Source: Prochlorococcus marinus bv. HNLC2 (GTDB lineage Bacteria > Cyanobacteriota > Cyanobacteriia > PCC-6307 > Cyanobiaceae). From it: 64,000 bases of DNA. The stretch lies in the NCBI GenBank assembly GCA_000218745.1, contig GL947595.1, positions 494,556-558,555 on the forward strand, in the 5' to 3' direction. Both the position numbers and the translations under genes were made by a program. Positions 1 to 64,000 of the stretch are shown one piece after another. The stretch's first letter is position 1. Every line of letters begins with the position of its first letter. The notes beneath the pieces were generated by a model. It made no database searches, was not told the origin of the DNA, and was given only the letters and a program-made list of their open reading frames with translations.

Positions 1-329
1 AATTTATTAGAAACAATATTTGTAGCTTGATGTTCAATGGATGATATAGTTATTGAAGCAGGAGTAAAACTATCAGAAATTGCATTAAAAACAATTGATA
101 TGGACTCAGAAGAGCCTGAAGTAAAAATAATATCCTCAGGTTCTGAATTAAAAAGAATTGAAATTTTTTTTCTAATATTTTCTAACTCGGTGGAACAATC
201 AATACCAAATTTATAAGTAGAGGAAACGTTACCCCAATAATTTTTAAATGAATAATTAATTGTATCTAGAACATCCTTTGATAATGGTGAAGTAGAAGCA
301 TGATCAAAATAAATAAATTTTTTATTCAT
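1..329 (-). CDS. Cysteine desulfurase (NifS/IscS-like), C-terminus beyond the left edge
   Basis: A reading frame starting at an ATG at 329 runs leftward off the window, giving about 109 N-terminal residues. It opens with the class V aminotransferase hallmark YFDHASTSP (residues 7-15). Later come a TSGSSES motif that resembles the phosphate-binding TSGATES of NifS/IscS, and SSIEHQA, containing the histidine that stacks on PLP. The family takes sulfur from cysteine as a persulfide for Fe-S clusters or tRNA thiolation. The catalytic Cys and Lys lie outside the window. It starts three bases after the dapF stop, so the two are probably co-transcribed. Confidence 0.85.
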   Translation of the reverse strand, partial: MNKKFIYFDHASTSPLSKDVLDTINYSFKNYWGNVSSTYKFGIDCSTELENIRKKISILFNSEPEDIIFTSGSSESISIVFNAISDSFTPASITISSIEHQATNIVSNK

Positions 330-332
330 TTT

Positions 333-1191
333 TTAATAACTATATTCTCCAGAAAATACTTTTTTAGCATCACCAGTCATATAAACTTCATCATTTTTAT
401 CACCCCATTCAATATCTAATGTTCCACCAGGAAGTTTAATTGTTGATTTATTACCGCAGTAACCCAATCTAAAAGCAACTGAATGGATTGCACACGCACC
501 TGTACCACAAGCTAAAGTTGCTCCAGCACCCCTCTCCCATACCAAAACTTCGATATTTTCACTATTTATAATTTTACAGAAATGAACATTTGTCTTTTGA
601 GGAAAAAATTTATTTTTTTCAAGTAAAGGTCCTAATTCATATAAATTTATATTCTTTAGATTATCTACAAAAAAAATTAAATGAGGGTTGCCCATACTGC
701 ATGAATAACCTCTGTTATTAAATTTATCTATTTCAAAAACCTTTGTTGGTATATCTTTTATCTTTTCAGAAATGATTGTTGGTATGAGATGACTTTCAAA
801 AATTGGTTTACCCATATTAACTGTTATCTTACCTTTTTGATAAGTTGAGACTTTTAAGCCAGCTTTAGTTTCTATTCGAAATTCACATTTTGAATAATTA
901 TCCAAAGTCCTATCTTTTAGAAATTTAATTAAACAACGTATCCCATTCCCACACATTTCAGCTTCTGAATTATCGGAATTATAAATAACCATTCTTACAT
1001 CATTATCATTATCAACTGCTTTTAATATAAAAATGATACCATCAGCTCCAATTCCAAAGTTTCTATTACATAAATTATTGAGAATTAATATTATTAAGCA
1101 AAAGATCTTTGTTAAAATCATATTTTCTAGAATCGATAATAATAAAATCATTACCATTTCCTTGATATTTTTCAAAGACAATTCTTGGCAT
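333..1191 (-). pseudogene. dapF: Diaminopimelate epimerase, frameshifted near the N-terminus
   Basis: Converts LL- to meso-diaminopimelate in lysine and peptidoglycan synthesis. The natural start is the ATG at 1191, giving a typical opening (MPRIVFEKYQGNGNDFIIID) that stops after about 38 codons at 1075-1077. The rest, from NNLCNRNFGIGADG onward, is in the +1 frame. It carries both catalytic cysteines (in AEMCGNGIRC and ACGTGACA). The total length is 3n+1, so removing one base near 1072-1080 restores a normal-sized enzyme. An ATG at 1181 in the second frame would give a non-homologous N-terminus and is not the real start. An indel error is likelier than loss of an essential gene. Confidence 0.85.
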
Positions 1192-1295
1192 AGTAAAAGT
1201 TACTTATTATAAATTTTAATAAATAAATAAAGGTATTCACATTTTATTCAATTTTGTAAAATGATTATTAAAATAGATTTTTAATTCAAGTAAAA

Positions 1296-3863
1296 GTGAG
1301 TAATACATCTTCTAATAATAATTATTCTAATAAAGTATATAATCCTCTCCAAATTGAAAAAAAGTGGCAAGAAAAATGGGAAGTAAATAATTTATATAAA
1401 ACTAATGAAAATAGTAATAAAGAAAAGTTTTATGCATTATCAATGTTTCCATATCCTTCAGGAAATTTACACATGGGACATGTTAGAAACTATGTAATTA
1501 CTGATTTAGTTGCTCGTTATCAAAAATTAAATGGTAAAAATGTTCTTCACCCAATGGGTTGGGATGCATTTGGTTTGCCAGCTGAAAATGCTGCTATTGA
1601 GAGAGGAATAGATCCAAATAAATGGACTAAAGACAACATAAAGCATATGAAAAATCAACTTAAATTACTTGGTTTATCTGTTGACTGGGAAAAAGAATTT
1701 GCTACCTGTGATAAGAGTTATTATATTTGGACACAAAAATTATTTCTTGATTTATTTAATTCAGGCTTGGTTTACCAAAAAAAATCAGAAGTAAACTGGG
1801 ATCCCATAGATAATACTGTCTTGGCAAACGAGCAAGTAGATTCAGAGGGAAAGTCATGGAGATCTGGAGCATTAGTTGAAAAGAAAAAATTAAAACAATG
1901 GTATTTAAAAATTACAGATTACGCAGAAGAACTTATCAATGATTTAAAAATTCTAGAAAGTTGGCCAGAGAGAGTAAAAATCATGCAAGAAAATTGGGTT
2001 GGCAAGTCAATTGGAGCAAATATATCCTTTAAAATAAAAGATAATAAAGAGAATTTAGTTGTATTTACTACAAGGCCAGATACTCTTTACGGTGTAACTT
2101 ACATAGCTATTTCAGCTAATCATGAGTTAACGGAAGTTCTAAAAAGTGTTGATTTAAAAAATAAATTAAATTCTCTTAAGAATGATTTAAAAAAAGCAAA
2201 GTATCTTGATCAAGAAAAACATGGTTTTGATACTGGTTTAAAGGCTTTAAATCCAATTAATAATACTGAGATCCCTATATGGATAGCAACTTATGTACTA
2301 GATGGATATGGAACTGGTTCTGTAATGGGAGTTCCAGCACATGATCAAAGAGATTTTGAGTTCGCTACTAAAAATAAAATTAACATCAAACAAGTAATCT
2401 CAAAATCGAAAGATGGTAATGAAGAAAATTTAACAGAATCTTTTGAAGAAAATGGTTATATGATAAATTCTGATGAATATAACGGTTTAACAAATACTGA
2501 TGCTAAAAATGCAATTATAAAATTTGGGATTAATGAATTTTGGGCTGAGAAGAAAATTGAATATAGATTGAGAGATTGGCTTATATCTAGACAAAGATAT
2601 TGGGGTTGTCCTATACCTATTATATTATGTGAAAAATGTGGTTCTGTACCAATAGATCAAAATGACTTACCTGTAGTATTGCCAAATAATATAAGCTTTG
2701 AACCAAATAAAATAAATTCATTAAAAGATGATAAAGAATGGTTTAATGTTAATTGTCCAAAATGTGGCAACAACGCTAAAAGAGAAACAGATACTATGGA
2801 TACCTTTATGTGTTCTTCATGGTATTTCTTAAGATATCCATGTTCAAATTTACAAGATAAGCCTTTTGAAAAAGAAAAAATAAATAAATGGCTTCCTGTT
2901 GATCAATATGTAGGAGGAGTAGAGCATGCAATCTTGCACCTTCTTTATGCAAGATTTTTAACAAAAGCATTAAGAGATAAAAATTTATTTAATATTGATG
3001 AACCTTTTAAAAATTTATTAACGCAAGGAATGGTTCAAGCTGCAGCTTATAAGAACCCGAAGACTGGCAAATATATCTCTCCAAAAGAAATAAAGAATTT
3101 AGAAAATCCTTTAGATCCTATTGACAATACAAAGCTAGAAATTAGTTATGAAAAGATGTCAAAATCAAAATATAATGGAATAGATCCTGAAACAGTAATA
3201 GAAAGATATGGAGCAGATACCGCAAGAATGTTTATATTATTTAAAGCCCCACCTGAAAAAGATCTTGAATGGGGAGATTCTGATGTAGAGGGACAATATA
3301 GATTCCTTTCAAGGATATGGAAACTTTATAAAGAGGACTATACAGACGAATTATTTAATAAAGAGAATTATAAAGAGCAAAAGGAGTTAGATCTAAAAAG
3401 AAATATGAATATAGCTATTAAGGAAATAAGTAAAGATATAAGTAATAATCAATTTAATACTGGCATATCAGAATTAATGAAACTATATAATTCAATTTCT
3501 CAAAATAATAAAAATATAAGTTCTAATTTCAGAAAAGAAGTTTTAAAAAATTTCTGCATACTACTTGCTCCATTTGCTCCGCATATTACCGAAGAGATAT
3601 GGGAAGAAATGGGATACAAAGACTCAGTGCATAATCAAAAATGGCCTGAAATTGATCAAAAGGCTTTAGTTCAAGAATCTTATGAATTAGTAATACAAAT
3701 AAATGGAAAAGTTAGAGACAAAGTTTTTATAAAGTCAAACTCCTCAGATGATGAGATCAAAGAAATTAGCCTTAACAGAGCAAATGTAAAAAAATGGGTT
3801 GCCGATAAAGAAATTAAGAAATTTATTGTTATTAAAGGAAAAATTATAAATTTAGTAGTTTAA
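1296..3863 (+). CDS. leuS: Leucyl-tRNA synthetase
   Basis: Charges tRNA-Leu; cytoplasmic class I synthetase of 855 residues, normal for bacterial LeuRS. The HIGH signature appears as HMGH (residues 59-62, within [11 protein letters not shown]) and KMSKS at about 620-624. Between them lie the CP1 editing domain (TTRPDTLYG) and a zinc-like CEKCG...CPKCG pair. The anticodon-binding domain follows, with the usual small C-terminal domain. The start is a GTG at 1296. It diverges from dapF across about 100 bases of AT-rich promoter region and ends in a 4-base overlap with the convergent pgi. Confidence 0.97.
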
Positions 3864-5470
3864 TTTAAATTTATTTTTTGAAAATTGAGAGATTCAGGAA
3901 TTGACCAGTTTCCATAAACAGAGTAGGTGTCTTTGTTAAAACATAATTGTCTTAATATGAAAAAAATAATTTCAGGATTTGGATCGTTTAACTTCTGACA
4001 TATTTCAGAAAAGTTTAACCTATCTCCTTTATTAATTATATCCCTAACTTTTTGTTGATATAAAATAACCTCCGAAGCTGCTTTTTTACCTGCTTCAACA
4101 CCAGGTTGGTCATATGCGTTAATATTTATTAATTCCGCATAAAAAGAAACAGCTCTCTCAAATAAAGCTATTATTGCTCCAAGATTTCGTACATTAAATT
4201 CACTTAAAGTTATTGTAATTGACTGTCTATTTTGGTTGGTTAAAGCTGTTCTAGTGCCCTGTAAAAAACCTGATAAATAAGATTTAGGATCATCTAATCC
4301 AAATATATTTAAATTTTCTGGTGAATCTAGCAATTCAATAAAAAGACAAAAGAAATTATCTATTCCATCTCTAAGCTGTTGAACGTAAGCATGTTGATCT
4401 GTAGAACCTTTATTTCCAAAGACAGAAATCCCTTGGTGAACAATATTCCCATCTCTATCATGTTTCTTACCGAGTGACTCCATTATGAGTTGTTGTAGGT
4501 ATTTACTAAAAACTTGAAGTCTATCTCTATATGGCAATACAACCATATCTCTTTTACCTAAACCTTCTCCACTAAAGAACCAGGAAGCACTTAGTAACGC
4601 TGCAGGATTAGAAATAACATCTTTCGATCTAGTTATTTCATCCATAATTGAGGCTCCTTGAAGAAAATCATATATATTTTCTTTTATTAAAGATATAGCT
4701 AGAAGTCCAACAGAACTTGTTATGCTTGTCCTCCCCCCTACCCAATCTGGGAGATTAAAAATCTCAAGCCAATTCTCATTACTTGCCTTTTTATATAATT
4801 CACTATCAGTCATTGTTATTGCAATTGAATTAGAGCACCAATCTATTTCTTTGTCTTCAATATTCTTTCTTATTATTTCCATGGCTATTCTTGGCTCTGG
4901 GGTACCACCTGATTTACTAACAACTACAAATAGAGTTCTAGATAAGCTTTCCTCTATTTCAATCAATTTTTCACTTATTAAAAAAGGATCAACATTATCA
5001 ATAAATGAAAAGTTTAAACCTTGGTGTTTTTTTTGAAGAGATTCAATTATTAATAAAGGGCCAAGACTGCTTCCTCCGATTCCAATCCATAAAACATTTG
5101 TAAAACATTCACCATTTTTATTTAAAATTTCTCCCTTATGAATCTTGTTGCTAAAATCATTTATTTTTGAAATTTCTAAATCAATTATATTTTTAATATT
5201 TTCATTAGGAGAAATCGAAGAATTCCTAAGCCAATAATGTCCAACTTGTCTTTTTTCATCTTTATTTGATATCGCACCTTTTTCTAATTCATCTAAAGCT
5301 AAGTAAACTTCTTTAAATCTGTTCTCGACTTTATGAAAATCTTTTAAATCAAAATTGACTTTGCTTATATCTAACCATATTTGTAATTCATCATTAAACC
5401 ACAAGTAATTTGAAAACTTTTCCCAATCTTTCGGTTTATTGTATTTAACTTCTTTAGATGAACTACTCAT
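3860..5470 (-). CDS. pgi: Glucose-6-phosphate isomerase
   Basis: Interconverts glucose-6-phosphate and fructose-6-phosphate in the cytoplasm, serving glycogen metabolism and the pentose phosphate route. The 536-residue protein has the SIS-fold sugar-phosphate site ([13 protein letters not shown]), the [11 protein letters not shown] segment and a C-terminal active-site region ([22 protein letters not shown], given here in part). It converges with leuS (4-base overlap) and diverges from purN across 158 bases. The reading frame is intact. Confidence 0.96.
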
Positions 5471-5628
5471 ATCTTATTTTTTATTTATTATATCTACTAA
5501 ATATCCCGTAAGAATAAAAAATATCAAAAATAAAACATACGTATTAAAAATTTTTGTATTTTGATATGAGTAATTTAATAATTAATTATTTTAATTTGAA
5601 TTAGAATTTATTAATTACATTTAATATT

Positions 5629-6268
5629 TTGAAAAAAGAGCAAAAATATATCATATCTCCAGAAGTAAATTCATTAAATAGATTCAGTCCTAAACTGAAA
5701 ATTGCTATTCTCGCATCAGGAGAAGGTTCAAACTTTCAAGTCTTAATAGATTTAGCAAAAAAAGATCTATTTGATATTGATATAAAATTATTAATCTGCA
5801 ATAAGAAAAATGCTGGCTGTGTTAAAAGGGCCAAATGATGAGAAAATACCATATTTTATTTGTGAAGAATCAAGTTGCAAAAATAGAGATGATTTTGAAA
5901 AAAAAATAATTAAAAAGTTAAGAGAGAGTGATATTGAATTAATAATTATGGCTGGGTGGATGAAAATTGTTACAGAGAAATTTATAAATAGTGTTAATAA
6001 AAAAATAATAAATTTACATCCATCTCTCTTGCCATCATTTAAAGGGAAAAATCCCATAAAAGATGCTTTAGAAAATGGTTCTTTAATAACCGGTTGTTCA
6101 GTTCATTATGTTGTACCTGAAGTAGATAGTGGAGAATTAATAATACAAGGAGCCATAGCTATAAATAAAGATGAAAGTATTGAGAATCTAACTAACAATA
6201 TTCATCAAATTGAGCATTTGATCTTACCCATTGCAATATCCGAAGCTGGATTTACTGTACGAAGATAA
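5629..6268 (+). pseudogene. purN: Phosphoribosylglycinamide formyltransferase, frameshifted mid-gene
   Basis: Transfers a formyl group from 10-formyl-THF to GAR in purine synthesis. The start is a TTG at 5629, and the nucleotide-binding opening KIAILASGEGSNF is clear. The first frame ends at NAGCVKRAK followed by TGA TGA (5836-5841). Homology resumes in the +1 frame with NDEKIPYF. The catalytic region follows (MAGWMKI, NLHPSLLPSFKG, HYVVPEVDSGE). The total length is 3n+1, so one extra base near 5833-5837 explains the break. It converges with argC with no gap. Confidence 0.87.
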
Positions 6269-7324
6269 TTAAGGATAAAAATTTTTCAAATCTAATTCAT
6301 TATTAATTGGTAAGCCTGATATTAAGTTAAGACTCTGGTAAGCTTGTCCTGCCTGCCCTTTTAATAAATTATCAATAACTGACAAAATGATAATTCGTCC
6401 ATTTCTACTATCAACTTTTAAAGAAAGATAAATATTATTTGAATTCCTAACCCACTTAGTTGATGGATAGGTACCAATAGGCAAAACAACAACATTTGAA
6501 AAATTTCTATAATAATTTTCTAAAAGAATCTTACAATCTTCTGAAGTTAAACCTGGATCCTTTAATCTGCCATAAATCGTAGAAAACATACCTCTAACCA
6601 TTGGTACTAAGTGAGGAGTAAATTGCAAAGTTATTTTATTATCTGAGACTTGACTTAATATCTGTTCAATTTCGGAAACATGTCTATGGTTTAAAATAGA
6701 ATAAGCTGATATACCTTCTCCTGATTCAGCAAATAATAAATTTTCTTTTGGATTTCTGCCCCCTCCAGAAGTACCGCTTTTTGAATCAATTATTATTCCG
6801 TCGTTCTCTATAATTCCTTGTGACAAAAATGGGATCAAGGGCAATAAAGAAGAAGTTGGATAACAACCTGGACTTGCAATTAATCTTGCTTTAGATATTT
6901 CCTTTTTATAAATTTCAGTTAATCCATAAACAGCTTCTTGACATAATTCATGGTCATTTCGTTCATAGATTGAAGCCTCCTGAGAATAAACCTCTTTCCA
7001 GAGTTCTAAAGATTTGTATCTATAATCTGCAGACAAATCAATTACTTTTAAACCTTTTTTTATTAATGATGGGGTTATTGTTGATGATATTCCATTTGGC
7101 AAACTAAGAATAGCAACATTAGAGCTTTGAGAAATTGCATCAATTGATAAACTTTCAATAAGAGGATTGTTATCAATTGTTAAGAAAGGATATAGATTAT
7201 TCCATTTTAATCCGGCAGATCTTTCTCCCCCTAAAAAGGTTATTTTATGTTTTTTACTCCTTCTCAAAAGACTTACTAACTGTAAACCTCCGTAACCTGT
7301 AGCACCAACTATTGCAACATTCAT
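6269..7324 (-). CDS. argC: N-acetyl-gamma-glutamyl-phosphate reductase
   Basis: NADPH-dependent third step of arginine synthesis. The 351-residue protein has an N-terminal Rossmann motif (VGATGYGGLQL) and the catalytic cysteine in SPGCYPTS. It also has the SGTSGGGR segment and the C-terminal LIKGQAGQA-type region, here LLKGQAGQAYQ. Its stop abuts the purN stop, and it diverges from ribBA across 87 bases that must hold both promoters. Confidence 0.96.
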   Translation of the reverse strand: MNVAIVGATGYGGLQLVSLLRRSKKHKITFLGGERSAGLKWNNLYPFLTIDNNPLIESLSIDAISQSSNVAILSLPNGISSTITPSLIKKGLKVIDLSADYRYKSLELWKEVYSQEASIYERNDHELCQEAVYGLTEIYKKEISKARLIASPGCYPTSSLLPLIPFLSQGIIENDGIIIDSKSGTSGGGRNPKENLLFAESGEGISAYSILNHRHVSEIEQILSQVSDNKITLQFTPHLVPMVRGMFSTIYGRLKDPGLTSEDCKILLENYYRNFSNVVVLPIGTYPSTKWVRNSNNIYLSLKVDSRNGRIIILSVIDNLLKGQAGQAYQSLNLISGLPINNELDLKNFYP

Positions 7325-7411
7325 TTCCCTTAACTGGCTGAGTGTGATATAGGATTATATAGTGTTGAAATTGTTTATAACAAGAACACTTTCCTTATCT
7401 TGATATGAATA

Positions 7412-9136
7412 ATGAAAGAAACAAGTCCAAAATTCGATAATGGAACAATTTTGGAAAACAATGACAGCTTAAAAATAGAATTTGATCCAATTAGCGATGC
7501 TTTGGCTGCTATTAGGAATGGTGAATGTGTAATCGTCGTTGATGATGAAAACAGAGAGAATGAAGGAGATTTAATATGCGCAGCTCAGTTTGCTACACCA
7601 CAGCAAATAAATTTTATGGCTGTGGAGGGAAGAGGACTTATTTGTCTAGCTATGCAAGGAGAAAAATTAGATGAATTAGATTTACCATTAATGGTAGATA
7701 GGAATACAGATTCTAATCAAACTGCTTTTACTGTATCAATAGATGCTGGTCCTGAATATAATGTGAGTACAGGTATTTCCGCTGAAGATAGAGCTAAAAC
7801 CATACAAGTTGCTATTAACCCTAACACTACTCCAGACAACTTAAGAAGGCCAGGACATGTTTTTCCATTACGTGCAAAAAAAGGAGGTGTTCTTAAAAGA
7901 GCAGGTCATACAGAAGCTGCTGTTGATTTAGCTTTATTATCTGGTCTATACCCTGCAGGTGTTATATGTGAGATTCAAAATCAGGATGGTTCCATGTCCC
8001 GTCTACCAGAATTAAACAAGTATGCAAAGCAGTGGGGTATGAAATTAATTTCTATTGCGGATCTTATCAGATATAGATCTGAGAATGAAAGGTTTGTTTT
8101 TAGAAAATCATCTGCTGACCTACCTAGCACTTTTGGAACATTTAAAGCTTATGGATATACAAATGAATTAGATGGATCAGAACATGTTGCGATAGTAAAA
8201 AAAAGATCTAACTCATTAAGTGAACCAGTTCTAGTAAGAATGCATTCTGAATGTTTAACAGGAGATGCTTTTGGCTCTCTTCGTTGTGATTGTAGACCTC
8301 AGCTTGAGGCTGCTCTATCAAGAATCGAGCAAGAGGGAGAGGGAGTTGTAGTCTACTTAAGGCAAGAAGGTAGAGGGATTGGATTGATTAATAAATTAAA
8401 GGCATATAGTTTACAAGATGGGGGGTTAGATACTGTTGAGGCAAATGAAAAATTAGGTTTTCCAGCAGATCTAAGAAATTATGGTGTTGGGGCTCAAATC
8501 TTAACAGACTTAGGAATAAAAAAGCTGAAATTATTGACGAATAATCCAAGAAAGATTGCAGGCTTAGGAGGTTATGGAATTGAGGTTGTTTCTAGAGTTC
8601 CACTAGTAATTTGTCCAAGTGATTACAATGCTGAATATTTAAATGTAAAAAAGACAAAATTAGGTCATTTATTAGATACAGAAAAGGATATTAATATAAG
8701 TACAAATCCATTTATTGCTATTTTTTTTGATGGTAATTACAAATCCCTGGATTTAGTATCTATAAAAAATGAATTAAATACCTTTTGTAAAATTAATAAT
8801 ATAAAAGTACAATTGGAAAGCAATCCTCGGTTATTAGCTCTTTGGAATAGACCTAAAATAGTTTGGAGAATCTTACACGACAAAACAAGAACAAATACAT
8901 CAATAAACAATACTGAGATTAAAAAAGTCGAAGCTTTTATAAAAGTTCTTTATGAATTAGAAAATAGTTCAAAAGTAGGGTTAATCGTCTCTAAAAACAT
9001 AGATCAAGCAATTCATCCCACAAATAATATAAAAATTGTTACTACTACACTTTCCAAATCTAATGAAAATCTTTATGCTTCTACTAGGAAATTTAATTTA
9101 GATAAGGTACCCTTTAGTATTATTTATAAAAAATAA
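7412..9136 (+). CDS. ribBA: Bifunctional DHBP synthase / GTP cyclohydrolase II with C-terminal extension
   Basis: Supplies both precursors of riboflavin. Residues about 25-225 are 3,4-dihydroxy-2-butanone-4-phosphate synthase ([22 protein letters not shown]). Residues about 230-425 are GTP cyclohydrolase II, with zinc-binding cysteines ([14 protein letters not shown]) and RQEGRGIGL. About 140 further residues (roughly 430-574) match neither catalytic domain, and no known fold was recognised there. The frame is intact, so the extension appears to be part of the protein. Confidence 0.95.
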
Positions 9137-9138
9137 TT

Positions 9139-9576
9139 TTAACAGCTGTAAGCTTTTGATATTCGTGAACCATTTGTAAGTTTTAAAACAACATCCATAT
9201 TTTCTGTCTTTCCAAATACAGTATGAACTCCATCTAAATGTGGTTGGGGTTCATAAACTATAAAAAATTGGCTTCCACCAGTATCTTTTCCAGCATGTGC
9301 CATTGATAATGAACCTTTCAAATGCTTTTTAGGATTAATTTCACATTTTATAGAATATCCTGGGCCCCCAGTCCCAGGCATTCCATTTGAACCTTCTCTA
9401 GTATTTGGACAACCTCCTTGTGCCATAAAACCAGGAATAACTCTATGGAATGTTAAACCGTTATAAAAACCTTCATTAACAAGTTTGATGAAATTATCGA
9501 CAGTGTTTGGAGCATCATTTGAAAAAAGTTCAAATGTTATTCTTCCTTCATCTGTTTCAAAAATTACTTTAGACAT
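9139..9576 (-). CDS. Cyclophilin-type peptidyl-prolyl isomerase
   Basis: A 145-residue single-domain cyclophilin catalysing cis-trans isomerisation of X-Pro bonds. It has the active-site segment [13 protein letters not shown], the GSQFFI loop and [10 protein letters not shown]. There is no signal peptide, so it is probably cytoplasmic. It lies 2 bases from the convergent ribBA stop and downstream of the DUF3110, dnaJ and dnaK genes on the same strand, which suits a protein-folding neighbourhood. Confidence 0.93.
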
Positions 9577-9619
9577 TTAATTACATAACTTATCTAAATC
9601 TTATTACATACTAAATAAT

Positions 9620-10000
9620 TTAGAGAAGTTTTTCTAAATTTTCTTTAATTGAATTTATATCTAAACTAGTTTCCTTTTTTTGATTTGTATTCCAACTTTC
9701 CATATCAATATTTTTTTGAGGAGGAGTTAAAAGTAATCTATCTTCTTCAGTTTTAGGAATAAAATTTTTCTCAACTAATCGAGTCTCGTAATCACATTGT
9801 TTACAAAATTCCTCTATTTCATTAATTTCAATTGGTTCTACGGAAGGGACAGGGAAATCCTGTGCTTCTAGCAAACCACAATATCTTTCAGCATCATCTT
9901 TATCTTCAAACATGAGTACTATTGTTTTACCTTTGTACTCAATAGAGTGAATGCCTTCATTTTCAGAATTAGAATTATAAAGTAAAACAAATATTTTCAT
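9620..10000 (-). CDS. DUF3110 protein
   Basis: A 126-residue soluble protein of the cyanobacterial DUF3110 family; function unknown. The N-terminal 60 residues (KIFVLLYN, then FEDKDDAERYCGLLEAQDFP) have the look of a small alpha/beta domain. An acidic stretch (EINEIEEFC) and a Lys/Asn-rich tail follow. It sits 21 bases after dnaJ on the same strand, so it is probably part of a dnaK-dnaJ transcript. A link to the chaperones is inferred from position only. Confidence 0.75.
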   Translation of the reverse strand: MKIFVLLYNSNSENEGIHSIEYKGKTIVLMFEDKDDAERYCGLLEAQDFPVPSVEPIEINEIEEFCKQCDYETRLVEKNFIPKTEEDRLLLTPPQKNIDMESWNTNQKKETSLDINSIKENLEKLL

Positions 10001-10021
10001 GAAATTAATTTAATATAAAAA

Positions 10022-10942
10022 TTATGTTAATGATAACTCTTGCAATCTAGTATATAATGCAATTTCCTCATCATTCATATCTGCAGGTATAACAACGACA
10101 ATCTCAACATATTGGTCTCCAACATCGTCAGCAAATGTAAGACCTCTGCCTTTAAGTCTAAGCATTCTTCCCGTTGATGATTTTGGAGGAACTTGAAGAG
10201 TAACATTACCGTCAAGTGTTGGGACATCAACTGCACAGCCTAAAAGAGCATCGGGAGGGAATAATTCTAATTTATAAAGAACTCTAAGACCATCTATTCG
10301 AAGACCATCTTCTGTTTGAACTTTTAACTGTAAATAATGATCTTTCCCTCCTTTCGCAATATTTTCTAGTCTTAATCTCCAGCCGTCTCCAGCAAATGGA
10401 GGAGTATCTACTTCAACAACAGTTTTATCCTCAAGTTCAATAAGTACAGAGGCACCACTAATAGCTTCTTCAGGAGTTAGTTCAATTATAGTTTCTATAT
10501 CTTGATAAGATTTTACGGGAGGAGGTTCAGGAGGAGATGTCGCAGGATATTCGTAAGTATGATATTCCTCTTCTTCATAATCATCTAAATCAAATTCATT
10601 TTCATTTCTATTTCTATTTCTATCATTTTCATAATTTTCAAAGCCAAATATTGTATTTAAATATTCTTCAAAATCTGGAAAACCAGTTGAAAAATTATTA
10701 GCTGAGTGGAAATCATGATTTGAACTATCATTGATTAATTTAGATCTTTTTATTGGATCTCTTAGAAATTCATAAGCTTCATTAATAAGTTTAAAACGTT
10801 CCTCTGCATTAATATCATTTTTATTTAAATCAGGATGCCATTTTCTAGCTTCTCTACGAAAAGCTTTTTTAAGGTCAGAATCATCAAAATCCTTTGATAA
10901 TCCTAGAATTGAAAAATAATCAGATTTAGAGGAAGTAGTCAT
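10022..10942 (-). CDS. dnaJ: DnaJ/Hsp40 co-chaperone lacking the zinc-finger domain
   Basis: A J domain (YFSILGLSKDF...) carries the essential HPD in KWHPDL. A Glu/Tyr/Pro-rich linker follows, then the two-part C-terminal client-binding domain (PPFAGDGWRLRL; VPPKSSTGRMLRLKGRGL). The CxxCxGxG repeats of classical DnaJ are missing, so this is a CbpA-like Hsp40 of 306 residues. I chose the ATG at 10942 (MTTSSKSDYF). The longer frame from 10975 would add 11 residues buried in dnaK. The start overlaps the dnaK end by 17 bases, showing co-transcription with its partner. Confidence 0.92.
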   Translation of the reverse strand: MTTSSKSDYFSILGLSKDFDDSDLKKAFRREARKWHPDLNKNDINAEERFKLINEAYEFLRDPIKRSKLINDSSNHDFHSANNFSTGFPDFEEYLNTIFGFENYENDRNRNRNENEFDLDDYEEEEYHTYEYPATSPPEPPPVKSYQDIETIIELTPEEAISGASVLIELEDKTVVEVDTPPFAGDGWRLRLENIAKGGKDHYLQLKVQTEDGLRIDGLRVLYKLELFPPDALLGCAVDVPTLDGNVTLQVPPKSSTGRMLRLKGRGLTFADDVGDQYVEIVVVIPADMNDEEIALYTRLQELSLT

Positions 10943-12923
10943 TGTCCCACGGATCATCATCCCTAGAATTACCATACCTCGAATTTCTATAATTTCTATT
11001 CATCTGGTTATCCCATGGATCTTCATCCCAGTAATCGTCTGAAAATAATTCATCTTTAATTGAACCAAATGTATTTTTAATTCCTTTAAGTGGATTATTA
11101 TCTATTTTCCTTTCAGCAGCAAATCTTCTATTTAAGCCAAAAAGAGCTTCTTGTAAAGCACTTACAGATAATTCAAGTTCTTGAGGATCATCATCATCCA
11201 AAAATTCCTCTACATCTTGAATCGCAATTTCCACAGCTCTTTGTTGTCTTTCAGCTTGATAAGGACCAAACTCAAGGGAAGCGTCTCGTAATCTTCTTTC
11301 TGCTTGAGCTACAAGTGTTAAAGCATTATTTCTTCTATCAATAACAGATCTCTTCTTCTTATCTTCTGATGCTTTTGACTTGGCTTCTTGAATTATTTTT
11401 TTAATTTCTTGTTCATTGAGATTTGATCCTCCTGAAATACTTACTGATTGCTTTCTTCCCGTTGTTCTATCTGTTGCACTAACTTCCAACAAACCATTTG
11501 CATCAATATCAAAAGCAACTTGGACTTGAGGAATTCCTCTGGGAGCTGGCGGTATTCCTGATAATCTAAATTTACCTAGTGATTTATTTTCAGAAGCTAA
11601 AGGCCTTTCACCTTGACATATTTTTATAAAAACAGAAGATTGATTAGATTCTGAGGTACTAAAAACATCTGACTCTCTAACTGGAATTGGAGTATTTCGA
11701 GGAATGAGAACTTTCATTAGACCACCAACAGTTTCTAAACCCAAGGAAAGTGGCGTAACATCATTTAAAAGTAAGTCTCTCAATTCGCCACTTAAGATCC
11801 CTGACTGAATAGCTGCTCCTATTGCAACTACCTCATCAGGATTAACTGACTGACAAGGTTCATTAGGAACAAGTGTTTTTACTAATTGTTGGACCATAGG
11901 AATCCTAGTGCTACCACCAACTAAAACAACTTCATCAATATCTTCGGGTTCCCATCCTGAATCATCTAATGCTATTTGCACAGGTTCTAATAATCTATCC
12001 ATTAAATCTTGACATAAAGATTCAAAAAGTTTTCTATCTATGACCTCCTCAATATGTAAAGGTCCACTTTCATTTGTAGTAATAAATGGCAAAGAAATTT
12101 TGGTCTTATTTAAACCAGATAATTCACACTTGGCTTTTTCAGCTGCTTCCGTAAGTCTTTGCAGAGCTTGTCTATCCCTCCGAAGATCTATTTTATAAAG
12201 AGAAAGAAATCTTTCTGCTAACCAATCAACTATCTTTGAATCAAAATTATTACCGCCAAGCTGAGTATCTCCACAGGTTGCTTTTACATCAAAAACACCA
12301 TTAGAAATTTTTAATAGAGACACGTCAAATGTTCCTCCACCTAAATCAAATACAAGAACATTATTAGATGAACTTTTTTCAAACCCATATGCCAGAGCAG
12401 CTGCTGTAGGCTCATTAAGAATCCTCTCTACTTTTATCCCTGCTAGAAGAGCCGCGTCTTTAGTTGCTTGCCTCTGTGCTTCATTAAAATATGCTGGGAC
12501 TGTTATTACAGCTGATTCAATAGTATCTGCCAAAAAAGTCTCGGCATCATTAATTAGTTTTCTAATAATTGAACTGATTAACTCTTCTGGAGCATATTCT
12601 CTCTCAGTAAAAGGACTTAATACCCTTACATTTCCAAGATCATTAGACTTAACATTATATGGAACTGAAATACTTATATCATCTAACTCATCCCATTCTC
12701 TACCAACAAATCTTTTTAGATTAAAGAATGTGTTTTTAGGATTCAAAACAAGTTGCCTTCTAGCTTGATCACCAATAACAATCTCAGAATCCTTAGTAAA
12801 ACCAACTATTGAAGGAGTCGTTCTTGTACCTTCAGAACTTGCTATTACAATTGGACGACCAGCTTCAATAACTCCTACTACAGAGTTAGTTGTTCCTAAA
12901 TCAATCCCAACAATCTTGCCCAT
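10926..12923 (-). CDS. dnaK: Hsp70 chaperone DnaK
   Basis: ATP-dependent chaperone of 665 residues. The nucleotide-binding domain shows GIDLGTTNSVVG, the DLGGGTFDVSLL phosphate loop and VGGSTRIPMV. The substrate domain (DVTPLSLGLETVGG) and helical lid follow. The C-terminus is Asp/Trp/Asn/Arg-rich (repeated DDDPWDN-like units) rather than the EEVD-like tail, suggesting one of the several cyanobacterial DnaK paralogues. Which paralogue is not resolved here. dnaJ overlaps its 3' end. Confidence 0.95.
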   Translation of the reverse strand: MGKIVGIDLGTTNSVVGVIEAGRPIVIASSEGTRTTPSIVGFTKDSEIVIGDQARRQLVLNPKNTFFNLKRFVGREWDELDDISISVPYNVKSNDLGNVRVLSPFTEREYAPEELISSIIRKLINDAETFLADTIESAVITVPAYFNEAQRQATKDAALLAGIKVERILNEPTAAALAYGFEKSSSNNVLVFDLGGGTFDVSLLKISNGVFDVKATCGDTQLGGNNFDSKIVDWLAERFLSLYKIDLRRDRQALQRLTEAAEKAKCELSGLNKTKISLPFITTNESGPLHIEEVIDRKLFESLCQDLMDRLLEPVQIALDDSGWEPEDIDEVVLVGGSTRIPMVQQLVKTLVPNEPCQSVNPDEVVAIGAAIQSGILSGELRDLLLNDVTPLSLGLETVGGLMKVLIPRNTPIPVRESDVFSTSESNQSSVFIKICQGERPLASENKSLGKFRLSGIPPAPRGIPQVQVAFDIDANGLLEVSATDRTTGRKQSVSISGGSNLNEQEIKKIIQEAKSKASEDKKKRSVIDRRNNALTLVAQAERRLRDASLEFGPYQAERQQRAVEIAIQDVEEFLDDDDPQELELSVSALQEALFGLNRRFAAERKIDNNPLKGIKNTFGSIKDELFSDDYWDEDPWDNQMNRNYRNSRYGNSRDDDPWDNDYFL

Positions 12924-13165
12924 AAAAGTTTATGGATATTTAAATTAAGCTTAAGAAAGTTAATTTAAAAAATTTATCACTATATTTATGATAATGAATA
13001 TGTAAAAATTTCAAGTAACCTTAATAAAATTAATATTTAAATTTTTTTTATTAATTTATAAAATTTGAGTAAAAAACAAAGTAATAACGATACGATTTAG
13101 TAATAATCAACTTAAGATTAAGTAAATAAAACTTTATTTATTGTCTTCATTGTTTTATATTTATA

Positions 13166-13252
13166 CGGAGAGAGAGGGATTCGAACCCTCGATAGAGTTG
13201 CCCCTATACAGCATTTCCAGTGCTGCGCCTTCAACCACTCGGCCACCTCTCC
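13166..13252 (-). tRNA. trnS-GGA: tRNA-Ser (GGA)
   Basis: An 87-base class II tRNA read on the minus strand. The acceptor stem GGAGAGG pairs with TCTCTCC, and the discriminator G is at 13166. The anticodon loop reads CTGGAAA, giving anticodon GGA (UCC/UCU codons). A long variable arm follows, and the T arm is GAGGG-TTCGAAT-CCCTC. The 3' CCA is not encoded. It stands alone between dnaK and the ferredoxin gene. Confidence 0.95.
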
Positions 13253-13301
13253 TTATGGTCTTATTTTAACCTTTTCATAACCCTTAATTGAGGAAATTTT
13301 C

Positions 13302-13676
13302 TTGAAAAAGAAGTATAAAGTCACTATAAAAAATAAAGTTACAGGTAAAATTTACCAAGAAGATGTAAGTAGTGATGAATATATTTTAAAAGAATTTGAA
13401 AAAAAGGGCTTAAGACTTCCATTCTCATGTAGAAATGGATGTTGTACAGAATGTGCTGTAAAAATCATTTCGGGAAAACTTGAACAAACTCATGCAATGG
13501 GTGTATCACAGGCTTTAAAAGATCAAGGTTATGCATTGCTTTGTGTGGGTAAAGCTCTAGAGGATATTGAAGTAGAAACTACTTATTATGATGAAGTATA
13601 CGAATTACAATTTGGGCAATTTTTTGGACAGGGTAGTACAAGAGTTGCTCCGCCATGGGAATTTGAGGAAGATTAA
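13302..13676 (+). CDS. [2Fe-2S] plant-type ferredoxin
   Basis: A 124-residue soluble electron carrier. The cluster ligands are Cys43, Cys48 and Cys51 (CRNGCCTEC, C-x4-C-x2-C) plus Cys81 (ALLCVG), the classic plant-type spacing. It is longer than PetF (about 97-99 residues) because of a C-terminal tail rich in Gly and aromatic residues. It may therefore be a specialised ferredoxin rather than the main photosynthetic one. The start is a TTG at 13302. The next gene begins 5 bases downstream. Confidence 0.9.
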   Translation: MKKKYKVTIKNKVTGKIYQEDVSSDEYILKEFEKKGLRLPFSCRNGCCTECAVKIISGKLEQTHAMGVSQALKDQGYALLCVGKALEDIEVETTYYDEVYELQFGQFFGQGSTRVAPPWEFEED

Positions 13677-13681
13677 AATTT

Positions 13682-14530
13682 ATGGATGTAAAAGAAAAAT
13701 ATAAGGAAATAAATTTAGAAATAGATCTTAATAAACTTGTTGAGATAGCAAAAGAATCAGCAATGATTGGATCAGATATTCTTAAAAGAAATTATAAAAA
13801 TATTCAAAGTATTTCATCTAAAGGAAGAAAAGGTGATTTAGTGACAAATGTAGATCTTGAGGTTGAAAAGAAAATAACAAATTTTCTTTTAGATAAAACT
13901 CCGGATATTTCTATTCTTGCAGAGGAATCAGGAAGATCTAATAAATCCAATGAATTAATGTGGTGCATCGATCCTCTTGACGGAACTACTAATTATTCTC
14001 ATGGATATCCTTTTTTTGGAAGTTCTATTGGTTTGGTTTATAAAAACATCCCAATTTTAGGTGCAATATCAGTACCTTATTTGAATGAACTTTATTGGGG
14101 ATGTATAAATAACGGTTCATACTGTAACGAAACTAAATTAAGTGTAAGTAAACCTAAAAATCTTTCTGAAAGTTTGTTAGTAACAGGTTTTGCGTATGAC
14201 AGATATGAAAAAGAAGATAATAATTATGCAGAATTTTGCTGGTTAACTCATAAAACACGTGGTGTAAGAAGAGGTGGTGCTGCAGCTGTAGATTTAGCTC
14301 TTGTGGCTTCTGGGAAGCTAGATGGTTTTTGGGAAAGAGGTCTTGAAATTTGGGATATAGCAGCTGGAGCATTAATAGTTTATGAAGCAGGTGGAATAGT
14401 TTCAAATTATCCCTCGGGAGAATTAGACATTAATTCTGGAAAAATATTAGCTTGCAGCCCATCCATATCCTTTGAATTAAAAAAAGAATTGTCAAATGTA
14501 ATTCCATTTAATAAAAATTTATATACTTAA
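13682..14530 (+). CDS. Inositol-monophosphatase family phosphatase (SuhB-like)
   Basis: A 282-residue Mg-dependent sugar-phosphate phosphatase. The metal-binding motifs are LAEESG, the family signature WCIDPLDGTTNY and the C-terminal WEIWDIAAGALIVYEAGG-like segment (here GLEIWDIAAG). Substrates in this family include inositol phosphate and, in some members, histidinol phosphate. The next gene is hisZ, so a histidinol-phosphatase role is worth considering but not shown. It follows the ferredoxin gene closely. Confidence 0.9.
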   Translation: MDVKEKYKEINLEIDLNKLVEIAKESAMIGSDILKRNYKNIQSISSKGRKGDLVTNVDLEVEKKITNFLLDKTPDISILAEESGRSNKSNELMWCIDPLDGTTNYSHGYPFFGSSIGLVYKNIPILGAISVPYLNELYWGCINNGSYCNETKLSVSKPKNLSESLLVTGFAYDRYEKEDNNYAEFCWLTHKTRGVRRGGAAAVDLALVASGKLDGFWERGLEIWDIAAGALIVYEAGGIVSNYPSGELDINSGKILACSPSISFELKKELSNVIPFNKNLYT

Positions 14531-14556
14531 AAGTAAATTTATTATGAGTTTTAATA

Positions 14557-15708
14557 ATGACTAAAATAAAAGAATTTAACTTGATTGATGTAAGGAAGAA
14601 TTCTCAAATTGTAAATACACTAAATAAGGTTTTTAAACTTTGGGGTTATGAAAAAGTATCACCTTCAATGATAAATAACATAGAAACCATAAAATCAAGT
14701 GGAGTTATAAATCAAGACGAATTAGTAAGTTTAGTAAGTAATAAATCTCTATGTCTAAGGCCGGAGATGACTACATCAATTGTAAAGTTAATATCCACAA
14801 GATTAATTAATAAAAAAAGACCTTTGCGGCTGTGGAATAATGGAACAATCTTCGAAAAAGAAAAAGGATTAAAAAATTCCTACAAACTAAATGAAAGAAT
14901 TCAAAGCGGCATAGAATTAATTGGTTATGAAACTGATTTTCCTGAGATAGAAGTTATAAATATTTTATTTGATGCAATAGATAAGCTCAAATTACAAGAT
15001 AACTGTAATCTAATCCTTCTTGTAAGCAGTACAACAATTTTAGATTTAATCTTAAAAAAATATTCAGGTAAGGATTTTGAGATCATTAAAAAAAGCTTGA
15101 CAGAGCTTGATCAAGTCAGCATTAGTAAATTAGATATTAATGATGAAGAAAAAAAAATACTTAAAGATATATTCTTTACAAGAGGAAAACCAAATATTGT
15201 CCTAGAGAAGCTCGCAAAAATTTATGGAAAGAATAAGGATCTAGATGATTTGAATTATTTATTCGAAACACTTAGTCCAATAGCAAATAATTATGGTATA
15301 CAAATTAAACTTGATCCCACATTTCAACCCCATTTAAATTTATATGAAGGTATTGTATTTCAATTAATTTGCGACAATAATAATTCAAAATCTGTAATTG
15401 CAAAAGGTGGGAGATATGACGAACTAGTGAGATTTTTTAATAAAAAAGAAAAAATTCCTACAGGCTTAGGGTTTAGTATATCTGTTGACAATTTAAGAAA
15501 ACATATAAAGGAAGAAAAGGATTCAAATAAAAAAATTCTTATTCTTTATGACAATGAAAAAAATCTTTCAAAAGCGATAAAGGAACAAAAAAAATTACAT
15601 GAATTAGGAATAATAACAATTCTGGAAATTAACCCCTGTAAAAACCCTGAAAAAGCAAAATTTATTATGGCTGAAAATAATTGTAATGAAATTAAATGGA
15701 TTAATTAA
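14557..15708 (+). CDS. hisZ: ATP phosphoribosyltransferase regulatory subunit (HisZ)
   Basis: A 383-residue paralogue of histidyl-tRNA synthetase that lacks the anticodon-binding domain. It acts with short-form HisG in the first step of histidine synthesis. HisRS-like catalytic-core motifs are visible: motif-2-type LRPEMTTSIVK and RLWNNGTIFEKE, and the histidine-site GGRYDELV near 3'. The C-terminal ~70 residues end in an NNCNEIKWIN tail instead of the HisRS C-domain. It lies 26 bases after the SuhB-like gene. Confidence 0.87.
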   Translation: MTKIKEFNLIDVRKNSQIVNTLNKVFKLWGYEKVSPSMINNIETIKSSGVINQDELVSLVSNKSLCLRPEMTTSIVKLISTRLINKKRPLRLWNNGTIFEKEKGLKNSYKLNERIQSGIELIGYETDFPEIEVINILFDAIDKLKLQDNCNLILLVSSTTILDLILKKYSGKDFEIIKKSLTELDQVSISKLDINDEEKKILKDIFFTRGKPNIVLEKLAKIYGKNKDLDDLNYLFETLSPIANNYGIQIKLDPTFQPHLNLYEGIVFQLICDNNNSKSVIAKGGRYDELVRFFNKKEKIPTGLGFSISVDNLRKHIKEEKDSNKKILILYDNEKNLSKAIKEQKKLHELGIITILEINPCKNPEKAKFIMAENNCNEIKWIN

Positions 15709-15849
15709 CAAATTATTTATCTTTAAAAGTTTAAAAATATTTATTAACTCATAATAAAAATTTAATAAATAATGTTCGGTGAATACTCCTACAGAAACTT
15801 GATAATGAATTAAACAACAAATAAGATATAAAAGTTTACTCAAGATTAA

Positions 15850-17752
15850 ATGGAAAAAGGAAAGATACGCATTAATACAGAAAATATATTTCCTATTATA
15901 AAAAAAGCTGTATATTCTGATCACGAAATCTTTTTAAGAGAACTAGTTAGTAATTCAGTTGATGCAATAAGCAAAAGGAGAATGGTTTCTATTGCAGGAG
16001 AATGTGAAAATAGCGAAACGCCTCAAGTAAATATTCAAATTAATAGAGAAAAAAACACCTTAACAATATCGGACAATGGAATTGGTATGACTGATGAAGA
16101 GATCAAAAAATATATAAATCAGGTGGCATTCTCCAGCGCTGAAGAATTCTTAGAAAAATATAAAAAAGATAATGATGAATTTATAGGTCATTTTGGACTT
16201 GGTTTTTATTCAAGTTTTATGGTTTCTGATAAAGTTGAAATAATTACAAAATCTGCTGTCAATAATGATAAAGCTTTTAGATGGTCATGTGATGGATCTC
16301 CCAGTTTTACACTAGATGCATGCGAGAAAAAGGATATTGGAACAGATGTAATATTACATCTTCTGGATGAAGAAAAAGAATTTATAGAACCTGCAAGAAT
16401 AAAATCCTTAATTAAAAAATATTGTGATTTCATGCCTATTGATGTCTTATTAGAAGGTGAAGTTATAAACAAAAAAAATCCACCTTGGAGAAAATCATCA
16501 GCAGAACTTAAAGACGAAGAATATATTGAACTATACAAATACCTGTATCCTTTTCAGGGTGATCCCTTAATGTGGATTCATCTCAATACTGATTTTCCAT
16601 ATCATTTACAAGGTATTTTATATTTTCCAAAATTATCAGGCAGAGCTGATTGGGAAAAAGGAGAAATAAAACTTTATTGTAATCAAGTATTTGTTAGTGA
16701 TTCTATTAAAGAAATAGTACCAAAATATCTTCTACCTCTAAGAGGCGTAATAGACTCAACAGATATACCGTTAAATGTAAGTAGAAGTGCGTTACAAACC
16801 GATAGAAAAGTCAGATCCATTTCATCATTCATATCTAAGAAAATTGCTAATAAATTAAAAGATCTTCTAAAAAACAAACCAGAATTTTATGCTGAAATTT
16901 GGGAATCAATAGCTGCATTCGTAAAAATAGGAGTAATTGAGGATGACAAATTTGCAGAACTTGCCAAGGAAAGTATTATTTTCGAAACAAAGTTTGGTCC
17001 TACTCAAGATTTAAACAAAGAAATAGATAGCAACACTTTAATAAAAAAAGATGAAAAATACTTTACAACTATCTCAAATTACAAGGAAAGAAATAAAGAA
17101 TTTTGATGATAAAAAAATAATTTATTGTACTGATGAGATTTCACAATCTAACCCTTTAAATCTATGGTTATCAAATAACCGAGAGGTTTTAAAAGCAGAT
17201 CCATTGATTGATGCTCAATTTATACCATGGCTAGAAAGTAAAAATGAAGATTTTAAATTTCAAAGAGTTGATTCTGAAATAAGTGAAGATAAAAATGATG
17301 ACCAGCCTGAAATTGTTGATAAAGATGGAAAATCTAATGCAGATTATTTAAAAGAGATTATTTCTAGTGCACTTGACAACGAAAAAGTTACTGTAAAATT
17401 GCAATCCATTAAGAGTAATGATGCTCCTCCAGCCCTGATACTTCTTCCTGAGCAGATGAGAAGAATTAATGATATGGGTGCCTTCATGGAGCAAAAGTTG
17501 CCAGGTTTGCCAGAATATCATGTACTACTTATTAATAAAGAACATCCCTTAATTTCAGGTTTAAAAAATTTATCTAATAAGAAAATATTATTAAAAGGGA
17601 AAGAAAACGTGGAGGATCTATTAAGTAAAAAAATAGTAACTCACATTTATGAGATGGCAAAATTAAGTGTAGGAGGCATGGATCAAAAGGATCTTCATAA
17701 TTTACAAATTAATAATGCTGAATTAATTACAGAATTATTGAATTCAAAGTAA
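15850..17752 (+). pseudogene. htpG: Hsp90 chaperone HtpG, frameshifted about two-thirds in
   Basis: Bacterial Hsp90. The N-terminal ATPase domain has RELVSNSVDA, DNGIGMT and GHFGLGFYS. The middle domain includes GVIDSTDIPLNVSR. The first frame ends at KERNKEF followed by TGA TGA (17104-17109). The +1 frame resumes with DDKKIIYCTDE and runs through the C-terminal dimerisation domain to 17752. The total length is 3n+1, so deleting one T in TTTT at 17101-17104 restores a normal ~633-residue protein. Confidence 0.9.
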
Positions 17753-17797
17753 TAATTAATGTGATAAAGTTAATAAATAAATAACAATTTAAAAAAT

Positions 17798-18034
17798 ATG
17801 TCAAGGGTATGTGATCTTACTGGAGCTAGAGCTAATAATGGTATGGCAGTTAGTCATTCTCATATTAGAACTAAAAAATTACAACAAGTAAATCTACAAA
17901 AAAGAAGATTATGGTGGGAAGAAGGTAATCGATGGATTAATTTAAGGATAAGTACAAAGGCTCTTAAATCAATACAAAAGGTAGGATTAGGGAAATTTGC
18001 AAAATCTCAAGGTATAGATTTGAAAAAATTCTAA
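17798..18034 (+). CDS. rpmB: 50S ribosomal protein L28
   Basis: A 78-residue ribosomal protein with the L28 opening [10 protein letters not shown] and the basic central segment [15 protein letters not shown]. It is intact and of usual length. It lies 45 bases after htpG and is followed within 4 bases by the peroxiredoxin gene. Confidence 0.96.
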
Positions 18035-18038
18035 TAAT

Positions 18039-18572
18039 ATGAAAAAATTTTTTTTTCTTTAGCGTTAATATTTTTTATTTTTTTTAATAGTCAACCATCT
18101 TTTAGCTTTGATTTTGCACCAGAAATAGGTGATCAAGCTCCTTCATTTAACTTAAAAGGGATAAATAGTAGTATTAAAAAAAAGACTGAATGGAATATTA
18201 AAGACTTTAATAAAAAATGGTTAGTTTTATATTTTTACCCTAAAGATTTTACTGCAGGTTGTACTCTTGAAGCAAAAGGTTTTTCAAATCTTAAAAATGA
18301 ATTTAAAAGGCTTAATGCTGAAGATAGTTGGAATTAGTGCTGACAGTGAAGAATCACACGATAGTTTTTGTAATGAAAAATCTATAAACTATACTCTTTT
18401 ATCCGATACAAATGGAATTGTTAGTGAAAAATATGGTTCATGGATTCCACCATATTCTGATCGGAATACATTCTTAATTTCACCAGAAGGACAAATAGCT
18501 TACAGATGGATAAGTGTAACTCCAATTAATCACGCTAAAGAAGTATTAAACATTTTGAAGAAAAAGGTTTAA
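18039..18572 (+). pseudogene. PrxQ/Bcp-type peroxiredoxin with signal peptide, two frameshifts
   Basis: Thiol peroxidase of the Bcp/PrxQ group. From the ATG at 18039 the frame stops after seven codons (TAG 18060-18062), within and just after a run of nine T. One more T gives a hydrophobic signal-peptide-like leader, then APEIGDQAPSFNL and the peroxidatic cysteine in FTAGCTLEAKGF. A second break at about 18320-18324 (GCT GAA G ATA GTT) needs one base removed to join LNAE to IVGISAD. The C-terminal half then reads to 18572. The two breaks cancel, leaving a length of 3n. Export to the lumen or periplasm is inferred from the leader. Confidence 0.82.
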
Positions 18573-18575
18573 ATT

Positions 18576-18878
18576 TTGCACGAATTATCATTAGGTACAT
18601 GGATAATACACATATCAAGTGTTTTAGAGTGGATAGTGGCAATATTTATAGTTAATAAAATAAGTAATTACAATGAATTTAAAAAATATTATTGGTTTGG
18701 ATTAGCAATGATTCCTAACTTAATTGGAGCGATGTGTGCAATAACATGGCACATATTTGATAACCCTATTGAATTATATGGTTTAGTAACTTTACAAGGT
18801 ATTTTTACAATAATGGGTAATACAACTTTAGCTATTGCTAGCTTATATATTTACAAAAATTCGAAAATATATGAATGA
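18576..18878 (+). CDS. DUF2499 membrane protein
   Basis: A 100-residue protein with three hydrophobic segments (roughly 7-27, 40-60, 70-92) and the family-like pattern WIIHISSVLEWIVA and WHIFDN. DUF2499 is conserved in cyanobacteria and plastid-bearing plants; its function is unknown to me. The start is a TTG at 18576. It sits three bases after the peroxiredoxin gene and overlaps the DUF3593 start by 8 bases, indicating a translationally coupled pair. Confidence 0.82.
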   Translation: MHELSLGTWIIHISSVLEWIVAIFIVNKISNYNEFKKYYWFGLAMIPNLIGAMCAITWHIFDNPIELYGLVTLQGIFTIMGNTTLAIASLYIYKNSKIYE

Positions 18879-19206
18879 TTTTTTTATAAAATTTATTAAC
18901 AAATTATCATCTTTTGAAAACACATATATTTTTGTCTTCTCAATTATTCCTTATGCTATTTTTCTATACTATCTTTATAAGATAAAAGAATTAAACAAAA
19001 CCGTTAAGATAGGTTTCTCACTTACAGTTTTATTTGTTGCTATTACAATTATTTTTTCTATTAGTTCTGAAATCATTTATGGAAGATCACTTGTAGAAGT
19101 TGATCTATTTCATGGCTTAGCTGAATCCTTTCTAACCTTAAGTGATTTTGTAATCCTGTTAGGATTTATATCCATTCTCAAAACCTTAGAAGTAAAAAAC
19201 TCTTAA
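18871..19206 (+). CDS. DUF3593 membrane protein
   Basis: A 111-residue protein with about three membrane segments and the recognisable motif GRSLVEVDLFHGLAESFLTLSD. DUF3593 is a cyanobacterial/plastid family that travels with DUF2499. I chose the ATG at 18871 (MNDFFIK), which overlaps the upstream stop by 8 bases. A longer frame from 18835 lies inside the DUF2499 gene. The neighbours suggest a thylakoid role, but no biochemical function is known to me. Confidence 0.82.
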   Translation: MNDFFIKFINKLSSFENTYIFVFSIIPYAIFLYYLYKIKELNKTVKIGFSLTVLFVAITIIFSISSEIIYGRSLVEVDLFHGLAESFLTLSDFVILLGFISILKTLEVKNS

Positions 19207-19270
19207 TAAATGTTCAAATTTTCAATAAATTTGCAAAAAATGTAGCAGAATATAAAAAAAACGATCCTTT

Positions 19271-19531
19271 ATGTTAAATATTATTTTCGCTGCAGCTGGA
19301 CCCGCAACTTATCAATGGTCACCAAAATGTGCTTTAGTAATGATTTCATGCAATATTCTTGCATATGCAATTGCAAGAGCAACGATAAGGCAACCTAATG
19401 AAGGTTTTGAAATGCCGAATTCTAGATTTTTTGGAGGATTAAGTCACGGAGCCTTTGTTGGTGCAAATTGCTTAGGACATTTACTTGGCATAGGCTCTAT
19501 TCTTGGTTTAGCCGCAAGAGGCGTTTTGTAA
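19271..19531 (+). CDS. psaK: Photosystem I subunit PsaK
   Basis: An 86-residue thylakoid membrane protein with two transmembrane helices, a peripheral subunit of photosystem I. Typical features are the N-terminal TYQWSPKCALVMISCN segment, the charged stromal loop (ATIRQPNEG) and the second helix with SHGAFVGANCLGHLLG. It is intact, sits about 65 bases after DUF3593, and converges with dxs. Confidence 0.93.
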   Translation: MLNIIFAAAGPATYQWSPKCALVMISCNILAYAIARATIRQPNEGFEMPNSRFFGGLSHGAFVGANCLGHLLGIGSILGLAARGVL

Positions 19532-19555
19532 AATTTTAGAAAAGTTAAAGTATCT

Positions 19556-21442
19556 TTAATCTGAAAAATATTTATTAATTATTTTATTAGTCATTTGATT
19601 TGGAGTTAATTCCAAAGCTCTTTTACTTTGATCGGGTGATGCATGATCAACTAGAACATCAGGGATTCCAAGCCTTAGTACCGGAAAAATAATATCATTA
19701 TCGTTAAGAAGCTCTACAATGGCAGATCCAAAACCACCGATTAATGTACCTTCTTCCATCGTCACTACTTTTTTAATATTTTGAACTAATGGCAATATTA
19801 ATTCATTATCAAGAGGCCTTGCAAATCTCGCATTAACAACGCAAGCATTTATATTTTTTTGCTTTAAGAGAGTTGCTGTTTCTAAAGCTGATGCAACCAT
19901 AGATCCATAGGCTATGAGTAAAACATCATCTCCTTGATTGAGAACTTCCCCTTTACCAATCTCAAGAGGTTCCCAACCTTCATCCATTGTTGCAACACCT
20001 AAGCCTGAACCCCTAGGAATTCTTAAAGCGGTTGGGCCATTATGATTTATAGAGGTAATCAACATTCTTTGTAATTCAGCTTCGTCTTTGGGAGCCATTA
20101 AAACAAAATTAGGGATAGATCTCATATAACTGATATCATACTGACCTTGATGAGTTGGACCATCTGCTCCTACTATCCCTGCTCTATCTAAAACAAAAGA
20201 GACTGGTAATTTTTGTATCCCAACATCATGAATTAGTTGATCAAATGCTCTTTGAAGGAAAGTACTATATATGGCAACAACAGGCTTGAGGCCATCACAG
20301 GACATACCTGCTGCAAGAGTGACTGCATGTTGTTCTGCAATTCCAACATCTATATATTGACTGGGAATATTCTTTTGCAATAGATCAAGGCCCGTACCTG
20401 TAGCCATTGCTGCTGTAATGCCTATAACCTTACTATCTTGTTCACAAATCTTTAATAGTGTTTGGCCAAATATTTTACTATAACTACTTGGTTTTGGCTT
20501 ACTTGAAGGGATAGATTTTCCTGTTGTTAAATCAAAGGAGGATTGTGCATGATATCCAACCTGATCAGCCTCTGCATAAGGGTAACCCTTACCTTTTGTC
20601 GTCACAACATGCACTAATACTGGTTTTTTTAATCTGTGAGCAGCATTAAAAGTATTTATAAGATTAGAAATATCGTGACCATCGATTGGTCCCATATATG
20701 TAAAACCTAATTCTTCAAAAACAGCTCCAACTTTTGGTACTGCTAAACGTCTTACGCTCCCTTGAATAGTCTTTAATTCCTCTGGAATATCTTTTCCAAT
20801 TATGGGTATATTTTTCACACTTTCTTGAACACTATTAGAGAGAAATTGCAAAGGAGGACTTAATCTAACTTTATTTAGATAAGTTGATAAAGCTCCAACT
20901 GGAGGAGAAATAGACATATCGTTATCATTTAAAACAACAACAAATGGCGTATTAGGTAATGTTCCAGCATGATTAATTGCTTCCAGAGCCATTCCTCCTG
21001 TTAAAGCACCATCTCCAATAACAGCTACGCACTTATAATCATCACCATTTCTATCTCTAGCAAAAGCCATCCCAAGTGCTGCTGAAATTGATGTGCTAGC
21101 GTGTCCAGCGCCAAAATGATCAAAAGGACTTTCACTCCTTTTCAGATAACCTGCAATCCCCTTTTCTTGTCTTAAAGTATCAAAATTATTAAAACGTCCT
21201 GTTAATAACTTATGAGGATATGCTTGATGACCAACATCCCACACAACTTTATCTTTATCAAGATCCAAAGTTTGATATAAAGCTAGAGTCAGTTCAACAA
21301 CACCTAATCCTGGTCCAAGATGGCCACCACTAGTAGATACGACCTGTAAATGTCGTTCTCTGATTTGACAAGCAATTTCTTCAAGTTGTGATACTGTTAA
21401 GCCATGAAGCTGATTAGGATGACTTAACTCACTTAAAAGCAT
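19556..21442 (-). CDS. dxs: 1-deoxy-D-xylulose-5-phosphate synthase
   Basis: Thiamine-diphosphate enzyme joining pyruvate and glyceraldehyde-3-phosphate at the entry to the MEP isoprenoid pathway (carotenoids, phytol). The 628-residue protein has the ThDP/Mg motif [15 protein letters not shown], the central transketolase domain ([13 protein letters not shown]) and the C-terminal domain ([16 protein letters not shown]). Another MEP gene, ispE, is elsewhere in this window. It diverges from ilvA across 115 bases that contain a hairpin. Confidence 0.97.
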
Positions 21443-21461
21443 TATCTAAATTTATTTAGTA

Positions 21462-21514
21462 TATAATCTAAAACGCTGAGGGTCAAAATGAGCGTTTTTT
21501 ATAAAATAGATTAT
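21462..21514. promoter_or_regulatory. Two-tier inverted repeat between dxs and ilvA
   Basis: The inner arms AAAACGCT (21470-21477) and AGCGTTTT (21491-21498) are exact reverse complements around a 13-base loop. The outer arms ATAATCTA (21462-21469) and TAGATTAT (21507-21514) are also exact complements, joined continuously on the left and by an 8-base bulge on the right. On the plus strand the inner stem runs into TTTTTT, like an intrinsic terminator, 44 bases before the ilvA start. It could be an ilvA leader attenuator, the end of a short RNA, or a dxs 5' UTR element. Confidence 0.5.
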
Positions 21515-21557
21515 GTAATGTTTTATTAGTTTAATAAATAATGCTAAAAATAAAAAT

Positions 21558-23099
21558 ATGAAAGAATATTTAAAAAAAGTTTTACAAGCAAGAGTCTACG
21601 AGGTTGCCAAAAAAACGCCTTTAGAAAAAGCCAAAAATTTGAGTAGAAGGTTTAAAAACAACATTTACTTAAAAAGAGAAGATCTGCAAGAAGTATTTTC
21701 ATTCAAAATTAGGGGTGCATATAACAAGATGCAAAATTTAACTAAAGAACAATTATCGAGAGGAGTAATAACTTCAAGTGCAGGTAATCACGCTCAAGGA
21801 GTAGCTTTAAGTGCATTAAAACTAAAAACGAAAGCCACCATCTTAATGCCCATTACAACACCAATAGTAAAGGTTAATGCGGTTAAAGAACTAAAAGCTG
21901 AGGTTATATTATTTGGTGACAACTACGATGAATCATATATAGAAGCCCAGCGTTTAAGTAAAGAAAGAGAATTGAGTTTTATTCATCCGTTTAATGATCC
22001 AGAGGTAATTGCAGGTCAAGGGACTATTGGAGTAGAACTTTTAAGCCAACTTAAAGATCCACCTGATGCTATTTATGTTGCTGTTGGTGGTGGCGGATTA
22101 ATAGCTGGTATATCAATTTATATAAAAAATCTATGGCCTACTACAAAAATAATTGGTATTGAGCCTGAAGATGCAGATGCAATGACGCGATCATTAAAAG
22201 AAAAAAAAATAATCGAATTAGATAATGTCGGTCTATTTGCAGATGGAGTAGCCGTTAAGAAAGTAGGAAAATTAACATTTGATATTGCTAAACAGTACGT
22301 TGATAAAATGATTACTGTCAATACAGACGAAATTTGTGCGGCTATCAAAGATGTCTTTGAAGATACGAGATCAATACTCGAGCCTGCAGGAGCCTTATCA
22401 ATAGCAGGAATGAAAAAAGATATCGCTGAATCTGATTATAAAAATAAGAATTTAGTAGCAATTGCATGTGGGGCAAACATGAACTTCGAACGCCTCAGAT
22501 TCGTAGCTGAAAGAGCTGAATTAGGTGAATACAAAGAAGTTATGTTTGCAGTTGAGATTCCCGAAAGACCAGGAAGTTTAGTAGAACTATGTAAGTTATT
22601 AAAGAAAAGAAACTTAACAGAATTTAGTTACAGGATGTCAAATTCTAGTTCTGCTCAGATATTCATGGGTATTGAGGTTAAAGGTATTACAGATAAGGAA
22701 AATCTTATAAATATATTTAATAATTCGCATCATAAATTCATAGATATTACTAATGATGAATTATCAAAAAATCATCTTAGACATATGGTTGGTGGAAGAT
22801 TACCATCTGAGATATCAAAATCAAAGAATGAAGAATTAATAGAATTACTTTATAGATTTGAATTCCCTGAAAGACCTGGCGCACTTATGAATTTTCTAAA
22901 AAGTATGAGACCAGATTGGAGTATCAGCATATTCCACTACAGAAATCACGGCGCTGATGTAGGAAGAATAGTAATTGGTGTATTGATAAATAAAAATGGA
23001 TTAAAAGAATGGTTTGATTTTTTAAATGTATTAGGTTATAAATATTGGGACGAATCCAATAATCAAACATATAAATTATTCCTTGGTGCATCAAATTAG
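21558..23099 (+). CDS. ilvA: Threonine ammonia-lyase (biosynthetic threonine deaminase)
   Basis: PLP enzyme converting threonine to 2-oxobutanoate, the committed step to isoleucine. The 513-residue protein has the PLP lysine in SFKIRGAYNKM, the SSAGNHAQGVA loop and the VGGGGLIAG phosphate site. Two ACT-like regulatory domains follow (each opening with an E-PERPG motif at about residues 335 and 435), the layout of isoleucine-inhibited biosynthetic enzymes. It is intact. scpB follows about 25 bases later. Confidence 0.96.
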   Translation: MKEYLKKVLQARVYEVAKKTPLEKAKNLSRRFKNNIYLKREDLQEVFSFKIRGAYNKMQNLTKEQLSRGVITSSAGNHAQGVALSALKLKTKATILMPITTPIVKVNAVKELKAEVILFGDNYDESYIEAQRLSKERELSFIHPFNDPEVIAGQGTIGVELLSQLKDPPDAIYVAVGGGGLIAGISIYIKNLWPTTKIIGIEPEDADAMTRSLKEKKIIELDNVGLFADGVAVKKVGKLTFDIAKQYVDKMITVNTDEICAAIKDVFEDTRSILEPAGALSIAGMKKDIAESDYKNKNLVAIACGANMNFERLRFVAERAELGEYKEVMFAVEIPERPGSLVELCKLLKKRNLTEFSYRMSNSSSAQIFMGIEVKGITDKENLINIFNNSHHKFIDITNDELSKNHLRHMVGGRLPSEISKSKNEELIELLYRFEFPERPGALMNFLKSMRPDWSISIFHYRNHGADVGRIVIGVLINKNGLKEWFDFLNVLGYKYWDESNNQTYKLFLGASN

Positions 23100-23124
23100 A
23101 TATAACGTTAACCTCAAGAAGATT

Positions 23125-23664
23125 ATGGAAAACATTATTAATCAAGACAATTTAAATCAAAAAAAAGTAGACAACATTAAACTCATAACAAAAATAGAAG
23201 CCATCTTGTACCTAAAAGGCAGACCTGTTGAAATAAAAAACTTATCAGAAATAACTAATACTGATTTACATTTAGTAGAAAGTGCCTTAGAGGAACTTAA
23301 AAGTAAATATTCCGACCCAAAATCTGCACTTGAATTAAATGAAAATAAATCATCTATATCTTTAGAATTAAAACAAAACTTAAATGAATTCGTAGAGGAT
23401 TTACTTCCAGCAGAATTAAAAACAGCTGTTTTAAGAACACTTGCAGTTATAGCAATCAAGAAAAAAATTTTGCAATCAGACCTCATTCTCCTTAGAGGCT
23501 CAAGTGCATATGAACATATAAAGGAATTACTTGATAAAAAGTTTATCCAAAGAAGGAGACAAAAGGATGGGAGGTCTTTTTGGCTATCATTGTCTGAGAA
23601 ATTTTTTCAAACATTTGCAGTAAGCAATGAATTTCTCTCTAAAATAAGCGAGTCAAATAAGTAA
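23125..23664 (+). CDS. scpB: Segregation and condensation protein B (ScpB)
   Basis: Winged-helix partner of the SMC-ScpA condensin complex in chromosome segregation. The 179-residue protein has the typical opening KIEAILYLKGRPVEIKNL and the second winged helix with LRTLAVIAIKK and LRGSSAYEHIKELL. I chose the ATG at 23125. A frame from 23083 would overlap the end of ilvA by 17 bases and add 14 residues unlike the family. A Ser/Asn-rich tail closes the protein. Confidence 0.9.
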   Translation: MENIINQDNLNQKKVDNIKLITKIEAILYLKGRPVEIKNLSEITNTDLHLVESALEELKSKYSDPKSALELNENKSSISLELKQNLNEFVEDLLPAELKTAVLRTLAVIAIKKKILQSDLILLRGSSAYEHIKELLDKKFIQRRRQKDGRSFWLSLSEKFFQTFAVSNEFLSKISESNK

Positions 23665-23694
23665 ATGTTAAGATGAATTATATTTTATAAATTA

Positions 23695-23976
23695 ATGGTT
23701 TCAGAAATTTTTGCGGTTTTAGGTCAAACTTTATCAATTTATTCATTTATTTTGATAATTAGAATTTTACTAACTTGGTTTCCTGGCATTGACTGGAGTA
23801 ATGGTATTTTGTCAGCTCTCTGTTCAATAACTGACCCTTACCTAAATATTTTTAGAGGGATAATTCCACCAATAGGAGGTTTTGATATTTCTTCTTTACT
23901 TGCTTTCCTTCTATTAAATGTTATTCAAAATTTAATTACTAATTTACAATATGCAAGTTTAGGTTATAACTACTAA
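23695..23976 (+). CDS. YggT-family membrane protein
   Basis: A 93-residue membrane protein with two hydrophobic segments and the YggT core motif (RILLTWFPGIDWSNG, then DPYLNIFRGIIPPIGGFDIS). In plastids and cyanobacteria, relatives (YLMG/CCB3) act in thylakoid organisation or cytochrome b6 assembly; which applies here is unknown. It lies 30 bases after scpB and converges with the MazG-like gene. Confidence 0.9.
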   Translation: MVSEIFAVLGQTLSIYSFILIIRILLTWFPGIDWSNGILSALCSITDPYLNIFRGIIPPIGGFDISSLLAFLLLNVIQNLITNLQYASLGYNY

Positions 23977-23977
23977 C

Positions 23978-24307
23978 TTATCGATTATCCCCTGAACCCT
24001 TAATTTTTCCCTCTAAAGATCTTTTCTTTAATTTATTTAAATTTTCTTCAGCAATATCTTCTAAAGAGAAATTTAATTCACTACAAATATTTGAAACATA
24101 CCATAAAACATCTCCAAGTTCCTTCTTCAAACCTATTAGCGTTTCCTGATCAAAAACACCATCTTTATCTCTTAAAACTTTTTTTATTTTTTCAGCCACT
24201 TCCCCAGATTCGCCTACTAATCCAAGTGTAGGATAAATATAATTGGAACCCAAGCTAGGATAAATAGCTGTTTTTCTTGCATTAATTTGATAAGTTTCAA
24301 AATTCAT
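23978..24307 (-). CDS. MazG-like nucleotide pyrophosphohydrolase
   Basis: A 109-residue all-alpha NTP pyrophosphatase of the MazG-like/dUTPase superfamily. The metal-binding ExxE...ExxD pattern is visible as GLVGESGEVAEKIKK and KKELGDVLWYVSN. The single short domain differs from the two-domain MazG of E. coli. Its stop lies one base from that of the convergent YggT gene, and it diverges from pyk across 56 bases. Confidence 0.88.
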   Translation of the reverse strand: MNFETYQINARKTAIYPSLGSNYIYPTLGLVGESGEVAEKIKKVLRDKDGVFDQETLIGLKKELGDVLWYVSNICSELNFSLEDIAEENLNKLKKRSLEGKIKGSGDNR

Positions 24308-24363
24308 AGCTTAGATTTAGTGTTTTTAATATGATAAATTTATCTTATTCATAGAAAATTTAT

Positions 24364-26154
24364 ATGTCGAATGTTGATTTAAAAAGACGAACTAAAATCG
24401 TTGCGACTATCGGTCCTGCTACCGAAAGTGAAGAAATAATATCAGAGCTTATAAAAGCAGGTGTTACAACCTTTCGACTTAACTTCTCTCATGGAGATCA
24501 TGATGATCATGCAGAAAGGATAAAAATTATTAGAAAAGTATCTAATGATCTAGATTTAAATATAGGAATTCTTCAAGATTTGCAAGGTCCGAAAATTAGA
24601 TTAGGCAGATTTAAAGATGGACCTATTAAAGTAAAAAAAGGAGATTTATTTACTCTTACATCAAAGGAAGTTGATTGTAATAATAAGATTGCAAATGTTA
24701 CTTATGAGAAACTACTTGAGGAGATTAGTTTAGGCAAAAGAATACTTCTTGATGATGGAAGAGTGGAAATGATTGTTGAAAATATAAACAAACCAGATAA
24801 TCTATTAGAGTGCAGAGTTACCGTTGGAGGTGTTCTATCAAATAACAAAGGTGTAAATTTCCCTGACGTACAATTGTCAGTAAAAGCTTTAACAGAAAAA
24901 GATAAAAAGGACTTACAATTCGGTCTTAACGCCGGTGTTGACTGGATAGCACTTAGTTTTGTAAGGAACCCTTCAGATATCAATGAAATAAAAGATTTAA
25001 TAAATGAATTTGGATACTCTACGCCAGTTGTTGCAAAAATTGAAAAATTTGAAGCAATTGATCAAATCGATTCTGTTTTGCCCTTATGTGATGGTGTAAT
25101 GGTCGCTAGAGGGGATCTTGGTGTTGAAATGCCGCCAGAAGAAGTTCCGCTATTACAAAAAGATTTAATTAAAAAGGCAAACAGTCTTGGAATTCCAATA
25201 ATAACAGCTACTCAAATGTTAGATTCAATGGCTTCAAGTCCAAGACCAACAAGAGCGGAAGTAAGTGATGTTGCCAATGCGATCTTAGATGGCACAGACG
25301 CGGTAATGCTTTCTAATGAAACTGCTGTAGGCGATTATCCTGTGGAGGCGGTTAGGACAATGGCAACAATTGCTAGAAGGATTGAAAGAGATTACCCTCA
25401 AAAAGCCATCGAGAGTCATCTACCTAGCACAATTCCTAATGCTATTAGTGCAGCTGTAAGCAGTATTGCAAGGCAATTAGATGCTGCGGCAATTATACCC
25501 TTAACAAAGTCTGGAGCCACAGCTCATAATGTTAGTAAATTTAGACCGCCAACACCAATACTCGCTACTACAAGTGAAAAATCTGTTGCTAGAAGATTAC
25601 AATTAGCTTGGGGTGTTACACCCATCTTAATTGAGAGTCAAGAGAGAACATCTAAGATATTTAGCATCGCTATGCAAATAGCACAAGAAATGGGAATTTT
25701 AAAACAAGGTGATTTAGTTGTTCAAACTGCAGGTACATTAACTGGTATTAGTGGTTCTACAGATTTAATAAAAGTAGGATTAGTTAGAAAGGTAATAGCT
25801 AGAGGAACATCAATAGGAGAAAACGGTGTTACTGGTAAAGCAAGAATTATTAATAAAGAAGTTGATGTATCACTCATAACTCCAGGCGAGATATTAATCG
25901 TAAAGAAAGATTTATTAAAAGCTCTACCTTTTTCAAAGGAAATAACAGGAATTATCACAGATGAATCGGAAGAAGAATGTTTAAATTTATTTAAAAAGTT
26001 AAAGTCTCAGATATCGTCTATTTGTAATTTAGAAAACCTAAACAAAAATATTCAGGATGGAGATTTAATAACCCTTCAACTCAATGAGGGAGTTGTTTAT
26101 AAAGGTCAAATTGAAGAAACTGATGAAACTATAGATAAGGATAAATATGGCTAG
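24364..26154 (+). CDS. pyk: Pyruvate kinase with extra C-terminal PEP-utiliser-like domain
   Basis: Makes pyruvate and ATP from phosphoenolpyruvate. At 596 residues it exceeds the ~470 of E. coli PykF. The catalytic barrel has KIVATIGPATES, RLNFSHGDHDDH and the signature-like VAKIEKFEAIDQID. The regulatory C domain follows. The last ~110 residues include VTGKARIINKE and SLITPGEILI, resembling the mobile phosphohistidine domain of PEP-utilising enzymes, as in other cyanobacterial and Bacillus-type kinases. The final 8 bases overlap the next gene. Confidence 0.94.
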   Translation: MSNVDLKRRTKIVATIGPATESEEIISELIKAGVTTFRLNFSHGDHDDHAERIKIIRKVSNDLDLNIGILQDLQGPKIRLGRFKDGPIKVKKGDLFTLTSKEVDCNNKIANVTYEKLLEEISLGKRILLDDGRVEMIVENINKPDNLLECRVTVGGVLSNNKGVNFPDVQLSVKALTEKDKKDLQFGLNAGVDWIALSFVRNPSDINEIKDLINEFGYSTPVVAKIEKFEAIDQIDSVLPLCDGVMVARGDLGVEMPPEEVPLLQKDLIKKANSLGIPIITATQMLDSMASSPRPTRAEVSDVANAILDGTDAVMLSNETAVGDYPVEAVRTMATIARRIERDYPQKAIESHLPSTIPNAISAAVSSIARQLDAAAIIPLTKSGATAHNVSKFRPPTPILATTSEKSVARRLQLAWGVTPILIESQERTSKIFSIAMQIAQEMGILKQGDLVVQTAGTLTGISGSTDLIKVGLVRKVIARGTSIGENGVTGKARIINKEVDVSLITPGEILIVKKDLLKALPFSKEITGIITDESEEECLNLFKKLKSQISSICNLENLNKNIQDGDLITLQLNEGVVYKGQIEETDETIDKDKYG

Positions 26155-27376
26155 AGATATATCACTCAGCGAAGCTTTTAAAATGGCTGCTAAAACACTA
26201 GTTTCAAATAAATTAAGAAGCTCATTAACTATGTTAGGAATAATAATAGGAAATGCTTCTGTAATTACGCTTGTTGGACTAGGAAGAGGAGCCCAGACCT
26301 TAGCTAAAAATCAATTAAGTAACTTAGGAGCAAATGTCCTCTTTATAGTTCCAGGAAACAATGACACAAGAAGGAGAGGTATAGCATTTCCCAAAAATCT
26401 TGTATTAGAGGACGCCATTGCTATAAAAGATCAAGTACCCAGTGTAAAAGAAGTTGCTCCACAAATTTCAGCTAATGAAATTGTTCAATCAAATTCGAAA
26501 AGTTTAAGTATTTCAATTGCCGGCATCACACCAGAATTCTTAAATGTTAGAAGTTTTGAGATTAATGAAGGAAGATTTATATCTAAAAATGATGTCAAGG
26601 GAGCAAAAAGCATAGTAGTTATTGGTCCAGATCTAAAAACTGAATTTTTTAAAGATAAGTCTGCGTTAGGAGAAAAAATTAGAATTAAGGATAGTTCATA
26701 TGAAATTGTTGGAATATTAAAGCCAAAAGGAGCTGTGTTTGGTAATAATCAGGATAAAAATGCTTATATACCTATTACAACTATGGTTAATAGAATTACA
26801 GGAAAAGATCCTACTTTTGGAGTCAGCCTAAGCTTTATAAGTGTTGAGGCTATAAATAAGAATAAAACCAGTGCTGCTAAATTTCAGATTACAAATTTAT
26901 TGAGGCAAAGGCATAAAATTTTAAGGGATGATGATTTTGCTGTCAGATCACAAGAGGATGCACTTAATATTGTGAATAATATTACTAGTGGTTTAACATT
27001 TCTGTTAGCAGGAATTGGAGCTGTTTCACTTTTCGTTGGAGGAATAGGAATCATGAATATTATGCTAGTGTCTGTAAGCGAAAGAACTGAAGAAATTGGA
27101 TTAAGAAAAGCAATTGGTGCAAAACAATCTGATATATTAATTCAATTCTTATTTGAAGCCTTAATCCTTTCTGTAATTGGTGGATTAGTCGGTACATTAA
27201 GTGGATTATCAGGTGTTTTTATTATCGGAATAATTACACCCTTACCTGCTTCAGTAGGTCTGTCCACTACTTTATCAACAATGATAATTTCTGGATCAAT
27301 AGGATTAATATTTGGAGTCTTACCGGCAAAAAGGGCTTCAGAATTGGATCCTATTGTTGCCTTAAGAAGCCTTTAG
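26147..27376 (+). CDS. MacB/FtsX-type ABC transporter permease
   Basis: A 409-residue inner-membrane permease: one N-terminal helix (LTMLGIIIGNASVITLVGLG), a large MacB-type periplasmic core domain (about residues 50-240) and three C-terminal helices of the FtsX domain (GGIGIMNIMLVSVSERTEEI...). Such permeases pair with a separate ATPase for mechanotransmission or export of lipoproteins and peptides. No ATPase gene is adjacent, so the partner must be elsewhere. It overlaps pyk by 8 bases. Confidence 0.9.
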   Translation: MARDISLSEAFKMAAKTLVSNKLRSSLTMLGIIIGNASVITLVGLGRGAQTLAKNQLSNLGANVLFIVPGNNDTRRRGIAFPKNLVLEDAIAIKDQVPSVKEVAPQISANEIVQSNSKSLSISIAGITPEFLNVRSFEINEGRFISKNDVKGAKSIVVIGPDLKTEFFKDKSALGEKIRIKDSSYEIVGILKPKGAVFGNNQDKNAYIPITTMVNRITGKDPTFGVSLSFISVEAINKNKTSAAKFQITNLLRQRHKILRDDDFAVRSQEDALNIVNNITSGLTFLLAGIGAVSLFVGGIGIMNIMLVSVSERTEEIGLRKAIGAKQSDILIQFLFEALILSVIGGLVGTLSGLSGVFIIGIITPLPASVGLSTTLSTMIISGSIGLIFGVLPAKRASELDPIVALRSL

Positions 27377-27395
27377 AAATTTTTAAATATTAATA

Positions 27396-27958
27396 ATGCT
27401 CAATCTTAAAAAAAATATTGAGTTAATAATTTCAACTCAATGTATATTTATTTCTTCATTGGTACCTTTTTATATATCAATTCCTTCAAATGGAAAATTT
27501 TTTACAATAGTTGATTTACCAGTTAACTGGCAGATTCCAATTATCTTAATATTAACTATTTTATTTTCAGATGATATTTTATTAAATCACATACTATTTA
27601 TTTAACTTTAGGATTATTTTTTTTACCTCTTTTTTACGATGGGGGTTCATTAGGTTATATATTAACACCAAATTTTGGATTCCTTTTAGGTATTTATCCG
27701 ATGATTATTTATATCAATAAACTAAAATCTAAGAATAAAATCACTATATATAATTTTATTTTATACGGAATAATAAGCATATTAATACTTCATCTAATAG
27801 GTATTATTTATCTAATAATTCAACTATTAATATTTAGTAGAATAGAATTAATACTTTATTCAATAGGTGTATATTCATTTGCAAAATTACCCTATCAAAT
27901 CTTGATGTTATTTCCATGTACATTATTATTAATTTCTTTTAAAAAAATTAAAATATAA
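27396..27958 (+). pseudogene. bioY: BioY biotin transporter S-component, frameshifted
   Basis: Small integral-membrane protein that binds and imports biotin, either with an ECF ATPase module or alone. The first frame (about 69 codons) has IVDLPVNWQIPIILILT and stops at 27603-27605. Homology resumes in another frame with YLTLGLFFLPLFYDGGSLGY and PNFGFLLGIYP, the hallmark segments of BioY. It then continues through two more helices to 27958. The length is 3n+2, consistent with one missing base near 27590-27605. It lies 4 bases before lspA. Confidence 0.78.
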
Positions 27959-27962
27959 CTTT

Positions 27963-28421
27963 ATGCTTTTATTAAATAGAGAAAATAAAATAAATCTTAT
28001 AATAGTTTCTATTATAATTACATTAGATCAAATTTCAAAATATATTATAACTTTAAATTATGACTATTTTTTAAATAAAAATATATTTATTTTTTCTATA
28101 AATTATATAAGAAATTATGGAGCAGCATTTAATATATTTGAAGGCAATAGAGTATTTTTATCTTCAATAAGTATCATATCATCATTAATTTTAATTTATT
28201 TTATATTTTTCAAGGAAAGATTAAATTTACTTGATAGATATGGTTTATCTCTAATTCTTGCAGGAAGTTTAGGAAATGGAATAGATAGAATAATAAAAGG
28301 TTACGTCATTGATTTTATAAATTTAAAACTATTTGATTTCCCAATTTTTAATATTGCTGATATTGCTATAAATATTGGTTGCATTATATTAATATTTAAT
28401 TATTTTAAATTTAAAAAATAA
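27963..28421 (+). CDS. lspA: Lipoprotein signal peptidase (SPase II)
   Basis: Cleaves signal peptides of diacylated prolipoproteins in the plasma or thylakoid membrane. The 152-residue protein has four hydrophobic segments. The two catalytic aspartates lie in conserved context: NGIDRIIKGYVIDFINL and FNIADIAINIG. It is flanked closely by bioY and the GTPase gene, whose start is 3 bases after its stop, so these form one transcription unit. Confidence 0.93.
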   Translation: MLLLNRENKINLIIVSIIITLDQISKYIITLNYDYFLNKNIFIFSINYIRNYGAAFNIFEGNRVFLSSISIISSLILIYFIFFKERLNLLDRYGLSLILAGSLGNGIDRIIKGYVIDFINLKLFDFPIFNIADIAINIGCIILIFNYFKFKK

Positions 28422-28423
28422 GT

Positions 28424-29914
28424 ATGATTATATTTATAAAAAAATACTATAGATATATAACCCTAATAATATTATTGTATTTCATAATAAGTATTATAAA
28501 AAGTTTATTCAATATTTATACCTTATTTATTATTATTTTTTCTTTATATCTTTTTTATAAAAAAGATACTAAATTATTTAAGAAAATTCTTTATAAAACA
28601 TTATTTAAAAATAAAATTTCAAAATTTAATAATAAATTTTCTGCTGCAAAAAAGAGTTTAAATTCTATTTCCGAATTAAAAGATCAAATAGATGATGAAG
28701 TTAATTACGAAATAATCAATGATCAAAAAATAAAAATTGAAAGACAATTAAGAGATTCAGACTATAGTGTAATTTTGTTTGGTGCCGGTTCATGCGGAAA
28801 AACCTCAATAGCTAGATCTTTATTAAATAGTATGGTTGGAGATATATCGCCATCTTTTGGAACTACAACTAAAATATCAAGTTACAAGATTAAAATCCCT
28901 ACCTTAAAAAGAAAGATAAAAATTATTGATACTCCTGGATTATTTGAAGCTTCAAACAATGGACAGAAAAGAGAGCAAAAGACTATACAAAAAGCATCTA
29001 AATCAGATTTAATTATCTTTGTCATTGACCAAGATTTAAATAAATATGAACTATTTCTTTTAAAGAAATTTTCAGAGATTGGTAAATCATTAATATTAGC
29101 GCTTAATAAATGTGATTTAAGATCGACTAATCAAAATGAAGCTCTTTTCGAAAATATAGATAATACTGTTTCAAAATTCTCCAAAAATTATGAAATAATT
29201 AAAACAGTAGCTGCTCCACAATCGATACCAAATATTGGAGGTAAACCAAAATCAAAAAAAACTAGTGTTGATAATTTATTCAATGCGATAATTAATGTTC
29301 TTGATAAGAATGGAGAAGAATTACTTGCAGACAACATCCTATTTCAATGTCACAAATTAGGTTTAATTAGTAAAAATTTAATTAATGAGCAAAGAAAAAA
29401 ATCAGCAAAAAGATTAATTAATAAATATGGTTGGATAACGTGCGGAGTAGTTCTTATTACTCCTATTCCAGCAGTCGAATTTATTGCTGCAAGTACAATT
29501 AATATTCAAATGGTAATTGAAATTTCAAAAATATATGGCGTTAAATTATCCAAAAACAAAGCAACTGAACTTACTAAATCGTTAATAAGCGTGATAGCAA
29601 CATTAGGAATTGTTAAAGGAGGAATGAATATAATATCAAATATTTTATCAACCAATTTTACTAGTACCTTTATTTCAAAATCTATCCAATCAATTACAGC
29701 AGCATGGATTATAAGGTTAGTAGGTTTATCATTTATTAAATATTTTGAGCAAAATCAAAACTGGGGTGATGGAGGAATACAAGAAGTTGTTGAAAATATT
29801 TATGAAATAAATAAAAGAGAAGAGATCATGAAGAATTTTATTAATGAAGCAATACTAAAAATAAAAAACAATAAAAACTATTCACTTATAAAAAAATTAC
29901 CGCCATATTATTAG
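28424..29914 (+). CDS. Membrane-associated GTPase with DUF697 domain
   Basis: A 496-residue protein. N-terminal hydrophobic segments (about 10-50) are followed by a G domain: P-loop GAGSCGKTSIARS, G3 DTPGLFE and G4 NKCD. The C-terminal part (about 320-450) has hydrophobic GWITCGVVLITPIPAVEFIA, typical of the DUF697 domain found in YcjF-like and cyanobacterial GTPases. The cellular role is unknown. The last 29 bases overlap a small minus-strand ORF. Confidence 0.85.
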   Translation: MIIFIKKYYRYITLIILLYFIISIIKSLFNIYTLFIIIFSLYLFYKKDTKLFKKILYKTLFKNKISKFNNKFSAAKKSLNSISELKDQIDDEVNYEIINDQKIKIERQLRDSDYSVILFGAGSCGKTSIARSLLNSMVGDISPSFGTTTKISSYKIKIPTLKRKIKIIDTPGLFEASNNGQKREQKTIQKASKSDLIIFVIDQDLNKYELFLLKKFSEIGKSLILALNKCDLRSTNQNEALFENIDNTVSKFSKNYEIIKTVAAPQSIPNIGGKPKSKKTSVDNLFNAIINVLDKNGEELLADNILFQCHKLGLISKNLINEQRKKSAKRLINKYGWITCGVVLITPIPAVEFIAASTINIQMVIEISKIYGVKLSKNKATELTKSLISVIATLGIVKGGMNIISNILSTNFTSTFISKSIQSITAAWIIRLVGLSFIKYFEQNQNWGDGGIQEVVENIYEINKREEIMKNFINEAILKIKNNKNYSLIKKLPPYY

Positions 29915-30041
29915 AAAGATCTGAAAAATAATCATTAAATAAAGCCCTGAAATCAAAAATAGTTATTAATAATAGATAAATAATACATATAGCTATTGAG
30001 ATAAAGCCTGTTAATTTAGCAATAAACTTGGATCTATTCAT
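29886..30041 (-). CDS. Small membrane protein, 51 residues, unknown
   Basis: A frame from the ATG at 30041 to a TAA at 29886 encodes 51 residues. It has a basic start (MNRSKFIAKL), a strongly hydrophobic stretch (about 11-29) and a short soluble tail. Its start overlaps the stop of the PLP decarboxylase gene by 8 bases, the usual sign of translational coupling. Its 3' end runs 29 bases into the convergent GTPase gene. No family recognised. Support is the coupling and the membrane-protein-like composition. Confidence 0.5.
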   Translation of the reverse strand: MNRSKFIAKLTGFISIAICIIYLLLITIFDFRALFNDYFSDLSNNMAVIFL

Positions 30042-31442
30042 TAATATTATTATTTAAAAAATTAGCTAACTCTATAATATGAGATTCTTTGGTATTAAAA
30101 TTGCCAAATACAACTCTAAGAATATATCTATTTTTATGCAGAGGCCGAGAAATCATAAATTTATTTTCTAAAAGTATTTTTTTTAATTTAAGTGACCACG
30201 TATTAATTTGATTAGTATTCATATTCTTTGGCTCAAAAGAAATAATATGTAATGATCCTGAGTAAACATAGAATTTATTTTTATCCAGAATATTTTCAAA
30301 TAAAAATTTCTTCCTAATTGAACTACTTAAAATATTATCTATTCCATCTTTACCTAAGAACTTTAAACCTAACCATAATTTAATTATTTCAGCTGGTCTA
30401 GAACCTTGTACACCTAATTCTCCTCTATTTAAAACATCATCAGAAGAGTCAATATAAGGTAACCCAGTATAAAAGGCTTTTTTAAGCTTATTCATATCAT
30501 CAACTAATAAAAGAGATGAAGTTTTGGTTATCCCTAAGATTTTTTGAGGATTAATGGTTATCGAATTAGCAATATTAAGATTATCAATTTCTTTTATGTT
30601 ATGAAATTTGTAGTTTGAGATTGCAAAAATACCACCTATTGAGCCATCAATATGCAACCATATATTGTTATCTTTGCAGATATTACCAATTTCATAAATT
30701 GGATCAATTGAACCTCTAATTGTAGTTCCAAAGGTAGCAACCACAGAAAATAGCTTTTTACCTAATAATTTACTTTTCCTGATTTCATTATTAAGCTGTG
30801 ATATATCCATTTTTCCATAATTATCGGTTTCAATAGATATAAGATTTTCATCTTTAACTCCTATAATTCTTGCACATTTTTTAAATGAAACATGGGCATC
30901 TTCACTGATAATAAAGGAGGCTTCAGGATCAAAGGTTAATCCTGAATTAAATTTAGCGCACGCTAAAGCATTTAAATTATTTAAAGTCCCCCCACTTGCG
31001 GCTATGCCGCCTGATGAATTACCAAAACCAACTTCATTAGCAAACCATTTGCATAAATCATTTTCAATAATGGAAATACTTGGAGAAAGTTCTTCAGCTA
31101 AAAGATTATTATTTAAGGGCCCCTGCGATAAGATCTCCTATTATAGAAATTGTTAAAGGGGGAGGGTCTAAATTAGCCAAGAGATCCAGGATGAGAAGGA
31201 TTAAAAGATGAATAAATCAATGAATTAATATCATCCAATAGCACTTTTATATCACAACCAAACTCAGCAGGCTCAGATATTATTTTTATTTTATTTTGAG
31301 GAAGTGGGGATAATTTTTCTGAAACGGAAAACCAGTCGCAGATAATTTTTGATGTTTGATTTAATAATTTAAGTAACTCCTCGTTATCTCCATTAGGAGA
31401 TGGAAAGTAATCTATTATTAAGTTATTTAAATCAGATTTCAT
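30034..31442 (-). pseudogene. Group II PLP-dependent decarboxylase, two frameshifts
   Basis: Relative of aromatic-amino-acid/glutamate/diaminobutyrate decarboxylases. Three consecutive frames make one protein of about 469 residues. The first (start 31442) ends at SFNPSHPGSLG. The second covers ANLDPPPLTISIIGDLIAGAL. The third runs from NNNLLAEELSPS through SGGTLNNLNAL, HIDGSIGG and the PLP lysine region INPQKILGITKTS to the stop at 30034. The breaks are at about 31173-31179 and 31108-31116, each one base too many; the length of 3n+2 agrees. The substrate cannot be told from sequence. Confidence 0.83.
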
Positions 31443-31480
31443 TATTTTGATTATTAATGATTGCTTTTTAAATTAAATTT

Positions 31481-31993
31481 ATGAAAGAACAGTTAGAAAA
31501 ATATAATTGTACAGATTTTAGTAAAAAAAACATTTTTTTTAAATACAAAAATTGGATGAGGGTTGTAATGAGAAGAGCAGAATCTGTGGGTGAAATAGAA
31601 TTACCAATAGCAGCTTTAATAATAGACCAAAGAGGTAGATGCATAGGAAGAGGAACTAACAAAAGGCAAATAAATAAAGATCCTCTAGGACATGCTGAAT
31701 TAATTGCGTTAAGACAAGCTGCCTTTTTGAGACAAGATTGGAGATTTAATGATTGCATTATGTTGGTTAACTTAGAACCATGCCAAATGTGCGCTGGAGC
31801 ATTAATTCAAGCAAGAATGGGTATTGTAATATTTGCGGCAAAAGACAAAAAAAGAGGAGGATTTGGAGGTTCTATTGATTTATCAAAACATAAAAGTGCT
31901 CATCATAAAATGAAAGTATACGGTGGATTATTAGAAGCAGAATCACAAAAATTATTAAAGCTTTGGTTTAAAAAGTTGCGGACTGGAAAATAG
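31481..31993 (+). CDS. tadA: tRNA adenosine(34) deaminase
   Basis: Deaminates A34 of tRNA-Arg(ACG) to inosine. The 170-residue zinc enzyme has the catalytic HAE (GHAELIALRQA) and the zinc cysteines in LEPCQMCAGAL. There is an N-terminal extension of about 25 residues (MKEQLEKYNC...) before the usual domain start near WMRVVMRRAES. Its last 26 bases overlap the convergent aminotransferase gene. Confidence 0.93.
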   Translation: MKEQLEKYNCTDFSKKNIFFKYKNWMRVVMRRAESVGEIELPIAALIIDQRGRCIGRGTNKRQINKDPLGHAELIALRQAAFLRQDWRFNDCIMLVNLEPCQMCAGALIQARMGIVIFAAKDKKRGGFGGSIDLSKHKSAHHKMKVYGGLLEAESQKLLKLWFKKLRTGK

Positions 31994-33152
31994 TAAATTT
32001 TTTAAGCTCAGTATCAAATAAATTTAATAATTTATCTACATTTTCTGAACTTGAATTGTATCCCATTAAACCAATTCTCCAGATTTTTCCTGAAAGAGTT
32101 CCTAACCCGTTACCAATCTCAATACCATGATTTTTTAATAGATGATTTCTAAATGCATCACCATCAACATCTGAAGGGATTTTAACTGTGGTTAGAGTAG
32201 GTAATCTAAATTGTTCAGCAACATGCATTTCAAGTCCTAATTCAGTTAACCCTTTGTATAGTTTTTGAGAATTAACAAGATGTCTATCCCATATATTTCT
32301 CAAACCTTCTTTAGCCAGTATTCTCAAACCTTCCCTGATTGCATAATTCATATTTACTGGAGCTGTATGATGATAAACGCGATCTGATCCCCAATATTTA
32401 TTAAGTAATGACAAATCAAGATACCAATTTGGTACTTTAGATTTTCTATTTTTTAATTTTTCTTCGGCCCTTTCGTTCATTGTAAATGGACTTAAACCAG
32501 GAGGACAACTTAAGCCTTTTTGGCTACAACTATAAGCTAAATCAATTTGCCATTTATCAATAAAAAGTTCTACAGCTCCTAAAGATGTAACGGCATCAAC
32601 AAGGAAAAGACAATTATTCTTCCTGCATATTTCTCCAATACCTTCTAATGGTTGAAGTACTCCTGTTGAAGTTTCAGCATGAACTATTGCAAAAATGGAT
32701 GGTTTAATCTTTTCAATTTCAAATTCAATTTCTTCAAGTGAGAAAGCTTCACCCCAATTTTTTTCAATAACATTTACATTGGCTTTATAACGAGAAGCCA
32801 TATCTATAAGCCTGTCTCCAAAATAACCCTTTTTAGCTATTAAGATTTTTTCTCCTTCCTCTATAAAATTTGCAATAGAAGCTTCCATCGCGGCACTACC
32901 AGTCCCACTCATTGGTAATGTAACTCTATTGTTGCACTGCCATGAATATCTCAATAATTTTTGTACATCGGACATTAATTCCAAATATGCTTCATCTAAA
33001 TGACCAATAGGATTAAGTGATAATGCTTTTAAAACCTCTGGATTTGCATTAGAAGGTCCTGGCCCTAATAACAACCTTGTTGGAACAAATGTATTTGAAA
33101 AATTTGGTAAATTATCTTCGATTAAGGAAGATACAAGCTTTGAATCTGTCAA
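31968..33152 (-). CDS. Alanine-glyoxylate / serine-pyruvate aminotransferase (class V)
   Basis: A 394-residue PLP aminotransferase. The opening LLGPGPSNANPEVL, SGTGSAAMEA (phosphate cup), VDAVTSLGAVE and the PLP lysine in SCSQKGLSCPPGLSP are typical of the AGXT/Spt group. Such enzymes make glycine from glyoxylate, a photorespiration step in cyanobacteria. It diverges from glnA across 215 bases and overlaps tadA at its 3' end. Confidence 0.92.
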   Translation of the reverse strand: MTDSKLVSSLIEDNLPNFSNTFVPTRLLLGPGPSNANPEVLKALSLNPIGHLDEAYLELMSDVQKLLRYSWQCNNRVTLPMSGTGSAAMEASIANFIEEGEKILIAKKGYFGDRLIDMASRYKANVNVIEKNWGEAFSLEEIEFEIEKIKPSIFAIVHAETSTGVLQPLEGIGEICRKNNCLFLVDAVTSLGAVELFIDKWQIDLAYSCSQKGLSCPPGLSPFTMNERAEEKLKNRKSKVPNWYLDLSLLNKYWGSDRVYHHTAPVNMNYAIREGLRILAKEGLRNIWDRHLVNSQKLYKGLTELGLEMHVAEQFRLPTLTTVKIPSDVDGDAFRNHLLKNHGIEIGNGLGTLSGKIWRIGLMGYNSSSENVDKLLNLFDTELKKFTIFQSATF

Positions 33153-33303
33153 AACCTTTTTGCAGTATTACTTTAAATTAAACCAATAAGGTTACTTAAG
33201 CGATAATTTTTTAAGGAAATTAATTCAATTTAAATATTTTCATACAAAAACGCCCTAATAAATAACTTGAAATAAACAAAGATCGTATTAAGTGTTCAAA
33301 AAA

Positions 33304-33345
33304 GTTACGATTGATACAAAATTAGTATTTTAAAATTACTAATTT
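33304..33345 (+). promoter_or_regulatory. NtcA-activated promoter of glnA
   Basis: GTT-N8-TAC at 33304-33317 is one mismatch from the NtcA consensus GTA-N8-TAC. Exactly 22 bases later comes TAATTT (33340-33345), matching the TAN3T -10 box at the spacing expected of class II NtcA-activated promoters. It lies 23 bases before the glnA ATG. glnA is a well-known NtcA target in cyanobacteria, so nitrogen-responsive activation is likely. Confidence 0.72.
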
Positions 33346-33367
33346 TTAGTAAGGTATAAAAAATTTA

Positions 33368-34789
33368 ATGTCTAAATCTTCACAAGATGTTTTAAGTCAA
33401 ATTAAAGATGAAGGTATCGAACTCATCGATTTAAAATTCACTGATATACATGGAAAATGGCAACATTTAACAGTTACCTCTGACATGATTGAGGAGGAGT
33501 CATTTATTGAAGGTCTAGCATTTGACGGATCATCAATAAGAGGATGGAAAGCTATTAATGCTTCAGATATGGCTATGGTTCCTGATTCAACTACTGCATG
33601 GATTGACCCTTTTTATAAGCATAAAACATTAAGTATGATTTGCTCGATTCAGGAACCTAGAAGTGGTGAGCCATATGACAGATGTCCTAGGTCTTTAGCC
33701 AAAAAAGCATTATCATATTTGGATTCAACTGGCATTGCTGATTCAGCATTCTTCGGTCCTGAACCAGAATTTTTTCTTTTTGATGATGTAAGGTATGACT
33801 CTAAAGAAGGAAGTTGCTTTTACAGTGTTGATACAATTGAAGCTCCTTGGAATACAGGAAGAGCAGAGGAAGGGGGAAATTTAGGTTACAAAATTCAGTA
33901 CAAAGAAGGATATTTTCCTGTATCGCCTAATGATACAGCTCAAGATATAAGATCAGAGATGCTTTTGTTAATGGGCCAACTTGGTATCCCAATAGAAAAA
34001 CATCATCATGAAGTTGCAGGAGCAGGTCAACATGAATTGGGAATGAAATTTTCTTCTCTTATTGAAGCTGCAGATAATGTAATGACCTACAAGTATGTAG
34101 TAAGAAATGTAGCCAAGAAATATGGAAAGACTGCAACATTTATGCCGAAACCCGTTTTTAACGATAACGGTACGGGTATGCATGTTCACCAAAGTTTATG
34201 GAAAAGTGGACAACCATTATTTTTTGGAGAAGGCACATATGCTAATCTCTCACAAACAGCCAGATGGTACATAGGAGGAATTTTAAAACACGCTCCTTCC
34301 TTTTTAGCTTTTACTAATCCAACAACAAATAGTTATAAAAGACTTGTACCTGGTTTTGAAGCACCTGTAAATCTTGTATATTCTGAAGGTAATAGATCTG
34401 CAGCTGTGAGAATTCCCTTAACAGGACCAAGTCCTAAAGCTAAAAGACTAGAATTTAGATCTGGCGATGCCCTAGCAAATCCATATCTATCATTTACTGT
34501 AATGATGTTGGCTGGCATTGATGGCATAAAGAATCAAATTGATCCTGGTGATGGAGTAGATGTTGACCTTTTTGAATTAAGTCCAGAGGAACTCTCAAAA
34601 ATTGATACTGTTCCATCATCTTTAAATGATGCACTAAATGCTTTAAAAGCAGATAGAGAATATCTATTAGCAGGTGGAGTATTCACAAATGATTTTATTG
34701 ATAACTTTATTGATATAAAATATGAAGAAGTTCAACAACTTAGACAAAGACCACATCCACATGAATTTTTCATGTATTACGATGCATAA
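33368..34789 (+). CDS. glnA: Glutamine synthetase type I
   Basis: Makes glutamine from glutamate and ammonia, the main entry of nitrogen in picocyanobacteria. The 473-residue GS-I has the beta-grasp N-domain ([14 protein letters not shown]), the ATP/metal segment [12 protein letters not shown], the [11 protein letters not shown] stretch and [14 protein letters not shown]. The frame is intact. It has its own NtcA-type promoter and an intrinsic terminator downstream, so it is probably monocistronic. Confidence 0.97.
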
Positions 34790-34834
34790 ATTGCTGAATT
34801 TATAAAATTCATTTATCACTTATAAAAATCAATT

Positions 34835-34879
34835 TTTTTGAGAATTTATACATTAAGTTCTCAAAAAGATTTTTTTTTT
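34835..34879 (+). terminator. Rho-independent terminator of glnA
   Basis: TTTTTGAGAA (34835-34844) and TTCTCAAAAA (34858-34867) form a perfect 10-base-pair stem around a 13-base loop. GA and ten T follow (34870-34879). It begins 46 bases after the glnA stop and ends 28 bases before the methyltransferase start. This is the clearest intrinsic terminator in the window. Confidence 0.8.
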
Positions 34880-34907
34880 GTTGAAATAAGTATATACAGA
34901 TTTAGCT

Positions 34908-35963
34908 ATGGCACAGGACTCAATCACTAAAATAGCCTATAACACCCTTCAGCAAGGTAAAAGTATTGCTGGTTTAGCTCACAAAGAGATTAGTAGTAAA
35001 TTAATGAACTTACTATCTCCTGATGAGAAATTAAATGACTTTAATATTGATAAGAATCTTCTTTTAGATATTCAAAAATCAATGGGTAAATTAAGAGAAG
35101 AAGATTGGAACGATGCCGAAAATAATATTTACCCACTGAAACTATTATTCGACGAACCTTGGTTAAGGTATCTAACACAGTATCCAAAACTTTGGCTAGA
35201 TATGCCTAATACATGGGAGAGAAGGAAAAAACAAAAAAATAATGATTTACCAAAAAGTATAGAAAAAGAAAATTATCCAAACTATTATTTAAGAAATTTT
35301 CATCATCAAACTGATGGTTATTTATCAGACTTTTCAGCTAGCATTTACGATCTTCAAGTAGAAATTTTATTTAATGGTACAGCTAATCCGATGAGAAGAA
35401 GAATAATTAAACCATTAAAAACTGGCTTACTTAATTTTAATAACAGAAAAAGAAGTTCAATAAAAATCTTAGATGTTGCTACCGGCTCAGGTAGGACACT
35501 TAAACAGCTTAGAGGAGCTTTTCCAAAAGAAAAGATCATAGGTCTTGATCTCTCCGATTCTTATCTTAAAGAGGCTAGTAGGCATATCTCAAGCTTAGAG
35601 GGTGACTTAATTGAATTAATAAAAGGAAATGCAGAAGAATTACCTTTTGAAGATAATAGTTTTCAAGGTGTATCTTGCGTATATTTATTTCATGAATTAC
35701 CCAGAACAGTTCGAGAAAATGTCTTAAAGGAATTTATTAGAATACTTGAACCAGGTGGAACCCTTGTTTTAGCTGATTCAATACAAATAAAAGATTCTCC
35801 TGAATTTTTAAGTATAATGGAAGGTTTTTATAAAAATTTTCATGAACCATTCTATTGTGACTACATTAAGGATGATATTGATAATAAAATGAAAGAGATT
35901 GGTTTCAAAGAAGTTTCTTCACAATCCTTTTTTATGACGAAAGTCTGGTCTGCGGTAAAATAA
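34908..35963 (+). CDS. Class I SAM-dependent methyltransferase (UbiE/Coq5-like), cyanobacterial
   Basis: A 351-residue protein. The methyltransferase domain occupies the C-terminal half: motif I ILDVATGSGRTLKQL, motif II-like IIGLDLSDSYLKEA, then LPFEDNSFQGVSCVYLFHELP and RILEPGGTLVLADS. The N-terminal ~170 residues (PLKLLFDEPWLRYLTQYPK...) have no known fold to me and resemble the long form found in cyanobacteria and plastids. The substrate is unknown. Confidence 0.85.
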   Translation: MAQDSITKIAYNTLQQGKSIAGLAHKEISSKLMNLLSPDEKLNDFNIDKNLLLDIQKSMGKLREEDWNDAENNIYPLKLLFDEPWLRYLTQYPKLWLDMPNTWERRKKQKNNDLPKSIEKENYPNYYLRNFHHQTDGYLSDFSASIYDLQVEILFNGTANPMRRRIIKPLKTGLLNFNNRKRSSIKILDVATGSGRTLKQLRGAFPKEKIIGLDLSDSYLKEASRHISSLEGDLIELIKGNAEELPFEDNSFQGVSCVYLFHELPRTVRENVLKEFIRILEPGGTLVLADSIQIKDSPEFLSIMEGFYKNFHEPFYCDYIKDDIDNKMKEIGFKEVSSQSFFMTKVWSAVK

Positions 35964-35981
35964 AAAAAATATTTTTAAGCA

Positions 35982-36236
35982 ATGAAATCATGGCCTAATA
36001 ATACTCAGAGAATAGTAAAGGAATTAAACGAGAATCTTAAAATTGATCATAATAACTGGCACAAATTGAAAAGCAACAAAAATATTAGGGCTGCTGAATT
36101 AATTTCATCAGCATTATGTCAATTAATAATTGGCAATAATACAAAAGATTCTATTGCCTATTTAGAGGAAAGTATAAAATGGCTAAAGGGTATTAATGTT
36201 GATACACCTTGTCCAGATAGGAAATCACCTCTTTAA
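35982..36236 (+). CDS. Small conserved protein, 84 residues, unknown
   Basis: A soluble, mostly helical-looking protein (NIRAAELISSALCQLIIGN; ESIKWLKG) ending in a Pro/Cys-containing tail (DTPCPDRKSPL). I recall similar short proteins in marine picocyanobacteria (possibly the DUF6439 group) but cannot confirm this. It follows the methyltransferase by 18 bases and overlaps the end of the convergent RsbW-like gene by 12 bases. Confidence 0.7.
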   Translation: MKSWPNNTQRIVKELNENLKIDHNNWHKLKSNKNIRAAELISSALCQLIIGNNTKDSIAYLEESIKWLKGINVDTPCPDRKSPL

Positions 36237-36617
36237 GGCCAATTGCACTCTATTACCTTTCGGACTCCATCTAACATCATCAAAACATTCGTGAATTATA
36301 TACAAACCTCTTCCATTAATTGAATCAACTCTTTTGGGTAAATGAAAGATTCTTTTCTTTTGTTCTAAACCATTTCCTTGATCTTGAATTTGCCACACAC
36401 ACCAATTTGGAGTAATTATCCTTTTTACTTTTATACTTTTATGAGGATCAAGATTATTTCCATGTTTCACGGCATTAACAAGCGCTTCATGTAAACCTAA
36501 TTTTACTATGTAAAAATTTCTTCTTTTTTTTAACGGTTCTAATAATTGATCTACGAATTCTGTTAATTGAAGGGAAGACTGTAATTCAAATTTAGAAGTG
36601 CCCTGAATAAAGGACAT
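36225..36617 (-). CDS. RsbW/SpoIIAB-like serine kinase (anti-sigma regulatory factor)
   Basis: A 130-residue GHKL-type ATP-binding domain. The N box is HEALVNAVKHGN, G1 is DQGNG and G2 is GRGLYIIHECFD. In partner-switching systems such kinases hold a sigma factor or other target and phosphorylate a STAS antagonist. A STAS protein with the phosphorylatable serine is also in this window (60600-60965). Pairing of the two is an inference. It lies 46 bases after gun4 on the same strand. Confidence 0.85.
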   Translation of the reverse strand: MSFIQGTSKFELQSSLQLTEFVDQLLEPLKKRRNFYIVKLGLHEALVNAVKHGNNLDPHKSIKVKRIITPNWCVWQIQDQGNGLEQKKRIFHLPKRVDSINGRGLYIIHECFDDVRWSPKGNRVQLALKR

Positions 36618-36663
36618 AAAAAATCAAAGTTTTCTTAATAATAACTTATTATTGGATCAACAA

Positions 36664-37383
36664 TCAAAGACAATTATCATGCCTTAAAGCTATTGAAGGA
36701 TGTCTTAATATCGAATCCATAAGCCTTACCCCTCTTAATTGATTAACTAAAGGCATGTGGCCATCCGGAGCATCTAAAGACCATGAAAAAGCTGAGGGAT
36801 AACGAGTCCAAATTCCATCTTTTTTCCATCCAATTCTTGGCCATAATAGATCATATCTTTTTCCAACTGATTTTAATAGTTTAGCTTGTATTGAAAATCC
36901 AAATTTTCCTTGAGAATAAATTTTCCACAATCTATCAATAGTTTCAAGATCTTTTCCAGACATGTTTTTGACCTCACTGTAAAATACATAACCTCTTTTT
37001 TCTGCAACTTTACCTGCAAGTTCTCTTAGGATAGAGCTAGTTAGTCTATCCGCCTCTTCAAAGTTTTGTTCAAGTAAATTTAATTGCAATTTATCAAAAT
37101 TAATTTCTCTTTCTGTATAAGTTAAGAACCACTTATTATAAATATCATTTTCAAAAAATTCTGGCTTATACATTTTTAATACTTGTAAAATCCAGCCATT
37201 AGCCCAATCATCTCCTCCTCTTTCGCTTTCTTTCAAAAAAGTATCAGCAACCTCAAATAAAGAATCAGCTGAAGATTCAATTTTCTTTATTAAACTTTTT
37301 CTCTTTCTTTGATTAGATTCAACAAAACTATTAACTAAATCAGTTATGTTTTCTATACTATTGTTTTTATCCTGCAAAGACAT
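36664..37383 (-). CDS. gun4: GUN4-domain tetrapyrrole-binding protein
   Basis: Binds protoporphyrin IX and Mg-protoporphyrin and stimulates Mg-chelatase in chlorophyll synthesis. The 239-residue protein has an N-terminal helical bundle (about 1-90). The GUN4 core follows (about 140-230), with DRLWKIYSQGKFGFSIQ, LWPRIGWKKDG and FSWSLDAPDGHMP. The C-terminus is short and polar. It diverges from mnmH across 43 bases. Confidence 0.93.
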   Translation of the reverse strand: MSLQDKNNSIENITDLVNSFVESNQRKRKSLIKKIESSADSLFEVADTFLKESERGGDDWANGWILQVLKMYKPEFFENDIYNKWFLTYTEREINFDKLQLNLLEQNFEEADRLTSSILRELAGKVAEKRGYVFYSEVKNMSGKDLETIDRLWKIYSQGKFGFSIQAKLLKSVGKRYDLLWPRIGWKKDGIWTRYPSAFSWSLDAPDGHMPLVNQLRGVRLMDSILRHPSIALRHDNCL

Positions 37384-37426
37384 TTTAATAAGAAGACAAG
37401 TTTAATTAATTTATTTATATAATCCT

Positions 37427-38470
37427 ATGAATTTCAAAAAGACAACGCTTAAGGAATTTAGGAATTTAAAAGGTCTTCTTATTGATTTAAGAAGTCCAGA
37501 TGAATATTATAAAGGACACATGCCTAATTCAATTAATATTCCACTATTTAATAATGATGAAAGAGCATTTATTGGTAAAAAATATAAAAATGCTGGAAGA
37601 GAGAAAGCTGTTTTTGAAGGATTAAAAATTGTTGAAAAAAAATTTGATCAATTAATTGGAGATATAGTTTCAGAAAATAAAAAATATATTAATAAAACTA
37701 AATCACCACAAATAAGTTCTCAATTAAAATTTTATTGTGCAAGAGGAGGTATGCGATCTATAAGTATAAGCTGGCTTTTAGAAAAAATTGGTTATAAATC
37801 TTTTAAATTAGAAGGGGGATATAAATCATATAGAAATTGGGTTTTAAATAGCTTCCAAGATGATAGAAATATTACTTTAATTGGAGGCAAAACAGGTACG
37901 GGTAAAACCAAAATTCTTAAAAATTTAATGAGCCATAATTATCAAGTTATTGACCTCGAATATTTAGCAAATCACAGGGGCAGTTCATTTGGAGGTTTAG
38001 GAATGACTTGTCAACCATCAAATGAGCAATTTGAAAATTTATTAGCAGAAAAGTTATTAAGATTTTCTAAAAGTAAAACTATTTATATTGAAGCAGAAAG
38101 TGCGAATATAGGTAGTTGCAGAATCCCTAATGAATTATTTAAGCAAATGAAAAATGCAAAAAGGATTGAAATTATCCAAAGTAAAAAAAATAGAATAAGC
38201 GAATTAATTAGTACTTATAGTGTCTTTCCAGATAATGAATTAAAAAATTCAGTAAAAAAAATAAGTAAAAGACTAGGTCCTCAAAGAACAAAAAGAGCAA
38301 TTGAAGCTATAGAAAGTAAAAATTGGGAAGATGTCTGCAATGCTGTTCTTGACTACTATGACAAGTGTTATGACTATGAATTAGCAAATAATTTAAACGT
38401 TAATATTATCGATATTCAAGATAAAAAAGAGAAAGAAATTATTGAATTAATTACTAAAGAAGAAAACTAA
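37427..38470 (+). CDS. mnmH: tRNA 2-selenouridine/geranyl-2-thiouridine synthase (MnmH/SelU)
   Basis: Modifies the wobble 2-thiouridine of tRNA for Lys, Glu and Gln. The 347-residue protein has a rhodanese domain with the catalytic cysteine in FYCARGGMRS (about residue 104). A P-loop ATPase-like domain follows with GGKTGTGKTKIL (about 142-153). It is intact. Selenation needs SelD, which is not in this window; geranylation is the alternative activity known for the family. Confidence 0.9.
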   Translation: MNFKKTTLKEFRNLKGLLIDLRSPDEYYKGHMPNSINIPLFNNDERAFIGKKYKNAGREKAVFEGLKIVEKKFDQLIGDIVSENKKYINKTKSPQISSQLKFYCARGGMRSISISWLLEKIGYKSFKLEGGYKSYRNWVLNSFQDDRNITLIGGKTGTGKTKILKNLMSHNYQVIDLEYLANHRGSSFGGLGMTCQPSNEQFENLLAEKLLRFSKSKTIYIEAESANIGSCRIPNELFKQMKNAKRIEIIQSKKNRISELISTYSVFPDNELKNSVKKISKRLGPQRTKRAIEAIESKNWEDVCNAVLDYYDKCYDYELANNLNVNIIDIQDKKEKEIIELITKEEN

Positions 38471-38529
38471 AATAAAAATTACAAAGAAAATTTTTTTGTT
38501 ATAGAATTGATAGATTATTTAAGGATCTT

Positions 38530-38880
38530 ATGTCAAAAAATAAAGAAGCGACAATACAGTTTTATGAAGGAGTAAGTGAGCCAGTCGTTCCTGAGATAAG
38601 ATTAACTAGAGGAAAAGATGGATCAACAGGTCAAGCCTTTTTTATATTTGAGAAGCCTCAAGCACTATCTAAATTATCTAGTGGAGAAATAATAGGTATG
38701 AAGATGATTGATGAAGAAGGAGAGTTAACTACAAAAGAAGTAAAAGCTAGGTTTGTTGATGGTAGTCCCACTTTTGTAGAAGCAGTTTATTCTTGGAGAA
38801 ATAAGGATGATTTTGAGAGATTTATGCGTTTCGCAAATAGTTATGCGAAATCAAATGGTTTAGGATATTCTGAAAAGTAA
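38530..38880 (+). CDS. psb28: Photosystem II assembly protein Psb28
   Basis: A 116-residue soluble protein that binds CP47-containing intermediates during photosystem II assembly and repair. The family pattern is clear: [29 protein letters not shown] and [18 protein letters not shown]. It is intact and of normal length, 59 bases after mnmH and just before the PerM-family gene. Confidence 0.95.
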
Positions 38881-38896
38881 ATAGTTCACAACAAAA

Positions 38897-39958
38897 TTGA
38901 ATAGTTCTCTTTTTTTTAAATTACTAGTAATATCATTTATTTTTTTAATCTTTTGGAGTTTAAGAGATTTTTTCTTACTAATTATATGTTCTTTAGTATT
39001 AGCAAATATTATATGCAATTTATGTAATCAGTTCAAAAGATTGTTGAAGATACCTAGACCTTTTTCCCTTATATTAGTATTAATTGTTTTAACATTTATA
39101 TTTCTTACCTCAGCAATTTTAATTTTACCTCCATTTATAAAAGAGTTTAATGAAATTCTTTTTGACATCCCTAATGCATTTACAAGAATAAACTCATTAA
39201 TAAATTCAAACTTAGATAAGGTAAACAAATTATTTTATGGGGAAGATTCTAAAAATATTTATGACAGTTTAAGTATTATTAATGAGTTTACTACTTTACC
39301 TGATGCGGCAAACATAGTTAAGGCTATTCAAGAAAGTTTTGTAAATTTAATAAATTTTGCTGGAAATCTAGGTTCTGGATTAATTAGGCTCATCTTTGTC
39401 TTAGTTGTAAGTTTAATGATTTCAATTGAACCAAATGCCTATAAAGAAGTGGTCTTACTTATAACACCAAAACACCTAAGAAATAAATTCAGAAATATTT
39501 TAGAAAAGTCAAATATAGCCTTATCTAATTGGTTATTTTCAATGGTTATAAGTTCTCTATCTGTTGGATTATTATCATTAATCGTACTCTATGTGTTTGA
39601 TGTTAAATATGCAATTTCGAATGCCATTATTGCAATGGTTTTGAATATTATTCCAAATATTGGTCCGGTTTTGAGCGCAGTATTTCCTATCTCAATAGCA
39701 TTAATCGATAATTTATGGAAACCTCTTCTAGTTTTAGGCTCTTATATTATCATTCAAAATATTGAGAGCTACATAATTATGCCCTCAATAATGAAAAAGA
39801 AGACTAATCTTCTTCCAGGTTTGACACTAATATCACAATTTGGATTTACTTTCATATTTGGCCCATTAGGATTAATACTCTCGCTTCCATTAGCAGTAGT
39901 AATTCAAGTAGTTATTAAAGAGATTTCTAACCAAGACTTTAAGGTAGAAAATTATTAA
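38897..39958 (+). CDS. AI-2E/PerM-family transporter
   Basis: A 353-residue membrane protein with about eight hydrophobic segments. The family motif lies in the C-terminal half (NIIPNIGPVLSAVFP, then GLILSLPLAVVIQVV). PerM/AI-2E transporters are secondary transporters linked to autoinducer or ion export. The substrate here is unknown. The start is a TTG at 38897, 16 bases after psb28. It converges with the secF operon across about 180 bases. Confidence 0.87.
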   Translation: MNSSLFFKLLVISFIFLIFWSLRDFFLLIICSLVLANIICNLCNQFKRLLKIPRPFSLILVLIVLTFIFLTSAILILPPFIKEFNEILFDIPNAFTRINSLINSNLDKVNKLFYGEDSKNIYDSLSIINEFTTLPDAANIVKAIQESFVNLINFAGNLGSGLIRLIFVLVVSLMISIEPNAYKEVVLLITPKHLRNKFRNILEKSNIALSNWLFSMVISSLSVGLLSLIVLYVFDVKYAISNAIIAMVLNIIPNIGPVLSAVFPISIALIDNLWKPLLVLGSYIIIQNIESYIIMPSIMKKKTNLLPGLTLISQFGFTFIFGPLGLILSLPLAVVIQVVIKEISNQDFKVENY

Positions 39959-39986
39959 TTTAAATTTTTTCTTAAATAAGGAAAAC

Positions 39987-40133
39987 TTAAATTATAAAGA
40001 AGCTAAGAGGATGTCTCAAAAAAGCATAATATATAGAACTTATTGTTAAATAATCAAAAATAATTTTAATTTCATTTGAAAGATCAAAAAATAAAAAAAT
40101 TAGTAAAAAAAATAAAAAATTATTTTTTTTCAT
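39987..40133 (-). CDS. Small membrane protein downstream of secF, 48 residues
   Basis: A frame from the ATG at 40133 to a TAA at 39987 encodes 48 residues: a Lys/Asn start, a Phe/Leu-rich hydrophobic helix (about 6-17), a middle segment with DLSNEIKIIFDYLTI, and RHPLSFFII at the end. It begins 7 bases after the secF stop, so it could be the last gene of a secD-secF operon. AT-rich DNA makes Phe/Leu-rich frames cheap, but the second half reads like real protein. Confidence 0.5.
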   Translation of the reverse strand: MKKNNFLFFLLIFLFFDLSNEIKIIFDYLTISSIYYAFLRHPLSFFII

Positions 40134-40140
40134 ATTGAAA

Positions 40141-41067
40141 TTATTTACTATCCTCTATCAAAAAAGATGGAGCCAACAATATACTTGAATAACTGCCAAC
40201 TACAATTCCTATTGCAAGAGCTATTGAGAACCAAAAAAGAGAATAAGAGCCAAATAATATTAATGTAAGCAAAGGAATGAGCGTTGTTAAACTAGTGAAT
40301 AAAGTTCTTCTTAAAGATTCATTTACAGATACCTCTATACTTTCATTAAAATTATTATATTTTTTTGATTTATTATTTTCTCTAATCCTATCAAAAATTA
40401 CAACAGTATCATTAACTGAGTATCCAGCAATTGTTAATAATGCAACTGCAAATAAACTATTTACTTCAACAGATAAAATTATACCTAACCATGAAAAACA
40501 ACCAAAAACAATAAATAAGTCATGAAATAAAGCTGTTAATGCAAGAATAGAAAATTTCTTATCAAATCTTACTGAGAGATATAATGAGATCGCTACTAAT
40601 GAAATAGCTAGAGAACTTAATCCATTAACTAATAAATCCTTACCCAACTTAGGTCCAACTGATCTAGAGTTTTTACTTCCAAAATCTAAAGGACCAATAA
40701 TTTCATTTATATTTTCAATTAGTTCTTCAGATTTATTTATTTTTATAAAGGGAGTTCTTATTGAAATTAATTTATTATCGTTTTGTACTTGTAATCTTAT
40801 ATTGTTAACAAGAGTTTTATCCCTTGAGATATCTCTTATCTTTTGTAATAAAATATCTGTTGTAATTTCTGAACAAGATTCATTACATATTCTTTCAATT
40901 CTAATTTCATTACCACCAACAAAATCCATGCCTAAATTTACAGGTTTTTTAATAGGTTTATAAAAACTTGATAACAAAATTCCACTTAAACTAAAAAGAA
41001 TTAGAAATAAGGAGAAATACCATATTCCTTTTTTGATTTTTAATAACTTTATAAATTTAGAGCTCAT
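40141..41067 (-). CDS. secF: Protein translocase subunit SecF
   Basis: Inner and thylakoid membrane subunit that uses the proton gradient to help SecYEG-mediated secretion. The 308-residue protein has six hydrophobic segments, the GMDFVGGNEIRIE segment after the first helix and the RND-type block SVNDTVVIFDRIREN. It overlaps the secD stop by 4 bases (translational coupling). Confidence 0.95.
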   Translation of the reverse strand: MSSKFIKLLKIKKGIWYFSLFLILFSLSGILLSSFYKPIKKPVNLGMDFVGGNEIRIERICNESCSEITTDILLQKIRDISRDKTLVNNIRLQVQNDNKLISIRTPFIKINKSEELIENINEIIGPLDFGSKNSRSVGPKLGKDLLVNGLSSLAISLVAISLYLSVRFDKKFSILALTALFHDLFIVFGCFSWLGIILSVEVNSLFAVALLTIAGYSVNDTVVIFDRIRENNKSKKYNNFNESIEVSVNESLRRTLFTSLTTLIPLLTLILFGSYSLFWFSIALAIGIVVGSYSSILLAPSFLIEDSK

Positions 41068-42561
41068 AATTTCTTATTAGATAAGTTCTTATTAATTATA
41101 TTTTTATCATTTATTAAATAAAGTTTTATTTGCCTCATAGATTGATAACTTGTCAAAAACCTTAAGAATGTTTTAGAACAATTTAAAGAGGTATATAAAC
41201 TTATAATTACTCCTATACCTAATGTGGCTGCAAATCCTTTGACAAAATTTGTACCCACTATAAATAATATAAAGCAGCTTATCAAGGTAGTTATATGTCC
41301 ATCGATTATTGATGAATTAGCCCTTAAAAAACCATTATCTATAGATCTAATTAAAGTATTTCCATTCTTTAATTCATCTCTAATTCTCTCAAAAATTAAT
41401 ATATTTGCATCTACTGCCATACCAAGGCTCAAAATCAATCCTGCTATACCAGGTAAAGTAATTGTTACAGGTATAAGAGAATATAGAGCTAGATTAAATA
41501 AACCATAAATTAATAGTGAAACTACTGAAATAAATCCAAGAATTCTATAATTAACTATCATAAAAAGACCAACAAATATCAAGCCAAGTATTGCCGCATA
41601 AAAACTTTTAATTATATTTCTATTTCCAAGTAATGCTCCAATAGTATTTGTTTCGATTATCTCTACTGGAAGTGGCAAAGATCCTCCTTTTAACTGCACT
41701 TCTAATTCGCGTGCTTCTTCAGCCGTGAAATTACCGCTTATAGTAGCAGATCCTCCTGTAATTCCAGTTTTAGAAAACTGATTCCCAACACTTGCTTCGC
41801 TAATAGATTCACCATCTAAAACTATAGATAATAAACGATCACTTCCAGCAATTGATTTTGTTAATTCAGCAAACTTATCTCCACCTTCACTATTGAAAGA
41901 TAATAAAACCTCCCAATTATTATTTGACTGTTCTTGTCTTCTTCCTGCACTAATTAAGTCTTTTCCAGTCAAATCTGTGGACTTAAATAAATTTGCAATT
42001 TGCTTATTGATATATTTTCTCTGGTCTACTAATTTTGAATAAAAATCAACTTTATCTGATTCATAACCTGTCACATCTTCAATACTTATTAAAGCACTTT
42101 TCAGCTTTTGAAAATTATTTTCATCATATTTTCTACTATTAAAGTCATTAAATAATTCTATTAAATTATTTATCTTTAAGTCTTTGTGCTTGAAAAGTCT
42201 TTAACTCTGTAAAGGTATTAGGAGTTTGAGTTCTAAATTCTAATAAAGCTGTTTTTCCAATAACTCTTGATGCAGATAATGGATCTTGTTCCCCAGGTAG
42301 TTCAATTATTAATTGATTATTACCTAGAGTTTGAAGATTAGATTCTGATACACCTAAGTTATTAACTCTCCTATCTAAAACTGCTTTAACAGATGCAAGT
42401 TCATCTTTGGTAACTTCTTCTTTATCTTTAATTAATTGAAGTGTTAATTGTGATCCACCCCTTAGATCCAAACCTAATTGAAAGGGATAATTAATTAATA
42501 AATAAATCGAAAAAGCTATCAAAAAAATAATAAAAAAAAGCCATCCTTGCCTTCTTTTCAT
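41064..42561 (-). pseudogene. secD: Protein translocase subunit SecD, frameshifted in the periplasmic domain
   Basis: Partner of SecF. The first frame (start 42561) holds the first helix, LGLDLRGGSQLTLQ and the early P1 domain, then stops after QRLKDK at 42166-42168. The +1 frame resumes with NNLIELFNDF, continues through VTGYESDK and the P1 domain, and ends with six helices including ILSLGMAVDANILIFERIRDE. The length is 3n+1, so one extra base near 42165-42172 breaks the gene. secD matters for growth, so an indel error is the likelier cause. It starts 3 bases after the pdhB stop. Confidence 0.9.
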
Positions 42562-42564
42562 ATT

Positions 42565-43548
42565 TTAAATACTCCCCTTTACAAGACTTTCAACTTGTTC
42601 AATAATTTGATGAGGTTGAATAATTGTTAGATTTTCTAAATTACCATTATAAGGAGTTGGAATATCCTGACTAGATAAGCGTATTGGTCTAGCATCTAAA
42701 TCATCAAAGCACTGCTCTGTAATTAAAGCTATAAGCTCAGCACCTATGCCTCCAGTTTTCATACACTCCTCAACAATTAATACTTTATTTGTTTTCTTGA
42801 TAGATTTGGATATTGTTTTCATATCAAAAGGTTTTAAACTTATAAGATCAATTAATTCAACATCAATATTATTTTTTTCTAGTTGCTCAATAGCTTTTAA
42901 ACAGTGGTGACGCATCCTAGAATAAGTTAGAATAGTAATATCTTTACCTTCTTTTACTAAATCTGCTTGATCAAGGGCGCATACATAATCCCCAGAAGGA
43001 AGTTCCTCAGATAAATTATATAAAAGTACATGTTCAAAAAATAAGACTGGATTATCGTCTCTTATAGCTGCCTTCATTAATCCTTTAGCATTAGTTGGGG
43101 TACTACAGGCTACTATTTTTATACCTGGAACAGCATGAAAATAGGCTTCTAATCTTTGGCTATGTTCTGCTCCAAGTTGTCTACCAACTCCTCCTGGACC
43201 TCTTACTACAGCTGGTATCTTATAGTTTCCACCACTTGTATATCGGAGCATACCCATGTTGTTTGAAATCTGATTAAAAGCAAGAAGTAAAAAACCCATA
43301 TTCATACCTTCAACAATTGGTCTTAGACCTGTCATGGCTGCACCTACAGCCATTCCAGTAAAGCTATTTTCAGCAATAGGAGTATCAAGTACTCTTAATT
43401 CTCCATATTTATCATAAAGATCTTTTGTCACTTTATATGAACCACCATAATGACCAACGTCTTCACCCATAATACAAACATTAATATCTCTAGCCATTTC
43501 TTCGTCAATTGCTTCTTTTAAAGCATTAAATAATAAAGTTGTTGCCAC
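42565..43548 (-). CDS. pdhB: Pyruvate dehydrogenase E1 component, beta subunit
   Basis: Beta subunit of the ThDP-dependent E1 of the pyruvate dehydrogenase complex, making acetyl-CoA. The 327-residue protein has [18 protein letters not shown], the [17 protein letters not shown] motif and the C-terminal transketolase domain ([16 protein letters not shown]). The alpha subunit is not adjacent. The start appears to be a GTG at 43548. It lies directly upstream of secD on the same strand. Confidence 0.95.
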
Positions 43549-43603
43549 AATAAGAAAACACCTAAAATCATCCTATATATAAATTTATACCATTAAGGTG
43601 GAA

Positions 43604-43699
43604 TTATCCTCCTTCTGCAAAGGTTATAAGTAGTAATATTGATAAAATCATCCCAGGCGATAATAGAAGAATTAACAAGCCGAGGTCATGTAAAGACAT
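43604..43699 (-). CDS. Small membrane protein upstream of pdhB, 31 residues
   Basis: A frame from the ATG at 43699 to a TAA at 43604. It encodes a short polar start (MSLHDLG), one hydrophobic helix of about 20 residues with a central SPGM, and the tail FAEGG. The size and layout are like the one-helix subunits of photosystems or cytochrome b6f, but it matches none that I know. It lies about 55 bases upstream of pdhB and just downstream of the DUF3082 gene on the same strand. TATA-rich DNA precedes it. Confidence 0.5.
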   Translation of the reverse strand: MSLHDLGLLILLLSPGMILSILLLITFAEGG

Positions 43700-43736
43700 C
43701 TAAATAAGTTTATATATAGTTGATAATATTCAACTT

Positions 43737-44066
43737 TTACTTAATTTTTAAGAAAAAACTTCGAATAAATACAATAAATAAACCAAAACCAATAAATGCG
43801 AAAGAAAATGTTGCTAAAAATGATAATCCAACTATCAAAGTATTTAAGCTTGTAGATATACTTTGAACTATTTCAGAATTATTAGAAGGTCTATGAGTTG
43901 CAAAATAAATAGCTATATTTTTACTTATTAAATAAAAAATCATAAAAAGAGAAAAACTTGTTATTGATCCAATTAAAAAATTAAGTGGACCTTTCGGAGG
44001 ATCATTCTTATTATCATTTTCACTTATTTTTGATGAATCAATTTGATTTAATTCTTTTTTATTCAT
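43737..44066 (-). CDS. DUF3082 membrane protein
   Basis: A 109-residue protein with a charged N-terminal arm (about 1-25), PKGPLNFLIGSITSFSLF, and two hydrophobic segments (about 30-50 and 75-100). The layout fits the cyanobacterial/plastid DUF3082 family; function unknown. It starts 2 bases after the ispE stop on the same strand, which suggests an rsmA-ispE-DUF3082 transcript. Confidence 0.75.
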   Translation of the reverse strand: MNKKELNQIDSSKISENDNKNDPPKGPLNFLIGSITSFSLFMIFYLISKNIAIYFATHRPSNNSEIVQSISTSLNTLIVGLSFLATFSFAFIGFGLFIVFIRSFFLKIK

Positions 44067-44068
44067 AA

Positions 44069-45008
44069 CTAGATAATTTCAATACCTTTACTATGAAATT
44101 GGCATACCCAAACATCAAAATCAAATTTTTTAAATATTTCAATATTCTTCTTATATATTTTATTAGCCATATTAAAGTCTTCAAATATTGCATAACAACT
44201 TGGACCAGATCCACTCATAGAGGAGCAAAGAGAATTATCTAAATTAGATAAAATATTAAGCCCATCATTAACTGATTTAAATTCATATTGAACTATCTTC
44301 TGCAAGATCATTTCTAATATTTATTTTTTTTTGAAAAATATCTTTGTTTATAAATCCTAAATTTTTTAATGTATCTCTTTTCTGTTCGATATTTATATTT
44401 GATAAATCAATAAATCTAGAATATTTTTCATAATATTTCTTATAAACATATGCAGTTGATATTGAAATATTTGAATTTTTTATTAAAAGCAATCCATAAG
44501 GTTTAGTAAAATTATATTTTTTTAAAATTTCTCCTCTTCCAAAACAATATTGGCTTCCACCTTTTATACAAAATGGGACATCAGATCCTAATTTACTAGC
44601 TAATTGATGTAATATTTTTGAATTTAAATTTAAATTCCATAATTCATTTAAACCTATTAAAGTTCCAGCAGCATCACTAGAGCCACCTGCTAATCCAGCT
44701 CCTATGGGAATGTTTTTTCTTAAGAATATATTTGCTCCTAATTCTTTTTTACCTGAATAATCTTTTATGAGTCTAGCTGCTTTGATTATTAAATTTTCAT
44801 CACCATTATCTAGATTTGCAGAATCAGTTTTTAAATTTAATTTTCCTTCATTATTAATTTCAATTTCTAATTGATCTGAAAGATTAATACTTTGCATTAC
44901 CATTGCTAACTCATGGAAACCATCTTCTCTTTTTCCTATTATCTCTAAATGAAGATTTATCTTTGCTGGAGCATTAATGATTATTTTTTTGTTCTTTAGA
45001 TCTGACAT
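44069..45008 (-). pseudogene. ispE: 4-diphosphocytidyl-2-C-methylerythritol kinase, frameshifted
   Basis: GHMP kinase of the MEP isoprenoid pathway. The first frame (start 45008) has APAKINLHLEI and the ATP loop PIGAGLAGGSSDAAG, and fails after NIRNDLAE. The +1 frame resumes with IVQYEF and includes the C-terminal SMSGSGPSCYAIFED. The break lies at GAA G ATA GTT (about 44294-44299). Removing one G joins the halves, and the total length is 3n+1. The same ten bases occur at the second break of the peroxiredoxin gene. It lies 12 bases after rsmA. Confidence 0.9.
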
Positions 45009-45020
45009 TAATTTATTATT

Positions 45021-45845
45021 TCAATTATTTATATTAATACAAAGCTTTGCGATATTGATCCACTGTTCAATTGACAAATCCTGAGGTCTTAAATCAAAAC
45101 TTATTCCACTATCAATTTCTATCCTTTCAATATCCTCCTTACTTAATATTGAAGTTATTGTATTTTTTATTTTTTTTCTTCTAGCACTAAATGTCACTTT
45201 TAAAAGATTATCAATATATTTTTCTAACTTAAAATCTAATCTTAAATTTGACGGTAAAGGTTTAAATACTACTAACGATGAATATACTTTTGGCTCAGGA
45301 TAAAAGGCAGAAGGAGAGATATCACATATTTTTTCTACTGTGGAAATAAGCTTAATTCTTGTACTGATTGCTCCATTATTACTATCTCCTTCATTTGCTA
45401 TTATTCTATCTACTATATCTTTTTGCATTAAAAAAATTATATTTTTTATATTATTTTTTCTTTCTTCTCCTAACCCTCCCAAAAACTTTTCTAAAATAGG
45501 ACTACTTATATTGTAAGGTATATTTGCTACTACTTTAGTGAACTCATATTTAGAGTTTTCAAAATTAATTTTAAGTATATCTCCTTGTTGTAATGAAAAT
45601 TTTTCATTAACAGAAAATTTTTTAGTTAAAAATTCAATCAAATCCTTATCTAACTCGACTGCGTGCAATCCTCTTATTTTAGAATCTAATAATCTAGATG
45701 TTAAAGCGCCTCTCCCTGGACCAATCTCTAAAATAAAGTCATCTTCATCAAGATTAGCAGTCTGTCTTATTTTCTCTAGAATTTTTTCATTTATTAACCA
45801 ATGTTGACCAAATCTCTTTTTTGTAAATCTTTTTTTTAAATTCAT
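45021..45845 (-). CDS. rsmA: 16S rRNA (adenine1518/1519-N6)-dimethyltransferase
   Basis: Dimethylates two adenines near the 3' end of 16S rRNA (also called KsgA). The 274-residue protein has the opening KKRFGQHWLI, SAM motif I EIGPGRGALTSRLL, the catalytic NIPYNISSPI and SAFYPEPKVYSSLV. It is intact. It diverges from the 115-residue hypothetical gene across 56 bases and leads the ispE transcript. Confidence 0.95.
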   Translation of the reverse strand: MNLKKRFTKKRFGQHWLINEKILEKIRQTANLDEDDFILEIGPGRGALTSRLLDSKIRGLHAVELDKDLIEFLTKKFSVNEKFSLQQGDILKINFENSKYEFTKVVANIPYNISSPILEKFLGGLGEERKNNIKNIIFLMQKDIVDRIIANEGDSNNGAISTRIKLISTVEKICDISPSAFYPEPKVYSSLVVFKPLPSNLRLDFKLEKYIDNLLKVTFSARRKKIKNTITSILSKEDIERIEIDSGISFDLRPQDLSIEQWINIAKLCININN

Positions 45846-45901
45846 AAAAAATATAAATAGAATATTAAATAATCACTATTTAAATTATATCAACTTTAAT
45901 T

Positions 45902-46249
45902 ATGAGCTTTTCAAAAAATAATTTAGATAAATTAAAATCCATTCAAAAAAAAGAATCATTTAAAAATAAAATTTCTCCTCAAAATTTGGATCTATCCAAA
46001 ATAAATCAAACCAGCTCATCCAATAATGATAAACCAGAAGAGCTTTTTTATTCAATTATCGATAATTCATCTTCCCTTGAAGAGACTACGTTTGTTAGTC
46101 CCAAATTGAAAAATGCAGAAGATAACTTATTTAAATCAAAGATTAATAAATATAACTCTAATAACGTTTCAAGCTCAGCTAATTCTAATAACGAATTATC
46201 AGAAGAAGAGCTTTTATACGATGAATTCAACTACCTATTAGAAGAATAA
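45902..46249 (+). CDS. Low-complexity hypothetical protein, 115 residues
   Basis: A hydrophilic protein dominated by Ser, Asn, Lys and Glu, without membrane segments or a recognised domain. It ends in an acidic stretch (ELSEEELLYDEFNYLLEE). It looks intrinsically disordered and lineage-specific. Its ATG sits between the divergent rsmA and the co-directional rlmH (24 bases downstream), so it may be expressed with rlmH. I accept it as a gene mainly for its clean frame and spacing. Confidence 0.6.
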   Translation: MSFSKNNLDKLKSIQKKESFKNKISPQNLDLSKINQTSSSNNDKPEELFYSIIDNSSSLEETTFVSPKLKNAEDNLFKSKINKYNSNNVSSSANSNNELSEEELLYDEFNYLLEE

Positions 46250-46273
46250 AATATAATTTAAATTAATTAATTT

Positions 46274-46696
46274 ATGATCCAAACAAATAGATTAACGATA
46301 AATGCCATAGGCAAAATAAAAAAGCCTTGGATAAAAGAAGGGATTGATCAGTATAGAAAACGAATGCCTGATCTTATAATTAGAGAATTTAAACATTTTA
46401 AAATAAATAATTTTAAAGAAAAACGAGATAAAAATATAATCATCAGTCTTGGGGAAGAAGGTAAGTCGTTTAACTCAAAAGAATTCTCCTCCTTACTTTT
46501 AAATTTCAATAATCAAAAAATCACTTTTTTTATTGGAGATTCTGACGGCTTGTCCTCTCAATTTAAATATAATTCAGACCTTTTACTTAGCCTCTCCCCA
46601 TTAACATTCCCCCACGAACTAGCACGACTAGTTTTAATTGAGCAAATTTATCGTGCTGTTTCGATTGCGAAAAATTCACCTTATCATCGTTCATAA
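46274..46696 (+). CDS. rlmH: 23S rRNA (pseudouridine1915-N3)-methyltransferase
   Basis: SPOUT-class methyltransferase acting on 70S ribosomes. The 140-residue protein has the typical opening [22 protein letters not shown] and [15 protein letters not shown]. The knot segment follows ([13 protein letters not shown]) with the C-terminal [20 protein letters not shown]. It is intact. 92 bases separate it from the LexA-controlled umuD. Confidence 0.94.
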
Positions 46697-46764
46697 AATG
46701 AAGATGATTTAAATTAATGTTAAATAAATAAATAAAAAGACCATTACACCAAAATATATTTATA

Positions 46765-46780
46765 TAGTACATATATACTA
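46765..46780 (+). promoter_or_regulatory. LexA (SOS) box upstream of umuD
   Basis: TAGTACATATATACTA is an imperfect 16-base palindrome (TAGTA...TACTA) that resembles the cyanobacterial LexA operator type AGTACN...GTACT. It sits 8 bases before the umuD ATG, where bound repressor would block transcription or early elongation. SOS control of umuDC is well established in other bacteria; here it is inferred from the site. Confidence 0.65.
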
Positions 46781-46788
46781 TAAAATTT

Positions 46789-47193
46789 ATGATGGTTGAT
46801 AAAAAGTTTAATCTACCCTTGCTAGGTGATTCGGTATCTGCAGGATTTCCTTCCCCGGCTGATGACTATACAGAACAAAATATAGATTTAAATGAACATT
46901 TGATTAAAAATCCCTTTAGCACTTTCTTTTTGCGCGTTAAAGGAGATTCGATGATCAATTCAGGTATTCAAAATCATGACTTAATAATAGTCGATAAGAG
47001 TTTAATTCCAGTACCAGGTAATATAGTTATTGCAATGATAGATGGAGAATTCACAGTAAAAAGACTAGAGAAAAAGAATGACGAATTATATTTAAAATCA
47101 GAAAATGATAGCTATCCAGATTTCAACTTTAAGAATCATAATGAAATTCAAATTTGGGGTGTTGTCATATATTCAATACATAATTTTGCATAA
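46789..47193 (+). CDS. umuD: UmuD-like polymerase V accessory protein
   Basis: A 134-residue LexA/UmuD-family self-cleaving peptidase. The cleavage site is Ala18-Gly19 (VSAGFPSP). The catalytic serine is Ser54 (KGDSM) and the lysine is Lys91 (FTVKRL). After RecA-stimulated cleavage, UmuD' joins UmuC to form the error-prone DNA polymerase V. It lies 8 bases before umuC, behind a LexA-type palindrome. Confidence 0.93.
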   Translation: MMVDKKFNLPLLGDSVSAGFPSPADDYTEQNIDLNEHLIKNPFSTFFLRVKGDSMINSGIQNHDLIIVDKSLIPVPGNIVIAMIDGEFTVKRLEKKNDELYLKSENDSYPDFNFKNHNEIQIWGVVIYSIHNFA

Positions 47194-47201
47194 AGAAAAG
47201 C

Positions 47202-48473
47202 ATGGAAGCTATAGCACTGGTAGATGGTAATAATTTTTATGCTTCGTGTGAACAAAGCATCAATCCATCATTAAGAGGAAAACCATTAGTAGTGTTATCT
47301 AATAATGATGGATGCATCATTGCAAGAAGTTCAGAAGCGCGCGCTTTAAGAATCAAAATGGGAGTTCCATACTTTAAAGTCAAAGAAAAACTCAAAAAGG
47401 AAAAAGTAGTAGTTCTAAGTTCAAATTATTCCTTATATGGCGATATGAGCAGAAGATTAATGAATCTACTAACTAAATATTGTGAGCAAATAGAAATTTA
47501 TTCAATTGATGAAGCATTTATTTCTATAAACAGGCCTCACGATAATAATTTATATCCTTGGGCAAGAGAAATAAGAACTTCTATATATCAAAAGCTAGGG
47601 ATAAATATAACAGTAGGCATAGGAAGTAATAAATTAAGATCTAAATTGGCCAATAGATTAGCGAAAAAGATCAATACCTCTTCTGGCATATTTGATTTAG
47701 AAAAGATCAATAATGAAGATGAATATTTAAGAAAAATCAAGATAGAAAATATATGGGGAATCGGCTATCAAACATCAAAATGGCTACAAAGTAAAGGTAT
47801 AAAAAATGCTAAAGAATTGAAAGAGATGAATCAATATGAGATTAAAAAAAAGTTAGGAATAGTAGGAGAAAGAATTCAATTAGAATTAAAAGGTTATAAA
47901 TGTCTTCCTATTGAAAAGGTAAAAAAATCAAAAAAAGAAATTCGCGTAAGCAGAAGTTTTGGTAAACCCATTACAAAATTAGAAGATTTAAAACAAGCCT
48001 TATCAATATATACAATAACAGCAGCAGAAAAAATGAGGCTTCAGAATTTACAAGCCTCTACTGTTACTATATTTACGCGTACAAGTCATTACTCAAATTC
48101 CAGCTATCAGAAAAGTGCCCATAAAATTTTAATAGAGTCTACTAATAATACAATTTACCTCTTAAAAATAGTTCTTGAATTATCTAAAGACATCTATCAT
48201 CCTGACTATAAATTGGCTAAAGCAGGAGTCATCATGCAAGATTTAACTCCTCATAATTATTCACAAAAATCAATTATAAATTATCCTTTAAAAGGTAAAT
48301 CAGAAAGAGAAAGAGATCTAATCAAAACGATTGATTTTATAAATAAAAGATTTAAAAGTGAAAAGATTACTTGGGGAATTACAGTAAAAAAAGGATCATG
48401 GAAAATGAATAGAAATTTATTAAGTGGTATATCAACAACAAATATCAGCCGAATTCCAACTATAATAATTTAA
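47202..48473 (+). CDS. umuC: UmuC, DNA polymerase V catalytic subunit (Y family)
   Basis: Translesion DNA polymerase of 423 residues. The metal-binding motifs are ALVDGNNFYASCE near the N-terminus and EIYSIDEAFI (about residues 103-112). Helix-hairpin-helix and little-finger regions follow (IWGIGYQTSKWL; the C-terminal DLTPHNYSQ). It follows umuD by 8 bases. A 153-residue HEXXH protein begins 12 bases after it, suggesting a three-gene SOS operon. Confidence 0.95.
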   Translation: MEAIALVDGNNFYASCEQSINPSLRGKPLVVLSNNDGCIIARSSEARALRIKMGVPYFKVKEKLKKEKVVVLSSNYSLYGDMSRRLMNLLTKYCEQIEIYSIDEAFISINRPHDNNLYPWAREIRTSIYQKLGINITVGIGSNKLRSKLANRLAKKINTSSGIFDLEKINNEDEYLRKIKIENIWGIGYQTSKWLQSKGIKNAKELKEMNQYEIKKKLGIVGERIQLELKGYKCLPIEKVKKSKKEIRVSRSFGKPITKLEDLKQALSIYTITAAEKMRLQNLQASTVTIFTRTSHYSNSSYQKSAHKILIESTNNTIYLLKIVLELSKDIYHPDYKLAKAGVIMQDLTPHNYSQKSIINYPLKGKSERERDLIKTIDFINKRFKSEKITWGITVKKGSWKMNRNLLSGISTTNISRIPTIII

Positions 48474-48485
48474 ATAAAATTAAAA

Positions 48486-48947
48486 ATGGAATTTATAATT
48501 TTTTTAAGTAAAATCGATAAAGAAATAATTGAACTTATAAAAAAAGCTAATTATTCAATTGAAGAGAATGCACCTTTATGTTTAATAGATAAAAGATTTA
48601 TAGGATTCCACAAAAAAGTTGAAAAGAGTATAGTTATTTGTACAAATAATGCTAAAAAAATAAGTAATTACAGGAAAATTAAAAAAAATAATAATGATAA
48701 CCACAAAACAAAACTTTATATAAGAAGAGGATTAAGGCATGAAGCGACTCATATGGCTCAGTCTTGCAATAATAATAAAACAACAGGAATTATCGAAAAT
48801 TTAGATCAAAAAATACATAAAAACAAATTAAAGGCATTATATTCTTCAGTAAGAATTTCAGGAAATTTAGAGAAAGAAATAGAAGCTTATGTTATGGAAG
48901 ACAAACCAAGAAAGGTTAAAGAAGCTATAAAAAAATATTGTCTATAA
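48486..48947 (+). CDS. Predicted small zinc metallopeptidase (HEXXH) in the umuDC operon
   Basis: A 153-residue, Lys-rich soluble protein. The central RHEATHMAQ gives a perfect HExxH zinc motif (His85, Glu86, His89). About 44 residues later EKEIEAYVME offers Glu133 as a third ligand in an ExEAxxxxE context, as in gluzincin-type peptidases. No close family recognised. The position 12 bases after umuC puts it under the same LexA-type site. Protease activity and any role in the DNA-damage response are inferred. Confidence 0.7.
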   Translation: MEFIIFLSKIDKEIIELIKKANYSIEENAPLCLIDKRFIGFHKKVEKSIVICTNNAKKISNYRKIKKNNNDNHKTKLYIRRGLRHEATHMAQSCNNNKTTGIIENLDQKIHKNKLKALYSSVRISGNLEKEIEAYVMEDKPRKVKEAIKKYCL

Positions 48948-48961
48948 AGAAATCAATTAAA

Positions 48962-50989
48962 TTACAAATTATTTCCACATCTTTGCTTATCTAAAGAAAA
49001 AATATGATTTCTTTCCGTATAATACAAATCTTGAAATTTAATTGCATCAGAGTTAAGTTCCTTAAATAGATCATCAATTTCATCAATAGAATCAGATGAT
49101 TCCGGAGACTCTTTATCAATTAAAATTGATATACAATTTTCTAATGTTTTTAATCTTTGCAAACTCCATGACTGAATAAGATGTCTACACCGTTTCATTG
49201 ATTTACCTCTTTCAAGTAAAGATAAAGTACCAAGCAAATTATCTTTAGCATTATTTAAAGTAGTCAATAATAATTCATTAGGATTTATGAATTGATTAAT
49301 TTTATCGATAATTTCAGGATAATTAATTGATAGAAAGTCAGGTAAATAAGAGATCAAATCAATGTTAATAAAATCATTATATAAATCTTGATCTTTACTA
49401 TTATTTATAAGATTTAAATAATCAGAGCCAAGTTTGGACTTTTCAATTTCATGAATTGAAGACCAAATAATACTAATTTGCTTTGAACTAAATCGATCAA
49501 TTTCTCTTTTAGTAAGCTCATCTCTAATAAGTAGTCTTAGATTTGGACAGTTAACATAGTAGAAAATAACTTCAGATTCATTCTTATCCCTATAAGAAGA
49601 ATCTTTAGGTAAATCAAATTTTTGAGATCTACCATGCCATCTAAAGCCTTTAACTTGTTTTCGCAAATCTTCCTCGAATTTGATAGCCAATCTTGCCTGT
49701 CCTCTACTCAATCTTTCAGAAACTTTTTGTAGGTAATGAGTCCTTGTTACAGATTGTGGCAACTTACTTAAAAAACGAACTAATAAAGAAACTACATTTT
49801 GAAAATCTTCAGCTTTGGAGATATCTTTATCAAAAAAGATTTGATCTATTTCCCAATCAATCCAAAATGAGGCCTTCTCAATCAAATTAAAATAATCATC
49901 TGAAGTATTCTTAGTTAGATATTCATCAGGATCTTTAAATTGTTGTAATTGTAAAATTTTAAGATTAATTTGTTCATGCAAAGATAAAGCTTCTATTTCC
50001 CTAATGATCCTTTTAGTAGCTAATTTACCTGCATTATCAGAATCAAAGTTTATTACTATATTTTTATTATCAGTACATCTGCATAATTGAGAGATTTGAT
50101 ACTTATTTAATGCGGTTCCTAGTGAAGCAACACAATTATTAACTCCTTTAGCATGAAGAGAAATCACGTCAAAATAACCCTCTACGACAATAGCCTTATC
50201 TTTTTTTCTTATGTTACTAGAAGCTTTATCAAAGGCAAAAAGCATCTTCCCTTTTTCAAAGACTTCTGTTTCTGGAGAATTTAAATATTTTGGTTCTTGA
50301 CCATCAAGACTTCTTCCGCCAAAGGCTACAGTCCTGCCTTGTAAATCAAAAATTGGCACGATTAATCTATTTCTAAATCTATCAAAAATTTTTTTATCAT
50401 TTTCTTTTGAAATAATTAGTCCAGCATTTTTTATAGATTCAATACTAAATTTCTCAACTTGTGTTAGATACAAATACAAATTATTCCATGAATTAGGAGC
50501 ATAACCTAACTCAAAATCTTCGATTATATTTTTATCAAGATTCCTTTGATTTACTAAATAATCTAGAGCATTTTTTCCTAATTGATTATTAAGTTGAGAT
50601 TTAAACCAATTCTTAGTAATCCTTAGAATTTTAAAAAGTTCTTCTCTTTTTGTTAACTGTTTTTTATAAGCCTCATTTTGAGGTCCATCTAAAGTTAAAA
50701 CATTAATATCATTTTTTTTTGCTAAAGATAGAACAACATCTGAAAAATTATTTCTGGTAAATTCCATTAAAAATTTAATTGAATTACCACCAGCTCCACA
50801 AGAAAAACAATAATAAAATTGCTTTTCTGGAGAGACCGTCATTGATGGTTTACTATCATCATGAAAGGGGCATATCCCGACAAATTCTTTACCTCTTTTT
50901 TTTAAAACAACATGTTCAGATATAACCTCAACAATATCTGCCTTATCTTTTACTTCATTAATTGTATCTGGATGTATAGCAGGACTCAT
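48962..50989 (-). CDS. dnaG: DNA primase
   Basis: Makes RNA primers at the replication fork. The 675-residue protein has the N-terminal zinc ribbon (CPFHDD...YYCFSCGAGG), the RNA polymerase core (FDRFRNRLIVPIFDLQGRTVAFGGR), the TOPRIM motif (VVEGYFDVISLHAKG) with later DSDNAGKLA, and a C-terminal helicase-binding region. It is intact. It converges with the HEXXH gene and diverges from the EamA transporter gene across about 100 bases. Confidence 0.96.
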   Translation of the reverse strand: MSPAIHPDTINEVKDKADIVEVISEHVVLKKRGKEFVGICPFHDDSKPSMTVSPEKQFYYCFSCGAGGNSIKFLMEFTRNNFSDVVLSLAKKNDINVLTLDGPQNEAYKKQLTKREELFKILRITKNWFKSQLNNQLGKNALDYLVNQRNLDKNIIEDFELGYAPNSWNNLYLYLTQVEKFSIESIKNAGLIISKENDKKIFDRFRNRLIVPIFDLQGRTVAFGGRSLDGQEPKYLNSPETEVFEKGKMLFAFDKASSNIRKKDKAIVVEGYFDVISLHAKGVNNCVASLGTALNKYQISQLCRCTDNKNIVINFDSDNAGKLATKRIIREIEALSLHEQINLKILQLQQFKDPDEYLTKNTSDDYFNLIEKASFWIDWEIDQIFFDKDISKAEDFQNVVSLLVRFLSKLPQSVTRTHYLQKVSERLSRGQARLAIKFEEDLRKQVKGFRWHGRSQKFDLPKDSSYRDKNESEVIFYYVNCPNLRLLIRDELTKREIDRFSSKQISIIWSSIHEIEKSKLGSDYLNLINNSKDQDLYNDFINIDLISYLPDFLSINYPEIIDKINQFINPNELLLTTLNNAKDNLLGTLSLLERGKSMKRCRHLIQSWSLQRLKTLENCISILIDKESPESSDSIDEIDDLFKELNSDAIKFQDLYYTERNHIFSLDKQRCGNNL

Positions 50990-51090
50990 TAATCTATATT
51001 TGTGTAGTATTAAATAAATTTGATTATGTTATAAATCATTATGAAAGAAGAATCTACTTAAATTCACAAAATAATTAACTTTAAAAATAA

Positions 51091-52359
51091 ATGTCAGAAT
51101 CACCAAGTTTATTAAATATAAATTCAAAATATAATAAGTTCTTTTTATTACTAGCTTCTCTATTCTTTAGTTTGATGACTGTATGTGTAAAAAAAATAGA
51201 TAATAGGATTCCTATTTTTGAATTAGTTTTTTTTAGATCAATATTTAGTTTAATAATAACTTACATAATTATTAAAAAAAGAAATATTTATCCTTGGGGT
51301 AAAAATAAGTTTCTTCTAATCTTAAGAGGGGCATTGGGAACTTTAGCTCTTATGTGTATCTTTTACGCAATTAGAAATATGCCATTAAGTATTGCGACTG
51401 TAATTCAATATACTTATCCAATATTCATCTCAATATTTTCTGTGGTTTTCATTAATGAGAAATTGAACAAATATATTATTTTTGCTTTATTTATAGGTTG
51501 GTTAGGAATATTAATAATTTTAAATCCTTATAGATTATCCTCACTCGATATTAATCTTAAAAATATAAGTATATTAATCTCTTTCATTGGTGCAATCTCT
51601 ACGTCATTAGCATACATTACAGTCAAAAAATTATCATATGAAGAAGATATATTTGTAATTATCAAATATTTCCCTTTAATATCAACCATCTTTTTATTGC
51701 CAATAGTAATATTTAATTGGGTGACCCCTCAAGCCTCAGATCTCATTTGGATTATAGGAATTGGCTTTTTTACTCAATTAGGACAAATATTCTTAACAGT
51801 TGGTCTTAAAAATTTGCCTACCACCCAGGCAGCGACGATAAATTATTGCCAAGTATTATTTGGATCCTTATGGGGCATATATTTGTTTAATGAAAAAATT
51901 ACAATTAACTTTATTTTTGGTTCGATACTAGTTCTATTAGGAACTATTATATCTACTAGAAAATTTCACAAAAAGATTTATAATAATAATATAAGTAAAC
52001 TAAAAATTATGAAAATATTCTTTTTAACTATTCTTAGTTTTATGCAAATTCAGCAGGTCATAGCTTCAACACCTAAATCAGTTACCTGTACGAGAACAGA
52101 ATACAGGGAAGAATACATACCTGGTACTAAATCAAGTCCAGGATATGTAAAAAGTTACGAAATTGATGTTGAAATACCTTGTGGTGGATCAGTTACACAA
52201 AAAGTTGATGACAATGATTGTAGTGAAGGTTCTGTAATCGGAGGATTGCTAGGCGCTGGATTGGCTCTATCAAGTACTAGAGGCAAAGATAGATGGTGGA
52301 CGGTACCTGCGGGAGGTTCAGCAGGTGCTCTTATTGGTTGTCAAGTTGATGGTGGTTAA
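51091..52359 (+). CDS. EamA/DMT-family transporter, continuous with a secreted glycine-rich protein
   Basis: One open frame of 422 residues with two unlike parts. Residues 1-306 are a ten-helix drug/metabolite transporter (two EamA repeats; WLGILIILNPYR and FGSILVLLGTIIS end them). From Met307 (52009) the sequence looks like an independent exported protein: signal peptide (KIFFLTILSF...VIAS) and a 95-residue Cys- and Gly-rich domain. Either the transporter stop has been lost (mutation or indel near 51965-52008) or this is a true fusion. With ten helices the tail would reach the periplasm through the added helix. Confidence 0.8.
   Translation: MSESPSLLNINSKYNKFFLLLASLFFSLMTVCVKKIDNRIPIFELVFFRSIFSLIITYIIIKKRNIYPWGKNKFLLILRGALGTLALMCIFYAIRNMPLSIATVIQYTYPIFISIFSVVFINEKLNKYIIFALFIGWLGILIILNPYRLSSLDINLKNISILISFIGAISTSLAYITVKKLSYEEDIFVIIKYFPLISTIFLLPIVIFNWVTPQASDLIWIIGIGFFTQLGQIFLTVGLKNLPTTQAATINYCQVLFGSLWGIYLFNEKITINFIFGSILVLLGTIISTRKFHKKIYNNNISKLKIMKIFFLTILSFMQIQQVIASTPKSVTCTRTEYREEYIPGTKSSPGYVKSYEIDVEIPCGGSVTQKVDDNDCSEGSVIGGLLGAGLALSSTRGKDRWWTVPAGGSAGALIGCQVDGG
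52009..52359 (+). CDS. Possible separate gene: secreted glycine-zipper-like protein (116 residues)
   Basis: Alternative reading of the 3' part of the preceding frame. The ATG at 52009 opens a typical signal peptide with a cleavable IAS-TP junction. It is followed by CTRTEYREEYIPGTKSSPGY, a conserved-looking DDNDCSEG and two glycine-rich hydrophobic stretches (SVIGGLLGAGLAL; PAGGSAGALIG) like glycine-zipper envelope proteins. Four cysteines could form disulfides. ruvA begins immediately after its stop. In relatives this may be annotated as its own gene. Confidence 0.6.
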   Translation: MKIFFLTILSFMQIQQVIASTPKSVTCTRTEYREEYIPGTKSSPGYVKSYEIDVEIPCGGSVTQKVDDNDCSEGSVIGGLLGAGLALSSTRGKDRWWTVPAGGSAGALIGCQVDGG

Positions 52360-53019
52360 TTGATAAGTTGGATAAAAGGTGAAATAATATCTTCCTGGCT
52401 TCAAAATCAAAAGTTATTTCTTCTAATTAGTTGCAATGGGGTGGGATATGAGATTCAGACACTAAATAATGTAGATACTGATTCTAATGAAAAAATTATC
52501 ACCCTTTGGATCGAACATATAAGAAGAGAAGATTCAGAGTTTCTTTTTGGTTTTGTTCAAAAGGAGGAAAGAGATTTTTTTAGAGATCTTTTGAAAGTAA
52601 GAGGTATTGGGCCTCAAATAGGAATGTCATTATTAAATAAATATTCAATAAATGAAGTTAAAACTTCACTTATTAAACAAAATAAGGACTTGATAAGTTC
52701 AGTTCCAGGTATAGGAAAAAAAATGACTGAAAGAATATTTCTTGAATTAAAAAATAAAATATCTGTAATAGAAGAAGGCTCTAATAAAAATGTTAATCAA
52801 AATGATAAAGAAGAAGTAACTTTTATTTTTAGAGATATTGATATTGCTCTAAGGTCATTAGATTACCCAATAAAAGATATTAAAAATACATTAAATATAA
52901 TAAAGAGTGAGTTTAGTAAATCAAAATCAACAGAATTAAACGAACATAAGATAAATTTTGAAAATATATTAAAAGAAGCAATCTCTATTTTAGAAAATAA
53001 TGATAGTAAATTTGGATAA
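52360..53019 (+). CDS. ruvA: Holliday junction branch-migration protein RuvA
   Basis: DNA-binding subunit of the RuvAB motor. The 219-residue protein has the OB-fold opening (ISWIKGEIISSWLQN), two helix-hairpin-helix motifs (FRDLLKVRGIGPQIGMSLL; LISSVPGIGKKMTERIFLELK) and the C-terminal RuvB-binding three-helix domain. The start is a TTG directly abutting the upstream stop codon, so it is translated in tight coupling with the previous frame. Confidence 0.95.
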   Translation: MISWIKGEIISSWLQNQKLFLLISCNGVGYEIQTLNNVDTDSNEKIITLWIEHIRREDSEFLFGFVQKEERDFFRDLLKVRGIGPQIGMSLLNKYSINEVKTSLIKQNKDLISSVPGIGKKMTERIFLELKNKISVIEEGSNKNVNQNDKEEVTFIFRDIDIALRSLDYPIKDIKNTLNIIKSEFSKSKSTELNEHKINFENILKEAISILENNDSKFG

Positions 53020-53053
53020 TTAAGTAGTATTATATTATTAAGAAAAAAAAATT

Positions 53054-53323
53054 ATGCCTTTAGATACAGCAGAGAAACAAAAATTGATCGAATCTCATCA
53101 AATTCATGGTACTGATACAGGATCCGTTGAGATCCAAGTTGCTATGCTTTCAGAAAGAATATCAAAACTTAGTGATCATTTACAAAAAAATAATCATGAT
53201 TATGCTTCAAGACAGGGTTTGTTAAAAATGATTGGTAAAAGAAAAAGAATGCTTTCATATATAAAAAATAAAAACATTAAAACCTATCTCGAACTTGTTA
53301 AAAAATTAGGGATTAGAGGATAA
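53054..53323 (+). CDS. rpsO: 30S ribosomal protein S15
   Basis: An 89-residue ribosomal protein with the S15 signature region ([38 protein letters not shown]). It binds 16S rRNA helix 22 and nucleates the small-subunit platform. It is intact and of standard length, between ruvA and the PAM68-like gene. Confidence 0.97.
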
Positions 53324-53332
53324 TTTTCATTA

Positions 53333-53794
53333 ATGAAGAAAAAACAATCTAAGAAAAATAAATCTAAAAAAAAATCTATTGAAACAAAAAACGCATTTCA
53401 AAAAATAGAAAATAATACTCCTAACAATCCTAATACCAATATTTCCAAGGGCATTCCAAAATATGTTGCGGATAGAATGGCTCGAAGGATATTTTTTACA
53501 GCTGGAATTCCTACTATACTTGGAATGTCAGTATTCGTTATTAGTTATTTTATCGTAACTAAAAATATTGCAGAGATTCCTCCATCATCAACTATCGCAA
53601 TATCCGCATTATTTTTTTTAATTGGTTTGGCAGGATTGAGTTTCGGAATATTATCTGCAAGTTGGGATAAAGAACCAGGAAGTTTGCTAGGAATAGAAAA
53701 TATACCTCTTAACATTCAAAGAGCAAAATCAGCTTTTAAACCTGCTACTCAGAATTTTGAAACCAATAGTGAATCAAGCAACAAGAGATCTTAA
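53333..53794 (+). CDS. PAM68-like photosystem II assembly protein (DUF3464)
   Basis: A 153-residue membrane protein. A basic Lys/Ser-rich N-terminal arm is followed by GIPKYVADRMARRIFFTAGIPT and two membrane helices. The loop and C-terminus (GLSFGILSASWDKEPGSLLG) are characteristic of the PAM68/DUF3464 family. In plants and Synechocystis this family assists early photosystem II/CP47 assembly. It follows rpsO by 9 bases and overlaps the convergent dnaE end by 21 bases. Confidence 0.88.
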   Translation: MKKKQSKKNKSKKKSIETKNAFQKIENNTPNNPNTNISKGIPKYVADRMARRIFFTAGIPTILGMSVFVISYFIVTKNIAEIPPSSTIAISALFFLIGLAGLSFGILSASWDKEPGSLLGIENIPLNIQRAKSAFKPATQNFETNSESSNKRS

Positions 53795-56700
53795 ATTAAC
53801 TTTAAATGAATTTGATTCTAGTAATTCGGCAGCAGCATTAATATCATTAACGCAAAATTGATCTCCAAACTTCACATAAGTGATTTTATTATCTGATTTA
53901 ACCGCTGCAACTACTGGTGTTTTAATACCACATTTATCTTTATCTGCTTTAAATTTTATTAAACAATTCCTTATTTTATTTTGAACTCTTATGTCTGAGG
54001 CTTGAGAACCTTCAAGATGAATCATAAGTAATTTTAAATTATCAATTTCTCTACAATCATCAACAATTAACTGAGTTCTATCACTTCTTTTATCGATAGT
54101 TCCCCAAACCAAAAGTCTGGTATCAGTGAGAAGAAACTCAGATAACCTTAAATAGGTTTTTGGAAATACGACTGCTTCACATACTCCAGAGAGATCTTCT
54201 AACTGAACTATCGCCATCCTATCACCCTTTTTAGTAGTAATCTGCTTCAACTCAGGTATCATTCCTACTAAGCTCACTTTACTTCTATCTTTAAAATCCT
54301 CTAGATTACAAATGCTTATAGGAGATATTAATTTAGCTGGAGTAGATAAATGTTTTAATGGATGATCCGATAAATAAAAACCTAATAATTGTTTTTCTAA
54401 TCTCAATTTTTCTATTAGAGAATAGTCATCAACTTTACTTTTATTACCTAATGATAATTCTAAGTTTTCTGAAGTACTATCAAGATCAAATAAATTACCT
54501 TGACCAGAAAGACGATCTTTATTTCTTGATGAAGCCCAATCTACAACCGATTCAATATCAGATAAAAGTTGAGCTCTATTCTTATCTTCTGAAAACTCAT
54601 CAAGAGCTCCGCAATGTATTAAAGACTCTAGATTCCTTTTATTTAAAACATTAACTGGTAATCGATCACATAGATCTGAGAGGGACTTAAAAGATCCAAA
54701 TTCGTTTCTATTATTAATAATATTTCTTATGGCAGAATCACCTAAATTTTTTATAGCTGATAATCCAAATAATATTTGATTATCTTTTATAGTAAAATCA
54801 GTTCCTGAGAGATTAATACTTGGAGATATAACATCTATACCCATCGAATAACAGTTAGATATATATCTTTGCATTTTATCAGTGGAACCAGAATTTACTG
54901 ATAAAAGTGCTGCCATATAAGCAACGGGGAAATGTGCTTTTAAAAATGCTGTTTGATATGTAACTGCTCCATAAGCTGTTGAATGGCTTTTATTAAAACA
55001 ATATTCAGCGAATAGTACCATTTGATCAAAAAGATCATTTGCTATTTTCTTATCAACCCCTTTTCTTATTGATCCATCAATAAAAATATTTCTGTGTTTA
55101 ACCATTTCCGAGACCTTCTTTTTACCCATTGCTCTTCTTAGTAAATCTGCATCACCTAAAGAATATCCAGCAAGATCTTGCGCAATTTTCATGATTTGTT
55201 CTTGATAAACCATTATGCCGTAGGTCTCTGTGAGAATTGACTTAATAAAAGGATGCGGGAAGTCAATTTTTTCTGATCCATTTTTTCTTTTTATAAATTT
55301 TGGAATTAATCCTGCATCAAGAGGACCAGGCCTATATAAAGCGAGGATTGATGAAATATCTTCAAGAGAATTTGGTTTAAAATCCTTAACTACTTGCTTC
55401 ATTCCTGATGACTCAAGTTGAAATATACCCTCCAAGTCCCCTCTCCCAATGAGATCAAAAGTTTTATTATCATGCTCTGGTAATAAATCTAAATTAATTT
55501 TTTGCCCCGTTGAAGATTCAATTAATGAGACCGTTTTATTAAGCATAGTAAGATTTTTTAATCCCAAGAAATCCATTTTTAAGAGACCTAATGACTCAAT
55601 ATCATCCATAGAATATTGAGTGATTATTTGTCCTTCATTATTCCTTTGAAGAGGTACTAATTTATCTAAAGACTCTGAGGAGATAACAACACCCGCGGCA
55701 TGAACTCCATATGTTTTATTAGTACCTTCTATTCTTAATGCTAAATCTACCCACTTCTTTACCTTAATATCATTTTTGTACTTATCTCTAAATTCAGGGC
55801 ATGGAGTATCCTCACTAATCATTTCATTAAGTTTATGTGGTTTGCCTCTAACAACAGGAATTAATTTAGCTAGTTTATCTGATTCTCCATAAGGAATATC
55901 CATAACTCTTGCTACATCCTTGAGAACGGCTTTTGAGGTCATTTTATTAAATGTAATTATTTGAGCTACTTTATCCTCTCCATAACGATCGGTAACATAA
56001 TCAATCACTTCATTTCTTCTATCAATACAAAAATCTGTATCAATATCTGGCATAGACTTTCTTGCTGGATTTAGAAATCTTTCAAAAAGCAAACCATGCT
56101 TAACAGGATCAATATTTGTTATTTGCAGTGAATATGCAACCAATGATCCAGCAGCAGAACCTCTTCCAGGACCAACTGGAATAGAATTATCTCTTGCAAA
56201 CTTTATATAATCCCACACTACAAGAAAATAATCTGGGAAGCCCATATCATCTATGATTTGAAGTTCTGCAAATAATCTTTCTTTATAAACCTCATCTATT
56301 TCCTTAAAAGAGGATTTATGAAGTCTCTTTTTTAAACCCTCTTGAGAAATACATTTAAGAAAATCAATAGCTTTCTTATCACCCAAAAGTGGATATTTTG
56401 GCATTCGATACTCTCCAAACAAATCAAATTCTTCAACTTTTTGTGAAACTTCAAATGTATTTTCTATAGCTTCTTTAACTGTTTCTTTATCAATATGGTC
56501 ATTAAATAAATTAAGCATTTCATCCTCACCTTTAATGTATTCAGTGCCTGTATATCTAAGCCTTTTTTTATCACTTATTAATTTGCCCGTAAGAACACAA
56601 AGTAAAGCGTCATGAGCCCCTACATCTTTATTTGAAATATAGTGAGCATCATTAGTTGCAATGACTTTGATATCAAGAGTTCTTGCTATTTTAATAATCT

Positions 56701-57271
56701 CTATATTAACAATCCTATCCTCCATAGAACCGTGATCTTGAATTTCTAAATAAAAATCATCACCAAATATACTTTTAAACCAGTTGGCAGTTTTTACCGC
56801 AACATCTTTTCTCCCTTTTAAAATTGCTTGAGGGATTTCTCCTCCTAAACAAGCAGTAGAAATAATAAGACCTTCCTTATATTTTTCTAATAATCTTTTA
56901 TCAATACAAGGTCTGGAAAAGATTCCTCTTCCCCTCATACCCTTAAGATGGCTAATTGTTGTAAGTTTTACAAGATTTTTATAGCCTTGCAAATTTTTAG
57001 CTAGAACAACAAGATGATATCTTTTTTCTTTTTTAGGTTGAGGATCATCAATAGAACCATTAATTATATACATTTCATTACCAATTATCGGTTTAATGCC
57101 AAATTTTTTGCAATTTTTAACTAGCTCTAAAACACCATACATAACACCATGATCAGTAAGAGCAATACTCTTCATGCCCAAGTTACTAGCTCTCTCAACA
57201 ATCTTTGGAACCTGACTGGCTCCATCTAATAAGCTGTAGTCACTATGGTTGTGTAATGGTACAAAACCCAT
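53774..57271 (-). CDS. dnaE: DNA polymerase III alpha subunit
   Basis: Replicative polymerase catalytic subunit, 1165 residues, intact. It has the N-terminal PHP domain (PLHNHSDYSLLDGA), palm aspartates in PDIDTDFCIDRR, the GPGRGSAAGSLVAY segment, the tandem HhH region and the OB fold near the C-terminus (VSLVGMIPELKQITTKKGDRMAIVQLEDL). The length is typical of DnaE1. It lies 84 bases after gatA on the same strand. Confidence 0.97.
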   Translation of the reverse strand: MGFVPLHNHSDYSLLDGASQVPKIVERASNLGMKSIALTDHGVMYGVLELVKNCKKFGIKPIIGNEMYIINGSIDDPQPKKEKRYHLVVLAKNLQGYKNLVKLTTISHLKGMRGRGIFSRPCIDKRLLEKYKEGLIISTACLGGEIPQAILKGRKDVAVKTANWFKSIFGDDFYLEIQDHGSMEDRIVNIEIIKIARTLDIKVIATNDAHYISNKDVGAHDALLCVLTGKLISDKKRLRYTGTEYIKGEDEMLNLFNDHIDKETVKEAIENTFEVSQKVEEFDLFGEYRMPKYPLLGDKKAIDFLKCISQEGLKKRLHKSSFKEIDEVYKERLFAELQIIDDMGFPDYFLVVWDYIKFARDNSIPVGPGRGSAAGSLVAYSLQITNIDPVKHGLLFERFLNPARKSMPDIDTDFCIDRRNEVIDYVTDRYGEDKVAQIITFNKMTSKAVLKDVARVMDIPYGESDKLAKLIPVVRGKPHKLNEMISEDTPCPEFRDKYKNDIKVKKWVDLALRIEGTNKTYGVHAAGVVISSESLDKLVPLQRNNEGQIITQYSMDDIESLGLLKMDFLGLKNLTMLNKTVSLIESSTGQKINLDLLPEHDNKTFDLIGRGDLEGIFQLESSGMKQVVKDFKPNSLEDISSILALYRPGPLDAGLIPKFIKRKNGSEKIDFPHPFIKSILTETYGIMVYQEQIMKIAQDLAGYSLGDADLLRRAMGKKKVSEMVKHRNIFIDGSIRKGVDKKIANDLFDQMVLFAEYCFNKSHSTAYGAVTYQTAFLKAHFPVAYMAALLSVNSGSTDKMQRYISNCYSMGIDVISPSINLSGTDFTIKDNQILFGLSAIKNLGDSAIRNIINNRNEFGSFKSLSDLCDRLPVNVLNKRNLESLIHCGALDEFSEDKNRAQLLSDIESVVDWASSRNKDRLSGQGNLFDLDSTSENLELSLGNKSKVDDYSLIEKLRLEKQLLGFYLSDHPLKHLSTPAKLISPISICNLEDFKDRSKVSLVGMIPELKQITTKKGDRMAIVQLEDLSGVCEAVVFPKTYLRLSEFLLTDTRLLVWGTIDKRSDRTQLIVDDCREIDNLKLLMIHLEGSQASDIRVQNKIRNCLIKFKADKDKCGIKTPVVAAVKSDNKITYVKFGDQFCVNDINAAAELLESNSFKVNLRSLVA

Positions 57272-57355
57272 TCTCTTATTTATACATATATATAAGATAA
57301 TGAAATATCTTAAAAGATCTATATTTTTTTTAAGAAATTAATTTTTAATACAAAT

Positions 57356-58804
57356 TTAAATACAGGGTTTTTTATCCATAATTTTTGCATCAATCTCAAA
57401 TATATTAGCTGCATTTAATATTTTACTTTCTTCTAAAACATTTCCAATGAGCTGTAGACCGATAGGCAAACCTTTACTATCAAAACCACATGGAATACTT
57501 ATAGCTGGTAAACCTGCCAAATTTACTGGAACAGTTAGTAAATCAGAAAGATACATGGAAAGTGGATCATTTTTATAATCTCCTTTAATAAAAGCAGTTG
57601 TAGGACATGTAGGTGTCAGTAAAATATCTACTTCATTAAAAGCTTTATCAAAATCTCTTTTAATTAATGTTCTTACCTTTTGTGCTTTTTTATAATATGC
57701 ATCGCTATAACCAGCAGACAATGCATATGTTCCTATGAGGATTCTCCTTTGAACTTCATCGCCAAAACCTTCAGATCTACTTTGCGATGTCATCTCTATT
57801 AAATTCTCTGAATTCTCAGATCTATAACCGTATTTCACTCCATCATATCTAGCCAAGTTTGCGGAAGCCTCTGATGGAGCAATGACGTAATAAGTAGCAA
57901 TTCCATCAATAAATCTAGGGCAATTAATTTCCCTTATATCTGCTCCTAAAGAAATAAATCTATCAATACTCTTTAATACAGAATGCTTGACTTCAGAATC
58001 AAGGCCTGGATGATCAAAACATTCTTTTATGATCCCGATCTTTATACCTTTAATAGAATTGTTCAAATCATTTAAATAATTAGGAACAGGAAAATCTAAA
58101 GAAGTCGAATCTAACTTGTCTTTTCCTGAAATCGAGAAAAGAATTTCCGCCGCATCAGAAACTGTATTTGTTATTGGTCCAATTTGATCTAGAGAACTTG
58201 CAAAAGCAATTAATCCCCACCTACTTACTCTGCCATAAGTTGGTTTTAATCCGACGACACCACAAAATGAAGCTGGCTGTCTAATTGAACCACCCGTATC
58301 AGAGCCTAATGAAGCCAAGCATAAACCTGCCGCTACTGATGCAGCGCTGCCACCTGAACTACCTCCAGGAACTCTATTTATATCCCATGGATTCGAAGTA
58401 ACTCCAAAAGCTGAGGTTTCTGTTGAGCTTCCCATTGCAAATTCATCTAAATTTGTTTTCCCAAGACATATCGCTCCTGAGTCCCATAAATTTTTAGTAA
58501 CAGTTGATTCATATGGAGGAACAAAATTTCTAAGCATATTGCTAGAGCATGTTGTTAAGGTACCTTTCGTACATAAATTATCCTTAATTGATAATGGAAT
58601 ACCAGCTAGTAGGGGTAATTTATCTTTATTAGCTATTTTTTTATCTATTAGATCGGCTTGAGATATTGCTTTCTCTTTGGTAATACAAATATAAGCATTT
58701 AAGTTCTGATTAGAGTTATCAATCTTCTTAAAAAAATCTCCTATTAAATCTTTAACAGATCCATTACCAGATAATATTTCCTTCCGAAAAGATTTAAAGT
58801 CCAT
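57356..58804 (-). CDS. gatA: Glutamyl-tRNA(Gln)/Asp-tRNA(Asn) amidotransferase subunit A
   Basis: Amidase subunit of GatCAB that turns Glu-tRNA(Gln) into Gln-tRNA(Gln). The 482-residue protein has the Ser-cisSer-Lys triad: Lys in LSIKDNL, the amidase signature [15 protein letters not shown] and the catalytic serine in [12 protein letters not shown]. It is intact. It sits between DUF1816 and dnaE on the minus strand. Confidence 0.96.
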
Positions 58805-58841
58805 TTAGCTTCAATTAAAATTTTATAAAAGGATTATATCT

Positions 58842-59060
58842 CTATTCAATAGTCAATGGTTCCGTTCTTTTGCATCTGATTAATGTATGAGTGATATCAT
58901 TTGATCCTTCATTATTTAAATCTTCTAAAAAAGTATTTAAGTTGCCTCTAAGACTTCTTTTAGTAAGAAATGGGCCGAACCAATATGTTACCTCGGGAGA
59001 TTGAGTCTCTACTTTGGCCCACCAAGCCAAACCAAGTTTGTTTCCAAAAGTTCTAATCAA
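58842..59060 (-). CDS. DUF1816 protein
   Basis: A 72-residue soluble protein of the cyanobacterial DUF1816 group, with the pattern LGLAWWAKVETQSPEVTYWFGPFLTKRS (shown here only in part: LGLAWWAKV, VTYWFGPF) and a C-terminal IRCKRTEPLT. The start is a TTG at 59060; no in-frame ATG lies closer. DUF1816 is also seen next to phycobilisome linkers elsewhere, but the role here is unknown. It is flanked by gatA and rlmB. Confidence 0.82.
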   Translation of the reverse strand: MIRTFGNKLGLAWWAKVETQSPEVTYWFGPFLTKRSLRGNLNTFLEDLNNEGSNDITHTLIRCKRTEPLTIE

Positions 59061-59198
59061 TTTATCTGTTCCAAGAATATCTATGAGTATCGTTAAATTC
59101 TATACAATTTTGCACTAACTTTTCAACATTAAAGTTTTAAATAATGCTTAATGTATGGAAATTACAATATTTGCTAGCAAATTATCTTAAAAAAGAAG

Positions 59199-60203
59199 CT
59201 AAGAGGTTTCTTTATAAAATCCCTTAGTCAATTGATGTAAAGATATAGCTGCAGCGACTGAAGCATTTAAACTCGAAGTTTTTCCTTTAAGAGGAATTTT
59301 AACCAGATAATCACAATTCTTTTGAGTTAGAAGAGATAAGCCTTTGCTCTCTGAACCTACAACAATTACTAATGGGGTATCTATAGAAAATCGGGAGATA
59401 TTCATTTGACCACTTTCCATTAATCCAATAACAGTAAATCCCTCTTCTTTCATGACCTGTAAACTTCTATTTAAATTAACAACTCTACAAACTGATATGT
59501 GCTCTAAGGCTCCAGCTGCAACTTTTGCAACTGTTCCAGTAATCCCAGCTGATCTTCTTTGAGGAATGATAATACCTTTACATCCAAAGGCCTCTGCAGA
59601 TCTAATTATTGCACCTACATTATGAGGATCAGTAATTCCATCTAAACAAAGAATAATTGGCATTAGTTCTTTTTCTTTAGAAATAGTTATTAATTCCTTT
59701 AAACTAACAGTCTCTGAGTATGAAATTTGTAAAGCAATACCTTGATGAACAGCACCGAATGTTATTTGTGAAATTCTAGACCAAGGGACTTCCTCTATAA
59801 GAACACCCTTACTCTTAACATCTTTCAAAATTTGAAAGAACTTTTCTGAGGATCTAATCTCTGAAGTGCACCATATTCTATTTATTGGTCTTTCTCTCTC
59901 CAAAACTGATAAAACAGAATGTTTACCCCAAATTAAATCTTCACAATTTTTTTCACTAAAAAATTTTGGACGTTTATCATAATTTTTAATGTTTTGATCA
60001 AACTTTTTATCAGATTTGGATTGTTTTTATTTGATCTTGTATATTTTAAATTTTTATTTCTTTCAGATTCACTAAATTTATTTGATGAGTATGACATTGA
60101 AGATTTCTTTTGAGATTTTTGAAATTTTCTACTACATATCATTATTATTTTTAGAGTTAGTATTTCTCTTGAAATTATTTAAAGATTTGCCTTTCATTTT
60201 CAT
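59199..60203 (-). pseudogene. rlmB: TrmH/SpoU-family 23S rRNA methyltransferase (RlmB-like), two frameshifts in the N-terminal extension
   Basis: The 3' part has all SPOUT motifs: ITDPHNVGAIIRSAEAFG, VVGSESKGLS and VKIPLKGKTSSLNASVAAAI. Extending upstream in frame gives EDLIWGKHSVLSVLERERP, the normal N-terminal domain, and beyond it a Lys/Asn/Ser-rich arm. That arm is in three frames: MKMKGKS... from 60203, SRKFQKSQ... after a +1 break near 60129-60139, and KQSKSDKKF... after a -1 break in a T run at 60024-60028. The two shifts cancel (length 3n). A TTG at 59903 would start inside the conserved domain and is unlikely. Confidence 0.75.
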
Positions 60204-60210
60204 AATTAAT

Positions 60211-60603
60211 TTACTTAAGCTCCAAATGTTCAAAAAGTATAGATAACCTTTTTGGATTATTTAAAAACAACCAACCTATTAGAGTCTCAAAACCTGTTGA
60301 TTTTGCATAAATAGAAGGATCAATTGATTTTGGTGCTCTTTTAGTTTTATTTCGAGCTCTCCTTACTAAATCAATCTCAGAGGGTTCCAATAGATGCTCA
60401 ATATATTGTAAATATTCGACTTGAGATAAAGCTTTTACTTCTTCAACTACAGATAAATGTAATTCTTTAGATTTTGCAGGTTTATTGATATATCTAAGTC
60501 TTTGATGTAATTCCCATACAGAATCTCCAAGCCAAGCAAGTTGTATAACTCCTATTTCAAAGGTTGGCTTTGAGGGGGTTTGATTTTTAATCCAATTTGT
60601 CAA
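60211..60603 (-). CDS. mrnC: Mini-ribonuclease III (MrnC)
   Basis: A 130-residue RNase III catalytic domain without a dsRNA-binding domain, used for 23S rRNA maturation. The catalytic aspartate lies in LAWLGDSVWEL. RRARNKTKRAPKS is the conserved basic segment, and ETLIGWLFL carries the second acidic site. It overlaps the STAS gene stop by 4 bases and is followed closely by the rlmB-like gene, so all three are one transcript. Confidence 0.92.
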   Translation of the reverse strand: MTNWIKNQTPSKPTFEIGVIQLAWLGDSVWELHQRLRYINKPAKSKELHLSVVEEVKALSQVEYLQYIEHLLEPSEIDLVRRARNKTKRAPKSIDPSIYAKSTGFETLIGWLFLNNPKRLSILFEHLELK

Positions 60604-60965
60604 CTTTTTAATTTTTTTATAGCGTCATCTAAACTTGACTGTAAGTTTAAGAATTCACCAAGCCTTACTAGTTTAATAGTCTGAACAACCCTAGAATTAC
60701 CAATTACAGAATAATTTAATTTTAATTTCTTACACTCTTTAGCGGTTTGAACAAGTGCTCCTAAACCAGAAGAGTCTAGAAAATCAATTTTAGTAAGATC
60801 AATTACAAAAGGCAAAGGATTATTCTCTAAATTACTGGTTACAAATGTCTTAAATTGCTTTTCAGAAAATGCATCTAATTGCCCAGTAAAGGTAAAAATC
60901 ATAATTTTTACCTTTACCATTATGTTTCCCCTTAGAGAAACTGTTAGTCTTTGGTAGTCCTCTAT
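60600..60965 (-). CDS. STAS-domain anti-sigma factor antagonist, probably starting at ATA
   Basis: A SpoIIAA-like STAS domain with the phosphorylatable serine in DFLDSSGLGALV. The first in-frame ATG is at 60920, giving 106 residues. Fifteen further in-frame codons encode EDYQRLTVSLRGNI, which reads like the true start of this family. The codon before Glu is ATA (60963-60965), 7 bases after a strong GGAGGA (60973-60978). A TAA lies two codons further up. I take 60965 as the start. Candidate partner of the RsbW-like kinase at 36225-36617. Confidence 0.78.
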   Translation of the reverse strand: MEDYQRLTVSLRGNIMVKVKIMIFTFTGQLDAFSEKQFKTFVTSNLENNPLPFVIDLTKIDFLDSSGLGALVQTAKECKKLKLNYSVIGNSRVVQTIKLVRLGEFLNLQSSLDDAIKKLKS

Positions 60966-60972
60966 GATTTAT

Positions 60973-60978
60973 TCCTCC
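60973..60978 (-). promoter_or_regulatory. Strong Shine-Dalgarno sequence for the STAS gene
   Basis: GGAGGA on the minus strand, 7 bases upstream of the ATA at 60965 and 52 bases upstream of the first ATG at 60920. Its spacing fits initiation at the ATA, not at the ATG, and decides the start call. Such strong sites are uncommon before genes in this window. Confidence 0.6.
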
Positions 60979-61026
60979 AAAAAATAATTTATTAATGTAA
61001 TTATCAAATCAAATGAAAATGATATG

Positions 61027-62169
61027 TCAACATCTTTCTAACATTAGAGATACAAAATTTTTAAATAAATAATCTGAATCATGAGGACCTGGTCCAGCTT
61101 CGGGATGATATTGAACACTAAATATAGGTTTATTTTTAACTTTTAAACCAGCCACAGTCTTATCATTTAAGTTAAAGTGAGTTACCTCTGCTATATCCTT
61201 AGGAATAGTTTCAGCATCTATTGCGAAACCGTGGTTCTGGCTTGTGATCTCTACATTATTATTTAAACCACAAGGATGATTTAAGCCACGATGTCCAAAT
61301 GGCAATTTAAATGTTTTACCTCCTAGAGCAAGTCCGAAAATTTGATGGCCTAAACAGATCCCGAACATAGCTATCTCTCCTTGATTTATCAAATCTTTAG
61401 CTAAATTAATCCCTGAAACAACAGTAGATGGATCTCCAGGGCCATTTGAGAAAAAGACACCGTTAGGGTTATGAGATAAAACTGATTTTAAGGATGAATT
61501 AGCCGGGAGGACAATTACTTGGCATCCATAAAAAGTTAATCTATCTAAAATAGACTTTTTAATTCCAAAATCAATGACAACAACTTTTAAATTCTGTGAT
61601 GAATAAAGTTTATCGCTAAATCTGAATTCAGATGAAAAACTATTTTTCCAAAAGTATTCTTTATTTGTTGTTACTTGATTAGCTAAGTTCAATCCCTTCA
61701 TTTTTGGACTTTTTTTTAAGATCTCTATACATTTATCCGTAGTTATTTTTTCTGTTGTAATTAATCCATTCATAGAGCCATATTTTCTAAGAATTTTCAC
61801 TAAAGCCCTGGTATCAATTCCATGCAAGCCAATTACATCATTTTTAACCAACCAATCATTAAATGTTAGTTTTGAACGCCAATTACTTAAATTATTTGAA
61901 TAATTTCTTACAATTATTGCCTGCACTATATTATTTTCTGATTCTGAATCTTCAAAATTTATTCCTGTATTACCAATTTCTGGATAAGTGAAAGTAATTA
62001 TTTGTCCAAAATAACTTGGATCAGTCATAACTTCTTGATAACCTGTCATTCCAGTGTTGAATACAATCTCTCCAATAACAAGACCTTTTGATCCAAAAGA
62101 ATAACCTTCAAAAATGAAACCATTTTCAAGAACAAGTTTTGCATCTCTTTTTAAATCTTGATGATTCAT
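61027..62169 (-). CDS. carA: Carbamoyl-phosphate synthase small (glutaminase) subunit
   Basis: Class I glutamine amidotransferase that feeds ammonia to CarB for arginine and pyrimidine synthesis. The 380-residue protein has an N-terminal domain (VFNTGMTGYQEVMTDPSY) and a C-terminal triad: the cysteine in FGICLGHQIFG and the His/Glu in QYHPEAGPGP. It is intact. It begins 11 bases after the true trpD end. Confidence 0.96.
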   Translation of the reverse strand: MNHQDLKRDAKLVLENGFIFEGYSFGSKGLVIGEIVFNTGMTGYQEVMTDPSYFGQIITFTYPEIGNTGINFEDSESENNIVQAIIVRNYSNNLSNWRSKLTFNDWLVKNDVIGLHGIDTRALVKILRKYGSMNGLITTEKITTDKCIEILKKSPKMKGLNLANQVTTNKEYFWKNSFSSEFRFSDKLYSSQNLKVVVIDFGIKKSILDRLTFYGCQVIVLPANSSLKSVLSHNPNGVFFSNGPGDPSTVVSGINLAKDLINQGEIAMFGICLGHQIFGLALGGKTFKLPFGHRGLNHPCGLNNNVEITSQNHGFAIDAETIPKDIAEVTHFNLNDKTVAGLKVKNKPIFSVQYHPEAGPGPHDSDYLFKNFVSLMLERC

Positions 62170-62180
62170 ATAACTTTTAT

Positions 62181-63213
62181 TTAATCATTCAAATAATTTT
62201 TTAAATCTTGCAATTTTTCCCAAGGAATACCTTGATTCATTTTTTCTAAAGCTATACCAATCCCTTTCTCAATATTTTCTTCTTTCCCTCGCAGCCCAAA
62301 GAACTAATGCAGTATTAAGGGCAACCACATTAACTTGGGATTCATAAGCTTTACCCTTCAAAACTAATTCTAATATTTCTTCATTACTTGTATCGTCTGT
62401 GACAGTAAGATTATTATTTTCAAAATTTTTGTAACCAAAATCAGAAATATTAATAGAAGATCTTGTTATTTGTCCATTATCCACAAATATCAATTTATTA
62501 TCTCCCTCTAAAGAAGCTTCATCTAAAGATCCATAACCATGTATTACTATAGCTCTCTTCATTCCCATTTTATCTAATGCAACAGCCATAGGATAAAGAA
62601 GATCCTCTGAGGCGACTCCAAGAACCTGAGCATTAGGCCTTAGAGGATTAACTAATGGTCCTAATTGATTAAAAATAGTTCTAATACCAAGATTTTTACG
62701 AAGAGGCGCTAAATTTATAAGTGATTTATGCCAAGCAGGTGCAAAAAGAAAGGTAATCCCAATTTCTTCAACAGCTAAAATTACTTTTTCTAATGATGCA
62801 TTTAAATTTAAACCTAAATTTGAAAGTACATCTGCAGAACCAACCTTCCCACTGGCACTTCTATTTCCATGTTTTGCAATATTAACCCCACAACAGGAAG
62901 AAACGAATGCTACTGCTGTAGAAATATTGAATGTATTTGCACCATCACCACCAGTTCCACAAGTATCTAACATGTATAACTCTGGTCTTTGAATTGGAAG
63001 CTTACAAAAGTCCAAGAGCTCTTTTGCCATAGATGCAAGTTCAATACCTGTAGCTCCTTTAGCTCTAAATCCTGCTAGAAGGGCACCAGTTTGTACGGGT
63101 TGAATTTCATTAGTTAACCATAAATTCATTAATCTACGAGCTGACAATTCATTAAGATCATTCCCATCGACTAATTTATCAAGTATTGAAGTAATTTCTT
63201 GTTGAGAGGACAT
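62181..63213 (-). pseudogene. trpD: Anthranilate phosphoribosyltransferase, frameshifted near the C-terminus
   Basis: Second step of tryptophan synthesis. The start is taken as the ATG at 63213 (MSSQQEITS); an ATG at 63261 would overlap the DUF3288 gene. PRPP-binding [17 protein letters not shown] and [17 protein letters not shown] are present. The first frame stops early at WAARERRKY. The +1 frame encodes the missing C-terminus, [18 protein letters not shown] to a TAA at 62181. The break is at a GGG/AAA run near 62280-62289; the length is 3n+1. Confidence 0.9.
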
Positions 63214-63232
63214 TTGATTGAATACTTTAAAA

Positions 63233-63529
63233 TTAATTAGATGTATCGAAACCAGAACCAACTAAATCGTCTGATCTATTATTTGGACTAAAATCATTTG
63301 ACCATATTATCCTAGTCTTAGAAAATAATGATTCTTCTGAAATTTTCCAAAAAGTAAGGATTTTTTCTAAGTCAGCTTTTAAATCTTTTTCACCAATAAA
63401 ATTTTGATATCTTTTTATTAACCTTGCTAAATTTATTAAATCAAAATCATCAGGATTATTCTTAATTATTAGAGAATCGACTATCTCTTTGTCTGAATCA
63501 TGAAGCGGATGAATTTGTTCATCTTCCAT
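63233..63529 (-). CDS. DUF3288 protein
   Basis: A 98-residue soluble protein. The pattern [41 protein letters not shown] and [13 protein letters not shown] matches my recollection of the cyanobacterial DUF3288 family; function unknown. The C-terminal ~25 residues are a polar tail. It sits just upstream of trpD on the same strand and diverges from the ABC exporter gene. Confidence 0.78.
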
Positions 63530-63609
63530 AGCAAAAAAATCTTATCTTTATAAAATTAGCTCACAAATTTAAAAATGAAACATTATCTTAATCATATTGG
63601 AAAAATTAA

Positions 63610-64000
63610 ATGAAAAATTTAAAAATTAAAATAATAAAAAAATATCTTAGACCATATAAAAGGGAATTATTTATCGGATCTATTGCTCTCCTATTAGTAA
63701 ATATTTTAAGTGTAATAATTCCCTTAGAAGTAAAAAGCATAATAGACCAACTTCAGGAGAATTTCTCAACTAAATTTATTATTTCTAAATCCCTTTGGTT
63801 AATCTTATTAGCAACAATAATGGGGTTAATACGTCTATTTTCAAGACAAATAGTATTTGGTATAGGAAGGAAAGTTGAAGTAAATTTGAGACAAAAACTT
63901 TTTGACCATTTACTTATTCAAGATCCTGATTGGATACAAAAAAAAGGTAGTGGAGATATTATTAGTAGAGCAACAAGTGACGTAGAAAATGTTAGAAGGT
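63610..64000 (+). CDS. ABC exporter (MsbA/lipid-multidrug type), cut by the right edge
   Basis: An open frame from the ATG at 63610 runs off the window with 130 residues visible. It opens with a basic segment (KKYLRPYKRELFIGS), a first helix (SIALLLVNILSVIIPLEV), then a second helix, and RKVEVNLRQKLFDHLL...GSGDIISRATSDVENVR. The last is the intracellular coupling region of type IV ABC exporter membrane domains. The ATPase domain should lie beyond 64000. The substrate is unknown. Confidence 0.85.
   Translation, partial: MKNLKIKIIKKYLRPYKRELFIGSIALLLVNILSVIIPLEVKSIIDQLQENFSTKFIISKSLWLILLATIMGLIRLFSRQIVFGIGRKVEVNLRQKLFDHLLIQDPDWIQKKGSGDIISRATSDVENVRR

Follow-up and report, generated by a model that had tools for sequence, protein, structure and literature searches.

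The window, by which we mean the whole stretch of 64,000 nucleotides that was analysed, contains a small open reading frame of 31 codons between a gene for a DUF3082 membrane protein and pdhB; it runs from an ATG at 43699 to a TAA stop at 43604 and encodes the peptide MSLHDLGLLILLLSPGMILSILLLITFAEGG (Table 1). A 31-residue, single-helix protein between these two neighbours was what the original prediction had described, and it is present as such; the strand, which had been left out of that description, is the minus strand. The small gene, which we call norf4 for the reasons given below, shares this strand with DUF3082, pdhB, secD, and secF (we take the last two to be secD and secF on recognising their sequences, not from a family scan). 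Two genes of the window contain one frameshift each, secD (at 42160-42175) and ispE (at 44283-44311); both are whole in relatives, and the frameshifts are probably sequencing or assembly indels.

Table 1. Features of the norf4 locus in the window, and the norf4 copies found on two viral contigs.
Feature	Coordinates	Strand	Evidence or remark
norf4 (almost certainly the alpha-cyanobacterial ortholog)	43604..43699	-	ORF, homologs, purifying selection, predicted helix, identity with Norf4
Intergenic gap, DUF3082 stop to norf4 ATG (37 bases)	43700..43736	-	No Shine-Dalgarno-like 4-mer
DUF3082 membrane protein gene, upstream neighbour	43737..44066	-	Pfam PF11282, 3.9e-21
pdhB (pyruvate dehydrogenase E1 beta), downstream, 55 bases past the norf4 stop	42565..43548	-	NCBIfam NF006667, 2.1e-114
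secF and secD (presumed), further downstream	40141..42561	-	ORFs; secD frameshifted near 42170 in the assembly
Phage norf4	L294:9611-9706		IMGVR_UViG_3300032087_005012 (L188/L294)
Phage norf4	L295:8307-8402		IMGVR_UViG_3300031841_004050 (L189/L295)

Norf4 is predicted to be a single-span membrane protein with one transmembrane helix: the AlphaFold model, made from an 18-row alignment, consists of one helix at residues 3-28 with a mean pLDDT of 93.9, and the best 19-residue hydropathy window reaches 2.64. Pro15-Gly16 lies in the middle of this helix, and the protein ends in FAxGG. The resemblance in size and layout to the minimal subunits of photosystems and of cytochrome b6f, which had been noticed from the sequence, thus holds, since Norf4 has the size, the single helix, and the short tails of PsbM, PsaM, PetG, and other mini-subunits. 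No Shine-Dalgarno sequence is visible upstream of the gene in the window; of 68 upstream regions from alpha-type loci, 8 have an SD-like 4-mer, where 3.7 would be expected from shuffles, and of the 115 other regions 49 have one, where 12.0 would be expected.

The window ORF codes for a protein and is conserved. Tblastn with the window protein gave matches in 42 of 60 relatives: 28 of the 37 genomes of the same genus (its own counted) at 94-100% identity, and 14 of the 23 genomes from other families at weaker identity, two of these other-family matches being a different small protein that was dropped (it is the sole match in G052, and stands beside a true copy in G050). Among the nine same-genus genomes without a tblastn match, three (G002, G025, and G034) are at least 92% complete. 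The different protein (loci L032 and L034, at about 1500-1650; MxxHDIPxIIxVLATGYLxxIYLLLVLAQRTTK) is likewise small and hydrophobic and is common to two cyanobacterial families, G050 having both proteins; its two BLAST matches were left out before we built the first profile (A1; 16 sequences, with no Synechocystis row). Searched against 386 genomes of the phylum, profile A1 matched 211 at E<=1, including each of the 60 from the window's own family; genomes of this set outside the class Cyanobacteriia reached 0.036 at best. A second profile (A2; 41 rows), searched against 388 Cyanobacteriia genomes with a cut-off of E<=0.01, matched 264, including 88 of the 88 from the window's own family, so that conservation in picocyanobacteria, which had been suggested as a check, is found throughout this family sample. 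The split of E-values was bimodal in 42 chosen genomes, in which real matches had E<=7e-8 over all 31 positions and the rest were partial, with E>0.06; the weak matches in families without norf4 (E 0.06-10) are short partial pieces, which we took to be chance. In addition, a degenerate pattern searched in named genomes found at least 119 stretches, and among the matches listed all titles are cyanobacterial. The gene is missing from G135, which we take to be Thermosynechococcus elongatus BP-1; from G048 and G441, presumably Gloeobacter (violaceus and kilaueensis, respectively); and from G282, which we assume is probably Gloeomargarita. It is present in G039, presumably Synechococcus JA-2-3B'a.

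The pattern of substitutions is that of a translated gene. Third codon positions are the most variable among 73 unique alpha-type norf4 genes, and the codon differences among these genes give an N/S of 0.30, as compared to 2.80 for random point mutations. Seven residues (L9, L13, P15, L19, S20, G30, and G31) are invariant in 134 unique peptides, which were chosen by a text pattern already demanding parts of the motif; G16 is found in 133 of them, and M at the start position in 132. Conservation and codon statistics together rule out a chance ORF; the identity within the genus, the N/S ratio, and the family-wide profile matches bear out the earlier claim of a real gene with a conserved frame, and we regard it as practically certain that a real protein is encoded.

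This protein has a published counterpart. Baumgartner et al. (2016; PMC5126843) reported Norf4 of Synechocystis as a 31-aa protein with one TM region, detected it as a FLAG-tagged protein, and left its function unexplained; according to the same paper, norf4 is present in UCYN-A and absent from the alpha-cyanobacteria. Its RNA in Synechocystis overlaps gap1, antisense regulation of which was proposed as a second role, and is low in darkness (PMC5126843). A pattern made from the published norf4 primers is found in 2 of the 388 class genomes (exactly in G139, and with one mismatch in G123), its coordinates in both are those of the profile A1 matches (3.1e-13 and 3.0e-13, respectively), and both loci encode MTADQLLMLVVLLVPGILLSALVMGSFAKGG. 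Because the primer pattern falls exactly on matches of a profile built without Synechocystis, the window ORF, judged by its sequence, can be assigned to the Norf4 family with very little doubt; the published absence of norf4 from the alpha-cyanobacterial lineage is contradicted. The window protein is 45% identical to the Synechocystis-type protein (in A2) and resembles it in its 31 residues, its one TM region, its conserved ATG start, and a gapless end-to-end alignment; the two differ in that the window gene adjoins pdhB and is not antisense to gap1. The protein was therefore not unrecognised, as the original prediction had it, having been published in 2016, though as absent from this lineage. 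No other cyanobacterial papers with "norf4" or Norf4 peptide strings were found in a literature search whose coverage left most subscription journals outside.

That the 31-mer matches none of the small subunits with which it had been compared is upheld by database searches. We found no Pfam family match for Norf4 (the best, at 0.057, involved 2 of the 41 members and an unrelated family), no NCBIfam match, and no homologous PSI, PSII, b6f, NDH-1, or other chain in the PDB, where the best scores (0.12-0.34 for a TsaD chain, and 1.5 for a sodium/hydrogen exchanger) were taken as chance. The PDB search works for such short proteins, because control queries from the window's own genome found their counterparts: PsbM matched PsbM (2.5e-7), and PetG matched PetG chains (2.6e-12). 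Chains or models of PetG, PetL, PetM, and PetN show no homology to Norf4 in Pfam or the PDB. With these controls working, the Pfam, NCBIfam, and PDB searches rule out a known mini-subunit. NdhP and NdhQ are single-span small subunits of NDH-1L; SliP4 (37 aa), which we also considered, is presumably the same gene as HliR1. Table 2 of PMC5126843 has NdhQ (Norf6; 46 aa in Synechocystis), NdhP (40 aa), and HliR1 (also 37 aa) as genes separate from norf4, which rules out NdhQ and, if SliP4 is HliR1, sets SliP4 apart as well. Norf4 is nevertheless like NdhQ and NdhP in being short, and these two are part of a complex kept by symbionts without photosystems.

Such symbionts also keep norf4. An intact 31-aa Norf4 is encoded in three genomes (G193, G227, and G309; E 2.4e-11, 4.1e-12, and 1.7e-12) in which the photosystem genes are decayed or gone: psaA/psaB are absent from G193 and reduced to stop-ridden pieces in G227 and G309; psbA/psbD are fragments in G193 and G309 and absent from G227; and psbM has one internal stop in G193 and is absent from the other two. 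All these genes are intact in the photosynthetic sister G189, and the three genomes have kept ndhH (NDH-1), COX1, cytochrome b, and petG whole. As far as Table 1 of PMC5638926 goes, G193 and G227 match the spheroid bodies EtSB (of Epithemia turgida) and RgSB (of Rhopalodia gibberula), and G189 matches Cyanothece PCC 8801. Between G309 and G189, norf4 has 15 codon differences, of which 15 are synonymous and none is non-synonymous; the other pairs of this comparison have 4-14 synonymous and 1-2 non-synonymous differences. norf4 is kept under purifying selection in cyanobacteria that lost both photosystems. According to PMC11070190, symbionts of this kind still have their thylakoids and respiratory electron transport once the photosystems are gone, and UCYN-A has lost PSII.

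Gene neighbourhoods were compared in 207 loci having norf4 by a text pattern (93 alpha-type and 114 other); one neighbour count left out 5 of 189 loci, whose Norf4 escaped this pattern. The DUF3082-norf4-pdhB arrangement is stable in the alpha-cyanobacterial lineage, with 89 of the 93 alpha-type loci having pdhB near norf4 and 74 having DUF3082 there, some of the flanks being incomplete. Elsewhere, pdhB is beside norf4 in one non-alpha relative, and linkage to secDF occurs only together with pdhB, in the window's own family and one relative. In 38 of the 114 non-alpha loci, many of these 38 being from Nostoc relatives or from one genome counted twice, midA (Methyltransf_28; Pfam 1.3e-74 in one representative) lies upstream of norf4 on the same strand, with ndhH further upstream in 5 of the 114. 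Among 33 wide loci, most of which represent different families, midA is found in 2 and ndhH in 1, and this neighbourhood seems confined to one superclade; in 7 of the 33, the gene after norf4 is DUF760 (Pfam 6.9e-32), encoded on the opposite strand. NDUFAF7 belongs to the same Pfam family as MidA. Human NDUFAF7 methylates NDUFS2, the ndhH homolog, during complex I assembly, according to PMC3829151. Gene contexts thus differ between lineages, and linkage is only a hint. Two further neighbours were observed: a 3-hydroxyisobutyrate-dehydrogenase-like gene (40 loci, including L055, L115, and L199), which is downstream of norf4 in Nostoc relatives and upstream in Microcystis relatives; and petG, which follows norf4 on its own strand at a distance of about 590-620 bases in the three photosystem-less symbionts (L192, L194, and L196). 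The petG neighbourhood is absent from G189 and from the window's own genome, and looks like a local rearrangement.

The reading we prefer, with a probability of roughly 45%, is that Norf4 serves as an accessory protein, with a single span, in that part of thylakoid electron transport which is respiratory or shared. It would cross the thylakoid (or plasma) membrane as a single helix, having a short N-terminal His/Asp cap, a Pro-Gly hinge at mid-membrane, the invariant Leu19-Ser20, and the FAxGG end; it would pack against a large respiratory or shared electron-transport complex, and may stabilise or tune that complex as NdhP/NdhQ or PetG-type subunits do. Tentatively, NDH-1 is the leading partner, with about half of that probability, and is favoured because of the midA/ndhH cluster, the retention of norf4 in genomes without photosystems, and its absence from G135. 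The NDH-1 structures known to us come from T. elongatus; as this organism, taken to be G135, lacks norf4, they could not have shown Norf4. Genomes of the Thermosynechococcus and Gloeobacter kind have both NDH-1 and b6f, and other genomes that lack norf4 have NDH-1 too. Hence norf4 is not present wherever NDH-1 is, being missing from G135, G048, and G441, which speaks against this partner, and Norf4 is not essential to NDH-1. A purely respiratory role is also at odds with the low level of norf4 RNA in darkness in Synechocystis. As to the symbionts, a recent loss of photosystems leaves room for time lags, which weakens the argument from retention, yet in these genomes psaA/B and psbM are already decayed.

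A role outside electron transport is possible, and nearly as likely as one in a respiratory or shared complex: like many bacterial single-span microproteins, Norf4 might act in membrane-protein biogenesis or turnover (Sec/YidC/FtsH), or in the tuning of a transporter. Its position before secD-secF in alpha-cyanobacteria, where it is possibly cotranscribed with them, its very variable neighbourhoods elsewhere, and its retention in reduced symbionts, which fits any housekeeping membrane role, are consistent with this. However, apart from one phage, all the matches listed come from oxygenic cyanobacteria; Sec, YidC, and FtsH, by contrast, have a nearly universal distribution, and the linkage to secDF has the narrow range given above.

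A place for Norf4 among the small subunits of cytochrome b6f, a complex whose function the symbionts retain, is improbable, although the three genomes without photosystems have cytochrome b and PetG intact and petG near norf4. The same PDB search that found PetG chains, including those of 7r0w, 7zxy, and 2zt9 (which we take to be cyanobacterial b6f), found no Norf4 chain; the petG neighbourhood looks like a rearrangement, given its absence from G189 and the window's own genome; and the Gloeobacter-like and Thermosynechococcus-like genomes have b6f and lack norf4.

The original prediction, if read as an unrecognised minor subunit of PSI or PSII, fares worse and is now very improbable. Its length, one helix, and short tails are like those of PsbM, PsaM, and PsbT (PMC5126843, Table 2), norf4 is confined to Cyanobacteriia in the sample of genomes from the phylum, and the low RNA level in darkness would suit such a subunit. 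Unlike PsbM, PsaM, and PetG, however, Norf4 has no sequence relation to known subunits (Pfam, PDB), with no homologous PSI, PSII, or b6f chain in a search that does find PsbM; and norf4 is intact in G193, G227, and G309, where psbM is broken or absent, and was reported in UCYN-A, which lost PSII. Because it is intact in genomes without intact psaA/B and psbA/D, Norf4 is probably no part of a photosystem, and we are confident that it is not a photosystem core subunit. The photosystem hypothesis is thus strongly argued against, leaving a short list of candidate partners. That the functional product is the transcript, as an antisense regulator of gap1 whose ORF is incidental, would fit the overlap with gap1 in Synechocystis and has a negligible chance in view of the selection at the amino-acid level, the strict length of 31 residues, the wholly different neighbours in other lineages, and the detection of FLAG-tagged Norf4 (PMC5126843).

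Finally, two IMG/VR contigs encode Norf4 as MNLSDLGLLILLLSPGMFLSVILFFTFAKGG (profile 4.9e-15); the contigs are 99.5% identical over 11.9 kb, and so represent one phage seen twice. The phage norf4 is found among small unknown ORFs adjoining tRNA-Met and tRNA-Leu, and its start and the end of an 83-aa ORF overlap. The contig also encodes a portal protein (PHROG 145, 4.6e-85), a dCTP deaminase, and an HNH endonuclease; by its portal gene, which is 65-69% identical in DNA to those of the Synechococcus phages S-CRES1/2/3 and S-CBS2, the phage is similar to these cyanosiphoviruses. No norf4 was found in the stretches of 30-52 kb searched in the 71-74 kb records of S-CRES1, S-CRES3, and S-CBS2; nor by tblastn in 50,697 phage records, a search in which low-complexity 31-mers may be filtered out; nor, by a looser pattern, in further viral contigs, so that the IMG/VR pair is the only viral copy found. 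Host-like genes do occur in this group of phages: an S-type phycobiliprotein lyase in both S-CRES1 and S-CRES3, and CP12 in S-CRES3.

Norf4 is present in every one of the 88 genomes sampled from the picocyanobacterial family and in roughly two thirds of the sampled Cyanobacteriia, and symbionts that lack photosystems and one phage have it too; this points to strong selection on Norf4. Should the phage copy be confirmed, it would be a sign that Norf4 activity matters during infection. A more specific version of the preferred reading, which we consider rather doubtful, is that Norf4 is a missed subunit, or assembly or tuning factor, of NDH-1 (or of a different respiratory complex in the shared thylakoid), unseen because of its 31 residues and because Thermosynechococcus lacks the gene, and that the siphovirus copy would adjust the electron flow of the host; if true, norf4 would be a new cyanophage auxiliary gene. 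Just downstream of the phage norf4 there is a second tiny hydrophobic ORF, of 33 aa (L295:8583-8684).
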